The notes under the pieces are model-generated. The model had not been told where the DNA came from. It saw only the letters and a program-made list of their open reading frames with translations, and did no database searches. The position numbers and the translations under genes are program-made. From SAR202 cluster bacterium (GTDB taxonomy: Bacteria > Chloroflexota > Dehalococcoidia > Lucifugimonadales > GCA-2712585): DNA of 45,751 nucleotides. Shown in pieces: positions 1-45,751 of this stretch; position 1 is the first letter of the stretch, and each line of letters opens with the position of its first letter. The stretch is from the NCBI GenBank assembly GCA_016872285.1, contig VGZZ01000020.1:1-45751 (forward strand), in the 5' to 3' direction.

Positions 1-360
1 GTCCCACCGGAAGGGGTTGTCGAAGGCCACGAAGTTCAGCACGCCTATTAGACCCACGAACGCCACTGTCATAACAATGACGTTGGTGCTGTATCTTCCC
101 TGCCTGGCAGCTATAGTCCCGGCCACATTCCTACGGGACACGACCAGCGCAGTGGCCAACAGTACGATTCCAATACCCAGGATGACATATCCGAGGGTCT
201 TCAATTCCGAGACCAGGCCCACTATTACCAGGCCTACGACGATGCAGAGAACGCTTAGGAGGCCTGCGGTGGCAGCCACGGTCCCGAGGCCCTGTCCCAG
301 GCCTTTCACAGCGTCCAGCATTGTCCCTGACGTTCGTTCTACGCGCGGATCGTTGCTCAC
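1..360 (-). CDS. GldG-like ABC transporter auxiliary membrane protein (N-terminal part)
   Basis: The gene starts with GTG at 360, one base after the TGA of the upstream permease gene, and runs off the left edge, so only about 120 residues are visible. They contain two hydrophobic segments (roughly residues 30-55 and 58-75) and then RYSTNVIVMT...LNFVAFDNPFRWD. A membrane segment followed by a short loop ending in (R/K)WD is how GldG-type auxiliary proteins begin before their large extracytoplasmic domain. That it follows an ATPase and a GldF-like permease with no gap supports the family call. The substrate is unknown; in this family the Gld name does not imply gliding motility. The rest of the protein cannot be judged. 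Confidence 0.7.
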   Translation of the reverse strand, partial: MSNDPRVERTSGTMLDAVKGLGQGLGTVAATAGLLSVLCIVVGLVIVGLVSELKTLGYVILGIGIVLLATALVVSRRNVAGTIAARQGRYSTNVIVMTVAFVGLIGVLNFVAFDNPFRWD

Positions 361-361
361 T

Positions 362-1093
362 TCATCTCCATCGGCGCGTCTCCAGGGACCTGACGGTCAA
401 GAAGAGGAAGACGGCAATCAAACTTACGTAGTAGACAACGTTCCCGGTGTCTATAACGCCACGCACAAAATCATCGAAATGGGTGGTCATACCTATTTGA
501 GACACGATGGTGGAGGCTATGCCGGTGACCTGGTCCGCCGCCAGTTCTAAGAACGACAGCAGCACCAGTATTCCTAGCGACGTCACCGCCGCCACAATCT
601 GGTTGCTGGTCAGGGAGGAAGCCAGCAGGCCTATGGCTATGCCTGAGGCGCCAAAGAGAATTACGCCAAGATATCCGCTCAGCAGTGGGCCAGGCTCGGG
701 GTTCCCACGCCACACCAGCATCAGCACGTACCAGAGGGTGAGCGCCAATGCCCCGAGGAAGAAGGCCATGGAAGCTATGAACTTGCCCAGCACGACTTCC
801 CAGTCCTTGACCGGCGATGTTAGCAGCAGCTCTATGGTGCCCATCTTCTGCTCTTCCGCCAGCAGACGCATGGTCAGTACAGGGGCCAGCCAGGGCATGA
901 GGAAGAGGGACATCTGCCTGAACATGTCCCTAAGGCTTGCCTCGGGAAAGTTCGCGCCGGTTAGAACGCTGTCCACGCTGCGGACGAAGAAGAAGCCTGT
1001 CAGGGCCACAAAGATCAGGGCCACCACATACGCCATAGGGCTGGAGAAATAGCCTTTTATTTCCTTCCAGGCAATGGTACAGGTATTTTTCAA
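362..1093 (-). CDS. ABC-2 type permease, GldF-like
   Basis: Membrane subunit of an ABC-2 exporter, about 243 residues with six or so hydrophobic segments. The reading frame is open further upstream, but I chose the TTG at 1093 because it overlaps the ATPase stop (TTGA) and gives the usual N-terminus KNTCTIAWKEIKGYFSSP. An upstream ATG would overlap the ATPase gene by more than 80 bases. The motif EEQKMGTIELLLTSPV after the second membrane segment and the loop HFDDFVRGVIDTGNVVYY near the C-terminus are typical of GldF/ABC-2 permeases. It is cotranscribed with the ATPase at 1090-2043 and the GldG-like gene that follows. Confidence 0.85.
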   Translation of the reverse strand: MKNTCTIAWKEIKGYFSSPMAYVVALIFVALTGFFFVRSVDSVLTGANFPEASLRDMFRQMSLFLMPWLAPVLTMRLLAEEQKMGTIELLLTSPVKDWEVVLGKFIASMAFFLGALALTLWYVLMLVWRGNPEPGPLLSGYLGVILFGASGIAIGLLASSLTSNQIVAAVTSLGILVLLSFLELAADQVTGIASTIVSQIGMTTHFDDFVRGVIDTGNVVYYVSLIAVFLFLTVRSLETRRWR

Positions 1094-2043
1094 ACAGAGG
1101 CCTCTTCCGTAGTGAGCTTGAGGAATATCTCTTCCAGGCTCATGCCCATAAGCTGAAGGTTTAAAAGAGACCATCCGTTGCTGATAATTGTCTTGGATGC
1201 CGTAGGCCGCAGGTCCAGCCCGCGCCGCGCGCGAATCCGAAATATATTACGGTCCGTGTTCCCTGCGGTCACGCAAGTCACGTCAATGACGCCTCTGATT
1301 TTCTGCAGCGCCTCCATGACCTCCACCTTGGGCCCTACCACCTCCACCTCCAGACGCTCCACGCCCTGGAGCTTGTCCGCCAGGTCTCTAGGCGTGTCCT
1401 CCGCGACAATTTGCCCCTGGTTGATAATCAGCACACGGTTGCACAACATACTGACTTCGGGCAGGATGTGGGTACTCAGGATCACCGTGTGGCTCCCCGC
1501 CAGGTCCCGAATCAACTGCCGCGTCTCGACAATCTGGATAGGGTCGATGCCGATGGTGGGTTCGTCCAGGACCAGCACGTCCGGTTCGTGGAGCACGGCC
1601 TGGGCGATGCCTACCCTCTGCCGGTACCCTTTGGACAGCTTGCCGATATGGCTGTACATGTAATCGCCGAGGCGGCACGCGTCGATTACGTAGTCGACGC
1701 GTGCCTTTATGGTCTTCTGTTTCATCCCTCGAATCGATCCCATAAAAGACAGGTAGTCTTCTACGGTCATGTCCGTGTAGAGGGGCACGGTCTCCGGCAG
1801 GTACCCGATGTGAGACCGCGCCTGAATGGACTGGTCCACCAGGTCGAAGCCGGCTACCAGGGCCGAACCGCTGCTGGGCGGCAGGAAGCCAGTGACAATA
1901 CGCATGGTTGTGGTCTTCCCCGCGCCGTTGGGGCCGAGGAAGCCCACTATCTCACCCTTCTTCACTTCAAAGTTTACGTTTTCTATAGCAAGGAAATTGC
2001 CGTAGGACTTGGTCAAATTCCTGGCTTCTACCATGGTTGCCAT
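1090..2043 (-). CDS. ABC transporter ATP-binding protein, GldA-like
   Basis: Nucleotide-binding subunit of the exporter, 317 residues. Walker A is GPNGAGKTT (37-45), the ABC signature LSKGYRQRV (136-144), Walker B VLVLDEPT (156-163) and the H-loop histidine is in STH (about 192). The region after the ATPase core (about 215-317) is the C-terminal extension found in ABC-2 export ATPases. A GGAGAT sequence precedes the ATG. It is the first gene of a three-gene minus-strand operon and is divergent from speD. The substrate cannot be told from the sequence. Confidence 0.9.
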   Translation of the reverse strand: MATMVEARNLTKSYGNFLAIENVNFEVKKGEIVGFLGPNGAGKTTTMRIVTGFLPPSSGSALVAGFDLVDQSIQARSHIGYLPETVPLYTDMTVEDYLSFMGSIRGMKQKTIKARVDYVIDACRLGDYMYSHIGKLSKGYRQRVGIAQAVLHEPDVLVLDEPTIGIDPIQIVETRQLIRDLAGSHTVILSTHILPEVSMLCNRVLIINQGQIVAEDTPRDLADKLQGVERLEVEVVGPKVEVMEALQKIRGVIDVTCVTAGNTDRNIFRIRARRGLDLRPTASKTIISNGWSLLNLQLMGMSLEEIFLKLTTEEASV

Positions 2044-2186
2044 GGAAACTTATCTCCGCTCTAGAGCAACTGCCGCGCGCAAATTAAAGCTATTGTGTAG
2101 GACAGCCTAGAATGATATTCTAAATATTCGTGTTTGCCAATATTAGGGCTAAACTTTCCAACAACTACTAGCTAAGGAGTAGGGGG
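2044..2186. promoter_or_regulatory. Divergent intergenic region between ABC operon and speD
   Basis: This AT-rich gap separates two divergent transcription units and must hold both promoters. A short inverted repeat, TAGAAT-GAT-ATTCTA, lies at 2108-2122 and could be an operator. I found no convincing -35/-10 pair for either side. The ribosome binding site AAGGAG at 2174-2179 fixes the GTG start of speD at 2187. Confidence 0.3.
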
Positions 2187-2600
2187 GTGCACCTTCTTAT
2201 TGACGGTTACGCTGGCGATACCCAGCGAATGTGGGATAGGGACTTTGTTCACAAGTTCCTGGAGGAGTTTCCGGCTACCCTCGGCATGAATAAGATTTAC
2301 GGGCCCGTTGTATTAGAATACGACGCTCCCAAGCCCGAGGATTCCGGTGTTTCCGGTTTTGTGGTTATTGCCGAGAGCCATATCAGCGTTCACACCTTTC
2401 CAGAGCGCAGCTACATGAATATAGATATCTTCTCATGTAAGGCCTTCGACTCTCAGAAAGCTTTGGACAGGGTCAAGGAACAGTTCCGCCTGCAGAACAT
2501 GAAGACCTGGCAGGTGGACCGGGGCCTTGAGCATTACGACCCCAGTCTGGCCCGCCCGCGAGGAGTTCGGGAGCAGGTGGCTGGCCCGGCGGACAACTAG
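2187..2600 (+). CDS. speD: S-adenosylmethionine decarboxylase proenzyme
   Basis: Makes decarboxylated S-adenosylmethionine, the aminopropyl donor for spermidine synthesis. At 137 residues it has the size of the short bacterial class. The processing site is clear: AESHISVHTFPE at 62-73, where the proenzyme is expected to cleave between Glu63 and Ser64 and turn the serine into the pyruvoyl cofactor. A conserved cysteine (FSCKAF, about residue 92) also fits the family. The GTG start follows AAGGAG with 7-base spacing. The agmatinase gene begins 9 bases after its stop, so the two form a polyamine unit. No spermidine synthase gene is in the window. Confidence 0.93.
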   Translation: MHLLIDGYAGDTQRMWDRDFVHKFLEEFPATLGMNKIYGPVVLEYDAPKPEDSGVSGFVVIAESHISVHTFPERSYMNIDIFSCKAFDSQKALDRVKEQFRLQNMKTWQVDRGLEHYDPSLARPRGVREQVAGPADN

Positions 2601-2609
2601 GCACCGCCG

Positions 2610-3524
2610 GTGGCCTCCACGCCTGACATTTCCTGGGTTCCCTTCAACTTCCTAGCTCTCACGCCCGAACAGTCAGACCTCCGAAAAGCTCGCGCAGTGG
2701 TCCTGCCCGTGCCCTACGACAGCACTACCTCCTATCGCACCGGATCCCGCTACGGCCCGATGGCGATAATCCAGGCTTCCGGGACTCTAGAAGACTATGA
2801 CCAGGAGCTAGACTTGGATGTGGCTAGCCTGGGCATACACACCACTCCATTTCTTGAACCGCATATGGCCGGCCCAGCCCAGATGGTGGAGCGGATCCAG
2901 CATGTAGTTCAACAATACGCCTCGACGGGTAAGATTGTGGCCGTTCTGGGCGGCGAGCATACCGTCACTGTAGGGGCTGTCAGGGCCATGGCGTCGCTAT
3001 ACGAAGACCTATCCGTTTTATACCTGGATGCCCACGGCGACCTGCGGGCCTCTTACATGGACACGCCCTACAGCCACGCAACTGCAGCGCGTCGAGTCCG
3101 CGAGATGTGCCCCGTGGTGCAAGTCGGCGTACGAAGCATCAGCCTGGAAGAGCGGGATTTCATCAAGAAGGGCGGCGCGGCCACCTTTTTCTGGGACGCC
3201 CAGTCCCCCAGCCTGCCCAAGATCAACGACGTTCTTAAACATTTGAGTCCTACTGTGTACGTCAGCGTGGACCTGGACTCCCTGGACCCCTCCATTATGT
3301 CGGCGGTGGGTACGCCTGAGCCTGGCGGTATGACCTGGGCGCATATGACCGGGCTGCTAAAGGATGTCGCGAGGCAGCGGCGCATCGTTGGCTTCGACGT
3401 CACCGAGCTGAGCCCCGAGGAAGGCCCCAACGCCTGCTCCTACACCGCGGCCAAGCTGGTGTATAAGCTTATAGCTTATTCCGCTACCCTGGGGCCTGAC
3501 AAAGCAAAAACTTCAAAAGGCTAG
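2610..3524 (+). CDS. speB: Agmatinase (ureohydrolase family)
   Basis: Expected to hydrolyse agmatine to putrescine and urea. The 304-residue protein carries the ureohydrolase metal-binding motifs in order: GGEHT (114-118), DAHGDLR (140-146) and SVDLDSLDPS (219-228), with a late GFDVTELSPE block. These supply the His/Asp ligands of the binuclear manganese centre. The start is GTG at 2610, 9 bases after speD. The pairing with speD supports agmatinase over arginase or formimidoylglutamase, but substrate choice within this superfamily cannot be proven from motifs alone. Confidence 0.88.
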   Translation: MASTPDISWVPFNFLALTPEQSDLRKARAVVLPVPYDSTTSYRTGSRYGPMAIIQASGTLEDYDQELDLDVASLGIHTTPFLEPHMAGPAQMVERIQHVVQQYASTGKIVAVLGGEHTVTVGAVRAMASLYEDLSVLYLDAHGDLRASYMDTPYSHATAARRVREMCPVVQVGVRSISLEERDFIKKGGAATFFWDAQSPSLPKINDVLKHLSPTVYVSVDLDSLDPSIMSAVGTPEPGGMTWAHMTGLLKDVARQRRIVGFDVTELSPEEGPNACSYTAAKLVYKLIAYSATLGPDKAKTSKG

Positions 3525-3527
3525 CGC

Positions 3528-4640
3528 ATGGGCGCCAATATTAGTCTGGGGCGCGTGCTGGGCATACCCCTGGGTGTAAGTTATAGCTGGTTCTTAATAC
3601 TAGGTCTGGTCACCTTTGTCCTGTCCCGCCAGTACGGCGACCTATATCCCGCATGGTCCGCCGCGCAACAGTGGACTCTGGGTATTGTGTCCAGCGTACT
3701 TTTCTTCGCGTCCGTCCTTGTCCATGAGCTTTCGCATAGCGTCCTGGCTATCAGGAAGGGAATACCGGTAAAGGGCATTACTCTGTTCATCTTCGGCGGG
3801 GTCTCCCAGATATCCCGCGAGGCTGAGCGTCCGTTCAGCGGGTTCATCATTTCCGCCGTAGGCCCTTTCTCCAGCCTGATCCTGTGCGGCCTGTTCGCCG
3901 GCCTATATTTCGCCTTCGACCGTTTCGGCGACCACCTTGGGGCCCTTTTCTTCACGCTTGCCTGGATTAACTTCTCTCTCGCCGCGTTCAACCTCCTCCC
4001 TGGATTTCCTCTGGACGGCGGCCGCGTTTTGCGCTCCATTATCTGGGCGGCGACGAACAGCTACTGGCGGGCTACCCTTATGGCTACCCGGGCCGGCCAG
4101 GCCATGGGTTTCCTGATGATTGCCGGGGGCCTAGCTATGCTTTTGTTCATGGAGGAATTTCAGGGGATATGGATCAGCGCTATGGGCTGGTTTCTTACCA
4201 TGGCCGCCAGCGCCAGCTACCGCCAGTTCAAAGTACGGCAGCAACTGGAAGGTCTGTCCGCCGCGCAGATCATGAATCCCTCCTTTGGCGTGGTCCCATC
4301 CGACGCCTCGCTGGAGTCTCTGGCCAGCGACATCCTGAACAATAGGCATAACCTCTACCTGGTGGTACAGGGGCAAGAATCCCTGGGGGTCATAACCTTC
4401 CGCGCCATGAACCGGGTACCCAGAGACAAGTGGGCGTCGACCCGAGTTGGGGAGGCCATGCGACCGCTCCACGGATACCCCGTGGTCTCTCCCGTGTCCA
4501 CGGCTCTCTCCGCCCTGGAGGCGATTGAAAACCGCAATTCCCCTATGGCGCTAGTTTTCGACGGCCAGCAGTGCCGTGGGTACATTACCCAGGAGCACGC
4601 TCTACACACTCTTAAGAACCGCCCCTCCCAGCCCGCCTAA
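3528..4640 (+). CDS. Site-2 protease family (M50) metalloprotease with CBS domains
   Basis: Polytopic membrane zinc protease, 370 residues. HELSH at 66-70 gives the zinc-binding histidines and catalytic Glu67, and NLLPGFPLDGGR (155-166) contains the third ligand, Asp163. About six membrane segments span residues 15-215. A cytoplasmic tail from about 230 to 365 looks like a pair of CBS domains, which often bind adenine nucleotides, so cleavage may respond to energy state. This is the Rip/SpoIVFB-like branch that cleaves substrates within the membrane. It starts 3 bases after agmatinase and is probably cotranscribed. Its substrate is unknown. Confidence 0.9.
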   Translation: MGANISLGRVLGIPLGVSYSWFLILGLVTFVLSRQYGDLYPAWSAAQQWTLGIVSSVLFFASVLVHELSHSVLAIRKGIPVKGITLFIFGGVSQISREAERPFSGFIISAVGPFSSLILCGLFAGLYFAFDRFGDHLGALFFTLAWINFSLAAFNLLPGFPLDGGRVLRSIIWAATNSYWRATLMATRAGQAMGFLMIAGGLAMLLFMEEFQGIWISAMGWFLTMAASASYRQFKVRQQLEGLSAAQIMNPSFGVVPSDASLESLASDILNNRHNLYLVVQGQESLGVITFRAMNRVPRDKWASTRVGEAMRPLHGYPVVSPVSTALSALEAIENRNSPMALVFDGQQCRGYITQEHALHTLKNRPSQPA

Positions 4641-4775
4641 ACGGTTTCTTAACAAGTTTCCTATAGAGTATCTCTAAGCACATTTCTCAATTCCGTCTAT
4701 GAGGCCGTCCCACGGCGAAGGCGCCACCCCTGTGCTACAATACCTGGCGGAGCGCGAAGACGCACAAAACACAAA

Positions 4776-5972
4776 ATGACCGTCCCTAATCACATCATTT
4801 ATATGGACCACGCGGGCACCACTCCCATGGACCCCCGTGTAGCTGAGACTATGCTCCCCTACTTCACCTCGCTCTTCGGCAACCCTTCCAGTATACACAC
4901 TGTGGGCCAGGAAGCTAAAAAAGCGCTGGATGAGTCTCGAGAGAAGGTGGCGCGGGTACTGGGCTGCCGCTCCAACGAGGTTGTGTTCACCAGCGGCGGC
5001 ACCGAGTCTGACAACGCGGCCCTCAAAGGCGTCGCGGAGGCGCTCAAGCATACAGGGAATCACATTATCACCTCGGTCATCGAACACCACGCCATACTCC
5101 ACACCTGCCAGTATCTTGAAAACCAGGGCTTTGAGGTCACTTATCTACCGGTGGATAAGCACGGTCAGGTCAGCCCACAAAAAGTCCAGGACGCCATCAC
5201 CAGTCGTACCATTCTTGTGAGCGTAATGCTGGCCAACAATGAAATCGGCGCCATCCAGCCTATTCCTGAGATCGCCAGGGCTGTGAAAGAGCGCGCCCAG
5301 CAGCTTGAGCGCACGGTGGTAGTCCACACCGATGCCGTCCAGGCTCCCGGCCTGCTGGACATCAACGTGAGGCGCCTGGGCGTCGACCTGCTGAGTCTCT
5401 CCGCCCATAAGTTCCACGGTCCTAAGGGCGTAGGCATTCTTTTTATTCGACGCGGCACTCCCTGGCTGCCCCAGCAACTGGGCGGCGGGCAGGAGCGGGA
5501 GCGGCGCTCCGGAACGGAGAACATCCCCGGTATTGTAGGCGCGGCCCATGCCCTGGAGCTGGCGGAAGAGGAGCGGCCGCAGACCGCTGCCCACTGCGCC
5601 CGTCTGCGAGACCGCATTATCCAGGGGATGCAAGCGTCCATACCTCACGCGTATCTCAACGGCCATCCCATCCAACGACTGCCGAATAATGTCAACTTCT
5701 CCTTTGAGAATGTTGAAGGCGAGCCTATTCTGCTTGGGCTGGACATGAAGGGCATTTGCGCCTCCAGCGGCAGCGCCTGCTCCTCCGGCTCCCTGGAGCC
5801 CTCCCACGTTCTCCTGGCCCTGGGCCAGTCCGCGGACCTGGCCCGCGGCAGCCTGCGGCTTACCCTTGGACGCAACAATACAGACGATGAAGTGGACCGA
5901 TTGCTCTCCGTCCTTCCCGACCTGGTCCACCGCCTTCGCGAGATGCCCTCGCTCACAACAACTGGAACATAG
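4776..5972 (+). CDS. Cysteine desulfurase (NifS/IscS type)
   Basis: PLP-dependent enzyme that takes sulfur from cysteine for Fe-S cluster or tRNA thiolation pathways, 398 residues. The PLP lysine is Lys212 in [10 protein letters not shown], the stacking histidine is His104 in IEHH, and the persulfide-forming cysteine is Cys335 in [14 protein letters not shown]. The N-terminal [12 protein letters not shown] block and [10 protein letters not shown] are also typical. The short SGSACSSG loop points to the NifS/IscS class rather than SufS. No scaffold gene (iscU/sufU) or thiouridylase gene is adjacent, so the partner pathway is open. A weak TACAAT -10 box lies at 4736-4741. Confidence 0.93.
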
Positions 5973-5984
5973 CGAGTAGTAGAC

Positions 5985-6515
5985 ATGAAGTTTTACCGAG
6001 CGTTCATAACCCTGGTTATCCTTGTGGCTGCGATAGGCCCCACCGCCGCCTGCTTTGGAGGCTCCGCGTCCTGGGGCCGAACCTTCCAGGGACCTATCCT
6101 GGAGGTAACGCCTGTAGAATCGTTCACCGTGCCTGAGGTGGTCTACCAGGAAGACGACAAGAACACATACGTCATCAAGCCTTCCACCGGCAATGACCTT
6201 CTGGTCTTTCACGCCCGCATTGGGAACCACGCCGCCGACGTCGCCTTCATGGATATAGACAGCCAGCCTGCCGAAATAACCCTTGCCAGTGCCGGTTCAG
6301 TTAAGTCTGTCAACACTGCCCAGGTTAAGCAGCCTTTCGATGGCAGCGGCCAGCATCCCAGCCTGAACCGATACATCCCTTTTGTTCGCGGCACCCAGGA
6401 GTTGGAAAAGGGCTACGAACTGAATGGGTGGCTGGTATTCGACGTGCCCAAGGGCGATAAGCTTGAGCAGTTCAAGTGGGAAGCCGGCGGCGACGTCATC
6501 ATCATTGATTTCTAG
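5985..6515 (+). CDS. Putative secreted or lipoprotein with DUF4352-like domain
   Basis: Unknown function, 176 residues. The N-terminus has a positively charged start, a hydrophobic stretch and TAAC at about 20-23, which resembles a lipobox although the -3 residue is Thr rather than Leu/Val. The mature part is beta-rich and ends with GYELNGWLVFDVPKGDKL, close to the pattern seen in DUF4352/immunoglobulin-like exported proteins. It lies 12 bases after the cysteine desulfurase, but a functional link is doubtful. Confidence 0.65.
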   Translation: MKFYRAFITLVILVAAIGPTAACFGGSASWGRTFQGPILEVTPVESFTVPEVVYQEDDKNTYVIKPSTGNDLLVFHARIGNHAADVAFMDIDSQPAEITLASAGSVKSVNTAQVKQPFDGSGQHPSLNRYIPFVRGTQELEKGYELNGWLVFDVPKGDKLEQFKWEAGGDVIIIDF

Positions 6516-6612
6516 CCTCCCGCGTTCCCTACTTTGTACCAGGCACTATTCCTGATACCATTACAGGCATTTCCCGGCTTATTAACTCTCGCCATTTACA
6601 CAGGAGGACTCC

Positions 6613-7092
6613 ATGGCCGTAGACGTTGGACAAAAAGTCCCGGACTTTACGCTGCCCGATAGCGGCAACACCCCTCAGAAATTCAGCGACCTGGCCAAGG
6701 GCAAAAACGTTGTTCTGGCATTCTTCCCGGGCGCGTTTACCGGCGTCTGCACCAAAGAGGCTTGCTCTCTTAGAGACAGCGCGAGCAAGCTCAACACGAT
6801 GAACGCCCAGGTTATAGGCATTTCCGTGGATTCACCCTTTGCCCAGAAGGGCTGGGCCACGGCTAACAACCTCAACTTTCCGCTTCTCAGTGATTACTCT
6901 CGAATAGTGGTAAACCAGTTTGGCGTTTCTCTGCCCAACTTCGCGAAGCTGGAGGGGTATACGGCTTCGCGGCGCGCCGTCTTTGTTATCGACAAGAGCG
7001 GCACCGTGCGCTACAAGCAGGTCACGCCATCCCCCGGCGTAGAGCCTAACTATGACGAGATTAACCAGGCTGTGGCAAAGCTACCGAAGTAG
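6613..7092 (+). CDS. Peroxiredoxin (AhpC/TSA family)
   Basis: Thiol peroxidase that reduces hydrogen peroxide and organic peroxides, 159 residues. The motif FFPGAFTGVCTKEAC places the peroxidatic Cys at 46 and a second Cys at 51, the spacing of an atypical 2-Cys BCP-like enzyme; an AhpE-like 1-Cys mechanism with an extra Cys is the alternative. A strong AGGAGG precedes the ATG. It appears to be its own transcription unit, followed by a terminator-like hairpin at 7125-7160. The electron donor is not identifiable here. Confidence 0.92.
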   Translation: MAVDVGQKVPDFTLPDSGNTPQKFSDLAKGKNVVLAFFPGAFTGVCTKEACSLRDSASKLNTMNAQVIGISVDSPFAQKGWATANNLNFPLLSDYSRIVVNQFGVSLPNFAKLEGYTASRRAVFVIDKSGTVRYKQVTPSPGVEPNYDEINQAVAKLPK

Positions 7093-7124
7093 TCGCTGGC
7101 TTCGCTTTTGATTCGAGATTACGA

Positions 7125-7160
7125 TAAGGCAGGCCGAGGCATAGCGCCTGGCCTGCCTTA
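7125..7160 (+). terminator. Hairpin terminator after peroxiredoxin
   Basis: TAAGGCAGGCC at 7125-7135 pairs perfectly with GGCCTGCCTTA at 7150-7160, with four more inner pairs after a one-base bulge. It is followed by TAATATT rather than a clean T-run, so termination may be partial. It lies only 12 bases before the next start codon. Confidence 0.55.
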
Positions 7161-7171
7161 TAATATTCGCC

Positions 7172-7777
7172 ATGGCTGACATTGCCCCGACACGTCAGGT
7201 ACACCCGCCTCCCTGGCGCCGGCTGTTCCATCTCACCGCCGGCAGCTCTATACCTATCATAGGCGTCTTCGCGTCCAAGGAGGCTATGATTGTCCTCCTA
7301 TCTGTCCTGGCTGGGCTCTCCCTTATAGTCGAAGCCGCGCGCATGTTCATCCCACCCCTCAACACCTTCCTGCTACGTTACCTCAAGCCGCTTCTCAAAG
7401 ACGCTGAGAGCCGGCGATTCACCGGCTCTACCCATATGGTCATAGCAGCCTTATTCTGCTTCCTGTTCCTCGACAGAGGCTTCGCCGTGGCCGCTTTCCT
7501 ATTCCTGTCGGCTGGCGATCCGATGGCGGCTATCATTGGCCGCCGCGCTCCCGGCTGGCGGCTCAACGGCAAGTCTCCCGTGGGCACCCTGACCCTATTG
7601 GCCACCGGCATGGCTCTTTCCTTTCTCCTCTGGTCTACCGACGTGGCCTCACCACTATGGGCGCTTCTGGCCGGCGCCGCTGTAGCCTCGGTGGTGGAGA
7701 TATTACCTCTGCCGCTGGACGATAACTTCACTATTCCAGTCATCGCCGGCGCCGCCATGGGGATTATGACCTTGTAG
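7172..7777 (+). CDS. Dolichol/phytol kinase-like CTP-dependent membrane kinase
   Basis: Integral membrane protein of 201 residues with about six hydrophobic segments. GDPMAAIIGRR (about 113-123), GKSPVGTLT (131-139) and the closing block EILPLPLDDNFTIP (about 174-187) match the conserved order seen in the SEC59/VTE5 family, which phosphorylates polyprenols or phytol with CTP. It could also act on another isoprenoid or lipid alcohol, since the family is poorly characterised in bacteria. It ends 12 bases from the convergent cofC gene. Confidence 0.7.
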   Translation: MADIAPTRQVHPPPWRRLFHLTAGSSIPIIGVFASKEAMIVLLSVLAGLSLIVEAARMFIPPLNTFLLRYLKPLLKDAESRRFTGSTHMVIAALFCFLFLDRGFAVAAFLFLSAGDPMAAIIGRRAPGWRLNGKSPVGTLTLLATGMALSFLLWSTDVASPLWALLAGAAVASVVEILPLPLDDNFTIPVIAGAAMGIMTL

Positions 7778-7789
7778 GAGTGCCTACAC

Positions 7790-8443
7790 TTATGGCGCGG
7801 CGTCTGGGGCGGTGAGGCGGTAGATGAGGCCGGGGGTGAGGCTTTCGTATTCCTGGGCGTCTTCCCAGGTGTCGAGGTCAAGGGTGAGGCCGAGGGAGTA
7901 GTTGATGGTGAATGGAAGGAAGATAGAGGCGGCCTGGGCGACGTGCTTTCTGAAGCTGGACTCGCCCATCATGAACTGGAAGGCAATGGGCTGGGGGAGG
8001 AAGATAGCGTTGGTACCGCCGCTGCGCTGGGCGGGGACGAGGACGGCGGTGTCTCGGTGGGGGGAGGATGAGATGAGCATGTCCAGGTCGCGCTTTTTGA
8101 CGTAGGGGAGGTCACCGGGGAGGAAGAGGGGAGCTTTGTGGGTGTCCCAGGCGGTGCGGAAGGTGAGGTGGAGGATGGTGTTAAGGTCGGGGCCTGGGTC
8201 GGTTTTCCAGAGGGCGGCGTGGTCGGCGGCGAGGCGGCGGACGGGGTCGTCGGTGGCGACGACCCAGGTCTCGAGGGCGGCCTCCTGGCAGGCGCGGAGG
8301 GACTCGCGGAGGAGGTTGAGGGTGAGGCGCTGGCGCTGCTGGGGGTCGAGGTGAGGGGCGAGGCGGGACTTGGCCTGGGCGAGAGGTTTGACGGGGATGA
8401 TAATGACTGGAGCGGGGGGGGTGGGCGCGGGGCTAGTCGACAT
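7790..8443 (-). CDS. cofC: 2-phospho-L-lactate / phosphoenolpyruvate guanylyltransferase (F420 biosynthesis)
   Basis: Activates a three-carbon phosphoacid (2-phospholactate in archaea, phosphoenolpyruvate in many bacteria) with GTP for F420 synthesis. The 217-residue protein has the nucleotidyltransferase start IIIPVKPLAQAKSRLAP (14-30), FLPGDLPYV (about 107-115) and SGGTNAIFLPQP (about 141-152). The ATG lies inside the last codons of cofD (11-base overlap), so translation is probably coupled. Which phosphoacid it uses cannot be read from these motifs; bacterial homologues are often called FbiD. Confidence 0.88.
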   Translation of the reverse strand: MSTSPAPTPPAPVIIIPVKPLAQAKSRLAPHLDPQQRQRLTLNLLRESLRACQEAALETWVVATDDPVRRLAADHAALWKTDPGPDLNTILHLTFRTAWDTHKAPLFLPGDLPYVKKRDLDMLISSSPHRDTAVLVPAQRSGGTNAIFLPQPIAFQFMMGESSFRKHVAQAASIFLPFTINYSLGLTLDLDTWEDAQEYESLTPGLIYRLTAPDAAP

Positions 8444-9410
8444 GGGCTAGCTGGAGCACAAAACGGGCCAAGGCGACCTTGTCGTCGAGGGTGTTCATTA
8501 TGGTGTTGGCGACGGCGGGCTCCATGCCGAGAGATTGTATGGCAGGGGCGTGGGCCTTGTCAGCGGTGTCGATGATAAAAATGTCGCAGAGGCCTTGGTA
8601 CCATTTGGCGACCTCGACACAGTTTACCGGCATGCCCAGCTCGGCCATCATTTTGGCGGCGGGGCCTTTGACGGCGGCGCCGGCGACGATGGGGCTGACG
8701 GCGATGCGCTTGCCCCTTCGACCTTGCTCAGGACGGGCCTGGAAGGCCTCAATGCGTTTACGGACGCCTTTGAGGGCTAGTATGGGCGCGACGCTAAGGA
8801 AGGGGTTGGAGGGGCAGAATACCAGAACCCCGGCCGTCTTGAGGGCGGCGTCGAAGGTGGAAGAGGGGCGGGCTTTGGCTGCGCCTTTGTATTGAACGGC
8901 GCGGGCGGCGGGCTCGCAGTGGCGCTTGACGAAGTACTCTTGAAAGCGCAGAAGGCCTTCATTGGTGTCCACCAGGGTGCGGACGGGCTGGTCGGTCATG
9001 GGGGCTACGGCGTGCTTGATTCCGAGACGCTTGCAGAGGTCTTCGGTTATACGGGAGAGGGTGTGGCCCTGGCGGAGAAGATGAGTGCGCCGGATATGGG
9101 TAGCGAAGTCTTTGTCGCCGAGGTTGAACCAGGTGTCGTCGGCGTTATAGAGAGTGAGCATAGCCAGGGAGTTCCATGTCTCGTTGACGAGTCCCCAGCC
9201 TCTATGGGTGTCGTTGAGGCCGGCGAGGGTGTACATGACGGTGTCGAGGTCGGGGGAGACGTGGAGGCCGTGGAATTCATCGTCGTCGCCGGTGTTGACG
9301 ACGATGGTGAGGCGGTCGGGAGGAAGGGCGCGAGTGAGGCCGAGGGCGAGCTTGGCGCCGCCGACGCCGCCGGCGAGGGCGAGGATGGAGGGAGATGTGA
9401 GGTTAGGCAT
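8433..9410 (-). CDS. cofD: 2-phospho-L-lactate transferase (LPPG:FO), with in-frame repeat-derived insert
   Basis: Transfers the activated phospholactyl (or phosphoenolpyruvyl) group to FO, giving F420-0 or dehydro-F420-0. The 325-residue protein begins LALAGGVGGAKLALGL, followed by NTGDDDEFHGLHVSPDLDT and later AVSPIVAGAAVKGPAAKMM, all CofD/FbiA signatures. Between the helix KGVRKRIEAF and IAVSPI lies RPEQGRRGK, where relatives have only a few residues. The DNA there (8711-8740) matches the intergenic CCTGAGC...GTCGAAGGG repeat seen elsewhere in the window, so I read it as an in-frame repeat insertion. Followed by cofC with an overlap. Confidence 0.93.
   Translation of the reverse strand: MPNLTSPSILALAGGVGGAKLALGLTRALPPDRLTIVVNTGDDDEFHGLHVSPDLDTVMYTLAGLNDTHRGWGLVNETWNSLAMLTLYNADDTWFNLGDKDFATHIRRTHLLRQGHTLSRITEDLCKRLGIKHAVAPMTDQPVRTLVDTNEGLLRFQEYFVKRHCEPAARAVQYKGAAKARPSSTFDAALKTAGVLVFCPSNPFLSVAPILALKGVRKRIEAFQARPEQGRRGKRIAVSPIVAGAAVKGPAAKMMAELGMPVNCVEVAKWYQGLCDIFIIDTADKAHAPAIQSLGMEPAVANTIMNTLDDKVALARFVLQLAHVD
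8711..8740 (-). repeat. REP-like core inside cofD
   Basis: On the minus strand this reads CGTCCTGAGCAAGGTCGAAG, matching the CCTGAGCCT-GTCGAAGGG core found in non-coding copies at about 15937 and 33366 apart from a two-base change and one added base. The frame stays open through it. Confidence 0.6.
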
Positions 9411-9796
9411 AGAGGTATGTTTTCAGGGAGTCGTTTTGTGGCAATATCTCTTAACATCTTTTTTATTTGACAAACGAATATACAAACGAATAGCAACCGA
9501 CCCAAGGCAGGTTATGGACTGCCATACGGATGGGATGACAGAAGGCCGCTGGGTATAGGTGAGTGCACATGCGGTAAAGGGTAGGGGATTGGAGGCGCTT
9601 AAGGCAAGAGGAAGTTGTCACTGGGAGGATAGAGAGGACAGGGTAAGGAGGTTGGTCTTAGACCCGTCCCTACGGCTGTTCCTATCACGCCGTCGCAGCC
9701 TCGCTGGATTATTATGACGGTCTTGGTAATAATGGGCGCATAAGTGGGGAACGGATAAAGTCGGCCGAATTTTGAGGCAGAGGAAAGGGGTTTGTT
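9411..9796. other. 386-base gene-free interval upstream of cofD and FAH gene
   Basis: The interval holds the divergent promoters of cofDC (minus) and the FAH-family gene (plus). Next to cofD is an AT-rich tract with two copies of ACAAACGAATA, 12 bases apart, at 9470-9492; on the minus strand TTGTCA (9468-9473) could be a -35 with GATATT (9443-9448) as -10, though the 19-base spacer is long. Around 9653-9680 GGTCTTAGACCCGTCCCTACGG looks like half of the palindrome at 10759-10781. I see no gene here. Confidence 0.35.
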
Positions 9797-10738
9797 ATGA
9801 AGCTGGCATTTTTTGACGATTACAAGCTGGGTGTGATTAAGGGAGACAGGATTGTGGACGTGAGCGAGGCGGTGAGGGGGGTAGTACACACGTCGCCGCA
9901 GGACCTGATAAGGCAGGTGATTGGGGACTTTCCGAGGCACCGGCGGTTGATAGAGGCGGCGGCGAGCAAGTCGCAAGGGGTGGTGGTAAGCGGGGTGAGG
10001 CTGCGAGCGCCGCTGCCGGAGCCGCCCCGGATTGTCGCCATGGCGGTGAACTATATGGAGAACGGGACTCGAGAGAAGGCGGCGGAGATTAACGCGTTCC
10101 ACAAGTCGGCGAGCTGCGTCATCGGGAACGGGGACACCGTGATACTGCCGGACGCCGACGCGACGATTTTTGAGCAGGAGGCGGAGCTGGGGATAGTCAT
10201 CGGCAAGAAGGCGAGCAAGGTAGAGAGGTCGAAAGCGCACGAGTACATCTTCGGCTACACGAACTTTTTCGACATATCGGCGCGAGGGTTCAGGCCGGAG
10301 GGGAGCGGGAGCTTTTTCTGGGGGAAGACGTGGGACACCTTTGGGCCCATGGGGCCGGCGATAACGACGTCGGACGAGATAAAGAATCCGATGAAGCTGC
10401 AGGTGAAGTCATGGATTAACGGGAAGCTGTACCAGGACTATTCGACCAGCGACATGGCGAACGATATACCTCGGATTGTGGAGTGGGTGACGTGGATGAC
10501 GACGCTGCAGCCGGGGGATATCATCGCTTGCGGGACGAACCATCGAGGCCTGGCGGCGATTCAGAACGGGGATGTGGTGGAGATGGAGGCGGAGGGCCTT
10601 GGCCGCCTGATGGTGCGAGTGAACGACGAGCTGGGGAGGGAGTGGGATAGGAAGCCGAGGTTGGAGAAGAGCGCGGAGGAGATAAAGAAGATTAACGGGC
10701 CGGCGAGGCTGGAGAGATTGGGGAAGAGGAGTAGGTAG
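9797..10738 (+). CDS. Fumarylacetoacetate hydrolase (FAH) family protein
   Basis: 313 residues. The C-terminal FAH fold is clear: the metal-binding acidic block FEQEAELGIVIGKK (about 125-138), GYTNFFDISAR, and TLQPGDIIACGTNHRG...GDVVEMEAEGLGRL. Family members hydrolyse, hydrate or decarboxylate 2-oxo acid compounds in catabolism of aromatics and related substrates. The usual GTPxGxG turn is replaced by GTNHRGLAAIQNGD. A purine-rich AGAGGAAAGGGG precedes the ATG. It stands alone on the plus strand between F420 genes. The reaction cannot be assigned. Confidence 0.85.
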   Translation: MKLAFFDDYKLGVIKGDRIVDVSEAVRGVVHTSPQDLIRQVIGDFPRHRRLIEAAASKSQGVVVSGVRLRAPLPEPPRIVAMAVNYMENGTREKAAEINAFHKSASCVIGNGDTVILPDADATIFEQEAELGIVIGKKASKVERSKAHEYIFGYTNFFDISARGFRPEGSGSFFWGKTWDTFGPMGPAITTSDEIKNPMKLQVKSWINGKLYQDYSTSDMANDIPRIVEWVTWMTTLQPGDIIACGTNHRGLAAIQNGDVVEMEAEGLGRLMVRVNDELGREWDRKPRLEKSAEEIKKINGPARLERLGKRSR

Positions 10739-10758
10739 GAGATTCCAGAGGGGACAAG

Positions 10759-10781
10759 GGGGCAGGTCTGTGACCTGCCCC
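10759..10781. repeat. Palindromic element after FAH gene
   Basis: GGGGCAGGTC-TGT-GACCTGCCCC is a perfect 10-base-pair stem with a 3-base loop. It is not followed by a T-run, so it looks like a dispersed palindrome rather than an intrinsic terminator. A related half-site, GTGACCTCGCCCCTAC, lies inside mobA near 16405. Confidence 0.7.
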
Positions 10782-10837
10782 TACAAAGTCTGAGAACAAT
10801 GATAGGCGGCATTGATACAGTATCGTTGAGCTAGTGT

Positions 10838-10907
10838 TCACCCTCACCCATTCGGCTACGCTCAGGGCAGGCGCTTATATTCTCTCCCTTGACGGGAGAG
10901 AATATAA
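10838..10907. repeat. Composite palindromic repeat (REP core plus hairpin)
   Basis: GTTCACCCTCACCCATTCGG starts the element, followed by CTACGCTCAGGGCAGG (the CTCAGG core) and a perfect 14-base-pair stem, TTATATTCTCTCCC at 10875-10888 with GGGAGAGAATATAA at 10894-10907. It fills the gap between the FAH gene and the DUF6326-like gene and carries parts of two repeat families described elsewhere in this window. Confidence 0.7.
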
Positions 10908-11026
10908 TAAACGAGAGCCATTCGAGGCGTGTGGTTAAACCGATGGGTCGACTCAATAGCGGTCGATTAGATTCGTCCCCTGAGTCTGCCGGAGGCGAAC
11001 CTCGCTCGGAACCAGGGAGGTAAATG

Positions 11027-11461
11027 ATGCGCGCAAATAAAAATGCCACAAGGGAGCTAGAGGACATCAGAGTAAACGTGAAACTGAAGCTGGCAGCATT
11101 GTGGGCAAGCCTCATGTTCGTATACCTGTATGTGGATGTTATCAGCTTCTATAAACCGGGGGTCATAGAGGACATCCTGGCAGGCATAGTTTGGGAATTC
11201 GAGATTACCCAAGGGTGGGCGTTGGGAGGACTAGCGTTAATGACGTTCCCTAGCCTGATGGTGTTCCTGTCTCTGGCAATGCCAGCCAAAGTGAATCGCT
11301 GGATGAACATCATAGTGGCTGCACTGTATGTCGCTGTTTCGATAGGGAATGCGATAGGAGAGTCGTGGGTATTTTACTTTGTATTCGCCGCTATTGTAGA
11401 AGTTGCTCTTCTTTTACTCGTTGTCCGATACGCATGGAAGTGGCCGAAGGTTGAAATGTGA
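11027..11461 (+). CDS. DUF6326-like four-helix membrane protein
   Basis: Unknown function, 144 residues with four predicted membrane helices (about 20-38, 62-82, 88-108, 114-136). The order VNVKLKLAALWASLMFVYLY, a VISFYKPG loop, ALMTFPSLMVFLSLAMPAK and VNRWMNII resembles DUF6326 proteins. Two adjacent ATG codons (11024 and 11027) follow GGGAGG; the second has the better spacing. It stands alone between repeat-rich intergenic stretches. Confidence 0.7.
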   Translation: MRANKNATRELEDIRVNVKLKLAALWASLMFVYLYVDVISFYKPGVIEDILAGIVWEFEITQGWALGGLALMTFPSLMVFLSLAMPAKVNRWMNIIVAALYVAVSIGNAIGESWVFYFVFAAIVEVALLLLVVRYAWKWPKVEM

Positions 11462-11492
11462 AAGGATTGGGACGGAGGCTCTCAGAAAATGT

Positions 11493-11630
11493 CTATCCAG
11501 CGTGAATTGTGCTTTGGCGCGCGAGGTCGCATTCGGTGCAAGAGGTGGTGGGAAGGTGGAGGAAGGGTAGGACGCCGCCGCGTCTGATGCCGAGGGCGCG
11601 GAACTGGGCGACTACTTCGGATTTGGCGAG
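11493..11630 (-). pseudogene. Possible remnant of an aminoglycoside N-acetyltransferase-like gene
   Basis: A short open stretch bounded by stops on both sides reads SEVVAQFRALGIRRGGVL. This resembles the N-terminal QLRALGvrpGgvLlvH block of AAC(3)-type acetyltransferases, but the similarity fades after FLHLP and there is no start codon or C-terminal domain. I treat it as a decayed fragment; chance similarity in GC-rich sequence is possible. Confidence 0.25.
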
Positions 11631-11689
11631 TCAGGGAGGGCGGGTTGGGAGAGATTATGATAAAAGAGAAATGGATTCGTGGTTCTATT

Positions 11690-11800
11690 GAGTGTATTGT
11701 ACTTCCAGGGTTTACCCCTCATTTTCCGAATAGTATTTCAAAAGGTGTTCAATAGTCCTTTCCCACAAGGGGAGAGGAAAGAAGAAGGGGGGCTGGGAAG
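11690..11800. repeat. Degenerate copy of the GGGTTTCACCC hairpin family
   Basis: It begins GTACTTCCAGGGTTTACCCC and contains CCTTTCCCACAAGGGGAGAGG, the same loop (CACAAGG) as the copies at 13654 and 43381. About 30 unrelated bases separate the two halves, so this copy looks expanded or degraded. With the remnant at 11493-11630 it accounts for the gene-poor stretch 11462-11879. Confidence 0.5.
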
Positions 11801-11879
11801 AGCGTATACAGTCAGCACACAAGGCAGCCTAGGTGTGCATGTGGGGGTGGCCCTCCGGACTGGAGGAGGGGGCGGGGCG

Positions 11880-12017
11880 TCAACAGCCGGGCTGGCCGAG
11901 GTTGCCGCAGCAGGGGCGACGGGTCTTGATTTTGCGCCAGTTGTTGCGGAGGGCGAGGCGGAGTTTGGTGGGGAGAGGCGCGGGATAGGCTTTGAAGTTG
12001 GAGAAGAAGTTTCTCAT
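11880..12017 (-). CDS. 45-residue cysteine-rich small protein (CCGN...PGC)
   Basis: The minus strand reads an ATG at 12017 followed by 45 codons and TGA. The protein is strongly basic (RLALRNNWRKIKTRR) and ends with RPCCGNLGQPGC, giving three cysteines within ten residues that could bind a metal. Codon use resembles the GC-rich neighbours, and the pattern basic helix plus CCGN-x-GxPGC looks conserved rather than random. It is in no known pathway that I recognise. There is no strong ribosome binding site (a GAGG lies 18 bases upstream), which lowers confidence. Confidence 0.55.
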   Translation of the reverse strand: MRNFFSNFKAYPAPLPTKLRLALRNNWRKIKTRRPCCGNLGQPGC

Positions 12018-12080
12018 ATCCAATACCGCTCAAATACCTCGACTATTCACGGGTACGTCTTTCGAGAAGGCAGGCCTTGT

Positions 12081-12230
12081 GTTTAATCGAGATACCATCC
12101 CCTTAGTCCCCTTTCCCGACTGCATCGGGACTGAGTACAGCCTGCTGGAAGGGGAAGGAACAAATAAGGATCACCTCATCACCCTCTAGCTCCCTCTTCT
12201 CCATTGCAATAGGAGAAGAGGGAGAACCTG
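12081..12230. repeat. Composite GATACCATCCCC repeat, copy 1
   Basis: A 48-base core at 12108-12155 (starting CCCCTTTCCCGACTGCATCG) is identical to those at 28022-28069 and 42265-42312. The core can fold: CCCCTT with AAGGGG outside and CCCGA with TCGGG inside. Downstream CTCCCTCTTCTCC pairs with GGAGAAGAGGGAG across a 9-base loop. The element fills most of the gap between the small protein and cofH. Confidence 0.85.
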
Positions 12231-12278
12231 AGAGAAAGATATGCATTCAGGCGGTTCCTCATGAGGAGGGGAGAAATT

Positions 12279-13652
12279 TTAAGAAATAGAAGGTGTGCTA
12301 GGCTTAACCGTAGCGTCTGCGGTCTTTTTGGGGTGGTGGAATCGGAAGGTGGACATTTTGACGAGCTTGTTGTAGGAGCCGAATCGTTCTTCAAGGTTGC
12401 CCTCCACCAGGTCTAACGGGTCCAGGGGCTCGTCGCCGTTATCGAAGACGCGTTTGAGCTTGTAGGTGGTGTGGCGCTCGGCGGGGATGCGTCCTGCGTC
12501 GCGGATGGCGTGTCGAAACTCGGAGGGGCGGACGAGCTGGCCGTGGAGGGCGCCGGCGGCGGTGGAGATGCTTTCGTTTATCAGGCTGCCGCCCATGTCG
12601 TTGACGCCGGCGGCGAGGAGCATCTGGGAGACCTTGAGGCCTTCCTTGACCCAGGAGACCTGGAGGTTGGGAATCCAGTTGTTGAGCATGATGCGGGAGA
12701 CGGCGTGCATTCGGAGGACTTCCAGGCCGGTGGCGCCCGGTCGTACGCCGGAGACCTTCTTGCGGAAGAACATGGGAGCCTCGGCGTTGATGAAGCTGAG
12801 GGGGACGAACTCGGTGAAGCCGCCGGTGGCCTTCTGGATATCGCGGATGTAGGCGATGTGGCGGGCCTGGTGCTCGGAGGTTTCGACGTGGCCGTACATG
12901 ATGGTGGAGGTGGTGGGGATGCCGAGCTGGTGGGCGGTGGTGATGACCTCGGTCCACTGGGCGACGTTGATGCGGCCGGGGGCGATGCGGTCGCGGACGT
13001 CCTGGTCAAGGATTTCGGCGGAGGTGCCTGGAAGGGAGCCGACGCCGGCGTCCTTGAGGGCCTTGAGGTAGTCGGCGATGGAGCATTTGGAGCGGACGGA
13101 GCCGTAGAGGACTTCTTCGGGGGAGAAGCCGTGGATGTGGATGTCGGGGAGGTCGGCTTTGATGGCCTCGGTGAGGCGGATATAGAGATCACCCTCCATT
13201 TGGGGAGGGAGGCCGGCCTGGACACAGACCTCGGTGGCGCCCAGGTCCCAGGCCTCGCGGGCGCGGCGGACGATTTCTTCGGTGGGAAGGAGGTAGCCCT
13301 CCTCGGTGCGGTGGTCGCGGGAGAAGGCGCAGAAGCCGCAGCGTTTGATGCAGACGTTGGTGAAGTTGATGTTTCGGTTGACGACGTAGGTGACGATATC
13401 GCCGACGGCGCGGCGTCGAAGCTCGTCGGCGACGGTGATGGTGGCGTTGAGCTCGAGGCTGGTGGTGTTAAGGAGGGCGACGGCCTGGTCGACAGAGATA
13501 TCGTGGCCGTCCAGGGCGGTGGAGAGGGCGCGGGCGACGTCGGGACGAACGGTGGAGAGGAGTCGATTCAGCGAATCCCGGGCAGAATCGTCCACGCCTT
13601 GTTGATCTGAGCGGAATTGGTTTGTCGGCTTTGATGTGCGGATTGTGTCCAT
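12279..13652 (-). CDS. cofH: FO synthase subunit 2 (radical SAM, CofH)
   Basis: With CofG it makes FO, the deazaflavin chromophore of F420, by joining tyrosine to 5-amino-6-ribitylaminouracil using a 5'-deoxyadenosyl radical. The 457-residue protein has the radical-SAM cluster Cys101-x3-Cys105-x2-Cys108 (CIKRCGFCAF), then EVCVQAGLPPQM, IHIHGFSPEEVLYG and TSTIMYGHVE, all CofH features. An N-terminal helical region (about 25-90) precedes the barrel, as in bacterial FbiC halves. The ATG lies directly beside a repeat whose GAGGGGTGA probably serves as the ribosome binding site. Cotranscription with cofG upstream is likely. Confidence 0.93.
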   Translation of the reverse strand: MDTIRTSKPTNQFRSDQQGVDDSARDSLNRLLSTVRPDVARALSTALDGHDISVDQAVALLNTTSLELNATITVADELRRRAVGDIVTYVVNRNINFTNVCIKRCGFCAFSRDHRTEEGYLLPTEEIVRRAREAWDLGATEVCVQAGLPPQMEGDLYIRLTEAIKADLPDIHIHGFSPEEVLYGSVRSKCSIADYLKALKDAGVGSLPGTSAEILDQDVRDRIAPGRINVAQWTEVITTAHQLGIPTTSTIMYGHVETSEHQARHIAYIRDIQKATGGFTEFVPLSFINAEAPMFFRKKVSGVRPGATGLEVLRMHAVSRIMLNNWIPNLQVSWVKEGLKVSQMLLAAGVNDMGGSLINESISTAAGALHGQLVRPSEFRHAIRDAGRIPAERHTTYKLKRVFDNGDEPLDPLDLVEGNLEERFGSYNKLVKMSTFRFHHPKKTADATVKPSTPSIS

Positions 13653-13653
13653 A

Positions 13654-13775
13654 GGGTTTCACCCCTCATCCTGCGCCTTCTCCCACAAGGGGAGAAGGGA
13701 TTTTCTTGGTGGCTTGGCAGTCCTTGTGTCTCACCCCTAAGCTCTCAATTACCACCAGGCGTCCAAGAGGGGAAA
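13654..13775. repeat. GTTTCACCC hairpin repeat between cofG and cofH
   Basis: GGGTTTCACCCCTCATCCTG opens the element, and CCTTCTCCC-ACAA-GGGGAGAAGG forms its hairpin. It continues with TTTTCTTGGTGGC and a tail that includes ACCACCAGGCGTCC, also seen after the copy at 18013. The copy at 43381 matches it almost base for base through the hairpin. Confidence 0.8.
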
Positions 13776-13801
13776 GGAAATTAGATGGCACCTCGGCATT
13801 T

Positions 13802-15148
13802 TCATAGCGATGATGAGGAGGCGGTGTTGGTGCGGACATATCGTTGGATACCCCCTTTCACATAGCCATCGGAGTCGGCCAGAGAAAGGGCGCGCTCGCG
13901 GATAGGCTGAGGGAGAAAATCGGACTCGTCCAGTATATATCTAGGATACACCGGAAGGCGAGGTTTTAGGTTAAAGCCCAGGGCGGCGGTGTGGCGGTGG
14001 AGGTCGGCGAGGCTTGGCCAGGGGGCCTCGGGGTTGACGTAGTCGATGGTGAGGGGCGAGACGCCGCCCCAGTCGTTGATGCCGGCGAGGAGGTAGATGG
14101 GGTAGTCGCTGGCGCTGAGGTTGGGCGGCACCTGGATGCTCATGTGGGGGCCAAGGATAAGTCGGGCGACGGCGACGGTCCATAGGAGGTCCAGGGTGGA
14201 GGCGTCGGGGTGGGAAGACATGTCGGTGGCGGGCTTGGCGCGGAAGTTCTGGATGATGACCTCCTGGACGTGGCCGTAGGTCTGGTGGGAGTGGCGGATG
14301 GCGAGGAGGGTGTCGATGCGCTCCTGACGGGTCTCGCCGATGCCGATGAGGATGCCAGTGGTGAAGAGGACTTTTAGCTGGCCGGCGATGTCCAGGGTCT
14401 TGAGTCGGACGGCGGGGTACTTGGAGGGGGCGCGGTGGTGGGGCATGCCCGGGAGGGTGAGTCTGGGGCTGAGGACCTCCATCATGACGCCCATGGAGGT
14501 GTTGAGGGGTTTTAGTCCGGACATTTCGCGGCGGGACATGGTGCCGGGGTTGGCATGGGGGAGGAGGGTGGTCTTGTCCAGGACGCGGGTGGACACGTGT
14601 CCAAGGTAGTCCAGGGTGGTGCGGAAGCCGCGGCCGGCGAGCCACTGCTTGGCCTGGGGGTACCGCTGCTCGGGGCGCTCGCCGAGGGTGAAGAGGGCTT
14701 CGGTGCAGCCGAGGCGCTGGCCGGCGGAGGCAACTTCCACAGCCTGGTCAGGGGTCATGTAGAGGCGGTCCGTTTGGGAGGGAGACTGTCGGAAGGTGCA
14801 GTAGCCGCAGAAGTCTCGGCAGAGCTGGGTAAGGGGGATGAAGACTTTAGGGGAGAAGGTGACGGTGTTGCCGTGGCCTTGGTCTCGGAGGATGGCGGCG
14901 GTGCGGCAGAGAGCGGGGAGGTCTTGGGGGGTGGAGTGGGTGAGGGTTTGGGCGGTAGTGTCGTCGGGGAGGTGGCCGTCGAGGGCGGCGGAGACGAGGG
15001 GTTGGAGGGTGGGGGAGAGGGAGGAGAGGGGGTCGGAGGGCGCGGGGAGGAGGCCCAGGGTGGTGGCGAGAGCCGACACGTCGGCTTGCCCCGATTGAAT
15101 GGGGTAGTTTGTGGGGCAGATGGGGTTATGGGTGGTGATGGGGGTCAT
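13802..15148 (-). CDS. cofG: FO synthase subunit 1 (radical SAM, CofG)
   Basis: Second half of FO synthase, 448 residues. The cluster motif is Cys110-x3-Cys114-x2-Cys117 (CRDFCGYCTF), followed by CTEALFTLGERPEQRYP, PGTMSRREM, GILIGIGETRQER and LLAGINDWGGVSPLTIDYVNPE, which are diagnostic for CofG. The first 100 residues form an extension like the N-terminus of fused bacterial FbiC. In many actinobacteria CofG and CofH are one protein; here they are separate, with a repeat element between the genes. cofE is absent from the window. Confidence 0.93.
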   Translation of the reverse strand: MTPITTHNPICPTNYPIQSGQADVSALATTLGLLPAPSDPLSSLSPTLQPLVSAALDGHLPDDTTAQTLTHSTPQDLPALCRTAAILRDQGHGNTVTFSPKVFIPLTQLCRDFCGYCTFRQSPSQTDRLYMTPDQAVEVASAGQRLGCTEALFTLGERPEQRYPQAKQWLAGRGFRTTLDYLGHVSTRVLDKTTLLPHANPGTMSRREMSGLKPLNTSMGVMMEVLSPRLTLPGMPHHRAPSKYPAVRLKTLDIAGQLKVLFTTGILIGIGETRQERIDTLLAIRHSHQTYGHVQEVIIQNFRAKPATDMSSHPDASTLDLLWTVAVARLILGPHMSIQVPPNLSASDYPIYLLAGINDWGGVSPLTIDYVNPEAPWPSLADLHRHTAALGFNLKPRLPVYPRYILDESDFLPQPIRERALSLADSDGYVKGGIQRYVRTNTASSSSL

Positions 15149-15190
15149 GGGGGTATTGTAGCCTTGAACGAAAAGGACGACAAAGCCCTA

Positions 15191-15406
15191 CTATTTACGA
15201 ACTACCCGACCTTCACGAAGCCAATCGGCCACTTGATTCCAGGATTTAGTCCTTGCGTTAATGCTCGCCCTCGGTTCTTGCCATCTAATGCCAGCTTTGC
15301 CCACTATCAAAGTACCAATGTTGCTTCCGGAAGAGTCTCTGACTTCAAAGGAGACAGCTTGGGTTCCTCGAAGTTCTTGCTTCTCTAAACTAATCTCAAT
15401 TTTCAT
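15191..15406 (-). CDS. Small conserved-looking hypothetical protein
   Basis: 71 residues of unknown function. AGAGG sits 7 bases before the ATG, and a -10 box TATAAT (plus-strand 15439-15444) lies at a suitable distance upstream. The sequence has a beta-strand-rich start (KIEISLEKQELRGT), a VRDSSGSNIGTLIVGKAGIRW block and ends SWNQVADWLREGRVV, where the tryptophans suggest a folded domain. The composition is much less GC-rich than cofG next to it. Confidence 0.65.
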   Translation of the reverse strand: MKIEISLEKQELRGTQAVSFEVRDSSGSNIGTLIVGKAGIRWQEPRASINARTKSWNQVADWLREGRVVRK

Positions 15407-15433
15407 GTAAAACCTCTGAAATTTTTGGCGGAT

Positions 15434-15475
15434 AGTATATTATACGGTTCATTTTTTGATTTCATTAAAGGAATA
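15434..15475 (-). promoter_or_regulatory. Putative promoter of the 71-residue protein gene
   Basis: TATAAT on the minus strand at 15439-15444 lies about 33 bases before the start codon. No good -35 hexamer is present at 16-18 bases, so the call rests on the perfect -10. Confidence 0.4.
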
Positions 15476-15541
15476 TAGAATGCCATGTAGTCAACGGGAT
15501 TTTTCATAGAATGCAGGCTTTCTCTCGTAGAGGTCTTAGTA

Positions 15542-15988
15542 ATGATTGCGAAAATCTTATTACTAATTGCTAACCTTCTTGCCATAGCTGCGTTTATGGC
15601 GCTGCTGGTGGCGCCGATGTATTCGGAGGAGGAGGTGGTGGTGACAGCAGAAGGTGTGATGGAAGTGAAAAGCACGTCGGCGACGATTGTGGAGGAGAAT
15701 GGGTGGTGGGTGGTAGGGCTGTTGGTGGGGCCGGTGGTTGTGGTGGCGGTGGGATCGGCGGTGGGGTGGTGGAGGCGGAGTCGGGGGGCGCTGTGGGTGA
15801 CGGTGGGGGTGATGTTGGCGTTTTGTGCGGTGTCGTTGGCGCCGGTGGGGATGTTTTACGCGCCGTCGGCGCTGGTGATGGTGGCGGCGGCCGTGATGGT
15901 GGGGAGGCGAAGGCCGGATGCTTCGCTTCGGGCCGACCCTTCGACAGGCTCAGGGCGATCGGCCCTTCGCTCAAAGGACCGCCGGTGA
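15542..15988 (+). CDS. Hypothetical membrane protein with repeat-derived C-terminus
   Basis: 148 residues with about four hydrophobic segments (roughly 3-26, 57-77, 84-103, 106-121) and an acidic loop after the first (YSEEEVVVTAEG). GAGG lies 8 bases before the ATG. The last 25 residues (from RRPDASLRADPSTGSGRS on) are encoded by a CCCTTCGACAGGCTCAGGGC repeat, so the original C-terminus was probably replaced or extended. The stop overlaps the mobA start as GTGA, suggesting coupling. Function unknown. Confidence 0.6.
   Translation: MIAKILLLIANLLAIAAFMALLVAPMYSEEEVVVTAEGVMEVKSTSATIVEENGWWVVGLLVGPVVVVAVGSAVGWWRRSRGALWVTVGVMLAFCAVSLAPVGMFYAPSALVMVAAAVMVGRRRPDASLRADPSTGSGRSALRSKDRR
15930..15985. 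repeat. REP core (CCCTTCGACAGGCTCAGGGC) at the membrane gene/mobA junction
   Basis: CCCTTCGACAGGCTCAGGGC occupies about 15937-15956, with a degenerate half, GGCCCTTCGCTCAAAGGA, right after it. It forms the 3' coding end of the gene at 15542 and ends directly at the mobA start codon. Confidence 0.75.
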
Positions 15989-16722
15989 AGGTGAGCGCGA
16001 TTGTTTTGGCGGGGGGTAGGAGTTCCAGGATGGGGGTGGAGAAGGCGTCGCTGCTGGTGGGTGGGAGGACGATGCTGTCGCGGGTAGTGGAGGCGGTGTC
16101 GTCGGTGGCGGAGGAGGTGCTGGTGGTGAGGGCGGTGGGGCAGCGGTTGCCGGATTTGAAGGGGTATGAGGTTAGGATTGTAGAGGATGAGGAGCCGCAC
16201 GGGGGGCCGCTGGGGGGGTTGGTATCGGGGTTGAGGGCGGTGAAGGGACAATGGGCGCTGGTGGTTGGGTGCGATATGCCGTTTTTGGATCAGAGATTAC
16301 TCCAGTGGCTTGTGGATGTGGCAATGGTTTCTGGTCAGCAGGGTTTCACCCTCACCTTAAATCCTCTCCCATCAAGGGAGAGGAAAGAAGAACCGAAGGG
16401 TGAAGTGACCTCGCCCCTACGTGGCGGCAAGGGGCCAAGAAGAGGTCCGTGGGATGCGGTGGTGCCGGTGGTGCATGGGCGGGCACAGGTGCTGCATGCG
16501 GTGTGGTCGAGGGGATGTTTGGGGGTGGCGGAGGGGATGGTGTCGGAGGGGAAGGGGTTGCGGGATGTGCTGGGTGGGGTGAGGGTGAAGTGGGTGGAGG
16601 AGGGGGAGTGCGAGGCGCGAGACCCAGGGCTACGATCGGTTTTTAGCGTGGACACGCCGGGGGACTGGGCGCTGGCGGAGGCGATGGGGGGTGAGGAGTG
16701 GCTGCTGCTCAACGAGGCTTAG
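15985..16722 (+). CDS. mobA: Molybdenum cofactor guanylyltransferase with in-frame palindromic insertion
   Basis: Attaches GMP to molybdopterin to form the guanine dinucleotide cofactor. I chose GTG at 15985 (GTGA overlap with the preceding stop), giving 245 residues. Motifs: AIVLAGGRSSRMGVEKA (5-21), PHGGPLGGL (71-79), GCDMPFL (95-101) and AVVPVVHGRAQVLHAV (158-173). Between CDMPFL...LVDVAM and DAVVPV, where relatives have a few residues, lie about 40 residues (116-156) encoded by repeat DNA. If expressed, the insert would be a surface loop near the active-site side of the fold. No other molybdenum cofactor gene is in the window. Confidence 0.85.
   Translation: MKVSAIVLAGGRSSRMGVEKASLLVGGRTMLSRVVEAVSSVAEEVLVVRAVGQRLPDLKGYEVRIVEDEEPHGGPLGGLVSGLRAVKGQWALVVGCDMPFLDQRLLQWLVDVAMVSGQQGFTLTLNPLPSRERKEEPKGEVTSPLRGGKGPRRGPWDAVVPVVHGRAQVLHAVWSRGCLGVAEGMVSEGKGLRDVLGGVRVKWVEEGECEARDPGLRSVFSVDTPGDWALAEAMGGEEWLLLNEA
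16333..16446 (+). repeat. Palindromic repeat inserted in frame in mobA
   Basis: CAGGGTTTCACCCTCACC begins this copy exactly as intergenic copies do, followed by the hairpin CCTCTCCC-ATCAA-GGGAGAGG. A second part has GTGACCTCGCCCCTAC, related to the palindrome at 10759. The inserted length keeps the mobA frame and introduces no stop. Confidence 0.8.
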
Positions 16723-16733
16723 CAGCAGATGGC

Positions 16734-17150
16734 CTATCGCAGGGAAGCGATGGGGGAGCCTGGCATTCCATCCTTCTGGAGAAGGGACTCGGACAACTCG
16801 CGGACCTGACGTAGGTTAAAGGGTTTGAACATCAGGGCGTCGACGTCTAGCCTTTGGACTTTAGTTTTCTGTAATTCCTGCTCGATGGACATGAGGACTA
16901 CGACCTTGGCGTGAGAGGTGCGCTGATGGTGTTTAATGCGGTCAATGGCGATCCATGCCAGTCCGTCAGGAACGGTGACGTCGATAAAGACTAGAGGGGG
17001 CTGGTGGTTCCAGGCCATCTCGAGGGCGTCTTTGCTATCGGCGGCGAAGAAGAGCTGCCAGTCACGCTCAAAAAAGATGGCCCTGAACAGGTCCCAAACT
17101 AGAGGCTCGTGATTAACTATTAGAACTTTAACTGGGTGGGATGCTTCCAT
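16734..17150 (-). CDS. Orphan response-regulator receiver domain protein
   Basis: Single receiver domain of 138 residues with no output domain. The phosphoacceptor is Asp57 in LVFIDVTVPDG, and a lysine is conserved in MFKPF (about 106-110). The usual acidic pair near residue 12-13 is replaced by NHE (VLIVNHEPLVW), so metal binding, and possibly phosphorylation, may be altered. No histidine kinase gene lies nearby. It converges with mobA. Confidence 0.85.
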   Translation of the reverse strand: MEASHPVKVLIVNHEPLVWDLFRAIFFERDWQLFFAADSKDALEMAWNHQPPLVFIDVTVPDGLAWIAIDRIKHHQRTSHAKVVVLMSIEQELQKTKVQRLDVDALMFKPFNLRQVRELSESLLQKDGMPGSPIASLR

Positions 17151-17294
17151 ATGCAGACACCTTTTCCCTAGGCATGTCTAATTTTCCAGGCTCATGGCGA
17201 GGCGCCACTAGGGTGGAGACCACCAAAGGTGCTGGGGAGGGCATGTAACGTCGATGATAAAGGGTGGTAGGAGAGAATCATCGTACGCCTGGAG

Positions 17295-17804
17295 TTATTC
17301 AAAGGGCTGGCCGAAGCGGCCTCGGTGGGCTATTTGAGAGAGGGGTTTGCGCTGTTTTTTGCCTCGGCCAAGGGTTTTCTTGGGATAACCGAGGGGTATG
17401 ACAGCTATCACATCGAGTTCTTTGGGTATGCCTAGAAGCGCGTTGACCTGGTCGAGAGACCTCAAGAAGCCAACCCAGTTGGAGCCTACGCCCTCGGACC
17501 AGGCGGTGAGAACCATGGACTGGATGGCGCGGCTGGCGTCGGAGACGGAGTAGGGGGACTTTTCGATGGCTACGACGATGGCTATGGGGGCCTGGGCGAC
17601 GTAGGACCTGGAAGGCGTCGTACCAGCGAGGCGGTGGAGGGTGTCACGGTCGTTGACGACGATGAAGTGCCATGGCTGGCCGTTCATGCTGCTGCCGGTG
17701 AGGCGCCCGGCCTCGAGGATGCGGCGGAGGAGGTCGGGGGGCAGGGGTCTCTCCTGGTAGTCGCGGACGGCGAGGATGGTACGGACTGTCTTGAAGGCTT
17801 CCAT
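17295..17804 (-). CDS. Nitroreductase family protein
   Basis: FMN-dependent oxidoreductase family, 169 residues. Typical parts are the N-terminal RTILAVRDYQERPLPPD with RRILEAGRLTGSSMNGQPWHF (FMN-binding Arg/Ser and the NxQPWxF turn), and GVGSNWVGF near residue 108. An AGAAGG precedes the ATG. F420 genes nearby make an FbiB-like C-terminal role conceivable, but ordinary nitroreductases look the same at this level and there is no CofE domain. Confidence 0.85.
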   Translation of the reverse strand: MEAFKTVRTILAVRDYQERPLPPDLLRRILEAGRLTGSSMNGQPWHFIVVNDRDTLHRLAGTTPSRSYVAQAPIAIVVAIEKSPYSVSDASRAIQSMVLTAWSEGVGSNWVGFLRSLDQVNALLGIPKELDVIAVIPLGYPKKTLGRGKKQRKPLSQIAHRGRFGQPFE

Positions 17805-18187
17805 GGTTGACCTTCTTTCTGACTATAAAAGGACGACCTTAAGCAGATAGGGCCAATTGCTATCTAAATGAGAACGGAGGGCACCCCATTTTAGTCTTCC
17901 CTCTGAAGATGGCTAGTGCTAGTTATCCCGGTACGCTTTAGAGATGGAAGAGTGATGGAAGAGTGATGGAAGAGTGATGGAAGGTGGCATTGATAAAGTA
18001 TCGAGTCCACAGTGTTTCACCCTCATCCTACGCCTTCCCCCATCAAGGGGGAAGGAATTTTCTTGGAAGCAGTTGATCCCTTCATGCTTATCGAACCTCA
18101 ATTAGCACCAGGCGTTCAGGGGGCAAAAGACAAAGGGGCTAGCCGAGGCGTTAAAGTCTGTTTCACGTTCAGGGTGACGTGCTGAGG
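17805..18187. repeat. 383-base interval with an 11-base tandem repeat and a hairpin repeat
   Basis: At 17943-17981 the unit AGAGTGATGGA occurs three times in full plus a partial copy. From 18013 a GTTTCACCCTCATCC element follows, with hairpin CCTTCCCCC-ATCAA-GGGGGAAGG and the tail ACCAGGCGTTCAGG. The promoter of the nitroreductase gene must lie at the left end. I see no gene here. Confidence 0.7.
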
Positions 18188-18511
18188 TCACTTCATGGCG
18201 GAGTAGCGGGTGGGGCGGAGGACGGTGTTGACGGCTTTGGAGATGAGGGGGCCGTCTTTTTCGGTGGCGGCGGCGATGGCGGGCCACTTGCCGCAGTCGC
18301 GGAAGGACTGCCACTTTTTCTCCATGTCGGCCTGGTCTTTGAATCGCATCATGTAGTAGAACTTGGAGCTGTCGCCAACGGCCTCGGTCCAGTAGCCGAC
18401 GCATTCCATGCTGAGTTCTTTAAAGAGGGCTTCGGTGTGTTTTTCGAAGCGGTCGATGAGGGCGGGCATTTTGCCGGGCATGGCGTAATAAATTCTGAGT
18501 TCGTAGATCAT
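18188..18511 (-). CDS. NIPSNAP family protein
   Basis: 107 residues with a dimeric alpha-beta barrel fold expected. IYELRIYYAMPGKMPALIDRF at the N-terminus is the NIPSNAP signature. It has a strong GGGAGGA ribosome binding site. The bacterial family is mostly of unknown function; small-molecule binding or catabolic roles are common guesses. It stands alone between repeat elements. Confidence 0.85.
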   Translation of the reverse strand: MIYELRIYYAMPGKMPALIDRFEKHTEALFKELSMECVGYWTEAVGDSSKFYYMMRFKDQADMEKKWQSFRDCGKWPAIAAATEKDGPLISKAVNTVLRPTRYSAMK

Positions 18512-18619
18512 TTTTCCTCCCCTGGGGGCGTTGGAGAGATTTTAAGGGTAATTTGGGTAGTGGGCTATACCCTTACTGAGAGACACAAGAGCTGTTAAGG
18601 AAAGTTACATAGTCTGGCG

Positions 18620-18682
18620 GACGGAGCGTAGTGCTAGGGTTTCACCCTCTCTTCTGTTCTCCCCCATCAAGGGGGAGAAAGT
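18620..18682. repeat. Short copy of the GTTTCACCC hairpin family
   Basis: GTAGTGCTAGGGTTTCACCC leads into CTCCCCC-ATCAA-GGGGGAG. It lies downstream of ruvB and could act as its transcription end, although no T-run follows on the minus strand. Confidence 0.65.
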
Positions 18683-18711
18683 AAAAAGAAGAGGACACAG
18701 TGTTCGAAGCG

Positions 18712-19746
18712 CTAGATAAGCTTGGCCTGGGGGGAGTCTTTTTCTTTGTTGGGGGGAGGAATCCGGAGGTGCTGGTAGGCGCGGGGGGTGGCGGTGCGGC
18801 CTCGCGGGGTGCGGTCCAGGAAGCCGAGCTGCAATAGAAAAGGCTCGTAGACGTCCATGATGGTGTCGGCCTCCTCGCTGATGGAGGCGGCGAGGGTGTC
18901 GAGGCCGACGGGGCCGCCGGAGAACTTTTCGATGATGCTGCGGAGGAGACGATGATCGATATCGTCGAGGCCGAGGGGGTCGACCTCCAGCTTGGCGAGA
19001 GCTTCCAGGGCGACTTTTTTAGTGACCTTGCCGTCGCTAAGAACCAAGGCATAGTCGCGGGCGCGCTTGAGGAGGCGGTTGGCGACTCGAGGGGTGCCGC
19101 GGGAACGGGCGGCGATTTCGCGGGCGGCGCCGGCGTCGAGGTCGACGTTAAGGATGGTAGCGGAGCGCCGGACGATGGACTCCATAGCGGGGAGGTTGTA
19201 GAACTCGAGTCGGTAGATGGAGCCGAAGCGGTCTCGAAGGGGCGCGGAGAGCATGGCGTATCGTGTGGTGGCGCCGATGAGGGTGAAGGGGTTCACCTTG
19301 AGGTTCACGCTGCGGGCGCCCATACCTTTGCCCATGACCCAGGAGAGGAAGAAGTCCTCCATGGCGGGGTAGAGGACCTCCTCGACGGGGCGGCTGAGGC
19401 GGTGGACCTCGTCGATGAACAAGAGGTCGCCGTTTTTGAGGGAGGTGAGGATGGCGGCCATGTCGCCGGCGCGCTCGATGGCGGGGCCGGAGGTGACGCG
19501 GATGTTGACGCCCATCTCGCGGGCGATGATGTGGCCGAGGGTGGTCTTGCCGAGGCCGGGGGGGCCGTAGAGGAGGATGTGGTCGAGGGGCTCCTTGCGA
19601 AGCTGGGCGGCCTGGATGGCGATGGAGAGGTTGTCTTTAATCTTGTCCTGGCCGACGAAGTCTTTGAGGGAGCGGGGCCGGAGGGAGAGGTCTATACCCT
19701 GGTCTTCGTCGTGGGCCTTGCCTGAGACCAAACGTTCTGTTGTCAT
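18712..19746 (-). CDS. ruvB: Holliday junction branch migration helicase RuvB
   Basis: AAA+ motor that drives branch migration of Holliday junctions with RuvA and hands them to RuvC. The 344-residue protein shows Walker A GPPGLGKT (61-68), Walker [13 protein letters not shown] (108-119), [17 protein letters not shown] with the arginine finger region, and the C-terminal winged helix including [23 protein letters not shown]. ruvA and ruvC lie about 24 kb away, so the set is split. The last residues, [12 protein letters not shown], are not conserved. Confidence 0.97.
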
Positions 19747-19825
19747 GGTACGTCAATTGTACAGGCGTCGGAGGGGGAGGGCAACGAAGGTGGGGAGCGG
19801 GTTTGGAGGAGAGTTAGGATGGCTT

Positions 19826-19856
19826 TTGGGCGGTGAGTTGTGTAAAATATGATAAT
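19826..19856 (+). promoter_or_regulatory. Putative promoter of the VapB-VapB-VapC operon
   Basis: TTGGGC at 19826-19831 and TATGAT at 19848-19853 are 16 bases apart; GATAAT at 19851-19856 overlaps as an alternative -10. The first antitoxin start follows at 19876. Confidence 0.4.
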
Positions 19857-19875
19857 CAGACTTTATGGTGTGGCT

Positions 19876-20139
19876 ATGGCAGAGGTAATAACGGCTACTA
19901 AGTTGGCCAGGGGACTATCAAGAATTCTAGATAGGGTTAAGAGAGGTGAGAGGTTTACAGTGTTACGCAACGGGATACCCGTAGCAATCATAAGGCCGAT
20001 AGAATCCAAGAAAGGAATAACAGTAAAAGAGTTCGTAGATCTGTGGGATACAATATCCAAGCCAGACGAAGACTTTTGGAAGGACCTTGAAGAGATTCAT
20101 AACTCGGAGACTATGATGGAACCACCAAGGAGCATCTAA
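19876..20139 (+). CDS. VapB/Phd-type antitoxin 1 (no toxin of its own)
   Basis: 87-residue antitoxin of the Phd/YefM-like group. The start ITATKLARGLSRILDRVKRG and FTVLRNGIPVAIIRP form the DNA-binding N-terminal domain, and the acidic tail PDEDFWKDLEEIH should wrap the toxin. It is clearly paralogous to the next gene, yet no toxin gene lies between them. An upstream in-frame ATG at 19849 would add nine residues, but alignment with the second antitoxin favours 19876. Confidence 0.8.
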   Translation: MAEVITATKLARGLSRILDRVKRGERFTVLRNGIPVAIIRPIESKKGITVKEFVDLWDTISKPDEDFWKDLEEIHNSETMMEPPRSI

Positions 20140-20164
20140 AACACATTAATTGCGATGGTGTCGA

Positions 20165-20434
20165 ATGGAAAAGACGATAACGGCAACAGAATTGGCGAGA
20201 GAGCTGTCTGAGATATTGAATAAGGTGAAGTACAAAGGAGAGCGTTATACAGTAACGCGCAACGGTATGCCTATTGCGACCATAGGCCCGGCAACGCCGC
20301 CCAAATCAGTTACATTTCGTGAGCTTATGGGCAGCCTGAAGAAAGTACCATGGCCCGATGAGGACTTTGCCAAGGACTTGAGGGAGATACAGAAGAGGCA
20401 GTCCAAATCGGAGCCGCCATCGTGGCCGTCCTGA
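20165..20434 (+). CDS. vapB: VapB/Phd-type antitoxin 2
   Basis: 89 residues beginning MEKTITATELARELSEILNK, which aligns almost without gaps with antitoxin 1 (shared ITAT-LAR-LS-IL--VK, GER-TV-RNG-P-A-I-P, PDEDF-KDL-EI). It overlaps the start of the PIN toxin gene by 13 bases, the normal arrangement of a vapBC operon. It probably neutralises the toxin and represses its own promoter. I chose ATG 20165, since the alternative TTG at 20150 adds residues with no counterpart in antitoxin 1. Confidence 0.87.
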   Translation: MEKTITATELARELSEILNKVKYKGERYTVTRNGMPIATIGPATPPKSVTFRELMGSLKKVPWPDEDFAKDLREIQKRQSKSEPPSWPS

Positions 20435-20829
20435 TTGACTCCAGCGTTTTTATCAGCCTGGAGCGTAGCGGTGAGCCGCTGGAGGGGTTTATTGAGTCGT
20501 TAGGCGACGAGGAATCATACCTGGCTTCGATGACGGCGGCGGAACTGCTCATAGGTGTCCATAGGGCAGATTCAGAGGAACGGCGCATGAGAAGGCAAAA
20601 TTTTGTGGAACAGACGCTGTCACTGGTCACCGTAGTGCCATTTGATTTACAGGTAGCAAGGACTCATGCAGCACTTTGGGATCGAATGGCCGCGGCCGGA
20701 GGTCTAATAGGTGATAGAGACTTAATGATTGCTGCCACGGCGCTGACATACGGATATGATGTACTTACACTGGACCTGCGGGATTTTGGACGGGTGCCTG
20801 ACTTAACTGTCAGGCGGGCTAACCTTTGA
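20422..20829 (+). CDS. vapC: VapC-type PIN-domain toxin
   Basis: 135-residue PIN ribonuclease. The acidic metal-binding residues are visible: Asp6 (LIDSSVF), Glu41 (AAELLIGV), Asp98 and Asp100 (GDRDLMIAATAL) and Asp118 (LTLDLRDF). VapC toxins usually cleave tRNA or rRNA when freed from VapB. The GTG start lies inside the antitoxin gene, suggesting translational coupling that keeps antitoxin in excess. Confidence 0.9.
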   Translation: MAVLIDSSVFISLERSGEPLEGFIESLGDEESYLASMTAAELLIGVHRADSEERRMRRQNFVEQTLSLVTVVPFDLQVARTHAALWDRMAAAGGLIGDRDLMIAATALTYGYDVLTLDLRDFGRVPDLTVRRANL

Positions 20830-20866
20830 GTGTTTAATATAAGCAGCCGAAGATTGAGGAGTGAAC

Positions 20867-22528
20867 GTGGCTAGTAAGAGCAAGAAGGAGTGGAAGGAGA
20901 AGACGCTGGAACCGTCGGTGAGACGGTTTGCGGAGCGTCAGGAGAGGTTCGAGACGGAGTCGGGGTTGGAGGTGGAGGCGGCGTACGCGCCAGAGGACTT
21001 GGATCACGCCGGGTTTGAGTACGGGCGGGAACTGGGGTATCCGGGGGAGTACCCGTACACTCGCGGGGTGCAGCCGAACATGTATCGAGGGCGGGTGTGG
21101 ACGATGCGGCAGTATTCGGGGTATGCGTCGGCGGAGGAGAGCAATCGACGGTACAGGTACTTGTTGGAGCAGGGGCAGACGGGGCTGAGCGTGGCCTTCG
21201 ATTTGCCGACGCAGATTGGCTACGACTCGGACCACCCGCTAGCCAAGGGTGAGGTGGGGAAGGTGGGGGTGCCGATTTGCCACATCGACGACATGGACAC
21301 GCTGCTGAAGGACATCCCGCTCGAGGAGGTCAGTACGTCCATGACCATCAACGCCACGGCGTCGGTGCTGCTGTGCCTGTATATGGCTGTGGCGCGGCAG
21401 CGGGGCGTGGGGTTGGATAAGATCAGCGGGACCCTGCAGAACGACATTCTGAAGGAGTACATCGCGAGAGGGACTTATGCGTACCCGCCTCGGCCGTCTA
21501 TGCGGTTGGTGGTGGACGTGTTCAAGTACTGCTCGGCACAAGTGCCCAGGTGGAACGCCATCAGCATCAGTGGGTACCACATGCGGGAGGCGGGGGCGAC
21601 GGCGGTGCAGGAGCTAGCGTTCACCTTTGCCAACGCCATCGCATATGTGGAGGCGGCGGTGAAGTCTGGGCTGAAGGTGGACGAGTTCGCGCCCCAGCTA
21701 TCGTTCTTCTTCGTGTCGCATAACAACCTGTTCGAGGAGGTGGCGAAGTTCAGGGCGGCGCGGCGGATGTGGTCGAAGATAATGAAGGAACGGTTTGGGG
21801 CGCAGAACCCGCGGTCGATGATGCTAAGATTTCATACACAAACGGCGGGGGTGACGCTGACGGCGCAGCAGCCGGACAACAACGTGGTGCGAACGACGGT
21901 GCAGGCGCTGGCGGCGGTCCTGGGAGGGACGCAGTCGCTGCATGTGAACTCTAAGGACGAGGCGCTGGCGCTGCCGACGGAGGAGTCGGCGCAACTGTCG
22001 CTGAGGACACAGCAGATACTGGCCAACGAGAGCGGGGTGGCCGACGTGGTGGACCCGCTTGGGGGATCGTATTTCATAGAGGACCTGACGGGCAGGCTGG
22101 AGAAGGCGGCATGGAAGTATATCGAGCAAATCGACCAGATGGGGGGCGCGGTGTCGGCGCTGGAGCGGGGGTTTCAGATGCGGGAGATAGGGGAGTCTGC
22201 GTACCGGCACCAGAGGGAGGTGGAGCAAGGTCGACGGATAATTGTTGGGATGAACAAGTATGTGACTGAGGAGCCACCGATTAAAGGTCTGCTGCGGATA
22301 GACCAGGCAGCGGCGAAGCGGCAAATGGAGCGGCTGCAAAGGTTCCGCAGGGGGCGGGATGCAGGCGTGTCGAAGAAGGCGCTGGGGAGGCTGGAGGAGG
22401 CGGCGCGAGGGGAGGAGAATTCGGTGGCGTCGATACTGGAGGCGGTGGAGGTGCGGTGCACGCTGGGGGAGATATGCGACGTGTTAAGGAAGGTGTTTGG
22501 GGAGCAGAGGGAGATGGCGGGGGTGTAA
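20867..22528 (+). CDS. Methylmalonyl-CoA mutase, large (catalytic) subunit
   Basis: Interconverts (R)-methylmalonyl-CoA and succinyl-CoA with adenosylcobalamin. The 553-residue protein has only the TIM-barrel part; the B12-binding domain is the separate gene at 24878. Substrate-contact residues support methylmalonyl over isobutyryl-CoA: Tyr in [10 protein letters not shown] and Arg in [12 protein letters not shown], which are Phe and Gln in isobutyryl-CoA mutases. Other signatures are [17 protein letters not shown] and [17 protein letters not shown]. The GTG at 20867 is the start, since GAGGA at 20856-20860 sits too close to the GTG at 20861. Confidence 0.9.
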
Positions 22529-22538
22529 GCTTCTCCGA

Positions 22539-22769
22539 ATGCCCAAACGCTATCAACCTAGAGAGTTAAACCTTGTTTTGGAACACCTAGGATGGCGACA
22601 GACTCGCCAGCGTGGCAGACATGCTATCCTTACGAAAGCAGGGGCATACCGAAATATTGCAGTGCCAATGTCAAGCAGAGAGGTTTCTATTGGCACATTT
22701 TACTCGATACTCAAGACAGCAAGTTTAACCAGAGAAGATTTTGATAACATGGCCGAAGAGGTCTTGTGA
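22539..22769 (+). CDS. hicA: HicA family mRNA interferase toxin
   Basis: 76 residues with a double-stranded-RNA-binding-like fold. RELNLVLEHLGWRQTRQRG leads to the catalytic histidine in RGRHAILTK, followed by NIAVPMSSREVSIGTFYSIL, the standard HicA ending. The reading frame is intact. It begins 10 bases after the mutase large subunit, and its stop overlaps the hicB start (TGATGA). Unusually, the antitoxin downstream is frameshifted. The ATG at 22539 is supported by alignment with HicA; the frame is open further upstream into the mutase gene. Confidence 0.85.
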   Translation: MPKRYQPRELNLVLEHLGWRQTRQRGRHAILTKAGAYRNIAVPMSSREVSIGTFYSILKTASLTREDFDNMAEEVL

Positions 22770-23097
22770 TGAAGACAAAAAGGCTAACTGTAATACTTCT
22801 TTCTCAGCCTGATGGTGGATATCAGGCTTTTTCCCTTGGCATCCTAATTGCATAACAGAAGGCGAAACAGTAGAGGAGGCTCTGAAGAACGGAAAAGAGG
22901 CGCTGGAATTACTTTTGGAGGTCGAGGCAGAGCAGGGCAACGACGGCTCAGTGGAAGACTGGATGAAAGTCTCAGATGTAGTGGTAAGAGAATTGGATAT
23001 CAGGGTGCCTACGTCCAGCAAGAGCAAGACTAAATACTCGGCTAGCATGAAGGAAGAAAAAGCCTCATATAAAACAACTCGAAAAACGAGACAGTAA
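22769..23097 (+). pseudogene. hicB: HicB antitoxin gene with a one-base frameshift
   Basis: From the ATG at 22769 the frame reads KRLTVILLSQPDGGYQAF and then stops at 22853-22855. In the -1 frame the rest of HicB follows: PNCITEGETVEEALKNGKEA and on to a stop at 23095-23097. Adding one T to the T-run at 22828-22832 joins both parts into a normal HicB of about 109 residues. The cause may be a true mutation or an error in a homopolymer. The junction (GCT TTT TCC) is not a good slippery heptamer, so programmed frameshifting is unlikely. Confidence 0.8.
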
Positions 23098-23098
23098 C

Positions 23099-24247
23099 AT
23101 GAATTTCCTGCTAACAGAAGAAGAGAAGATGTTGCAGGCGGCGGTGCGGGAGTTTGTTGAGCGGGAGGTGAAGCCCCGCTCTAGGGCGACGGATGAGGCG
23201 GAGGAGTTCGACTGGGAGGTGTGGAAGGGGATGACGGGTTTAGGGCTAGCGGGGATTGGGGTGGACGCCAGGTATGGGGGCACGCCGGGGACGCACCGTC
23301 AGATGGTGCAGGTTATCGAGGAGGTGAGCCGGGGGGATGCGGCAGCGTCAGTGAGCCTGCTGGCGCACAGGTCGCTGGCGATGGAGACGGTGCTGCAGTT
23401 CGGCAACGACAAGCAGAAGGCTAAGTACATTCCGGGCGCGGTCAAAGGGGAGAAGATACTGGCGTGGGCGCTGACGGAGCCGGGGTCGGGGTCCGACGCG
23501 GCGGCGATGCAAACGACGGCGGTTAAGAAGGGCGACCACTATGTTTTGAACGGCAGCAAGATGTTTATTACGAACGGGGACATCGCCGAGGCGGTGATGG
23601 TCTTCGCGACCCAGGACAAGAGCCAGAGACACAAGGGCGTGAGCGCATTCATAGTGGACAAGGGGTTGGAGGGATTTGAGGCGCACAAACAGTCGGGGAA
23701 GATGGGGCTGAGGGGGTCGAACACGGTGGAGCTGACGTTTCGGGATACGCCGGTGCCAGTGGGGAACAGGCTGGGCGAGGAGGGGAAGGGATTTCGGTAC
23801 GCGATGGAGATACTGGACTCGAGCCGCATAATCATCGCGGCGCAGAGCGTGGGGATAGCGCAGGGGGCGTTCGAGTCGGCGGTAAGGTATGCGCAGCAGA
23901 GGAAGACTTTTGGGAAGCCGATAGGCGAGCACCAGGCGATCCAGTTCATGCTGGCGGACATGGCGACGGATATTTACGCGTCGCAGGCGATGACGCTGCA
24001 TGCGGCGACGCTGAAGGACCAGGGGCTGCCGTATTTGCAGGAGGCATCGATGGCGAAGCTGTACGCGTCGGAGGCGTGCTTCCGGGTGGCGTCCAAGGCG
24101 GTGCAGATTTACGGGGGGATTGGGTACTTTAAGGAGAGCGACGTAGAGAGGTATTTCAGGGACTCGAGGGTAACGAGCATATATGAGGGGACGTCGGAGA
24201 TACAGAGGCTGGTGATAGCGCGGCAGATTTTGGAGCAGTATAAGTAG
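23099..24247 (+). CDS. Acyl-CoA dehydrogenase
   Basis: FAD enzyme that forms the alpha-beta double bond in acyl-CoA thioesters, 382 residues. The [20 protein letters not shown] start, [19 protein letters not shown] (FAD-binding), the [20 protein letters not shown] block and the catalytic Glu in [18 protein letters not shown] are textbook. Its position within the methylmalonyl-CoA module suggests a short or branched acyl-CoA, such as propionyl- or isobutyryl-type substrates, but chain length cannot be read by eye. It begins just after the broken hicB. Confidence 0.93.
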
Positions 24248-24299
24248 AGGCCGAGGATGGTACTATTTGCTCAAAGTCGGTGGCTGGCACGCTGTACCC

Positions 24300-24375
24300 T
24301 CCACTCATCCCCGACCCCCCCTTCGGCCAGGCTCAGGACAGGCCTCAAGGGGGGAGAGGACTAGATGGGCCAGGG
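24300..24375. repeat. REP-type repeat between acyl-CoA dehydrogenase and epimerase
   Basis: CCCCTTCGGCCAGGCTCAGG (the CTTCGGC-AGGCTCAGGAC core) is followed by CCTCAAGGGGGGAGAGGACTAG. The same series, including GGGACTAGA-GGGCC, appears at 33343-33465. It interrupts what would otherwise be a compact operon. Confidence 0.75.
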
Positions 24376-24435
24376 AGGCTTGGTAACCAACCGATTGAAT
24401 AACGCCCGCAAGCGAATAAAGCACAGAGGACAAGC

Positions 24436-24852
24436 GTGAACAGCTCGTGCAGTGTGCAACATATTGACCATGTGGGGGTGGCGGTGAGGGATATTGGGGC
24501 GGCGATGAAGTTTTTCGAGAAGACTTTTGGTATAAAGCCGTCGCCGGTGAAGGTGCTAATAGACCAGGGGGTGAAGGCGACGCTGCTGGCGGTGGGGCAA
24601 ACTCGATTGGAGCTGCTGGAACCGTTGAGCGCGGAAACGACAGTGGGGAAATTCATCGAGAGGCGAGGCGAAGGGCTGCATCACCTGGCGTTCAACGTGG
24701 AGGATGTGTCGAAGGGGCTGGAGTCGGTGAAGGGACAGGGGGTGGAAGTCATCGACAAGGCGCCGAGGGAGGGCCTGTCTGGCATGATAGCGTTTCTGCA
24801 TCCGAGGTCAACGTTTGGCGTGCTGACGGAACTGGTACAATCGGTCGACTAA
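24436..24852 (+). CDS. mce: Methylmalonyl-CoA epimerase
   Basis: Interconverts the (S) and (R) forms of methylmalonyl-CoA so the mutase can act on it. 138 residues of the vicinal-oxygen-chelate fold; metal ligands are His12 (HIDHVGVAV), one of His82/His83 (GLHHLAFNV) and Glu132 (LTELVQ), and [17 protein letters not shown] is a family signature. The start is GTG at 24436; a later in-frame GTG at 24454 is possible. It lies 25 bases before the B12 subunit gene. Confidence 0.9.
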
Positions 24853-24877
24853 TATCTACTGGCTGAGAGCGGAGAAT

Positions 24878-25294
24878 ATGACAGAGCAGCAGAGGAAAAT
24901 ACGTGTGCTGGTGGCCAAGCCAGGCCTGGACGGGCACGACCGGGGGGCCAAGGTCATTGCGAGGGCGCTGCGGGACGCGGGTATGGAGGTTATCTACACG
25001 GGGATACGGCAGACGCCGCAGATGATTGTGGAGACGGCGTCGCAGGAGGATGTGGACGTGGTGGGGCTGAGCATACTATCGGGGGCGCACCTCGAGATAT
25101 TTCCGGAGATTATGAGCGGGCTCAAAGAGAAGGAGATGGGGGATGTTTTGGTGGTGGTGGGTGGTATAATACCTAAAGAAGACCACGAAGCGCTGAAGGC
25201 GATGGGCGTACGGGCGATATTCGGCCCCGGCGCCTCGACGCAAGAGATAGTCAAGTATCTAGGGGAAGCGACGGAAGATAAGCTGCGAACATAG
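24878..25294 (+). CDS. Methylmalonyl-CoA mutase, B12-binding small subunit
   Basis: 138 residues, only the cobalamin-binding Rossmann domain. The DxHxxG motif is DGHDRG (18-23), whose histidine coordinates cobalt; [13 protein letters not shown] and [11 protein letters not shown] follow as in all such domains. It should pair with the large subunit at 20867-22528 to make a two-protein mutase, as in some archaea and Chloroflexota. It ends the propionate module. Confidence 0.93.
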
Positions 25295-25343
25295 GCCTCG
25301 CGGAATTTGGCAGAGCAAGAGCGCAAAGAAGCCCGCCAAACTG

Positions 25344-25390
25344 CGACGAAACTTGACAGTCAGAAGGGCATTCAAATATAATTTTCGTCG
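25344..25390 (+). promoter_or_regulatory. Strong promoter flanked by an inverted repeat
   Basis: TTGACA at 25353-25358 and TATAAT at 25377-25382, 18 bases apart, are both perfect consensus hexamers. CGACGAAA at 25344-25351 and TTTCGTCG at 25383-25390 form an 8-base inverted repeat that exactly brackets them. It drives yceD-rpmF and probably the genes after them. The inverted repeat could bind a repressor. Confidence 0.75.
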
Positions 25391-25411
25391 TTTTGGCTTG
25401 CAGGAGTGATA

Positions 25412-25939
25412 GTGCGTTACGATATTGGACAATTTCTCAAGGAGCCGATGGGCTCAGTCCGCGACTACGAGGTGGATACCGGAGTAGTCATGGAATCGGG
25501 CGAGAAAGAGCGGGTGAAAGGACACTTGAGCCTGACCCGCTTAAACAGGAGCATCTGGGTCAGGGGCAGGCTGGAGGCGGAGGTCGGCGGAGTGTGCAGC
25601 CGCTGCCTGACGTCGTTGAGGCAGCCCGTCACAGCGTTTATCGACGAGATGTTCCAGCTAAAGATACCGCAATACATGCGCCCCGAACCTACGGGAGAGG
25701 GGGAGGAGCCTGAGTTCACTATTGGCGACGACCACGTGCTGGACTTGGAGGAGGTTGTACGTCAGGCTTTTATACTGAACGCGCCGATGAAGTCACTTTG
25801 CAGGGATGACTGCAAAGGTATATGCTCTGTCTGCGGCGGCAATAGGAACACGCAGCCCTGCGACTGCGAAGCCCGTTCCACTAATCCTGTGTTGAACAGG
25901 CTGGCGGATTTACTAACACGCTCAGGAGAAGAGTTCTAA
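25412..25939 (+). CDS. YceD / DUF177 family protein
   Basis: 175 residues, found next to rpmF in most bacteria and linked to 23S rRNA accumulation. Cysteines appear in VCSRCLTSL (about 61-69) and in CRDDCKGICSVCGG...CDC near the C-terminus, a probable zinc site. AGGAG at 25402-25406 favours the GTG at 25412 (ATTG-free spacing of 5) over the GTG at 25406, which overlaps it. Its stop overlaps the rpmF start as TAATG. Confidence 0.9.
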   Translation: MRYDIGQFLKEPMGSVRDYEVDTGVVMESGEKERVKGHLSLTRLNRSIWVRGRLEAEVGGVCSRCLTSLRQPVTAFIDEMFQLKIPQYMRPEPTGEGEEPEFTIGDDHVLDLEEVVRQAFILNAPMKSLCRDDCKGICSVCGGNRNTQPCDCEARSTNPVLNRLADLLTRSGEEF

Positions 25940-26136
25940 TGGCCCCTCTGCCAACAAAGAAATTAACTCGAGCCTTCAGCCGGAGGAAGTTTACAGCCTA
26001 CCGTCTTGAGGCGCAGCACGTATCTATCTGCTCCCAGTGCCACGGCTCCAAGCGGCCTCACAGGGTCTGCATGCACTGCGGATACTATAAGGGCCGGCAG
26101 ATACTTAAAGTGGGGACCGCCATAGAGGGAGAATAA
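25939..26136 (+). CDS. rpmF: 50S ribosomal protein L32
   Basis: 65 residues. The N-terminus APLPTKKLTRAFSRRK is somewhat unusual (L32 more often starts AVPKRKTSK), but the zinc site is clear: Cys31, Cys34, Cys44 and Cys47 (ICSQCHGSKRPHRVCMHCG). It is translationally coupled to yceD and followed by a hairpin overlapping its stop codon. Confidence 0.95.
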   Translation: MAPLPTKKLTRAFSRRKFTAYRLEAQHVSICSQCHGSKRPHRVCMHCGYYKGRQILKVGTAIEGE

Positions 26137-26157
26137 ACTGGCCTATGAGGCCAGTTT
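26135..26157 (+). terminator. Hairpin after rpmF
   Basis: AAACTGGCC pairs perfectly with GGCCAGTTT around a TATGA loop and overlaps the rpmF stop. Only three T residues end the stem, so it may attenuate rather than stop transcription into fabD. Confidence 0.5.
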
Positions 26158-26208
26158 CCATGTTTGGGCTTGTCGCGCATTCTCTCAGGCCAATCAAGGA
26201 GGGCCTTA

Positions 26209-27159
26209 GTGGATACAGAAGCCAACGTTAAGGCGGCTTATCTTTTTCCCGGTCAGGGTTCACAGGCGGTAGGGATGGGACAGGACCTCTACAAGTGCTC
26301 CAAGCGAGCCAGGGAAGTGTTAGAAATGGCAGACGCGTCTCTGGGCTTCCCATTGAGTAAGCTCATGTTCGAAGGGCCGGCGGAGGAACTGGAGAAGACA
26401 GCGTATTCGCAACCGGCGATTATGATAACGAGCCTGGCGGCGCTGGCGGCCTTTGAGGAGTGCCGGAACGGCAATAAGATGCAGCCTATGGCGGTGGCGG
26501 GACATAGCCTGGGGGAATACACGTCGCTGGTGGCGGCGGGTGTTGTGGATATAAAGGATGCGCTGAAGCTGGTCTGGGAGCGGGGCCGCCTGATGCAAGA
26601 GGCAGCGGATAAGCAGAAGGGCAGCATGGCGGCGATCATCGGCATGGAGGAAGGGAAGCTGGCGGAGGTGTGCCGCGAGGCCGGAGTGGAGATAGCGAAT
26701 ATCAATTCGGAAGAGCAGGTGGTCATCAGCGGGGACAAGGAAGGGATAGAGAAGGCGGTGGCCCTAGCCACGGCGCGGGGCGCGCGGAAGGCGATACCGC
26801 TGGCGGTGGCGGGGGCGTTCCATTCGCAGCTGATGGCGCCGGCGCAGGAGGGACTGCGCCGGGCTATAGCCAGCATGAAATTTCAAGACCCCAAGGTGCC
26901 TATAGTCGCTAACATTACGGGGCGGGAGCTTACCTCCGCAGAGGAGGTGAGACGGGAGTTAGAGCACCAGCTGTGTCATTGCGTGCAATGGAAACGATCG
27001 GTGGGGAGGATGATGGAGATGGGGGTCTGCACCTTTGTGGAGTTTGGGCCGGGCCGGGTGCTGTCAGGGCTGGTGAAGCGGATAAATCGTGAGGCGGTAG
27101 TGGCCAATGTGGGGGATATGGCGTCGGCGCAGAAACTGGCGACAAGCGGCGCGGAATAG
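26209..27159 (+). CDS. fabD: Malonyl-CoA:ACP transacylase
   Basis: Loads malonyl groups onto acyl carrier protein for fatty acid synthesis. 316 residues with YLFPGQGSQAVGMG (11-24), the nucleophile Ser100 in GHSLGEYTSL and the catalytic His205 in GAFHSQLM. I chose GTG at 26209, as AAGGAGGG at 26196-26203 lies 5 bases before it; the frame is open further upstream. It is followed by nusB and acpP, an abbreviated fab cluster without plsX, fabH, fabG or fabF. Confidence 0.95.
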   Translation: MDTEANVKAAYLFPGQGSQAVGMGQDLYKCSKRAREVLEMADASLGFPLSKLMFEGPAEELEKTAYSQPAIMITSLAALAAFEECRNGNKMQPMAVAGHSLGEYTSLVAAGVVDIKDALKLVWERGRLMQEAADKQKGSMAAIIGMEEGKLAEVCREAGVEIANINSEEQVVISGDKEGIEKAVALATARGARKAIPLAVAGAFHSQLMAPAQEGLRRAIASMKFQDPKVPIVANITGRELTSAEEVRRELEHQLCHCVQWKRSVGRMMEMGVCTFVEFGPGRVLSGLVKRINREAVVANVGDMASAQKLATSGAE

Positions 27160-27189
27160 CACTTTACCTGGAAGCCTTAAGACACTAAT

Positions 27190-27648
27190 ATGCAACGAAC
27201 GAAAGCGCCATTTTCGAGACGCACGGCCCGGGCTGTAGCCCTGAAGGCCTTATACGAAAGCGACGCTTCAGGACATTCAGCGATGGAAGCGGGGAGCCGC
27301 TTAGTGCAGGATGAGGAGATTAACACTGAGGGCACAGCCTTCGCGATGGAATTGGTGAAGGGAACGGTGGAGCATTCCCAAGAGATAGATGGGTTAATAG
27401 CTAAGTTCGCGCCCGCCTGGCCGGTGGAGCAGATACCGGTAGTTGACCGGAACATACTGCGAATGGCAATCTTTGAGATGATTTTTCACAAGGCCACGCC
27501 ACCAAAGGTGGTGATTAACGAAGCGGTAGAGCTGGCAAAGACCTTTGGGAGCGAGAGCTCGCCACGGTTTGTTAACGGAGTGCTGGGATCGCTGGCGGGG
27601 CAGCACAGCGCTCAGGAACTCGAAGCGACCAATAAGAGGGAGAGGTAA
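27190..27648 (+). CDS. nusB: Transcription antitermination factor NusB
   Basis: 152-residue helical RNA-binding protein that joins NusE on boxA of rRNA leaders. [16 protein letters not shown] at the start and [16 protein letters not shown]...[33 protein letters not shown] near the end are characteristic. The residues after about 138 are a non-conserved tail. It lies 30 bases after fabD, with acpP directly after it. Confidence 0.95.
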
Positions 27649-27649
27649 A

Positions 27650-27910
27650 ATGGCGACAGTGCAGGAGAGGGTCCAGGTTATTGTGGCCGACAGGCTGGGA
27701 GTGGAGAAGGAGAAGGTTGTGCCGGAGGCTTCCTTTGTGGATGATTTGAGCGCGGACTCCCTGGACCTGGTGGAGTTGATAATGGCCTTTGAAGAAGAGT
27801 TCTCTTCCGGCGATGTGAAGATAGAGATTTCAGACGAAGAGGCGGAGAAGATAGCTACTGTTAAGGATGCGATTAGCTATTTGAAGGCGCATGGCGTGGA
27901 TGATGGCTAG
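27650..27910 (+). CDS. acpP: Acyl carrier protein
   Basis: 86 residues, acidic. The phosphopantetheine attachment serine is Ser37 in [13 protein letters not shown]. The ATG at 27650 lies one base after the nusB stop and is preceded by GAGGGAGAGG. An insertion-like segment SSGDVKIE makes it slightly longer around helix III than E. coli ACP. Confidence 0.95.
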
Positions 27911-28258
27911 GGGTATGTTTGTCCAATAGCCGCTGTAAGCCAGCAAAGTAACGTTTAATATTTCTTGTCCTGGTATTGCACGAGCCATCCTTGTTTCTAA
28001 TCGGGATACCATCCCCTTTATCCCCTTTCCCGACTGCATCGGGACTGAGTACAGCCTGCTGGAAGGGGAAGGAATTAATTAAAACCACAACCCCCTCTAA
28101 CTCCCCCTTCGCCTTCCAGGCAAAAGGGGGAGAACCAGACGGAGACCCCCACGTCCCAATTCTCCTGGAAGGATTGCGTATCTATGACTCGAGCGTTTCA
28201 AGTGGGGGTGGGACTTTCATTGGAAGGCTTGCTATGATGGATTCATGGAGAGATAGCC
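27911..28258. repeat. Composite GATACCATCCCC repeat, copy 2, in a 348-base gap
   Basis: The 48-base core at 28022-28069 is identical to copies 1 and 3. GGGATACCATCCCC precedes it, and a second hairpin follows at about 28093-28132 (CTCCCCCTTCGCCT with AGGCAAAAGGGGGAG, imperfect). The remaining bases up to 28258 must include the promoter of the uracil-DNA glycosylase gene; TATGATGG at 28231-28238 lies in it but has no clear -35. I see no gene here. Confidence 0.85.
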
Positions 28259-28876
28259 ATGAATAATCTTGCAGAAGTGGCCAGTCGGGTGTCGGTCTGC
28301 ACGGACTGTATTTTGAGCAAACAGAGGACGCTTGCTGTCCCGGGGGAGGGGGCTGGCAACGCATCGGTTATGTTTATTGGAGAGGGGCCGGGGTTTCACG
28401 AGGACAGGCAGGGAAGGCCCTTTGTGGGTCCTGCGGGGAAGTTTCTTAGCGAGCTATTGGATTCCGTGGGAATGAAGAGGGAAGACGTTTTTATCACTAA
28501 CGTGGTGAAGTGCCGTCCTCCAGGCAATCGGGACCCGTTGCCGGGGGAGATACAGGCCTGCAAGAAGTATTTGGACAAGCAGTTGGAGCTTATCAAGCCG
28601 AAGGTGGTGGTCACTTTGGGGCGGCATTCGATGGGCCGGTATATGCCCGGGCAGACGATTACGAAGGTCCACGGGAAGCCCAAGAGGGTGGATGACGTGA
28701 TGGTGTACCCGCTTTACCACCCCGCGGCGGCGCTGCATAACGTCAGCTTGAAATCGGTGATCGAAGAGGACTTCAAAGCCGTTCCAGGGCTGCTAAAAGA
28801 GGCGGCTAAGGAGACGGCAAAGCCCGCCGCCAAGACTGAAGAACAATCTTCTAAGCAACTCAATCTATTTTCTTAG
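28259..28876 (+). CDS. Type-4 uracil-DNA glycosylase
   Basis: Removes uracil from DNA. The 205-residue protein has the [4Fe-4S] ligands Cys14, Cys17, Cys85 and Cys101, the active-site block GEGPGFHEDRQGRPFVGPAG (41-60) and the late YPLYHPAA motif. These define family 4 (thermophile-type) rather than Ung. The C-terminal 30 residues are Lys/Glu/Ala-rich and probably disordered. RNase J follows after 9 bases. Confidence 0.93.
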   Translation: MNNLAEVASRVSVCTDCILSKQRTLAVPGEGAGNASVMFIGEGPGFHEDRQGRPFVGPAGKFLSELLDSVGMKREDVFITNVVKCRPPGNRDPLPGEIQACKKYLDKQLELIKPKVVVTLGRHSMGRYMPGQTITKVHGKPKRVDDVMVYPLYHPAAALHNVSLKSVIEEDFKAVPGLLKEAAKETAKPAAKTEEQSSKQLNLFS

Positions 28877-28885
28877 GCTTATATA

Positions 28886-30553
28886 TTGACTGCATTGACT
28901 GATCGGGCGCTTCGCGTAATACCCCTGGGCGGACTGGGGGAGATTGGCAAGAACATGATGGCCCTGGAGCATGGCGACGATATCATCGTCGTGGACTGCG
29001 GGGTCCAGTTTCCGGAAGAGGACATGCCAGGCGTGGACCTGGTGCTGCCGGATATATCGTACCTGGTGGAGCGCAAAGACAAGGTCAGGGCTATCCTGAT
29101 CACCCACGGGCACGAGGACCACACGGGGGCGCTGCCGTACGTGCTGCCTCAGCTAAACGTGCCTGTCTATGCTCCACGGCTGGCCCACGGTCTCATATCG
29201 GTCAAACTGCGGGAGTACAGGCTGCACAAGTCGACGGACCTGAAGGTGGCGGAGCCCAACTCGCCGGTGAAGCTGGGGGCGTTTGAGGTGGAGTTTTTCA
29301 GGGTGTGCCACAGCATACCTGACGCTATGGGGCTGGCGATCCGCACGCCGGTGGGAGTGGTGATACACACAGGAGACTTTAAGATTGACCACACGCCGGT
29401 GGACGGCAAGACTACGGACCTGGCGACGCTGGCCCGCTACGGCAGCGAAGGGGTCTCGCTACTGCTTTCGGACTCGACGTACGCGGAAGTGGAGGGGTAC
29501 ACGCCATCGGAGAGGGTGGTGGGACGTTCCCTGGACAGGGCGATAGGAGAGGCGCCGGGACGGGTGCTGGTGGCGTCTTTCGCGTCGCTAATATCGAGGA
29601 TACAGCAGGTGATTGATGCGGCGGCGCGTCACGGGCGCAACGTGGCGTTCGCGGGGCGGAGCATGCAGGACAATGTGACTATGGCTATTGAGATGGGGTA
29701 TATCAAGGCGCCAGCCGACGTGATTGTGAACGTGCAACGGGCGCTGGAGCTGCCTAGGAACCAGGCAGTGATCATGACTACGGGCAGCCAGGGGGAGCCG
29801 ACGTCGGCGCTGGTGCGCATCGCCAACAAGGCGCATCGGCAGATAGAGATACTGCCGGACGACACAGTGATTATTTCGGCGACGCCGATACCTGGGAACG
29901 AGAAGGTAGTGTCGCGGACGATTAACAACCTGATGCGGCAGGGGGCCCGGGTGCTGTACGACCGGGTGGCGACGGTACACGTCCACGGCCACGGCAGCCG
30001 CGAAGAGTTGAAGCTGATGCTGGACCTGACGCGGCCGAAGTTCTTTGTGCCGGTGCATGGAGAATATCGAGGTCTGGTGGCGCACGCTGCGCTGGCGCGG
30101 GACACGGGGGTGGAGGCGTCGAACACGTTTGTGCTGGAGGATGGGGACGTGCTGGAGGTGACTGGCACGGACGCGCAGGTGGTGGACCACGTGGAGGCGG
30201 GGCATATCTATGTCGACGGGCTTAGCACCATGGACATTGAAAGCGTGGTGTTACGAGACCGGCGGCTGCTGTCGAGGGACGGCATTGTAGTCATCATACT
30301 TAGCTTCGACAAAGCCACTGGCGAGCCGCTGGGGGAGCCTGCGGTGGTGTCCAGCGGGTTTGTGGAGAATGACGAGGCGGGGGAGCTGTTCGAGAGGGTG
30401 TCGGCGGCGATATTCGATTCGTTGAACCACGGGCGCAACCAGCCGACGGACTGGTCTTACATAAACACGAAAGTTAAGGAAATAGCCGGCGATTTTCTCT
30501 ATAAAGAGACGGGCCGGCGTCCTATGATTGTACCTGTGACCCTTGAGGTCTAG
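28886..30553 (+). CDS. rnj: Ribonuclease J
   Basis: Metallo-beta-lactamase/beta-CASP ribonuclease with 5'-exonuclease and endonuclease activity in RNA decay and rRNA processing, 555 residues. The metal motif is HGHEDH (74-79); VIPLGGLGEIGKN starts the fold, TGSQGEP lies in the beta-CASP part and VHVHGHGSREE plus FVPVHGEYR follow. No good ribosome binding site precedes the TTG at 28886; another TTG at 28895 is possible, so the exact start is uncertain. Probably cotranscribed with ftsK. Confidence 0.95.
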   Translation: MTALTDRALRVIPLGGLGEIGKNMMALEHGDDIIVVDCGVQFPEEDMPGVDLVLPDISYLVERKDKVRAILITHGHEDHTGALPYVLPQLNVPVYAPRLAHGLISVKLREYRLHKSTDLKVAEPNSPVKLGAFEVEFFRVCHSIPDAMGLAIRTPVGVVIHTGDFKIDHTPVDGKTTDLATLARYGSEGVSLLLSDSTYAEVEGYTPSERVVGRSLDRAIGEAPGRVLVASFASLISRIQQVIDAAARHGRNVAFAGRSMQDNVTMAIEMGYIKAPADVIVNVQRALELPRNQAVIMTTGSQGEPTSALVRIANKAHRQIEILPDDTVIISATPIPGNEKVVSRTINNLMRQGARVLYDRVATVHVHGHGSREELKLMLDLTRPKFFVPVHGEYRGLVAHAALARDTGVEASNTFVLEDGDVLEVTGTDAQVVDHVEAGHIYVDGLSTMDIESVVLRDRRLLSRDGIVVIILSFDKATGEPLGEPAVVSSGFVENDEAGELFERVSAAIFDSLNHGRNQPTDWSYINTKVKEIAGDFLYKETGRRPMIVPVTLEV

Positions 30554-30574
30554 GCTGTCATTTGGATAGAGGGC

Positions 30575-32770
30575 ATGCTCAAATCCCTGGGGAGATTGAT
30601 CTTTTTCCTGCTGGGGAGGCCGGTCTGGCTGGTTTCCACCCCGGTGGGCCGACGCGTGTTAATTGTCGGCGCGATTCTTACGCCAGTAGTGTACCTAGGG
30701 CTATCAGTCGAGGCACGGGAGTGGACGTGGAGCCGTTTGGGGTACGGATACCTGCCCATTGGGATGTGGGTGGCGGCTTTTGGGGCGGCGCTTTTTCATA
30801 GACGATGGCTTAACAAGAAATACTGGAGTTACTGGGCCGCCGGCGCATTGATGGTGGCTGGAACGCTGGGCCTGCTTTCGTTATGGCATCCGCCGTATGG
30901 GCTGCTGGAGGAGACGGGACTGAGCGGGCACTGGGGTCGGATATTTGGCGGTGAGCCGCTGGCGCTGGGGATACCCAAGGCGGCGCTGGCTTTCTGGCTT
31001 ATACCTTTCGTTGTCGCGCCAAGCTGGGCTGCGCTGGCTCATAAGCGGGGCGCGGTGGCGATGGGCCGAACGGGACTTGTTCTTATTCATACGGCTGAGG
31101 CGAGCGTTGGCGCGCTGGCGGGGAGGGCGCGGAGGAACGGGCATAAGGAGGAGGTTGTAGTGGAGGCGGTACCGCAGGAGGCGCCTGAGAAGAAGGGAAT
31201 TCTGGCAAAGTTGAAGAAGAGGGAGAAGGGGGAGGCCAAGGCCCTGAAGGAGCCTGTGGAGAAAGAGGCCGGCCAGGCCAGGCCGATGAAGCGGACCGGG
31301 TGGCGGCTGCCGAAGGCGGATATGCTGGCCATAGGCGAGGCCCAGCCAATGTCGCGGGCCGCGCTTAACGAGATGTCGCAGACGATTGAGACCACGCTGG
31401 CGGACCACGGGGTGGAGGTGTCGGTGCAGGACGTGAAGGTGGGGCCGCGGGTGATACAGTTTGGGCTGGTGCCGGGATGGATAAAAAAGACGAAGGAACT
31501 GAGGGGAACCAAGACGTCGGAGCCGGTAACGCAGGTGGACATGAGCCGAGTGAAGGTACATAGCATACTGGCTCGGGAACAGGACCTGGCTCTAGCGCTG
31601 AAGACGTCGGACCTGAGGCTGCAGGCGCCGGTGCCGGGCGAGGCGCTGGTGGGGATTGAGGTGCCGAACCCCAACCCGAACCGTGTATATCTGAGAGCCG
31701 TGGCTGAGAGTACGTCGTTTCGCAGGATTACAGCCAAGGGCGGCCTGCCGCTGGCGCTGGGGCAGGGGACAGGCGGGGAGCCGGTGTCTGAGGACCTGGT
31801 GGAGCTGCCGCACCTGCTCATTGCGGGGGCGACGGGGAGCGGGAAGAGCGTGTGCATCAACACGATTATCACGTCGCTGATTATGGCCAAGGGGCCGGAC
31901 AGGCTCCGGATGATTATGGTAGACCCGAAGCGGGTGGAGCTGACGCCGTTCAACGGACTGCCGCACCTGGTGGTGCCGGTGATAGTGGACAGCGATAGGG
32001 TGATGCCGATTCTGGGCGCCATTATGCGGGAGATGTTCCGCCGCTATCGCGTATTTGAAGAGGCGGGGGTGCGGAACCTGGCGGGGTACAACCAGAAGGC
32101 CAAGGACCCGATGCCGTTCCTGCTTTTGATTGTGGACGAACTGGCGGACCTGATGATGACATCGGGCTATGAGGTAGAGCAGGCGCTGGTGCGGCTGGCG
32201 CAGCTGGGCCGGGCGACGGGCATACATTTGATTTTGTGTACCCAGAGACCATCGGTGAACGTGGTGACGGGACTGCTGAAGGCGAACATAGCGGCGCGCA
32301 TCGCGTTTGCGGTAGCGTCGCAGGTGGACTCGCGGGTTATCCTGGACGAAGCGGGCGCGGACAGGCTGTTGGGCAAGGGCGATATGCTGTTTATATCGGC
32401 CCAGTCTCCGAAGCCCCGGAGGATACAGGGCACGTGGGTGACGGACGAGGAGATCGATTCTGTGGTGAAGTTCTGGAAGGAGCAGGAGGGGCCGGCGCTG
32501 GCGGAGATCAAGATGGAGGAGCCGGATCCCGCGGAGGGGCAGGCCGGCGGCGATCTGGTGGACGACGAGGCACTGTTGGACAAGGCGCGGGAGCTACTGG
32601 AGAAGTACAAGCACGTGTCGCCGGGGCTGCTGCAGCGGAGGTTGCAGGTGGGGTACCAGAAGGCGCTGCAGTTGGTGGAGACGCTGGAGACGGAGGGGTT
32701 TGCGTCGGCGGGAGAGCCGGGGAAGGCTAGGAGCCTGGTGAAGAAGGAAGGGGATGGGATAGTAGGGTAG
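30575..32770 (+). CDS. ftsK: DNA translocase FtsK/SpoIIIE
   Basis: Septal DNA pump for chromosome segregation, 731 residues. About four membrane segments lie at 25-170, followed by a short basic linker (190-240), a FtsK alpha/beta motor with Walker A GATGSGKS (418-425), Walker B LLLIVDELADLM (516-527), and TQRPSVNVVTGLLKANIAARIAFAVAS, then a C-terminal gamma winged helix (about 650-715, LLQRRLQVGYQKALQLVE). The gamma domain means it should recognise KOPS-like sequences. It starts 21 bases after RNase J. Confidence 0.96.
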   Translation: MLKSLGRLIFFLLGRPVWLVSTPVGRRVLIVGAILTPVVYLGLSVEAREWTWSRLGYGYLPIGMWVAAFGAALFHRRWLNKKYWSYWAAGALMVAGTLGLLSLWHPPYGLLEETGLSGHWGRIFGGEPLALGIPKAALAFWLIPFVVAPSWAALAHKRGAVAMGRTGLVLIHTAEASVGALAGRARRNGHKEEVVVEAVPQEAPEKKGILAKLKKREKGEAKALKEPVEKEAGQARPMKRTGWRLPKADMLAIGEAQPMSRAALNEMSQTIETTLADHGVEVSVQDVKVGPRVIQFGLVPGWIKKTKELRGTKTSEPVTQVDMSRVKVHSILAREQDLALALKTSDLRLQAPVPGEALVGIEVPNPNPNRVYLRAVAESTSFRRITAKGGLPLALGQGTGGEPVSEDLVELPHLLIAGATGSGKSVCINTIITSLIMAKGPDRLRMIMVDPKRVELTPFNGLPHLVVPVIVDSDRVMPILGAIMREMFRRYRVFEEAGVRNLAGYNQKAKDPMPFLLLIVDELADLMMTSGYEVEQALVRLAQLGRATGIHLILCTQRPSVNVVTGLLKANIAARIAFAVASQVDSRVILDEAGADRLLGKGDMLFISAQSPKPRRIQGTWVTDEEIDSVVKFWKEQEGPALAEIKMEEPDPAEGQAGGDLVDDEALLDKARELLEKYKHVSPGLLQRRLQVGYQKALQLVETLETEGFASAGEPGKARSLVKKEGDGIVG

Positions 32771-32817
32771 GCTAATCCCGCTCCTGGGGGTATTATGGAA
32801 GTGGGGGAGGTGAGGTT

Positions 32818-33297
32818 ATGAAAGGCAATCCTGAAGTCATTGACGCGTTGAATAAGGCCCTGAGAGGGGAACTGACATCGATTGACCTGTATTTTGTGCA
32901 GTCCAAGGCGTGCCGGAATTGGGGATACCATAAGCTGGCGCAAAAGCAGTATAAAGAGTCGATAGAGGAGATGCGGCATGCCGAGGACGCCATCGAACGC
33001 ATTCTCTATTTAGGCGGATCGCCGGTAGCCCAGGCGGACCGCATTCATCTAGGCGCGAATGTGAAGGAGCTGCTGGAGGCGGACTTGAAGCTGGAGAACA
33101 AGGCGGTGGAGGTCTATAACGAGGGGATCAAGGTGTGCATGCAGGTGGGGGACGCCGGAAGCCGGGAGGTGCTAGAGCATATCCTGGTCCAGACGGAACA
33201 TCATGTAGAGTGGCTGGAGTCTCAGTTAAGAGTTATACAAGAGGTCGGGCTTGAGAATTATCTGGCCGACCAGATAGGGGAGGAGAAGGAACCTTAA
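32818..33297 (+). CDS. bfr: Bacterioferritin
   Basis: Iron-storage protein, 159 residues. Ferroxidase ligands are Glu18 (RGELTSIDLY), Glu51 and His54 (EEMRHAED), Glu93, Glu127 and His130-region (TEHHVEW), and Met52 is the expected haem ligand. GGGGAGGTGAGG precedes the ATG. It follows ftsK by 47 bases and ends a plus-strand gene run before a repeat-filled gap. Confidence 0.95.
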   Translation: MKGNPEVIDALNKALRGELTSIDLYFVQSKACRNWGYHKLAQKQYKESIEEMRHAEDAIERILYLGGSPVAQADRIHLGANVKELLEADLKLENKAVEVYNEGIKVCMQVGDAGSREVLEHILVQTEHHVEWLESQLRVIQEVGLENYLADQIGEEKEP

Positions 33298-33637
33298 TTG
33301 AGAGTCCGATTTACGTAGCGGAATTGATATTGGGCCTATCACCACCCTCCACCCCGACCCCCCCATTCCTTCGGCCCTTCGACTAGGCTCAGGGCAGGCT
33401 CCCTCAGGACAGGCTCTAAGCTTCCCCCTCAAGGGGGGAAGGGACTAGAAGGGGCCAGTGGACTCAAGGCCGCAAGATGGATTGTGCTTCCAGGGTTTCC
33501 CCCTCATCCTGCACCTTCTCCTCCCTCGGGGGATACTCGGGACAGGCTCCAGGGGAGAAGGGATCTCCTTGGTGCCGCTCAATCCCTGTGTATGCCTCTC
33601 AGCCTCATAAGGGACATATTGACAGGAATAATTTCAG
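33298..33637. repeat. Two repeat elements filling the gap between bfr and mrp
   Basis: At 33343-33465 CCCTTCGACTAGGCTCAGGG occurs with a second partial core (CCCTCAGGACAGGCTC), then CTTCCCCCTCAAGGGGGGAAG and GGGACTAGAAGGGGCC. At 33477-33600 a GGGTTTCCCCCTCATCCTG copy follows, with its hairpin split by ATACTCGGGACAGGCTCCA. The latter looks like one repeat nested in another. No gene is seen in this 369-base stretch. Confidence 0.8.
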
Positions 33638-33666
33638 AAAAGGCCGCTAAAAAGCGGCCTTTTTTA
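33638..33666 (+). terminator. Bidirectional intrinsic terminator between bfr and mrp
   Basis: AAAAGGCCGCT at 33638-33648 pairs with AGCGGCCTTTT at 33653-33663 around an AAAA loop, followed by TTT. Read from the minus strand it also ends in a T-run, so it can serve the convergent mrp gene, whose stop codon touches it. Confidence 0.88.
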
Positions 33667-34524
33667 TTATGGGGTGGAGGCTGGGTTGGGGGTGGGTTGA
33701 GGGGTGGGCTTGGGGAGTTTCTCGAGAATTTCTTTGAGGTTCTGGACAACACGCTCGTACTCTTTGCGAACTTTGCCGCTGGACAGGACGGTGGGCTTGG
33801 ATGTATCCCGGTAGTCCGAGAGCATGGAGAAGGAACCCAGTAGTGGCACGTCCAGGTCTTTTGCCAGGGTCTCGCCGCCGCCTTTGCCGAAGACATCGCC
33901 GGAGAAGTTTTCTACCACGCCCAAGACTTTGATGTTGAGCTTTCGCACCATATTGATGGAGCGTTTGGCGTCCAGGATGGCGAGGCTCTGGGGTGTGGTG
34001 ACGACGACGAAGCCGTCCAGGGGGAGGGTCTGCATGATGGTGAGGGGGGCGTCGGAGGTGCCTGGGGGTAGGTCGGCGATGAGGTAGTCCAGGTCGCCCC
34101 AATCGGTGGCCTGGAGGAACTGGTTAATGGCGTTGTGGATCATGGGGCCGCGCCAGATGATAGCCTCCTCCTCATTCTGCTGGAAGAAGGCCATGGACAT
34201 GACCTTGACGCCGAAGCGGTCGGGCGGGATGAGCTTGCCGTTGTCCTGCTCGGGAGGCTCGGTGAGGCCCATGAGCTTGGTGACGTTGGGGCAGTCGATG
34301 TCGGCATCCAGAAGGCCGACCTTGTGGCCCTGCTGGGCGAGGGTTGCGGCGAGGTTGACGGCGACGGTGGTCTTGCCGACGCCGCCCTTGCCGCTGTAAA
34401 CGGCGATTTTGGTTCTTATCTTGGACAGGTTCTGGGTGATGGCGCGCTTCTGCTGCCAGGCGCGCTTTACGGCCTCCAGCCGCGCTTGCTCTTGAGGCGT
34501 AGGTTGTCTGGGGGGGGTGGTCAC
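33667..34524 (-). CDS. Mrp/NBP35-type P-loop ATPase (Fe-S carrier), lacking the CxxC motif
   Basis: Member of the Mrp/ApbC family that carries and delivers [4Fe-4S] clusters. 285 residues with the deviant Walker A SGKGGVGKT (44-52), DADIDCPNV, IADLPPGTSDAPLT and ENFSGDVFGKGGGETLA. Family members normally have CxxC before the IFG-x-GGGE turn to bridge the cluster; here the stretch between ENFSG and DVFG contains no cysteine. The only cysteine seen in the core is in DADIDCPN. Either the cluster is bound differently or this is a non-carrier paralogue. A MIP18-family gene precedes it by 37 bases, a usual partner. Confidence 0.88.
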   Translation of the reverse strand: MTTPPRQPTPQEQARLEAVKRAWQQKRAITQNLSKIRTKIAVYSGKGGVGKTTVAVNLAATLAQQGHKVGLLDADIDCPNVTKLMGLTEPPEQDNGKLIPPDRFGVKVMSMAFFQQNEEEAIIWRGPMIHNAINQFLQATDWGDLDYLIADLPPGTSDAPLTIMQTLPLDGFVVVTTPQSLAILDAKRSINMVRKLNIKVLGVVENFSGDVFGKGGGETLAKDLDVPLLGSFSMLSDYRDTSKPTVLSSGKVRKEYERVVQNLKEILEKLPKPTPQPTPNPASTP

Positions 34525-34561
34525 TACGCGTGTCTTTCTAGGTCTGTGAAAGAGTAGAGGG

Positions 34562-34876
34562 CTAGTCTATGCCGAGGAGCTTCTTGCCGTCGGCGGTGAT
34601 CATTTCGGGGTTCCAGGGCGGGTCGAAGGTCATTTCGACTTCCACGTCTTCGACGCCTTCCAGTTCGGCGATGGCCCATTCGGCCTGCTGGGCGATCATG
34701 GGGCCCATGCCGCAGCCCGGGGCGGTGAGGGTCATGAGGACGTGGACGTTGCCTTCGACGACTTCGACGCCGTAAACGAGGCCGAGGTCGACGACGTTTA
34801 CGGGGATTTCGGGGTCGTAGACCTGCTTCATGGCGTCGATGACTTTTTCTTTGGTGATGGTTTCAGCTTCGGCCAT
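34562..34876 (-). CDS. MIP18/DUF59 family Fe-S assembly protein
   Basis: 104 residues related to SufT/PaaD. The DUF59 pattern is clear: QVYDPEIPVNVVDLGLVYGVEV near the start and LTAPGCGMGPMI with its conserved cysteine, ending FDPPWNPEMI. The ATG at 34876 is preceded by GGAGG with good spacing; the frame is open to 34894. It pairs with the Mrp-type ATPase as a probable Fe-S maturation unit. Confidence 0.92.
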   Translation of the reverse strand: MAEAETITKEKVIDAMKQVYDPEIPVNVVDLGLVYGVEVVEGNVHVLMTLTAPGCGMGPMIAQQAEWAIAELEGVEDVEVEMTFDPPWNPEMITADGKKLLGID

Positions 34877-34947
34877 GGGGGCCTCCAGATGCAAGTAGTG
34901 CAGATTTGATGCTAACAGGGTAAATAGGCACAGTCAACTTAATTTCA

Positions 34948-35061
34948 GTCGGGATACCATCAACCCCTGACCCCTTCTTCCTGCAGGAAGAAGGGGAAGA
35001 GAAAAAATTGCACCAATTCCCCCTCTAACTCCCCCTTTTCCTCACGAGGAAAAGGGGGAGG
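34948..35061. repeat. Composite GATACCATC repeat, copy 4 (divergent arms)
   Basis: GTCGGGATACCATCAACCCC starts it as in the other copies. CCCCTTCTTCCTG-CAGGAAGAAGGGG at 34971-34996 is a perfect 26-base palindrome replacing the usual core. Then CCCCCTCTAACTCCCCC and a 15-base-pair stem, CTCCCCCTTTTCCTC (35029-35043) with GAGGAAAAGGGGGAG (35046-35060), close the element. It lies between uvrB and the MIP18 gene. Confidence 0.85.
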
Positions 35062-35094
35062 ACCAGAAAAGACTAATTAGCCTTGTTGCGAAGG

Positions 35095-37101
35095 CTACGA
35101 TGTGGTCTTGGGGAGGGCGAGGAGGCGGCGGAGCTCCACGATTTCATCTCGGAGCATGGCGGCTTTCTCGAACTCTAAATTCTTGGCGGACTGCTTCATC
35201 TGGACTTCCAGGTCTTTGACGACTCGATACAACTCGTCCTCGGACATGAGCTTGCGCTCGGCCTTATAGGAGGCTTTTTCCTCGGCTACGGCTTTGACGC
35301 GCTCGGTGATATCCTTGACGGCCTTCTTGATGCCCTGGGGGACGATGCCGTGCTGCCGGTTGAAGTCATCCTGGATTTGGCGGCGGCGGTTGGTCTCGTC
35401 GATGGCGCGGCGCATGGAGCCGGTGATGACGTCGGCGTACATGACGACTCGACCGTCCTCGTGGCGGGCGGCGCGGCCTATCATCTGGATGAGGGAGGAG
35501 GAGGAGCGGAGATAGCCTTCCTTGTCGGCGTCGAGGATGGCGACAAGGGAGACTTCGGGGAGATCCAGGCCTTCGCGTAGGAGGTTGATACCTACGACGA
35601 CGTCGTAGACGCCGAGGCGGAGGTCGCGGAGGATTTCGCTGCGCTCAAAGGTCTGGATTTCCGAGTGGAGGTAGTGGACGCGGACGCCCATCTCCTGGAG
35701 GTAGTCAGCCAGCTCCTCGGCCATCTTCTTGGTGAGGGTGGTGACCAGGCAGCGCTCGCCACGTTCGGTGCGAGTCTTGATCTGCTCCATGAGGTCGTCA
35801 ATCTGGCCGCGGGTGGGCTTGACCTCGATGATGGGGTCGAGGAGGCCGGTGGGGCGAATGACCTGCTCCACGACCTGCTGGCTGACCTCCATTTCGTAGG
35901 GGCCTGGGGTGGCGGAGACGTAGACAACTTGGTTGACATGGGTCTCGAACTCACGGAAGTTGAGGGGTCGGTTGTCGATGGCGGAGGGAAGCCGGAAGCC
36001 GAAGTCCACCAGGGTCTGCTTGCGGGAGAGGTCGCCGTGATACATGCCGCGAATCTGAGGGAGGGTCATGTGGGACTCGTCGATGAACATGAGGAAGTCG
36101 CGGGGGAAGTAGTCCAGGAGGGTCCAGGGGGTGGAGCCGGCGGCGCGGCGGCCGATATGGCGGGAGTAGTTTTCAATGCCGGAGCAGTAGCCGACGGTCT
36201 GCATCATCTCGATGTCATACTTGGTGCGGGACTCCAGGCGGGCGGCCTCAAGGATTTTGCCATCGGCGCGGAGGTGGGCCAGCCATTCGGCCAATTCGGT
36301 CTGGATGTCCTGGATGGCGAGGCGCATCTTGTCCTCGGATGTAACGAAGTGCTTGGCGGGGTATATATCCAGGTCCTGGCGCTCGTTGAAGATTTCGCCG
36401 GTGAGAGGGTCTAGCTCCGTGATGCGCTCGACCTCATCGCCCCAGAACTGGATGCGGACAGCAACTTCTTCGTAGGCGGGGAGCATCTCGATGGTGTCTC
36501 CCTTGACGCGGAACTTGCCGCGGGTGAGGGAGACGTCGTTGCGCTCGTACTGCATAGCGACGAGGTCGCGGACGAGGGCATTGCGGGGGCGGGTCTGGCC
36601 GACTTTTAACGGCGCGACGAAGGAGTAGTACTCCTCGGGGTCGCCCAGGCCGTAGATGCAGGAGACGGAGGCGACGATAAGGACGTCGCGGCGGGTCATG
36701 AGGGAGCGGGTGGCGGAGTGTCGGAGCTTGTCGATCTCCTCGTTGATATCGGCGTCTTTTTCGATATAGGTGTCGGTCTGGGGAACGTAGGCCTCGGGCT
36801 GGTAGTAGTCGTAGTAGGAGACGAAGTACTCGACAGCGTTGTGGGGGAAGAACTCGCGGAACTCGGTGGCAAGCTGGGCGGCGAGGGTCTTGTTGTGGGC
36901 AATGACGAGGGTGGGCTTCTGGACGCGCTGGACGATGTTGGCCATGGTGAAGGTCTTGCCGGAGCCTGTGACGCCCATGAGGGTCTGGTGGCGGAGGTCC
37001 TGGTTGACGCCGTCCACCAGCTTGCCGACGGCGGAAGGCTGGTCGCCGGTGGGCTGGAAGTCGGAGACGAGCTGGAACTGGCCGGGCTTGGTGGAGAGCA
37101 T
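35095..37101 (-). CDS. uvrB: Excinuclease ABC subunit B
   Basis: Damage-verifying helicase of nucleotide excision repair, 668 residues. Walker A GVTGSGKT (43-50), the beta-hairpin region [20 protein letters not shown] (about 94-114, F in place of the first Y), [37 protein letters not shown] and the C-terminal UVR domain (about 630-664, [24 protein letters not shown]) are all present. A TAAAAT box just upstream of the ATG is a possible -10. uvrA is not in the window. Confidence 0.97.
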
Positions 37102-37253
37102 AGGGATATTTTAGCGCAAAAGGGGGAGGGGAGTGGGGTGGTAAAGAGGACTGTGCTCGACCTGCAATGAAAGTTGTACAGAGGAGTACGGATAAGTTGC
37201 GCTAGGCTAATAATGTGGTTAAGTTTCTTGAGTGCAATGAGGAGGATACCAGA

Positions 37254-38723
37254 ATGCTGCCAGATAACCCAATAACATCTGTAAGCCAAGATCGATTAGG
37301 GCGAGAATTTTTTGCAGACCAAATTGCTAAATCTGTCTTGAACCGAGACTCGACGAATTCGCTAATTATAGGATTATTTGGACCGTGGGGAGCCGGAAAA
37401 TCTTCGGTGGTCAACATGATCGAAGAGAAAATTGATAATGAGTCTGAAACATCGAAGCAGACAACAATTATCGTGAGATTTAATCCCTGGCTATTTTCAT
37501 CAATAGAACAATTAATATTGCGTTTCTTTGCAGAAATACGGACCTCGCTGAAATTAAAGTCCAACCGCAAAAATATAAAGAAGATTGGTGACCTTCTGGA
37601 TGGGCTTGGAACAATACTAGCTTTCGCGGAGATGGTACCAGGCGCATCTATCATGGGAAGGCCTAGTTCGCTAGCTCAACGAGGCTCTGATGCCTTGAAA
37701 AAAATAGGTGTTGACCGTCCGATCCATGAAATAAAGAAGGAATTGAGCGAGAGGATGAGAAAGTTGCCGATCCATTTGATAGTGATGGTGGATGACCTGG
37801 ATAGGCTGGAGAAAGATAGTTTGGTTGAGATGTTCAAGCTTATTAGGCTGGTTTCCGACTTGCCCCATACGACCTACATTTTGGCACTGGACAGGGAGCA
37901 GGTTGTAAGAACTCTTGAAAAGGACGATTCCATCTCTGACGCTACTTCATATTTGGATAAGATAATTCAGGTCAATATTGATTTGCCCGCACTACTTCCA
38001 GGTAAATTAGAGAGCTTTTTCTTAGATGGGTTGAATCAAGGCTTGGGGTCGTTTGAGGGATTCTCTTTAGCGGATACTGAAAGGGAACAGATAAGGTGGC
38101 AGAAAATATTCTTAAAGGGTATTAAACCGCTAATTAGAACTCCAAGGCATGCGATAAAACTAAACAACATCCTGGGGCTTTTGTTCCCGCTTATCAAGGA
38201 TGAAGTCAATGTTATTGACTATATAACGTTGGAAGCTATTCGGTCGTTCAATCCGGAGTTATTTTCCTTCATTTCGGGAAGTAAGTCTGAGCTATTAAAT
38301 GGTCCACAAGTGTACAGCCCACAAGCAAAGACTAAGCCAATGGACGCCGCGCCGCAGATCTTAAGGGGTATCTTGGAGGGAGGATCCCTTTATAAGCAGA
38401 TGTTGTTGGAGATATTCCCAGTTGTCTCAAAGTACATATCCGACATAAATTTCGGCAGTACTCAAGAGTGGCGAAAGTTAAGGCGTGTTTGTGCAGATGA
38501 GCACTTCGACAAATATTTTATGTTAACTATCCCCCAGGGCCGCTTATCTGAATCACAATTGAGAAATATTTTGAATAGTTCAGCAGATCCAAAGGCCTTT
38601 GAGGATTATGTTACTGGGGTAATTGAAGGTGATGGCATACACTCAGTAATTAACTACTTGTACGACCACATGGAAGAGATTCCTGCTGCCAACATACCAA
38701 CCATACTGACAACCTCAGCTTAA
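37254..38723 (+). CDS. KAP family P-loop NTPase (N-terminal/NTPase part)
   Basis: 489 residues. Walker A is GPWGAGKS (43-50), a FNPW motif (75-78) follows as in KAP proteins, Walker B is LIVMVDDLDRL (174-184) and ILALDREQVV (208-217) supplies a sensor-like motif. The KAP family includes the phage-exclusion protein PifA and the QatA component of a defence system; many members have membrane inserts, but only a weak hydrophobic stretch is present here (about 116-130). AGGAGG 9 bases before the ATG fixes the start. The gene and its follower are distinctly AT-richer than the flanks, which suggests horizontal transfer. Target and trigger are unknown. Confidence 0.85.
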   Translation: MLPDNPITSVSQDRLGREFFADQIAKSVLNRDSTNSLIIGLFGPWGAGKSSVVNMIEEKIDNESETSKQTTIIVRFNPWLFSSIEQLILRFFAEIRTSLKLKSNRKNIKKIGDLLDGLGTILAFAEMVPGASIMGRPSSLAQRGSDALKKIGVDRPIHEIKKELSERMRKLPIHLIVMVDDLDRLEKDSLVEMFKLIRLVSDLPHTTYILALDREQVVRTLEKDDSISDATSYLDKIIQVNIDLPALLPGKLESFFLDGLNQGLGSFEGFSLADTEREQIRWQKIFLKGIKPLIRTPRHAIKLNNILGLLFPLIKDEVNVIDYITLEAIRSFNPELFSFISGSKSELLNGPQVYSPQAKTKPMDAAPQILRGILEGGSLYKQMLLEIFPVVSKYISDINFGSTQEWRKLRRVCADEHFDKYFMLTIPQGRLSESQLRNILNSSADPKAFEDYVTGVIEGDGIHSVINYLYDHMEEIPAANIPTILTTSA

Positions 38724-38725
38724 CA

Positions 38726-39355
38726 ATGAAAGGATTCTTCGCAATAAGCGCAAAGGAAAGATTTACGGTCTTTGGAGAGGATCTTATTTTGGGCTTAGGC
38801 GAGCAAAGTGAAAGAGACTCACTACTCTTGAGAGTAACAGACGAGGGCAGATCTCTTTCTACAGTAGTCTATTTCCTTGGCTTCGTAGAACACACAACAG
38901 GCAGACATCCAGTTTTGGATAGCAAAAAGCTAGAGATCTTTTCAAAAGATGGCATTGAGAAGGCAAAGAACATTCTACTTGCTAGGATCCGCACCGAGGC
39001 GGAAAAAGGGACTGTGCTTGACCTTCCGGATCCTATGAATATCGTCTTTAGATGGAGAGATTGGGCTGGTAAAGATGAGGTCACGATAAAACTAAACAGT
39101 TATCTGAATACATCCGAAGGTTTGCTAAAGCTGATGAAAGCTTTCTCTAGCGAGATAAAATCCGTAGGTGGAGATGATACCGAAATCGTGCGTATTAGAA
39201 CTGAAATAAGATTAAAATACTTACAAGAATTTTTTGATGTACCAGCCCTGAAACAAAAGGTTGCACAACTGAAAAACTCACAAGACATCAAGTTGTCTGA
39301 TGATGAAATTAACTTAATCAATGGGTTTCTTAGTGGAGAAAGTTTAGACTTTTGA
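38726..39355 (+). CDS. C-terminal part of the KAP NTPase or separate partner protein
   Basis: 209 residues starting 2 bases after the previous stop, in the -1 frame relative to it. The central part (LEIFSKDGIEKAKNILLARI, FRWRDWAGKDEV, SEGLLKLMKAFSSEI) resembles the C-terminal helical region of full-length KAP NTPases, where a W-rich block is followed by L+LM/LKAF. I therefore think a single ancestral gene was split, either by a base loss or as a stable two-gene form. Without that link it would be an unknown protein. The composition is as AT-rich as the first half. Confidence 0.6.
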   Translation: MKGFFAISAKERFTVFGEDLILGLGEQSERDSLLLRVTDEGRSLSTVVYFLGFVEHTTGRHPVLDSKKLEIFSKDGIEKAKNILLARIRTEAEKGTVLDLPDPMNIVFRWRDWAGKDEVTIKLNSYLNTSEGLLKLMKAFSSEIKSVGGDDTEIVRIRTEIRLKYLQEFFDVPALKQKVAQLKNSQDIKLSDDEINLINGFLSGESLDF

Positions 39356-39359
39356 AATG

Positions 39360-39413
39360 ATTATAAGAAAAGCTGGTTTGTTGCCTTGAGGATATTTCAT
39401 TCGGGTTACAGTA
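39360..39413 (+). other. Possible degraded 3' end of a hicA gene
   Basis: The plus strand reads IIRKAG and, one frame later, LEDISF, which recalls the usual HicA ending (SILKQAKLTLEEF in the copy at 39854). It sits 46 bases before the gene fragment at 39406 ends, close to the spacing between intact hicA and the intact unknown gene. Very short, so uncertain. Confidence 0.25.
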
Positions 39414-39541
39414 AATCTTTACTCTTCAAGCTGGTGAAGACGGTTTCTCACACGATCCAAAATAATTTGGACATTACGAACTCGTAGTCCTCGTCGGTGG
39501 CGCTGGCGGATAGGGTGCAGATGAAGTTTTTGACGTAGGGG
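39406..39541 (-). pseudogene. Truncated duplicate of the 3' end of the gene at 40076-40477
   Basis: On the minus strand this reads PYVKNFICTLSASATDEDYE and continues to LKSKDLL and a stop, aligning without gaps with the last 45 codons of the intact gene (PYVKNFICTLSTSATDEDYE...). One codon is TGA where the intact gene has CGA (IVxETVF versus IMRENVF), so the frame is broken. Similarity ends near 39541. Confidence 0.85.
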
Positions 39542-39559
39542 TGGGCGTGGGCACACGAG

Positions 39560-39613
39560 ACGGAGGTGGCGAGGAAGGTAATATAAACGGAGGTGGCGAG
39601 GAAGGTAATATAA
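39560..39613 (+). repeat. 27-base tandem repeat upstream of hicB
   Basis: The unit ACGGAGGTGGCGAGGAAGGT plus AATATAA occurs twice back to back (39560-39586 and 39587-39613). Each copy has GAGGAAGG; the second places it 7 bases before the hicB ATG, so the repeat doubles the ribosome binding site. Confidence 0.85.
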
Positions 39614-39852
39614 TGGGAGTTGCACTATCAAAATTACCAGGCAGAGACATGCGCAACATAGACGTGGTGTTTTATAAAGAAGGAAGGTACTGGGTTGCCC
39701 AGGCGTTAAATGTGGAAGTCTCTTCTTTCGGGAATACCCTGCGAGAGGCTAAGGTGGCGATAAAAGAGGCCTTAGAATTGTATTTTGAGGATGAGCCTGA
39801 GCCGGAAGTGCTAAAGATATCAGAGGCTATTGTAGAGCGGATAACCGTTTAG
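39613..39852 (+). CDS. hicB: HicB family antitoxin
   Basis: 79 residues of the single-domain UPF0150/HicB type. DVVFYKEGRYWVAQALNVEV followed by SFGNTLREAKVAIKEALELYFED is the HicB fold, whose partial RNase H-like domain covers the HicA active site. GAGGAAGG 7 bases upstream supports ATG 39613; ATG 39649 is an alternative start nearer the conserved part. No DNA-binding domain is present at the C-terminus. Its toxin partner downstream is frameshifted. Confidence 0.82.
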   Translation: MGVALSKLPGRDMRNIDVVFYKEGRYWVAQALNVEVSSFGNTLREAKVAIKEALELYFEDEPEPEVLKISEAIVERITV

Positions 39853-39853
39853 T

Positions 39854-40073
39854 TTGTACAGCAGTCGAGAAATCGTTAGGGCGCTGGAGAGAAGAGGCTT
39901 TACCCGTGTATCCCAAAGAGGAAGTCATCTGAAACTGCGGAAGACTACTTCCGAGGGTGTGTTGACAGCTATTGTGCCTGTGGGGGGCTAGAGAAGTACC
40001 GGTGGGCACTTTTAGGTCCATTTTAAAGCAGGCGAAGCTGACATTAGAGGAATTTGAGTTGGCTTTGCGATAG
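39854..40073 (+). pseudogene. hicA: HicA toxin gene with a one-base frameshift
   Basis: A TTG at 39854, one base after the hicB stop, opens SSREIVRALERRGFTRVSQR and the catalytic GSHLKL, but the frame stops at 39989-39991. In the +1 frame EVPVGTFRSILKQAKLTLEE completes HicA, ending at 40071-40073. Removing one G from the G-run at 39982-39987 restores a 72-residue HicA. Mutation and homopolymer sequencing error are both possible. Confidence 0.82.
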
Positions 40074-40075
40074 GT

Positions 40076-40477
40076 TTACAGCAAATCCTTGCTCTTTAAT
40101 CGGGTGAAGACGTTCTCTCGCATGATCCAGTAGACGCGGGACATGACGTATTCGTAGTCCTCATCGGTGGCGCTGGTGGATAGGGTGCAGATGAAGTTTT
40201 TGACGTAGGGGTAGTTGTTCTCGATGGAAGTTACCGCTTCGAAGACCAGGTGACGCTGGACGTCGTCGGAGTGGGCGCGGAGGAGGTTGTGGAGCTCGGC
40301 GATGCGGGAGTCGTCGGCGGGGGAGACGGAGGCGGTGAGGTTGGCGAGGATGTTTAGCGACGCTACGCCCTGGCGCATCCGGTCATCGTCCGGAGTGGTT
40401 TTACACGCGATATACGTTGTTTGATGGGCGGCCCATTTGAAGAGATTGGCGACATGGACGCTTTCGATTTCCCGCAT
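40076..40477 (-). CDS. Hypothetical protein, partially duplicated nearby
   Basis: 133 residues, not recognised. It is mostly helical by eye (RIAELHNLLRAHSDDVQRHL), hydrophilic, without signal or membrane segment, with single cysteines in IACKT and FICTL. GGGGGACG precedes the ATG. The last 45 codons are duplicated at 39406-39541. It converges with the broken hicA, ending 2 bases from it. A GC-rich composition ties it to the host chromosome rather than to the KAP patch. Confidence 0.7.
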   Translation of the reverse strand: MREIESVHVANLFKWAAHQTTYIACKTTPDDDRMRQGVASLNILANLTASVSPADDSRIAELHNLLRAHSDDVQRHLVFEAVTSIENNYPYVKNFICTLSTSATDEDYEYVMSRVYWIMRENVFTRLKSKDLL

Positions 40478-40669
40478 TCGTCCCCCGTGATGGTTGTGAG
40501 CGTGTCGGGGCCATTATATTCGGGAGGGTAGACATAGATTCAACGATTTCTATAGCAAGTTTTGTCTGTTTGGCAGGAAGATAGTATTGCTGACCCGGCT
40601 ACCTGCTATGAGTCGGGATGGGGTAGAATGGAGAGGTGGGATAGAGGCGATGAGAGAGGTGAGGTAGAT

Positions 40670-40966
40670 ATGGTCAAGAGAAAGAGCGCAAAAGAAGTTC
40701 CAAGCGCGAAGGACCCTAAGTGGCGGGGATTCAAAAAGATGATTGATAAGCGCCGAGCGTGGACTAGCGTTCGGCTGGAGGAGATTGCGAACGATATTAA
40801 AGAAGGGTCGCCGGAGACGGAGCCGTGGTGGAACGAGTTGGAGTACCACTTGGCCAGGTTTAGGCAGTGGCCGGCGCCCCGGCTGGCGGACTTGATGGAC
40901 AGAATTGAGGATGGAAGGGAGCCGCGGTTCGCGGGGTACAAGGAGATGATAAACGAGGTGGACTAA
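40670..40966 (+). CDS. Hypothetical protein with two similar halves
   Basis: 98 residues, charged, unknown function. I chose ATG 40670 because GAGAGGTGAGG precedes it; the frame is open further upstream in unconvincing sequence. WRGFKKMIDKRRAWTSVRLE and FAGYKEMINEVD look like an internal repeat, as do VRLEEIANDIKEG and PRLADLMDRIEDG, suggesting an ancient duplication of a short helical unit. It is followed by a strong terminator. Confidence 0.65.
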   Translation: MVKRKSAKEVPSAKDPKWRGFKKMIDKRRAWTSVRLEEIANDIKEGSPETEPWWNELEYHLARFRQWPAPRLADLMDRIEDGREPRFAGYKEMINEVD

Positions 40967-41010
40967 AGCTCCGGCTAGTCCCGAGGGGTTGCATTCGGTT
41001 AGAGAATAGC

Positions 41011-41046
41011 AAAGCCCCCCGATGAATCGGGGGGGGCTTTTGTTTT
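41011..41046 (+). terminator. Intrinsic terminator after the 98-residue gene
   Basis: AAAGCCCCCCGAT and ATCGGGGGGGGCTTT form a long GC-rich stem (one extra G in the 3' arm) ending in TTTTGTTTT. Confidence 0.88.
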
Positions 41047-41171
41047 GGCGCTTACTTAAAGCTAAGGGCAGGAACATTTAGCTTAGTCGCCATGGGGGAT
41101 TACAGGCGGCTACGCACGACTAGAATTAGCTGGACTAACGACCTAGGGCGAGGTCGTAATGGGGAGCAGAG

Positions 41172-41615
41172 ATGACGGAGCACAATAAATCGATAGCCAG
41201 AAAGACCTTTGATTACATCTTCAACAAGAACGAGCTGGGAATGATACCTGACGTGTACGCCGAGGACTTTGTGGGCCATTACGGGGGGGAAGAGATAAAG
41301 GGACCTGAGGGTCTGCGGCAGTTCCTGGTGATGTACCGCATCGCGTTTCCGGACGCGCGGATAACGGTAATGGACCAGTTTTCCGATACCGACAGGGTGG
41401 CGACTCGATGGCGGTTGACGGGGACACAGCAGGGGCCGCTGTTGGAGATAACGCCCAGCGGGAGGATTGTGAGCGTGGACGGGCTGACGCTGACGCGAAT
41501 CGAGAGGAGAAAGATAGCGGAGGAGTGGACGCAGTTCGACTCGCTGGGGCTGATGCGGCAGCTGGGGGTGATTACCGGTGCGGTGCAGATGCGGGCGCAG
41601 GTGCGGACGGCATAG
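41172..41615 (+). CDS. SnoaL-like polyketide cyclase / ester cyclase family protein
   Basis: 147 residues with the NTF2-like cone fold. ARKTFDYIFNKNELGMIPDVYAEDFVGHYGG, GPEGLRQFLVMYRIAFPDARI and a GRIVSVDGLTLTRIE...EEWTQFDSLGLMRQLG ending are typical of the ester cyclase/SnoaL group. Such proteins are common in Chloroflexota; most have no assigned substrate. GGGGAGCAGAG precedes the ATG. It is a single-gene unit ended by a downstream terminator. Confidence 0.88.
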   Translation: MTEHNKSIARKTFDYIFNKNELGMIPDVYAEDFVGHYGGEEIKGPEGLRQFLVMYRIAFPDARITVMDQFSDTDRVATRWRLTGTQQGPLLEITPSGRIVSVDGLTLTRIERRKIAEEWTQFDSLGLMRQLGVITGAVQMRAQVRTA

Positions 41616-41734
41616 GGACGGGCGCTGGGCCAGCAGATTTGAGGGGTTTGGGAGGAGCTATGGGGGTGCAGGCCACCTGGGCGCCCTAGTATTGACCTTA
41701 TAGGCTTTGGTGTGTAGAGTTGGCGACTGCCGAT

Positions 41735-41762
41735 AACACTGTACGAAAGTACGGTGTTTTTT
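41735..41762 (+). terminator. Intrinsic terminator with GAAA tetraloop
   Basis: AACACTGTAC and GTACGGTGTT pair (one T-G pair) around GAAA, followed by TTTTTT. It ends the SnoaL-like gene unit. Confidence 0.9.
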
Positions 41763-41799
41763 GAGACGTTAGAGCCATCTCCAGGCCTGAGAGGTTATT

Positions 41800-42156
41800 T
41801 TGAGGATTAGCGCCGCACTGTTCAATCTTAGCCCTGTGGCCCAGTTATGGATGCTGGGGCTTGTATTGATATTCGCGGACTGCGCCAGCACGTATTACGC
41901 GCTGGAGATGGCGTCTAAGGATATGGAGGAGGCGAACTGGCTTGCGCGGGCGGCGCTGGAGGCGGGCGGATGGCCGCTGCTGGTTGTGAAGGACCCAGTG
42001 TGTTTTGGGATAGTGGGAGGGCTGCTGGCGGCGTACCGGCGCGTGAGGGGCGGGTTTACGGCGGGGGAGAGGGCAGCGGCGTACGGGATGCTAGCGGTGT
42101 TTGGGCTGGTGAGGATTGGGGCGGTGATGAATAATATGCTGGTGGCGAGTATTTAG
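41800..42156 (+). CDS. DUF5658-like small membrane protein
   Basis: 118 residues with about three membrane segments (14-32, 57-78, 92-112). FADCASTYYALEMA...EEANWLARAAL is the DxxSTxxx...EaNPLA-like pattern of DUF5658 proteins, here with W in place of P. The TTG at 41800 is preceded by GAGAGG with 5-base spacing. Function unknown. A hairpin follows the gene at 42193. Confidence 0.65.
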   Translation: MRISAALFNLSPVAQLWMLGLVLIFADCASTYYALEMASKDMEEANWLARAALEAGGWPLLVVKDPVCFGIVGGLLAAYRRVRGGFTAGERAAAYGMLAVFGLVRIGAVMNNMLVASI

Positions 42157-42192
42157 TCCATAACCTTAAATACTGACGAGATGTGATAGCGG

Positions 42193-42218
42193 CCTCGCTT
42201 TAAATAGGCGGGGTCTTT
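42193..42218 (+). terminator. Hairpin after the DUF5658-like gene
   Basis: CCTCGC and GCGGGG pair (one T-G) across a 9-base loop, followed by TCTTTT. Probable intrinsic terminator of modest strength. Confidence 0.6.
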
Positions 42219-42660
42219 TGATTTGAGTGCGAGCCTTGTTTTCGTTCGGGATACCATCCCCTGTCCCCTTTCCCGACTGCATCGGGACTGAGTACAGCCT
42301 GCTGGAAGGGGAGGAAAAAATAGGCTCACCTCATCACCCTCCTTCGGCCAGGCTCAGGACTGTCCGATTGCATCGGGCCGATCCTCCTACGGCGGACGGC
42401 CTCCTCATTGAATAAATATCAAGGATGAGGAGACTCCGCGATATATGCTTTAAGGCAGCAAAGCTCTTCCAGGCCGAAGGGGGAAGACCTGCGGAGCGGC
42501 TTCCCACCCTACAACTCTAGTTGCTCAGTGCAAGCGACGAAATAAACAACCTTATCTGACTCTTCTCTAGTCTTGACTTGCTGATCGCGGGACAAACAGA
42601 TTGGCAGCGACGGAGTCAAAGGTTTCTTGTTCAGCACAGCAGAAGCGTTTATGTAAGGGG
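42219..42660. repeat. Composite GATACCATCCCC repeat, copy 3, and REP core in a gene-free interval
   Basis: The 48-base core is at 42265-42312, identical to copies 1 and 2. CCTTCGGCCAGGCTCAGGAC (the CTCAGG core) follows from 42340, then a degenerate series to about 42420 with a CCGATTGCATCGGG hairpin. From 42420 to 42660 I see no gene and no clear element. Confidence 0.85.
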
Positions 42661-43248
42661 TTAGCGGCCGCGGGCGAGGTGGGAGAGGGCTAGGCGGACT
42701 TTTTCTTCCAGGGTCAGCCCGTTGACGTCGCCGATGGCGCGGAGGGCGTTGCGGGCTTCGACGGCGGTGTAGCCGAGGGCGGTGAGGGCGGAGAGGGTCT
42801 CGGCGTCGGAGGCGCCAGCCTCGGAGATGACGAGAAGCCCTTCTTTTTCCAGCTTGCCTTTCAGCTCCAGGATAATGCGGGCGGCGGTCTTTTTGCCGAC
42901 GCCGGGGACGCCGCCGAAGGCCTCGAGGTCGCCGGAGAGGATGGCGGAGACCAGGGCCTCAGGGGAGCGGGCGGAGAGGAGGCTGAGGGCAGTGCGAGGG
43001 CCGATGCCGGAGACGCTGATGAGGAGATTGAAGAGGTGAAGGGCATCTGGGGTGGGAAAGCCATAGAGCTGGAGGTCATCCTCTCGGACGACGAGTTTGG
43101 TGTAAAGCCGGACGTTCTGTCCGATTTCGCCTAGGAGGGGGATGAGAGAGGAGGGGACGGAGACCTGGAGGGTGACACCGCCGCCGATTTCGATGAAGAC
43201 CCAGTCGGGGCCTTGGGCCTGGAGGGAGCCTTTTATGCCGGAGATCAT
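42661..43248 (-). CDS. ruvA: Holliday junction DNA-binding protein RuvA
   Basis: Binds four-way junctions and docks RuvB. 195 residues with domain I (ISGIKGSLQAQGPDWVFIEI), the acidic pin region around REDDLQLYGF, two helix-hairpin-helix motifs (LLISVSGIGPRTALSLL and GVPGVGKKTAARIILELKGKL) and the C-terminal RuvB-binding domain III (about 148-195). It is the last gene of the yebC-ruvC-ruvA series but is separated from ruvC by 355 bases of repeat DNA. Confidence 0.96.
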   Translation of the reverse strand: MISGIKGSLQAQGPDWVFIEIGGGVTLQVSVPSSLIPLLGEIGQNVRLYTKLVVREDDLQLYGFPTPDALHLFNLLISVSGIGPRTALSLLSARSPEALVSAILSGDLEAFGGVPGVGKKTAARIILELKGKLEKEGLLVISEAGASDAETLSALTALGYTAVEARNALRAIGDVNGLTLEEKVRLALSHLARGR

Positions 43249-43603
43249 TTGAGCACTTTACCATACTATTGCGGAGGCTAGCCGAGAAACTTTTGCCTTT
43301 TTACTAAAACTCACCCCAAAGAGGGGAGAAGATAGGCGCAGCACGGCAGGTGACACTAATGTGTGTCTTGTAGTGCTAGAGTTTCACCCCTCATCCTGCG
43401 CCTTCTCCCACAAGGGGAGAAGGAATTTCCTTGGTGGCTATCGCTCCTCAGCTTCACCTCAATCGTTAACTGATGCCAGTCATGGGTGTTGGACGGGGCG
43501 CAGAAAGACGGATGCAACCTTGGTTTTGTATTAGCAATTCGGGAGCAAAAAACTAAACTGTTGGCTTGCCGAAAAATTGTATCAGTAAGAGTTAGCATTT
43601 TTG
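43249..43603. repeat. GTTTCACCC hairpin repeat separating ruvC and ruvA
   Basis: GTAGTGCTAGAGTTTCACCC leads into the hairpin CCTTCTCCC-ACAA-GGGGAGAAGG at about 43401-43423, then TTTCCTTGGTGGC. This copy is nearly identical to that at 13654. The rest (43440-43603) is AT-richer and may carry a ruvA promoter; no clear hexamers or genes are seen. Confidence 0.8.
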
Positions 43604-44122
43604 CTAGCCGGGGTCAGCGCGGCGGGATAGGGCGGCCTGGGCGTCGCGCTGGCGGAGATGGCAGAGGGCGATGGCGAGGGCGTCGGTGGCGTCCAGAGCC
43701 TGGGGGGAGTCGTCCAGGGAGAGGGCCATCTTGACCATGGCCTGAACCTGCTCTTTGGAGGCGGCGCCATGGTCGGCCACAGCGGCCTTGACCTGGGCGG
43801 GGGAGTATCTGAAGACAGGGATATTGCTGCCGGCGGCGGCGATGAGGACGGCGGCCTGGGCCTGGCCGACGGCGAGGGCGGGTCCGACGAACTGACGGCT
43901 GCCTTCGCCGAGGAAGGGCTGCTCTATGGCGACCTCCTGGGGGCTGAACATGCCGATCATGTTGGCGATATGGGTGTAGACCTGGTAAAGGCGCTGCTCG
44001 ATGGGGAGAGAGGGAGGGAAGTCCAGGCAGCCGAAGTCTTCGGCAAAGAAATCGCCCTGGCGGTCTTCGACGAGGCCGTAGCCCAGGTGGCGGGTGCCAG
44101 GGTCGATGCCTAGGACGCGCAC
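43604..44122 (-). CDS. ruvC: Holliday junction resolvase RuvC
   Basis: Cuts Holliday junctions. 172 residues with the four acidic active-site positions visible: Asp7 (GIDPGTRHLGYGL), Glu67 (VAIEQPFLG), Asp144 and Asp147 (DATDALAIALCH). The start is GTG at 44122, 3 bases after the yebC stop, so the two genes are cotranscribed. The 3' end of the protein (RRADPG) is unremarkable. Confidence 0.96.
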   Translation of the reverse strand: MRVLGIDPGTRHLGYGLVEDRQGDFFAEDFGCLDFPPSLPIEQRLYQVYTHIANMIGMFSPQEVAIEQPFLGEGSRQFVGPALAVGQAQAAVLIAAAGSNIPVFRYSPAQVKAAVADHGAASKEQVQAMVKMALSLDDSPQALDATDALAIALCHLRQRDAQAALSRRADPG

Positions 44123-44125
44123 AGG

Positions 44126-44887
44126 CTAGGCCTGGGTCTTGTACTTTTCGAGGACTTCATCGGGGAAGTCGGCGTTGGTGTAGACCTTCTGGGAGTCTTC
44201 CAATTCCTCCAGGAGGTCCAGGAGACGGAGGGCTTGCTCGGACTCTTTGGGGCCGAGGGAGATGGTGGTCTTGGGGATCATAGCGAGGTCGGCGGATGCG
44301 CTGGCGATGCCCTGTTTTTCCAAGGCATCCTTTACTTTTTTGAGGTTCTCAGGAGCGGTATATACCTCCACATAGCCCTTGTCCACCTTAACGTCGTCAG
44401 CGCCGACATCGATGGCGGAGAGTGCGACGTCCTCAGCCTTGTCGGGTTCGAGCTCCAGGACAATGAGGCCTTTGTGCTCAAAGTTCCAGGCCACGGAGCC
44501 GGACTCGCCGAGGGCGCCGCCGGCCTTGGTGAAGGTGGAGCGGACCACGGAGGCGGTGCGGTTGCGATTGGAGGTGAGGGCCTGGACCAGGATGGCCGCG
44601 CCGCCGGGGGCGTAGCCTTCATAGAGGACTTCGTCGAGGTTTTCGTTGCCGTCGCCGGTGCCGGAAGCGCGTTTGATGGCGCGGTCGATGTTGTCGAGGG
44701 GCATGCTGTTGCTGCGGGCCTTGTCGACAGCGAGGCGGAGCTTGTAGTTCATGTCGGGGTCAGGGCCGCCGCCCTGTTTGACGGCGACCATGATGTCGCG
44801 GGTAAGTTTGGTGAAGAGCTGGCCGCGTTTAGCGTCGGCGGCACCTTTCTGGTGCTTAATGGTTTTCCATTTTGAGTGGCCAGACAT
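44126..44887 (-). CDS. yebC: YebC/PmpR family transcriptional regulator
   Basis: 253 residues. SGHSKWKTIKHQKGAADAKR at the start is the invariant family signature and fixes the ATG at 44887; the frame extends further upstream but lacks conservation. GGPDPDMNYKLRLAVDKAR and YEGYAPGGAAILVQALTSNRNR follow. YebC proteins are linked to transcription control and, more recently, to relief of ribosome stalling. It heads the yebC-ruvC-ruvA series. GGAG lies 9 bases before the ATG. Confidence 0.96.
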   Translation of the reverse strand: MSGHSKWKTIKHQKGAADAKRGQLFTKLTRDIMVAVKQGGGPDPDMNYKLRLAVDKARSNSMPLDNIDRAIKRASGTGDGNENLDEVLYEGYAPGGAAILVQALTSNRNRTASVVRSTFTKAGGALGESGSVAWNFEHKGLIVLELEPDKAEDVALSAIDVGADDVKVDKGYVEVYTAPENLKKVKDALEKQGIASASADLAMIPKTTISLGPKESEQALRLLDLLEELEDSQKVYTNADFPDEVLEKYKTQA

Positions 44888-44960
44888 GAGCGGTCTCCTG
44901 TGGGTGGAGGGTGGTATTAAAGGAATTGTACACAGTATGGAGCAAGGGGGCAAAAGAAGC

Positions 44961-44989
44961 GGCCCCACCAACTTGAGTTGATTGGGGCC
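44961..44989 (-). terminator. Hairpin after khpA
   Basis: On the minus strand GGCCCCA pairs with TGGGGCC, and CAAC with GTTG inside it. CTTCTTTTG follows, a weak T-run. It probably ends the rpsP-khpA transcript before yebC. Confidence 0.6.
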
Positions 44990-45019
44990 TGCAAAGGGCT
45001 GAATTTAATAAAAGGGGTT

Positions 45020-45247
45020 CTAGACTATCTCCAGAACGGCCTTGGTGCCGTCTTTGACGGCGGCGACTCGGAGGAGGGTGCGCATAGCCTGGGCGACGCG
45101 GCCCTGGCGGCCGATGATCTTGCCTTTGTCCTCGTCAGCCACCTGAAGCTTGAGGACTACCCGGTCTTCTTCTTTGGTGGTGGTGACTTTTACCTCGTCC
45201 GGCTTACTGGCAAGACTTTTGGCTATGTATTCAATGAGCTCTTGCAT
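45020..45247 (-). CDS. khpA: KH-domain RNA-binding protein KhpA
   Basis: 75 residues, one KH domain with the RNA-binding GxxG loop in GKIIGRQGRVAQAMRTLL. The ATG at 45247 overlaps the rpsP stop (TAATG) and gives the standard N-terminus QELIEYIAKSLASKPDEV; the frame is open further upstream within rpsP. It is normally followed by rimM and trmD, but here the transcript seems to end after it. Confidence 0.95.
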   Translation of the reverse strand: MQELIEYIAKSLASKPDEVKVTTTKEEDRVVLKLQVADEDKGKIIGRQGRVAQAMRTLLRVAAVKDGTKAVLEIV

Positions 45248-45504
45248 TAGGTCTGGCCTGCTTCCTCGTATAATTTCTGCCATTTAAAAATACGATGCAC
45301 GGCTTCAGACGGTTGCGCGCCCTTCTTTAGCCAATCCTTGGCCCGCTCCTTGTCCAGCTCCACGCCGGGCGGGTCTTGCAGGGGGTGGTATAGGCCAATG
45401 CGCTCTACGAAGGCGCCCTCGCGGGGCGCCCTGGAATCTGCGACGATGATGCGGTAGTAGGGCTGCTTTTTCTTGCCGACACGCTTCAAACGGATCTTGA
45501 GCAT
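45247..45504 (-). CDS. rpsP: 30S ribosomal protein S16
   Basis: 85 residues starting LKIRLKRVGKKKQPYYRIIV, followed by DSRAPREGAFVERIGLYHPL and DWLKKGAQPSEAVHRI, which are standard S16 blocks. Translationally coupled to khpA. A consensus promoter lies about 40 bases upstream. Confidence 0.97.
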   Translation of the reverse strand: MLKIRLKRVGKKKQPYYRIIVADSRAPREGAFVERIGLYHPLQDPPGVELDKERAKDWLKKGAQPSEAVHRIFKWQKLYEEAGQT

Positions 45505-45546
45505 TAAATGGAAATCCTTCCGCGCTGATGGGGATTTTCAGTGGAA

Positions 45547-45575
45547 ATTCTAAGGGAGGGCATATAGGTTGTCAA
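45547..45575 (-). promoter_or_regulatory. Sigma-70-type promoter of rpsP-khpA
   Basis: On the minus strand TTGACA (45570-45575) and TAGAAT (45547-45552) are separated by exactly 17 bases. The -10 lies 42 bases before the rpsP ATG, leaving a short leader. Confidence 0.85.
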
Positions 45576-45646
45576 CTTTTGAGGCAGGTATCCAAGTGTG
45601 TTAGGGCCAAGGAGAGCGGCTTCCCGTGTGACCTCATAAACAATGG

Positions 45647-45751
45647 TTACCGAAAGATTTTTGTTGCCTCAGAATTACGGTTACCTTTCCCCGACCATGA
45701 TAAGGGACTACCTGGCCTAGCTGCGAGCTTTAGAAGCTTCTCGGTCTCTTG
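45647..45751 (-). CDS. Possible 3' end of a gene entering from the right edge
   Basis: From the edge the minus strand is open for 34 codons in one frame (QETEKLLKLAARPGSP...) and stops with TAA. The first half has a coding look, but the stretch is too short to identify. ffh, which often precedes rpsP, would be expected to end differently (Met-rich), so I do not suggest it. Confidence 0.25.
   Translation of the reverse strand, partial: QETEKLLKLAARPGSPLSWSGKGNRNSEATKIFR

Follow-up and report, generated by a model that had tools for sequence, protein, structure and literature searches.

KAP NTPases used in defence include Tmn (PMC11846954), and a further one, QatA, is a DNA-binding protein that seems to assemble into heptamers or octamers (PMC13279940). 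The F-plasmid protein PifA, responsible for T7 exclusion in Escherichia coli, is an abortive-infection protein that is thought to sense T7 products and to act through membrane depolarisation (PMC8594841). It is a single 741-aa chain encoded directly downstream of pifC, and PifA-type proteins are generally single chains of about 700-760 aa. In the 45,751-nt stretch of a SAR202 cluster bacterium contig analysed here (VGZZ01000020.1, hereafter the window), the corresponding sequence is instead distributed over two ORFs on the plus strand that lie in separate frames: ORF1 (37254-38723; 489 aa), which specifies the N-terminal part, and ORF2 (38726-39355; 209 aa), which specifies the C-terminal part. 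They are spaced by 2 nt, with the stop of ORF1 and the start of ORF2 arranged as TAA-CA-ATG. The likely start of ORF1, judging from the sequence, is the ATG at 37254, which is placed 8 nt past a perfect Shine-Dalgarno-like AGGAGG (37240-37245, plus strand); the 502-aa reading from the GTG at 37215 is merely the longest mechanical version. Together the two ORFs encode 698 residues, and the product of an intact gene would be about 705 aa, most homologues being 700-760 aa long. The 209 open codons of ORF2 are not a chance occurrence, as none of 20,000 shuffles matched them.

Both ORFs are readily placed in one family. The Pfam KAP_NTPase domain (PF07693) is recovered in ORF1 with an E-value of 6.7e-44 and 150.7 bits, well past the gathering cut-off of 20 bits, at residues 32-318 of the 502-aa reading. 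The PADLOC PifA model (720 positions) aligns with ORF1 over positions 3-474 (4e-76) and with ORF2 over positions 551-705 (1.8e-16), in order after ORF1. In a family profile of 702 positions that we made from nine full-length homologues, ORF1 occupies positions 6-484 and ORF2 positions 489-683. ORF1 contains the NTPase core, with Walker A (GPWGAGKSS) and Walker B (LIVMVDDLDRL) motifs, together with the beginning of the helical C-terminal domain, and retains the residues that are invariant among the homologues. ORF2 is 30% identical to the C-terminal part of the homologue L152, and its score against the family profile (60.6 bits) falls within the range of intact homologues, for which reason we see no sign of long decay in it. 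These sequence matches confirm that ORF1 and ORF2 are two parts of one PifA-type KAP NTPase, in agreement with the initial annotation, which had recognised the PifA-like KAP domain and had proposed that the C-terminal region is encoded 2 nt further on in another frame. No other strong KAP gene was found elsewhere in the SAR202 genome.

Comparisons with individual systems place the locus nearest to PifA without making it a Pif system. In BLASTP, ORF1 is 25% identical to F-plasmid PifA over 485 columns (1e-33), and ORF2 gives a weak C-terminal match (0.003); unlike in the F plasmid, there is no pifC beside the KAP gene, which is located between uvrB and hicBA in a member of another phylum. The likeness to QatA extends to the KAP NTPase itself and a weak NCBIfam QatA match (85.9 bits), but this is far under the curated cut-off of 600, and no qatB, qatC or qatD genes are neighbours. 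Tmn differs in having two transmembrane segments, of which none is evident here: the highest 19-residue hydropathy in the ORF1/ORF2 locus is 1.29, at GLGTILAFAEMVPGASIMG, in a simple Kyte-Doolittle scan. The KAP genes of DISARM-type operons belong to the same PifA-type family, at about 30% identity, but are intact and begin close to or at the drmMI end, whereas no drmD, drmMI or drmA occurs among the window proteins.

A further likeness emerges from an AlphaFold2 model of an intact homologue, L045 (mean pLDDT 87.9, pTM 0.82). Structure comparison with this model returned the RdrA rings of RADAR first (Z 17.6, rmsd 5.2, 349 aligned residues), followed by Orc/Cdc6 proteins. With RdrA, however, there is just 12% sequence identity, and rdrB is absent here; the modelled resemblance would thus reflect a shared ATPase fold only, and we claim no membership of RADAR. 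A sequence search of solved structures yielded short P-loop matches only.

To survey the family, we assembled 80 homologous loci from genome contigs, 15 more from GTDB genomes after removal of duplicates, and 27 from viral contigs. The search for fused and split homologues that the initial annotation had recommended found a single ORF in 91 of the 95 cellular loci. The exceptions are split at profile positions 394-402 (L009), 444-452 (L057), 316-319 (L102) and 398-400 (L117), and one viral homologue (L183) at positions 341-355. As these breaks are scattered along the profile, splits in the PifA-type KAP family appear to be sporadic. A break at 484-489, the position of the split in the window, occurs in none of the cellular or viral loci, and a conserved split architecture was rejected on this ground. 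The 27 viral homologues, obtained by a profile scan, are distant and nearly all intact; neither a single-protein scan of the viral contigs nor tblastn of phage records produced close viral relatives. The homologues are patchily distributed, and the one closest to ORF1 and ORF2 is 37-39% identical.

The junction carries a lesion (38682-38716, plus strand) within a segment that in homologues comprises 19 residues and is mostly helical. From the proline at profile position 476 to the leucine at position 494, this segment has 19 residues in 77 of 83 homologues, 18 in four, and 21 and 24 in one each, never falling below 18. In the L045 model it corresponds to residues 481-499, in which a helix is confidently predicted at 482-494. 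In the window, the proline codon begins at 38682 and the leucine codon occupies 38714-38716, giving 35 nt against the expected 57 and a change of frame. The net shortfall is about 22 nt, or 16 nt with the second leucine as anchor. The anchor used here is supported by the closest homologue, L152, which aligns without gaps from D-N-L through G-F-F; homology in the frame of ORF2 begins at about 38708, upstream of its ATG. With a net loss of this size, residues are missing in addition to the frame being changed, the cost being about seven residues of the fixed-length segment. A single-base error or one missing base at the junction, also considered, is ruled out by the size of the shortfall under either anchor. 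By eye, no slippery heptamer for a programmed frameshift is present in 38660-38760.

In our view, the locus probably represents a PifA-type KAP NTPase encoded by one gene, which arrived between uvrB and ruvA through horizontal transfer and was later disrupted by a short internal deletion of about 22 nt. As nearly all relatives are one intact protein, the locus is better understood as a decaying defence gene than as a two-part machine. The initial annotation had offered both readings. Its stable split pair with a new architecture is not sustained, in view of the predominance of single-protein homologues, the unshared break point and the partial removal of a helix of fixed length; its gene decayed by a frameshift is favoured as regards the decay, homologues being single, but not as regards the lesion, which is larger than one missing base.

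It is nonetheless conceivable that the deletion, by placing an ATG 2 nt after a stop codon, created a pair of chains translated by reinitiation that assemble into an active complex. The spacing itself would suit such an arrangement, both halves are otherwise intact with no further stops inside either ORF, and the family score of ORF2 is normal. On the other hand, no homologue shares the split point, no Shine-Dalgarno sequence precedes the ATG of ORF2, about seven residues have gone from a segment of fixed length, and the third-position GC and the neighbours (see below) point to foreign DNA that was inserted recently and has a second broken gene, hicA, alongside. A functional two-chain KAP protein is therefore very unlikely, retaining a small probability because its halves are otherwise undamaged. 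The more specific version, in which ORF1 and ORF2 are translated from a single mRNA by termination-reinitiation at TAA-CA-ATG and the C-terminal sensor half joins the ATPase ring as a subunit of its own, we consider highly improbable.

Alternatively, the gene could be intact in the organism, the contig having lost a short stretch during assembly. The genome is indeed a draft of 83 contigs, and the nearby hicA is also frameshifted. Against this, some 22 nt rather than one base are missing, a repeat search detected no long repeat at the deletion point, and uvrB, ruvA, ruvC and mrp in the window align nearly full length with those of relatives. We hence consider an assembly artefact quite unlikely.

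The composition and surroundings of the locus bear on its acquisition. The region 37254-39355 has a GC content of 41.5%, against 58.6% and 56.7% in its flanks and about 58% in the contig, in keeping with the AT-rich patch that had been noted by eye. Third-position GC is 0.46 in ORF1 and 0.38 in ORF2, with most nearby host genes at about 0.7-0.87. The dinucleotide signature of the KAP segment is not markedly foreign (delta* 64.5 vs a mean of 61.1 elsewhere), and the segment is thus foreign by GC and codon-position GC only. Its neighbours are uvrB, on the other strand, upstream and hicB downstream. In four genomes of the same family (G413, G445, G473 and G485), the order mrp, MIP18, uvrB, a variable portion, ruvA, ruvC and yebC is conserved, and the KAP gene is absent in all four. 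From uvrB to ruvA there are 131 bp in G485 and 0.9 kb, including hicBA, in G473; the gap widens to 2.7 kb in G413 and to 5 kb in G445. From these sequence comparisons, the KAP gene was most likely inserted recently, at a site in the uvrB-ruvA interval that varies among genomes, and, with relatives lacking it and G473 having hicBA at the site, it most likely entered beside an older hicBA pair.

The interval spans 37102-42660 in the window, and its comparison with the equivalent loci (L138, L139, L140 and L141) identifies it as a variable insertion site in the family. The G445 interval carries genes for an AAA_21 ATPase and a DUF4276 protein, which correspond to the PADLOC models HEC-01A (2.2e-126) and HEC-01B (1.7e-72) and constitute a candidate defence pair, as well as a 1003-aa ORF. 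The uvrB-ruvA interval of this Chloroflexota lineage accordingly receives inserts of differing content, and two or more of these correspond to defence families.

The contexts of homologues offer a view of what the gene may have done. At least five cellular loci (L051, L053, L054, L060 and L067) and the viral locus L160 have a PifA-type KAP gene built into a class 1 DISARM-type operon. These operons have the order drmD, drmMI, KAP, and then drmA or a restriction-type gene, and the start of the KAP gene overlaps, adjoins or lies near the end of drmMI; in L067, the KAP gene is at about 5998-8136. A text search of the literature found no paper describing a KAP NTPase within DISARM, and these built-in KAP genes provide a lead on the role of PifA-like proteins. 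In L065, an intact KAP homologue is immediately followed by an HEC-01A/B-like pair (8806-10541). As a control, a PADLOC scan of 38 other window proteins gave housekeeping-like matches only, such as those of one protein to the DndA/SspA cysteine-desulfurase models. Viewed for defence islands, as the initial annotation had advised, the contexts are mixed: several homologues belong to DISARM operons, and the uvrB-ruvA surroundings of this copy are housekeeping, albeit at a variable insertion site.

It may be asked whether the KAP gene was ever a defence gene, rather than a chromosomal regulator or stress ATPase. KAP domains are widespread, a search at E<=0.001 having detected them in 10 of 14 control genomes. 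The L045 homologue has thiolase, HAD and RelA/SpoT genes as neighbours, and some others are also alone amid ordinary genes. Moreover, the authors of the BASEL study pointed out that very few phages are affected by PifA, which might serve some other purpose (PMC8594841). Opposed to this are the best known match, which is PifA itself, the DISARM-type operons listed above, the HEC-01A/B genes at the G445 insertion site and next to the L065 homologue, and the patchy distribution of the family. A non-defence function is hence unlikely. A defence ancestry of the KAP gene, as initially suggested, is plausible from the homologues in DISARM operons and the RdrA-like fold predicted for the ATPase part of an intact homologue; taken alone, the locus represents an already known family of defence-linked ATPases in decayed form.

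If the KAP gene descends from a defence gene, its intact ancestor would have been a phage-exclusion protein. Going by the closeness of the modelled fold to RdrA and Orc1/Cdc6, its N-terminal ATPase probably forms a ring that switches with nucleotide. By analogy with the proposal for PifA, the helical C-terminal domain would probably sense a phage product and thereby set off an abortive response. The SAR202 bacterium may still produce the ATPase half, minus the C-terminal part, but this protein most likely has no activity. The gene, if indeed a pseudogene, is a young one, given that no extra stops have accumulated and ORF2 scores normally against the profile.

Downstream of the KAP remnant, the toxin-antitoxin remnants reported in the initial annotation are clearly recognisable. 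A HicB-like antitoxin ORF (39541-39852, plus strand), with a weak DUF7387 match, shares 73% identity over 59 aa with an ORF that occupies this site in G473. It is followed by a HicA-like toxin gene (39852-40073, plus strand) that is frameshifted, as seen from translations and DNA alignment; at the equivalent site in G473 hicBA is intact, hicA included. Where the HicB-like ORF begins, a 27-nt unit is repeated in tandem as two perfect copies (39560-39613), on account of which the true start of this ORF is uncertain. Beyond hicA lies a gene for a 133-aa protein (40076-40477), with no homologue in the other genomes of the family. Repeat and genome searches detected a partial duplicate (84%) of its 3' end at 39403-39542 on the minus strand; this forms a 140-nt direct repeat (84%) with 40073-40212, such that the end of this gene occurs on both sides of hicBA.
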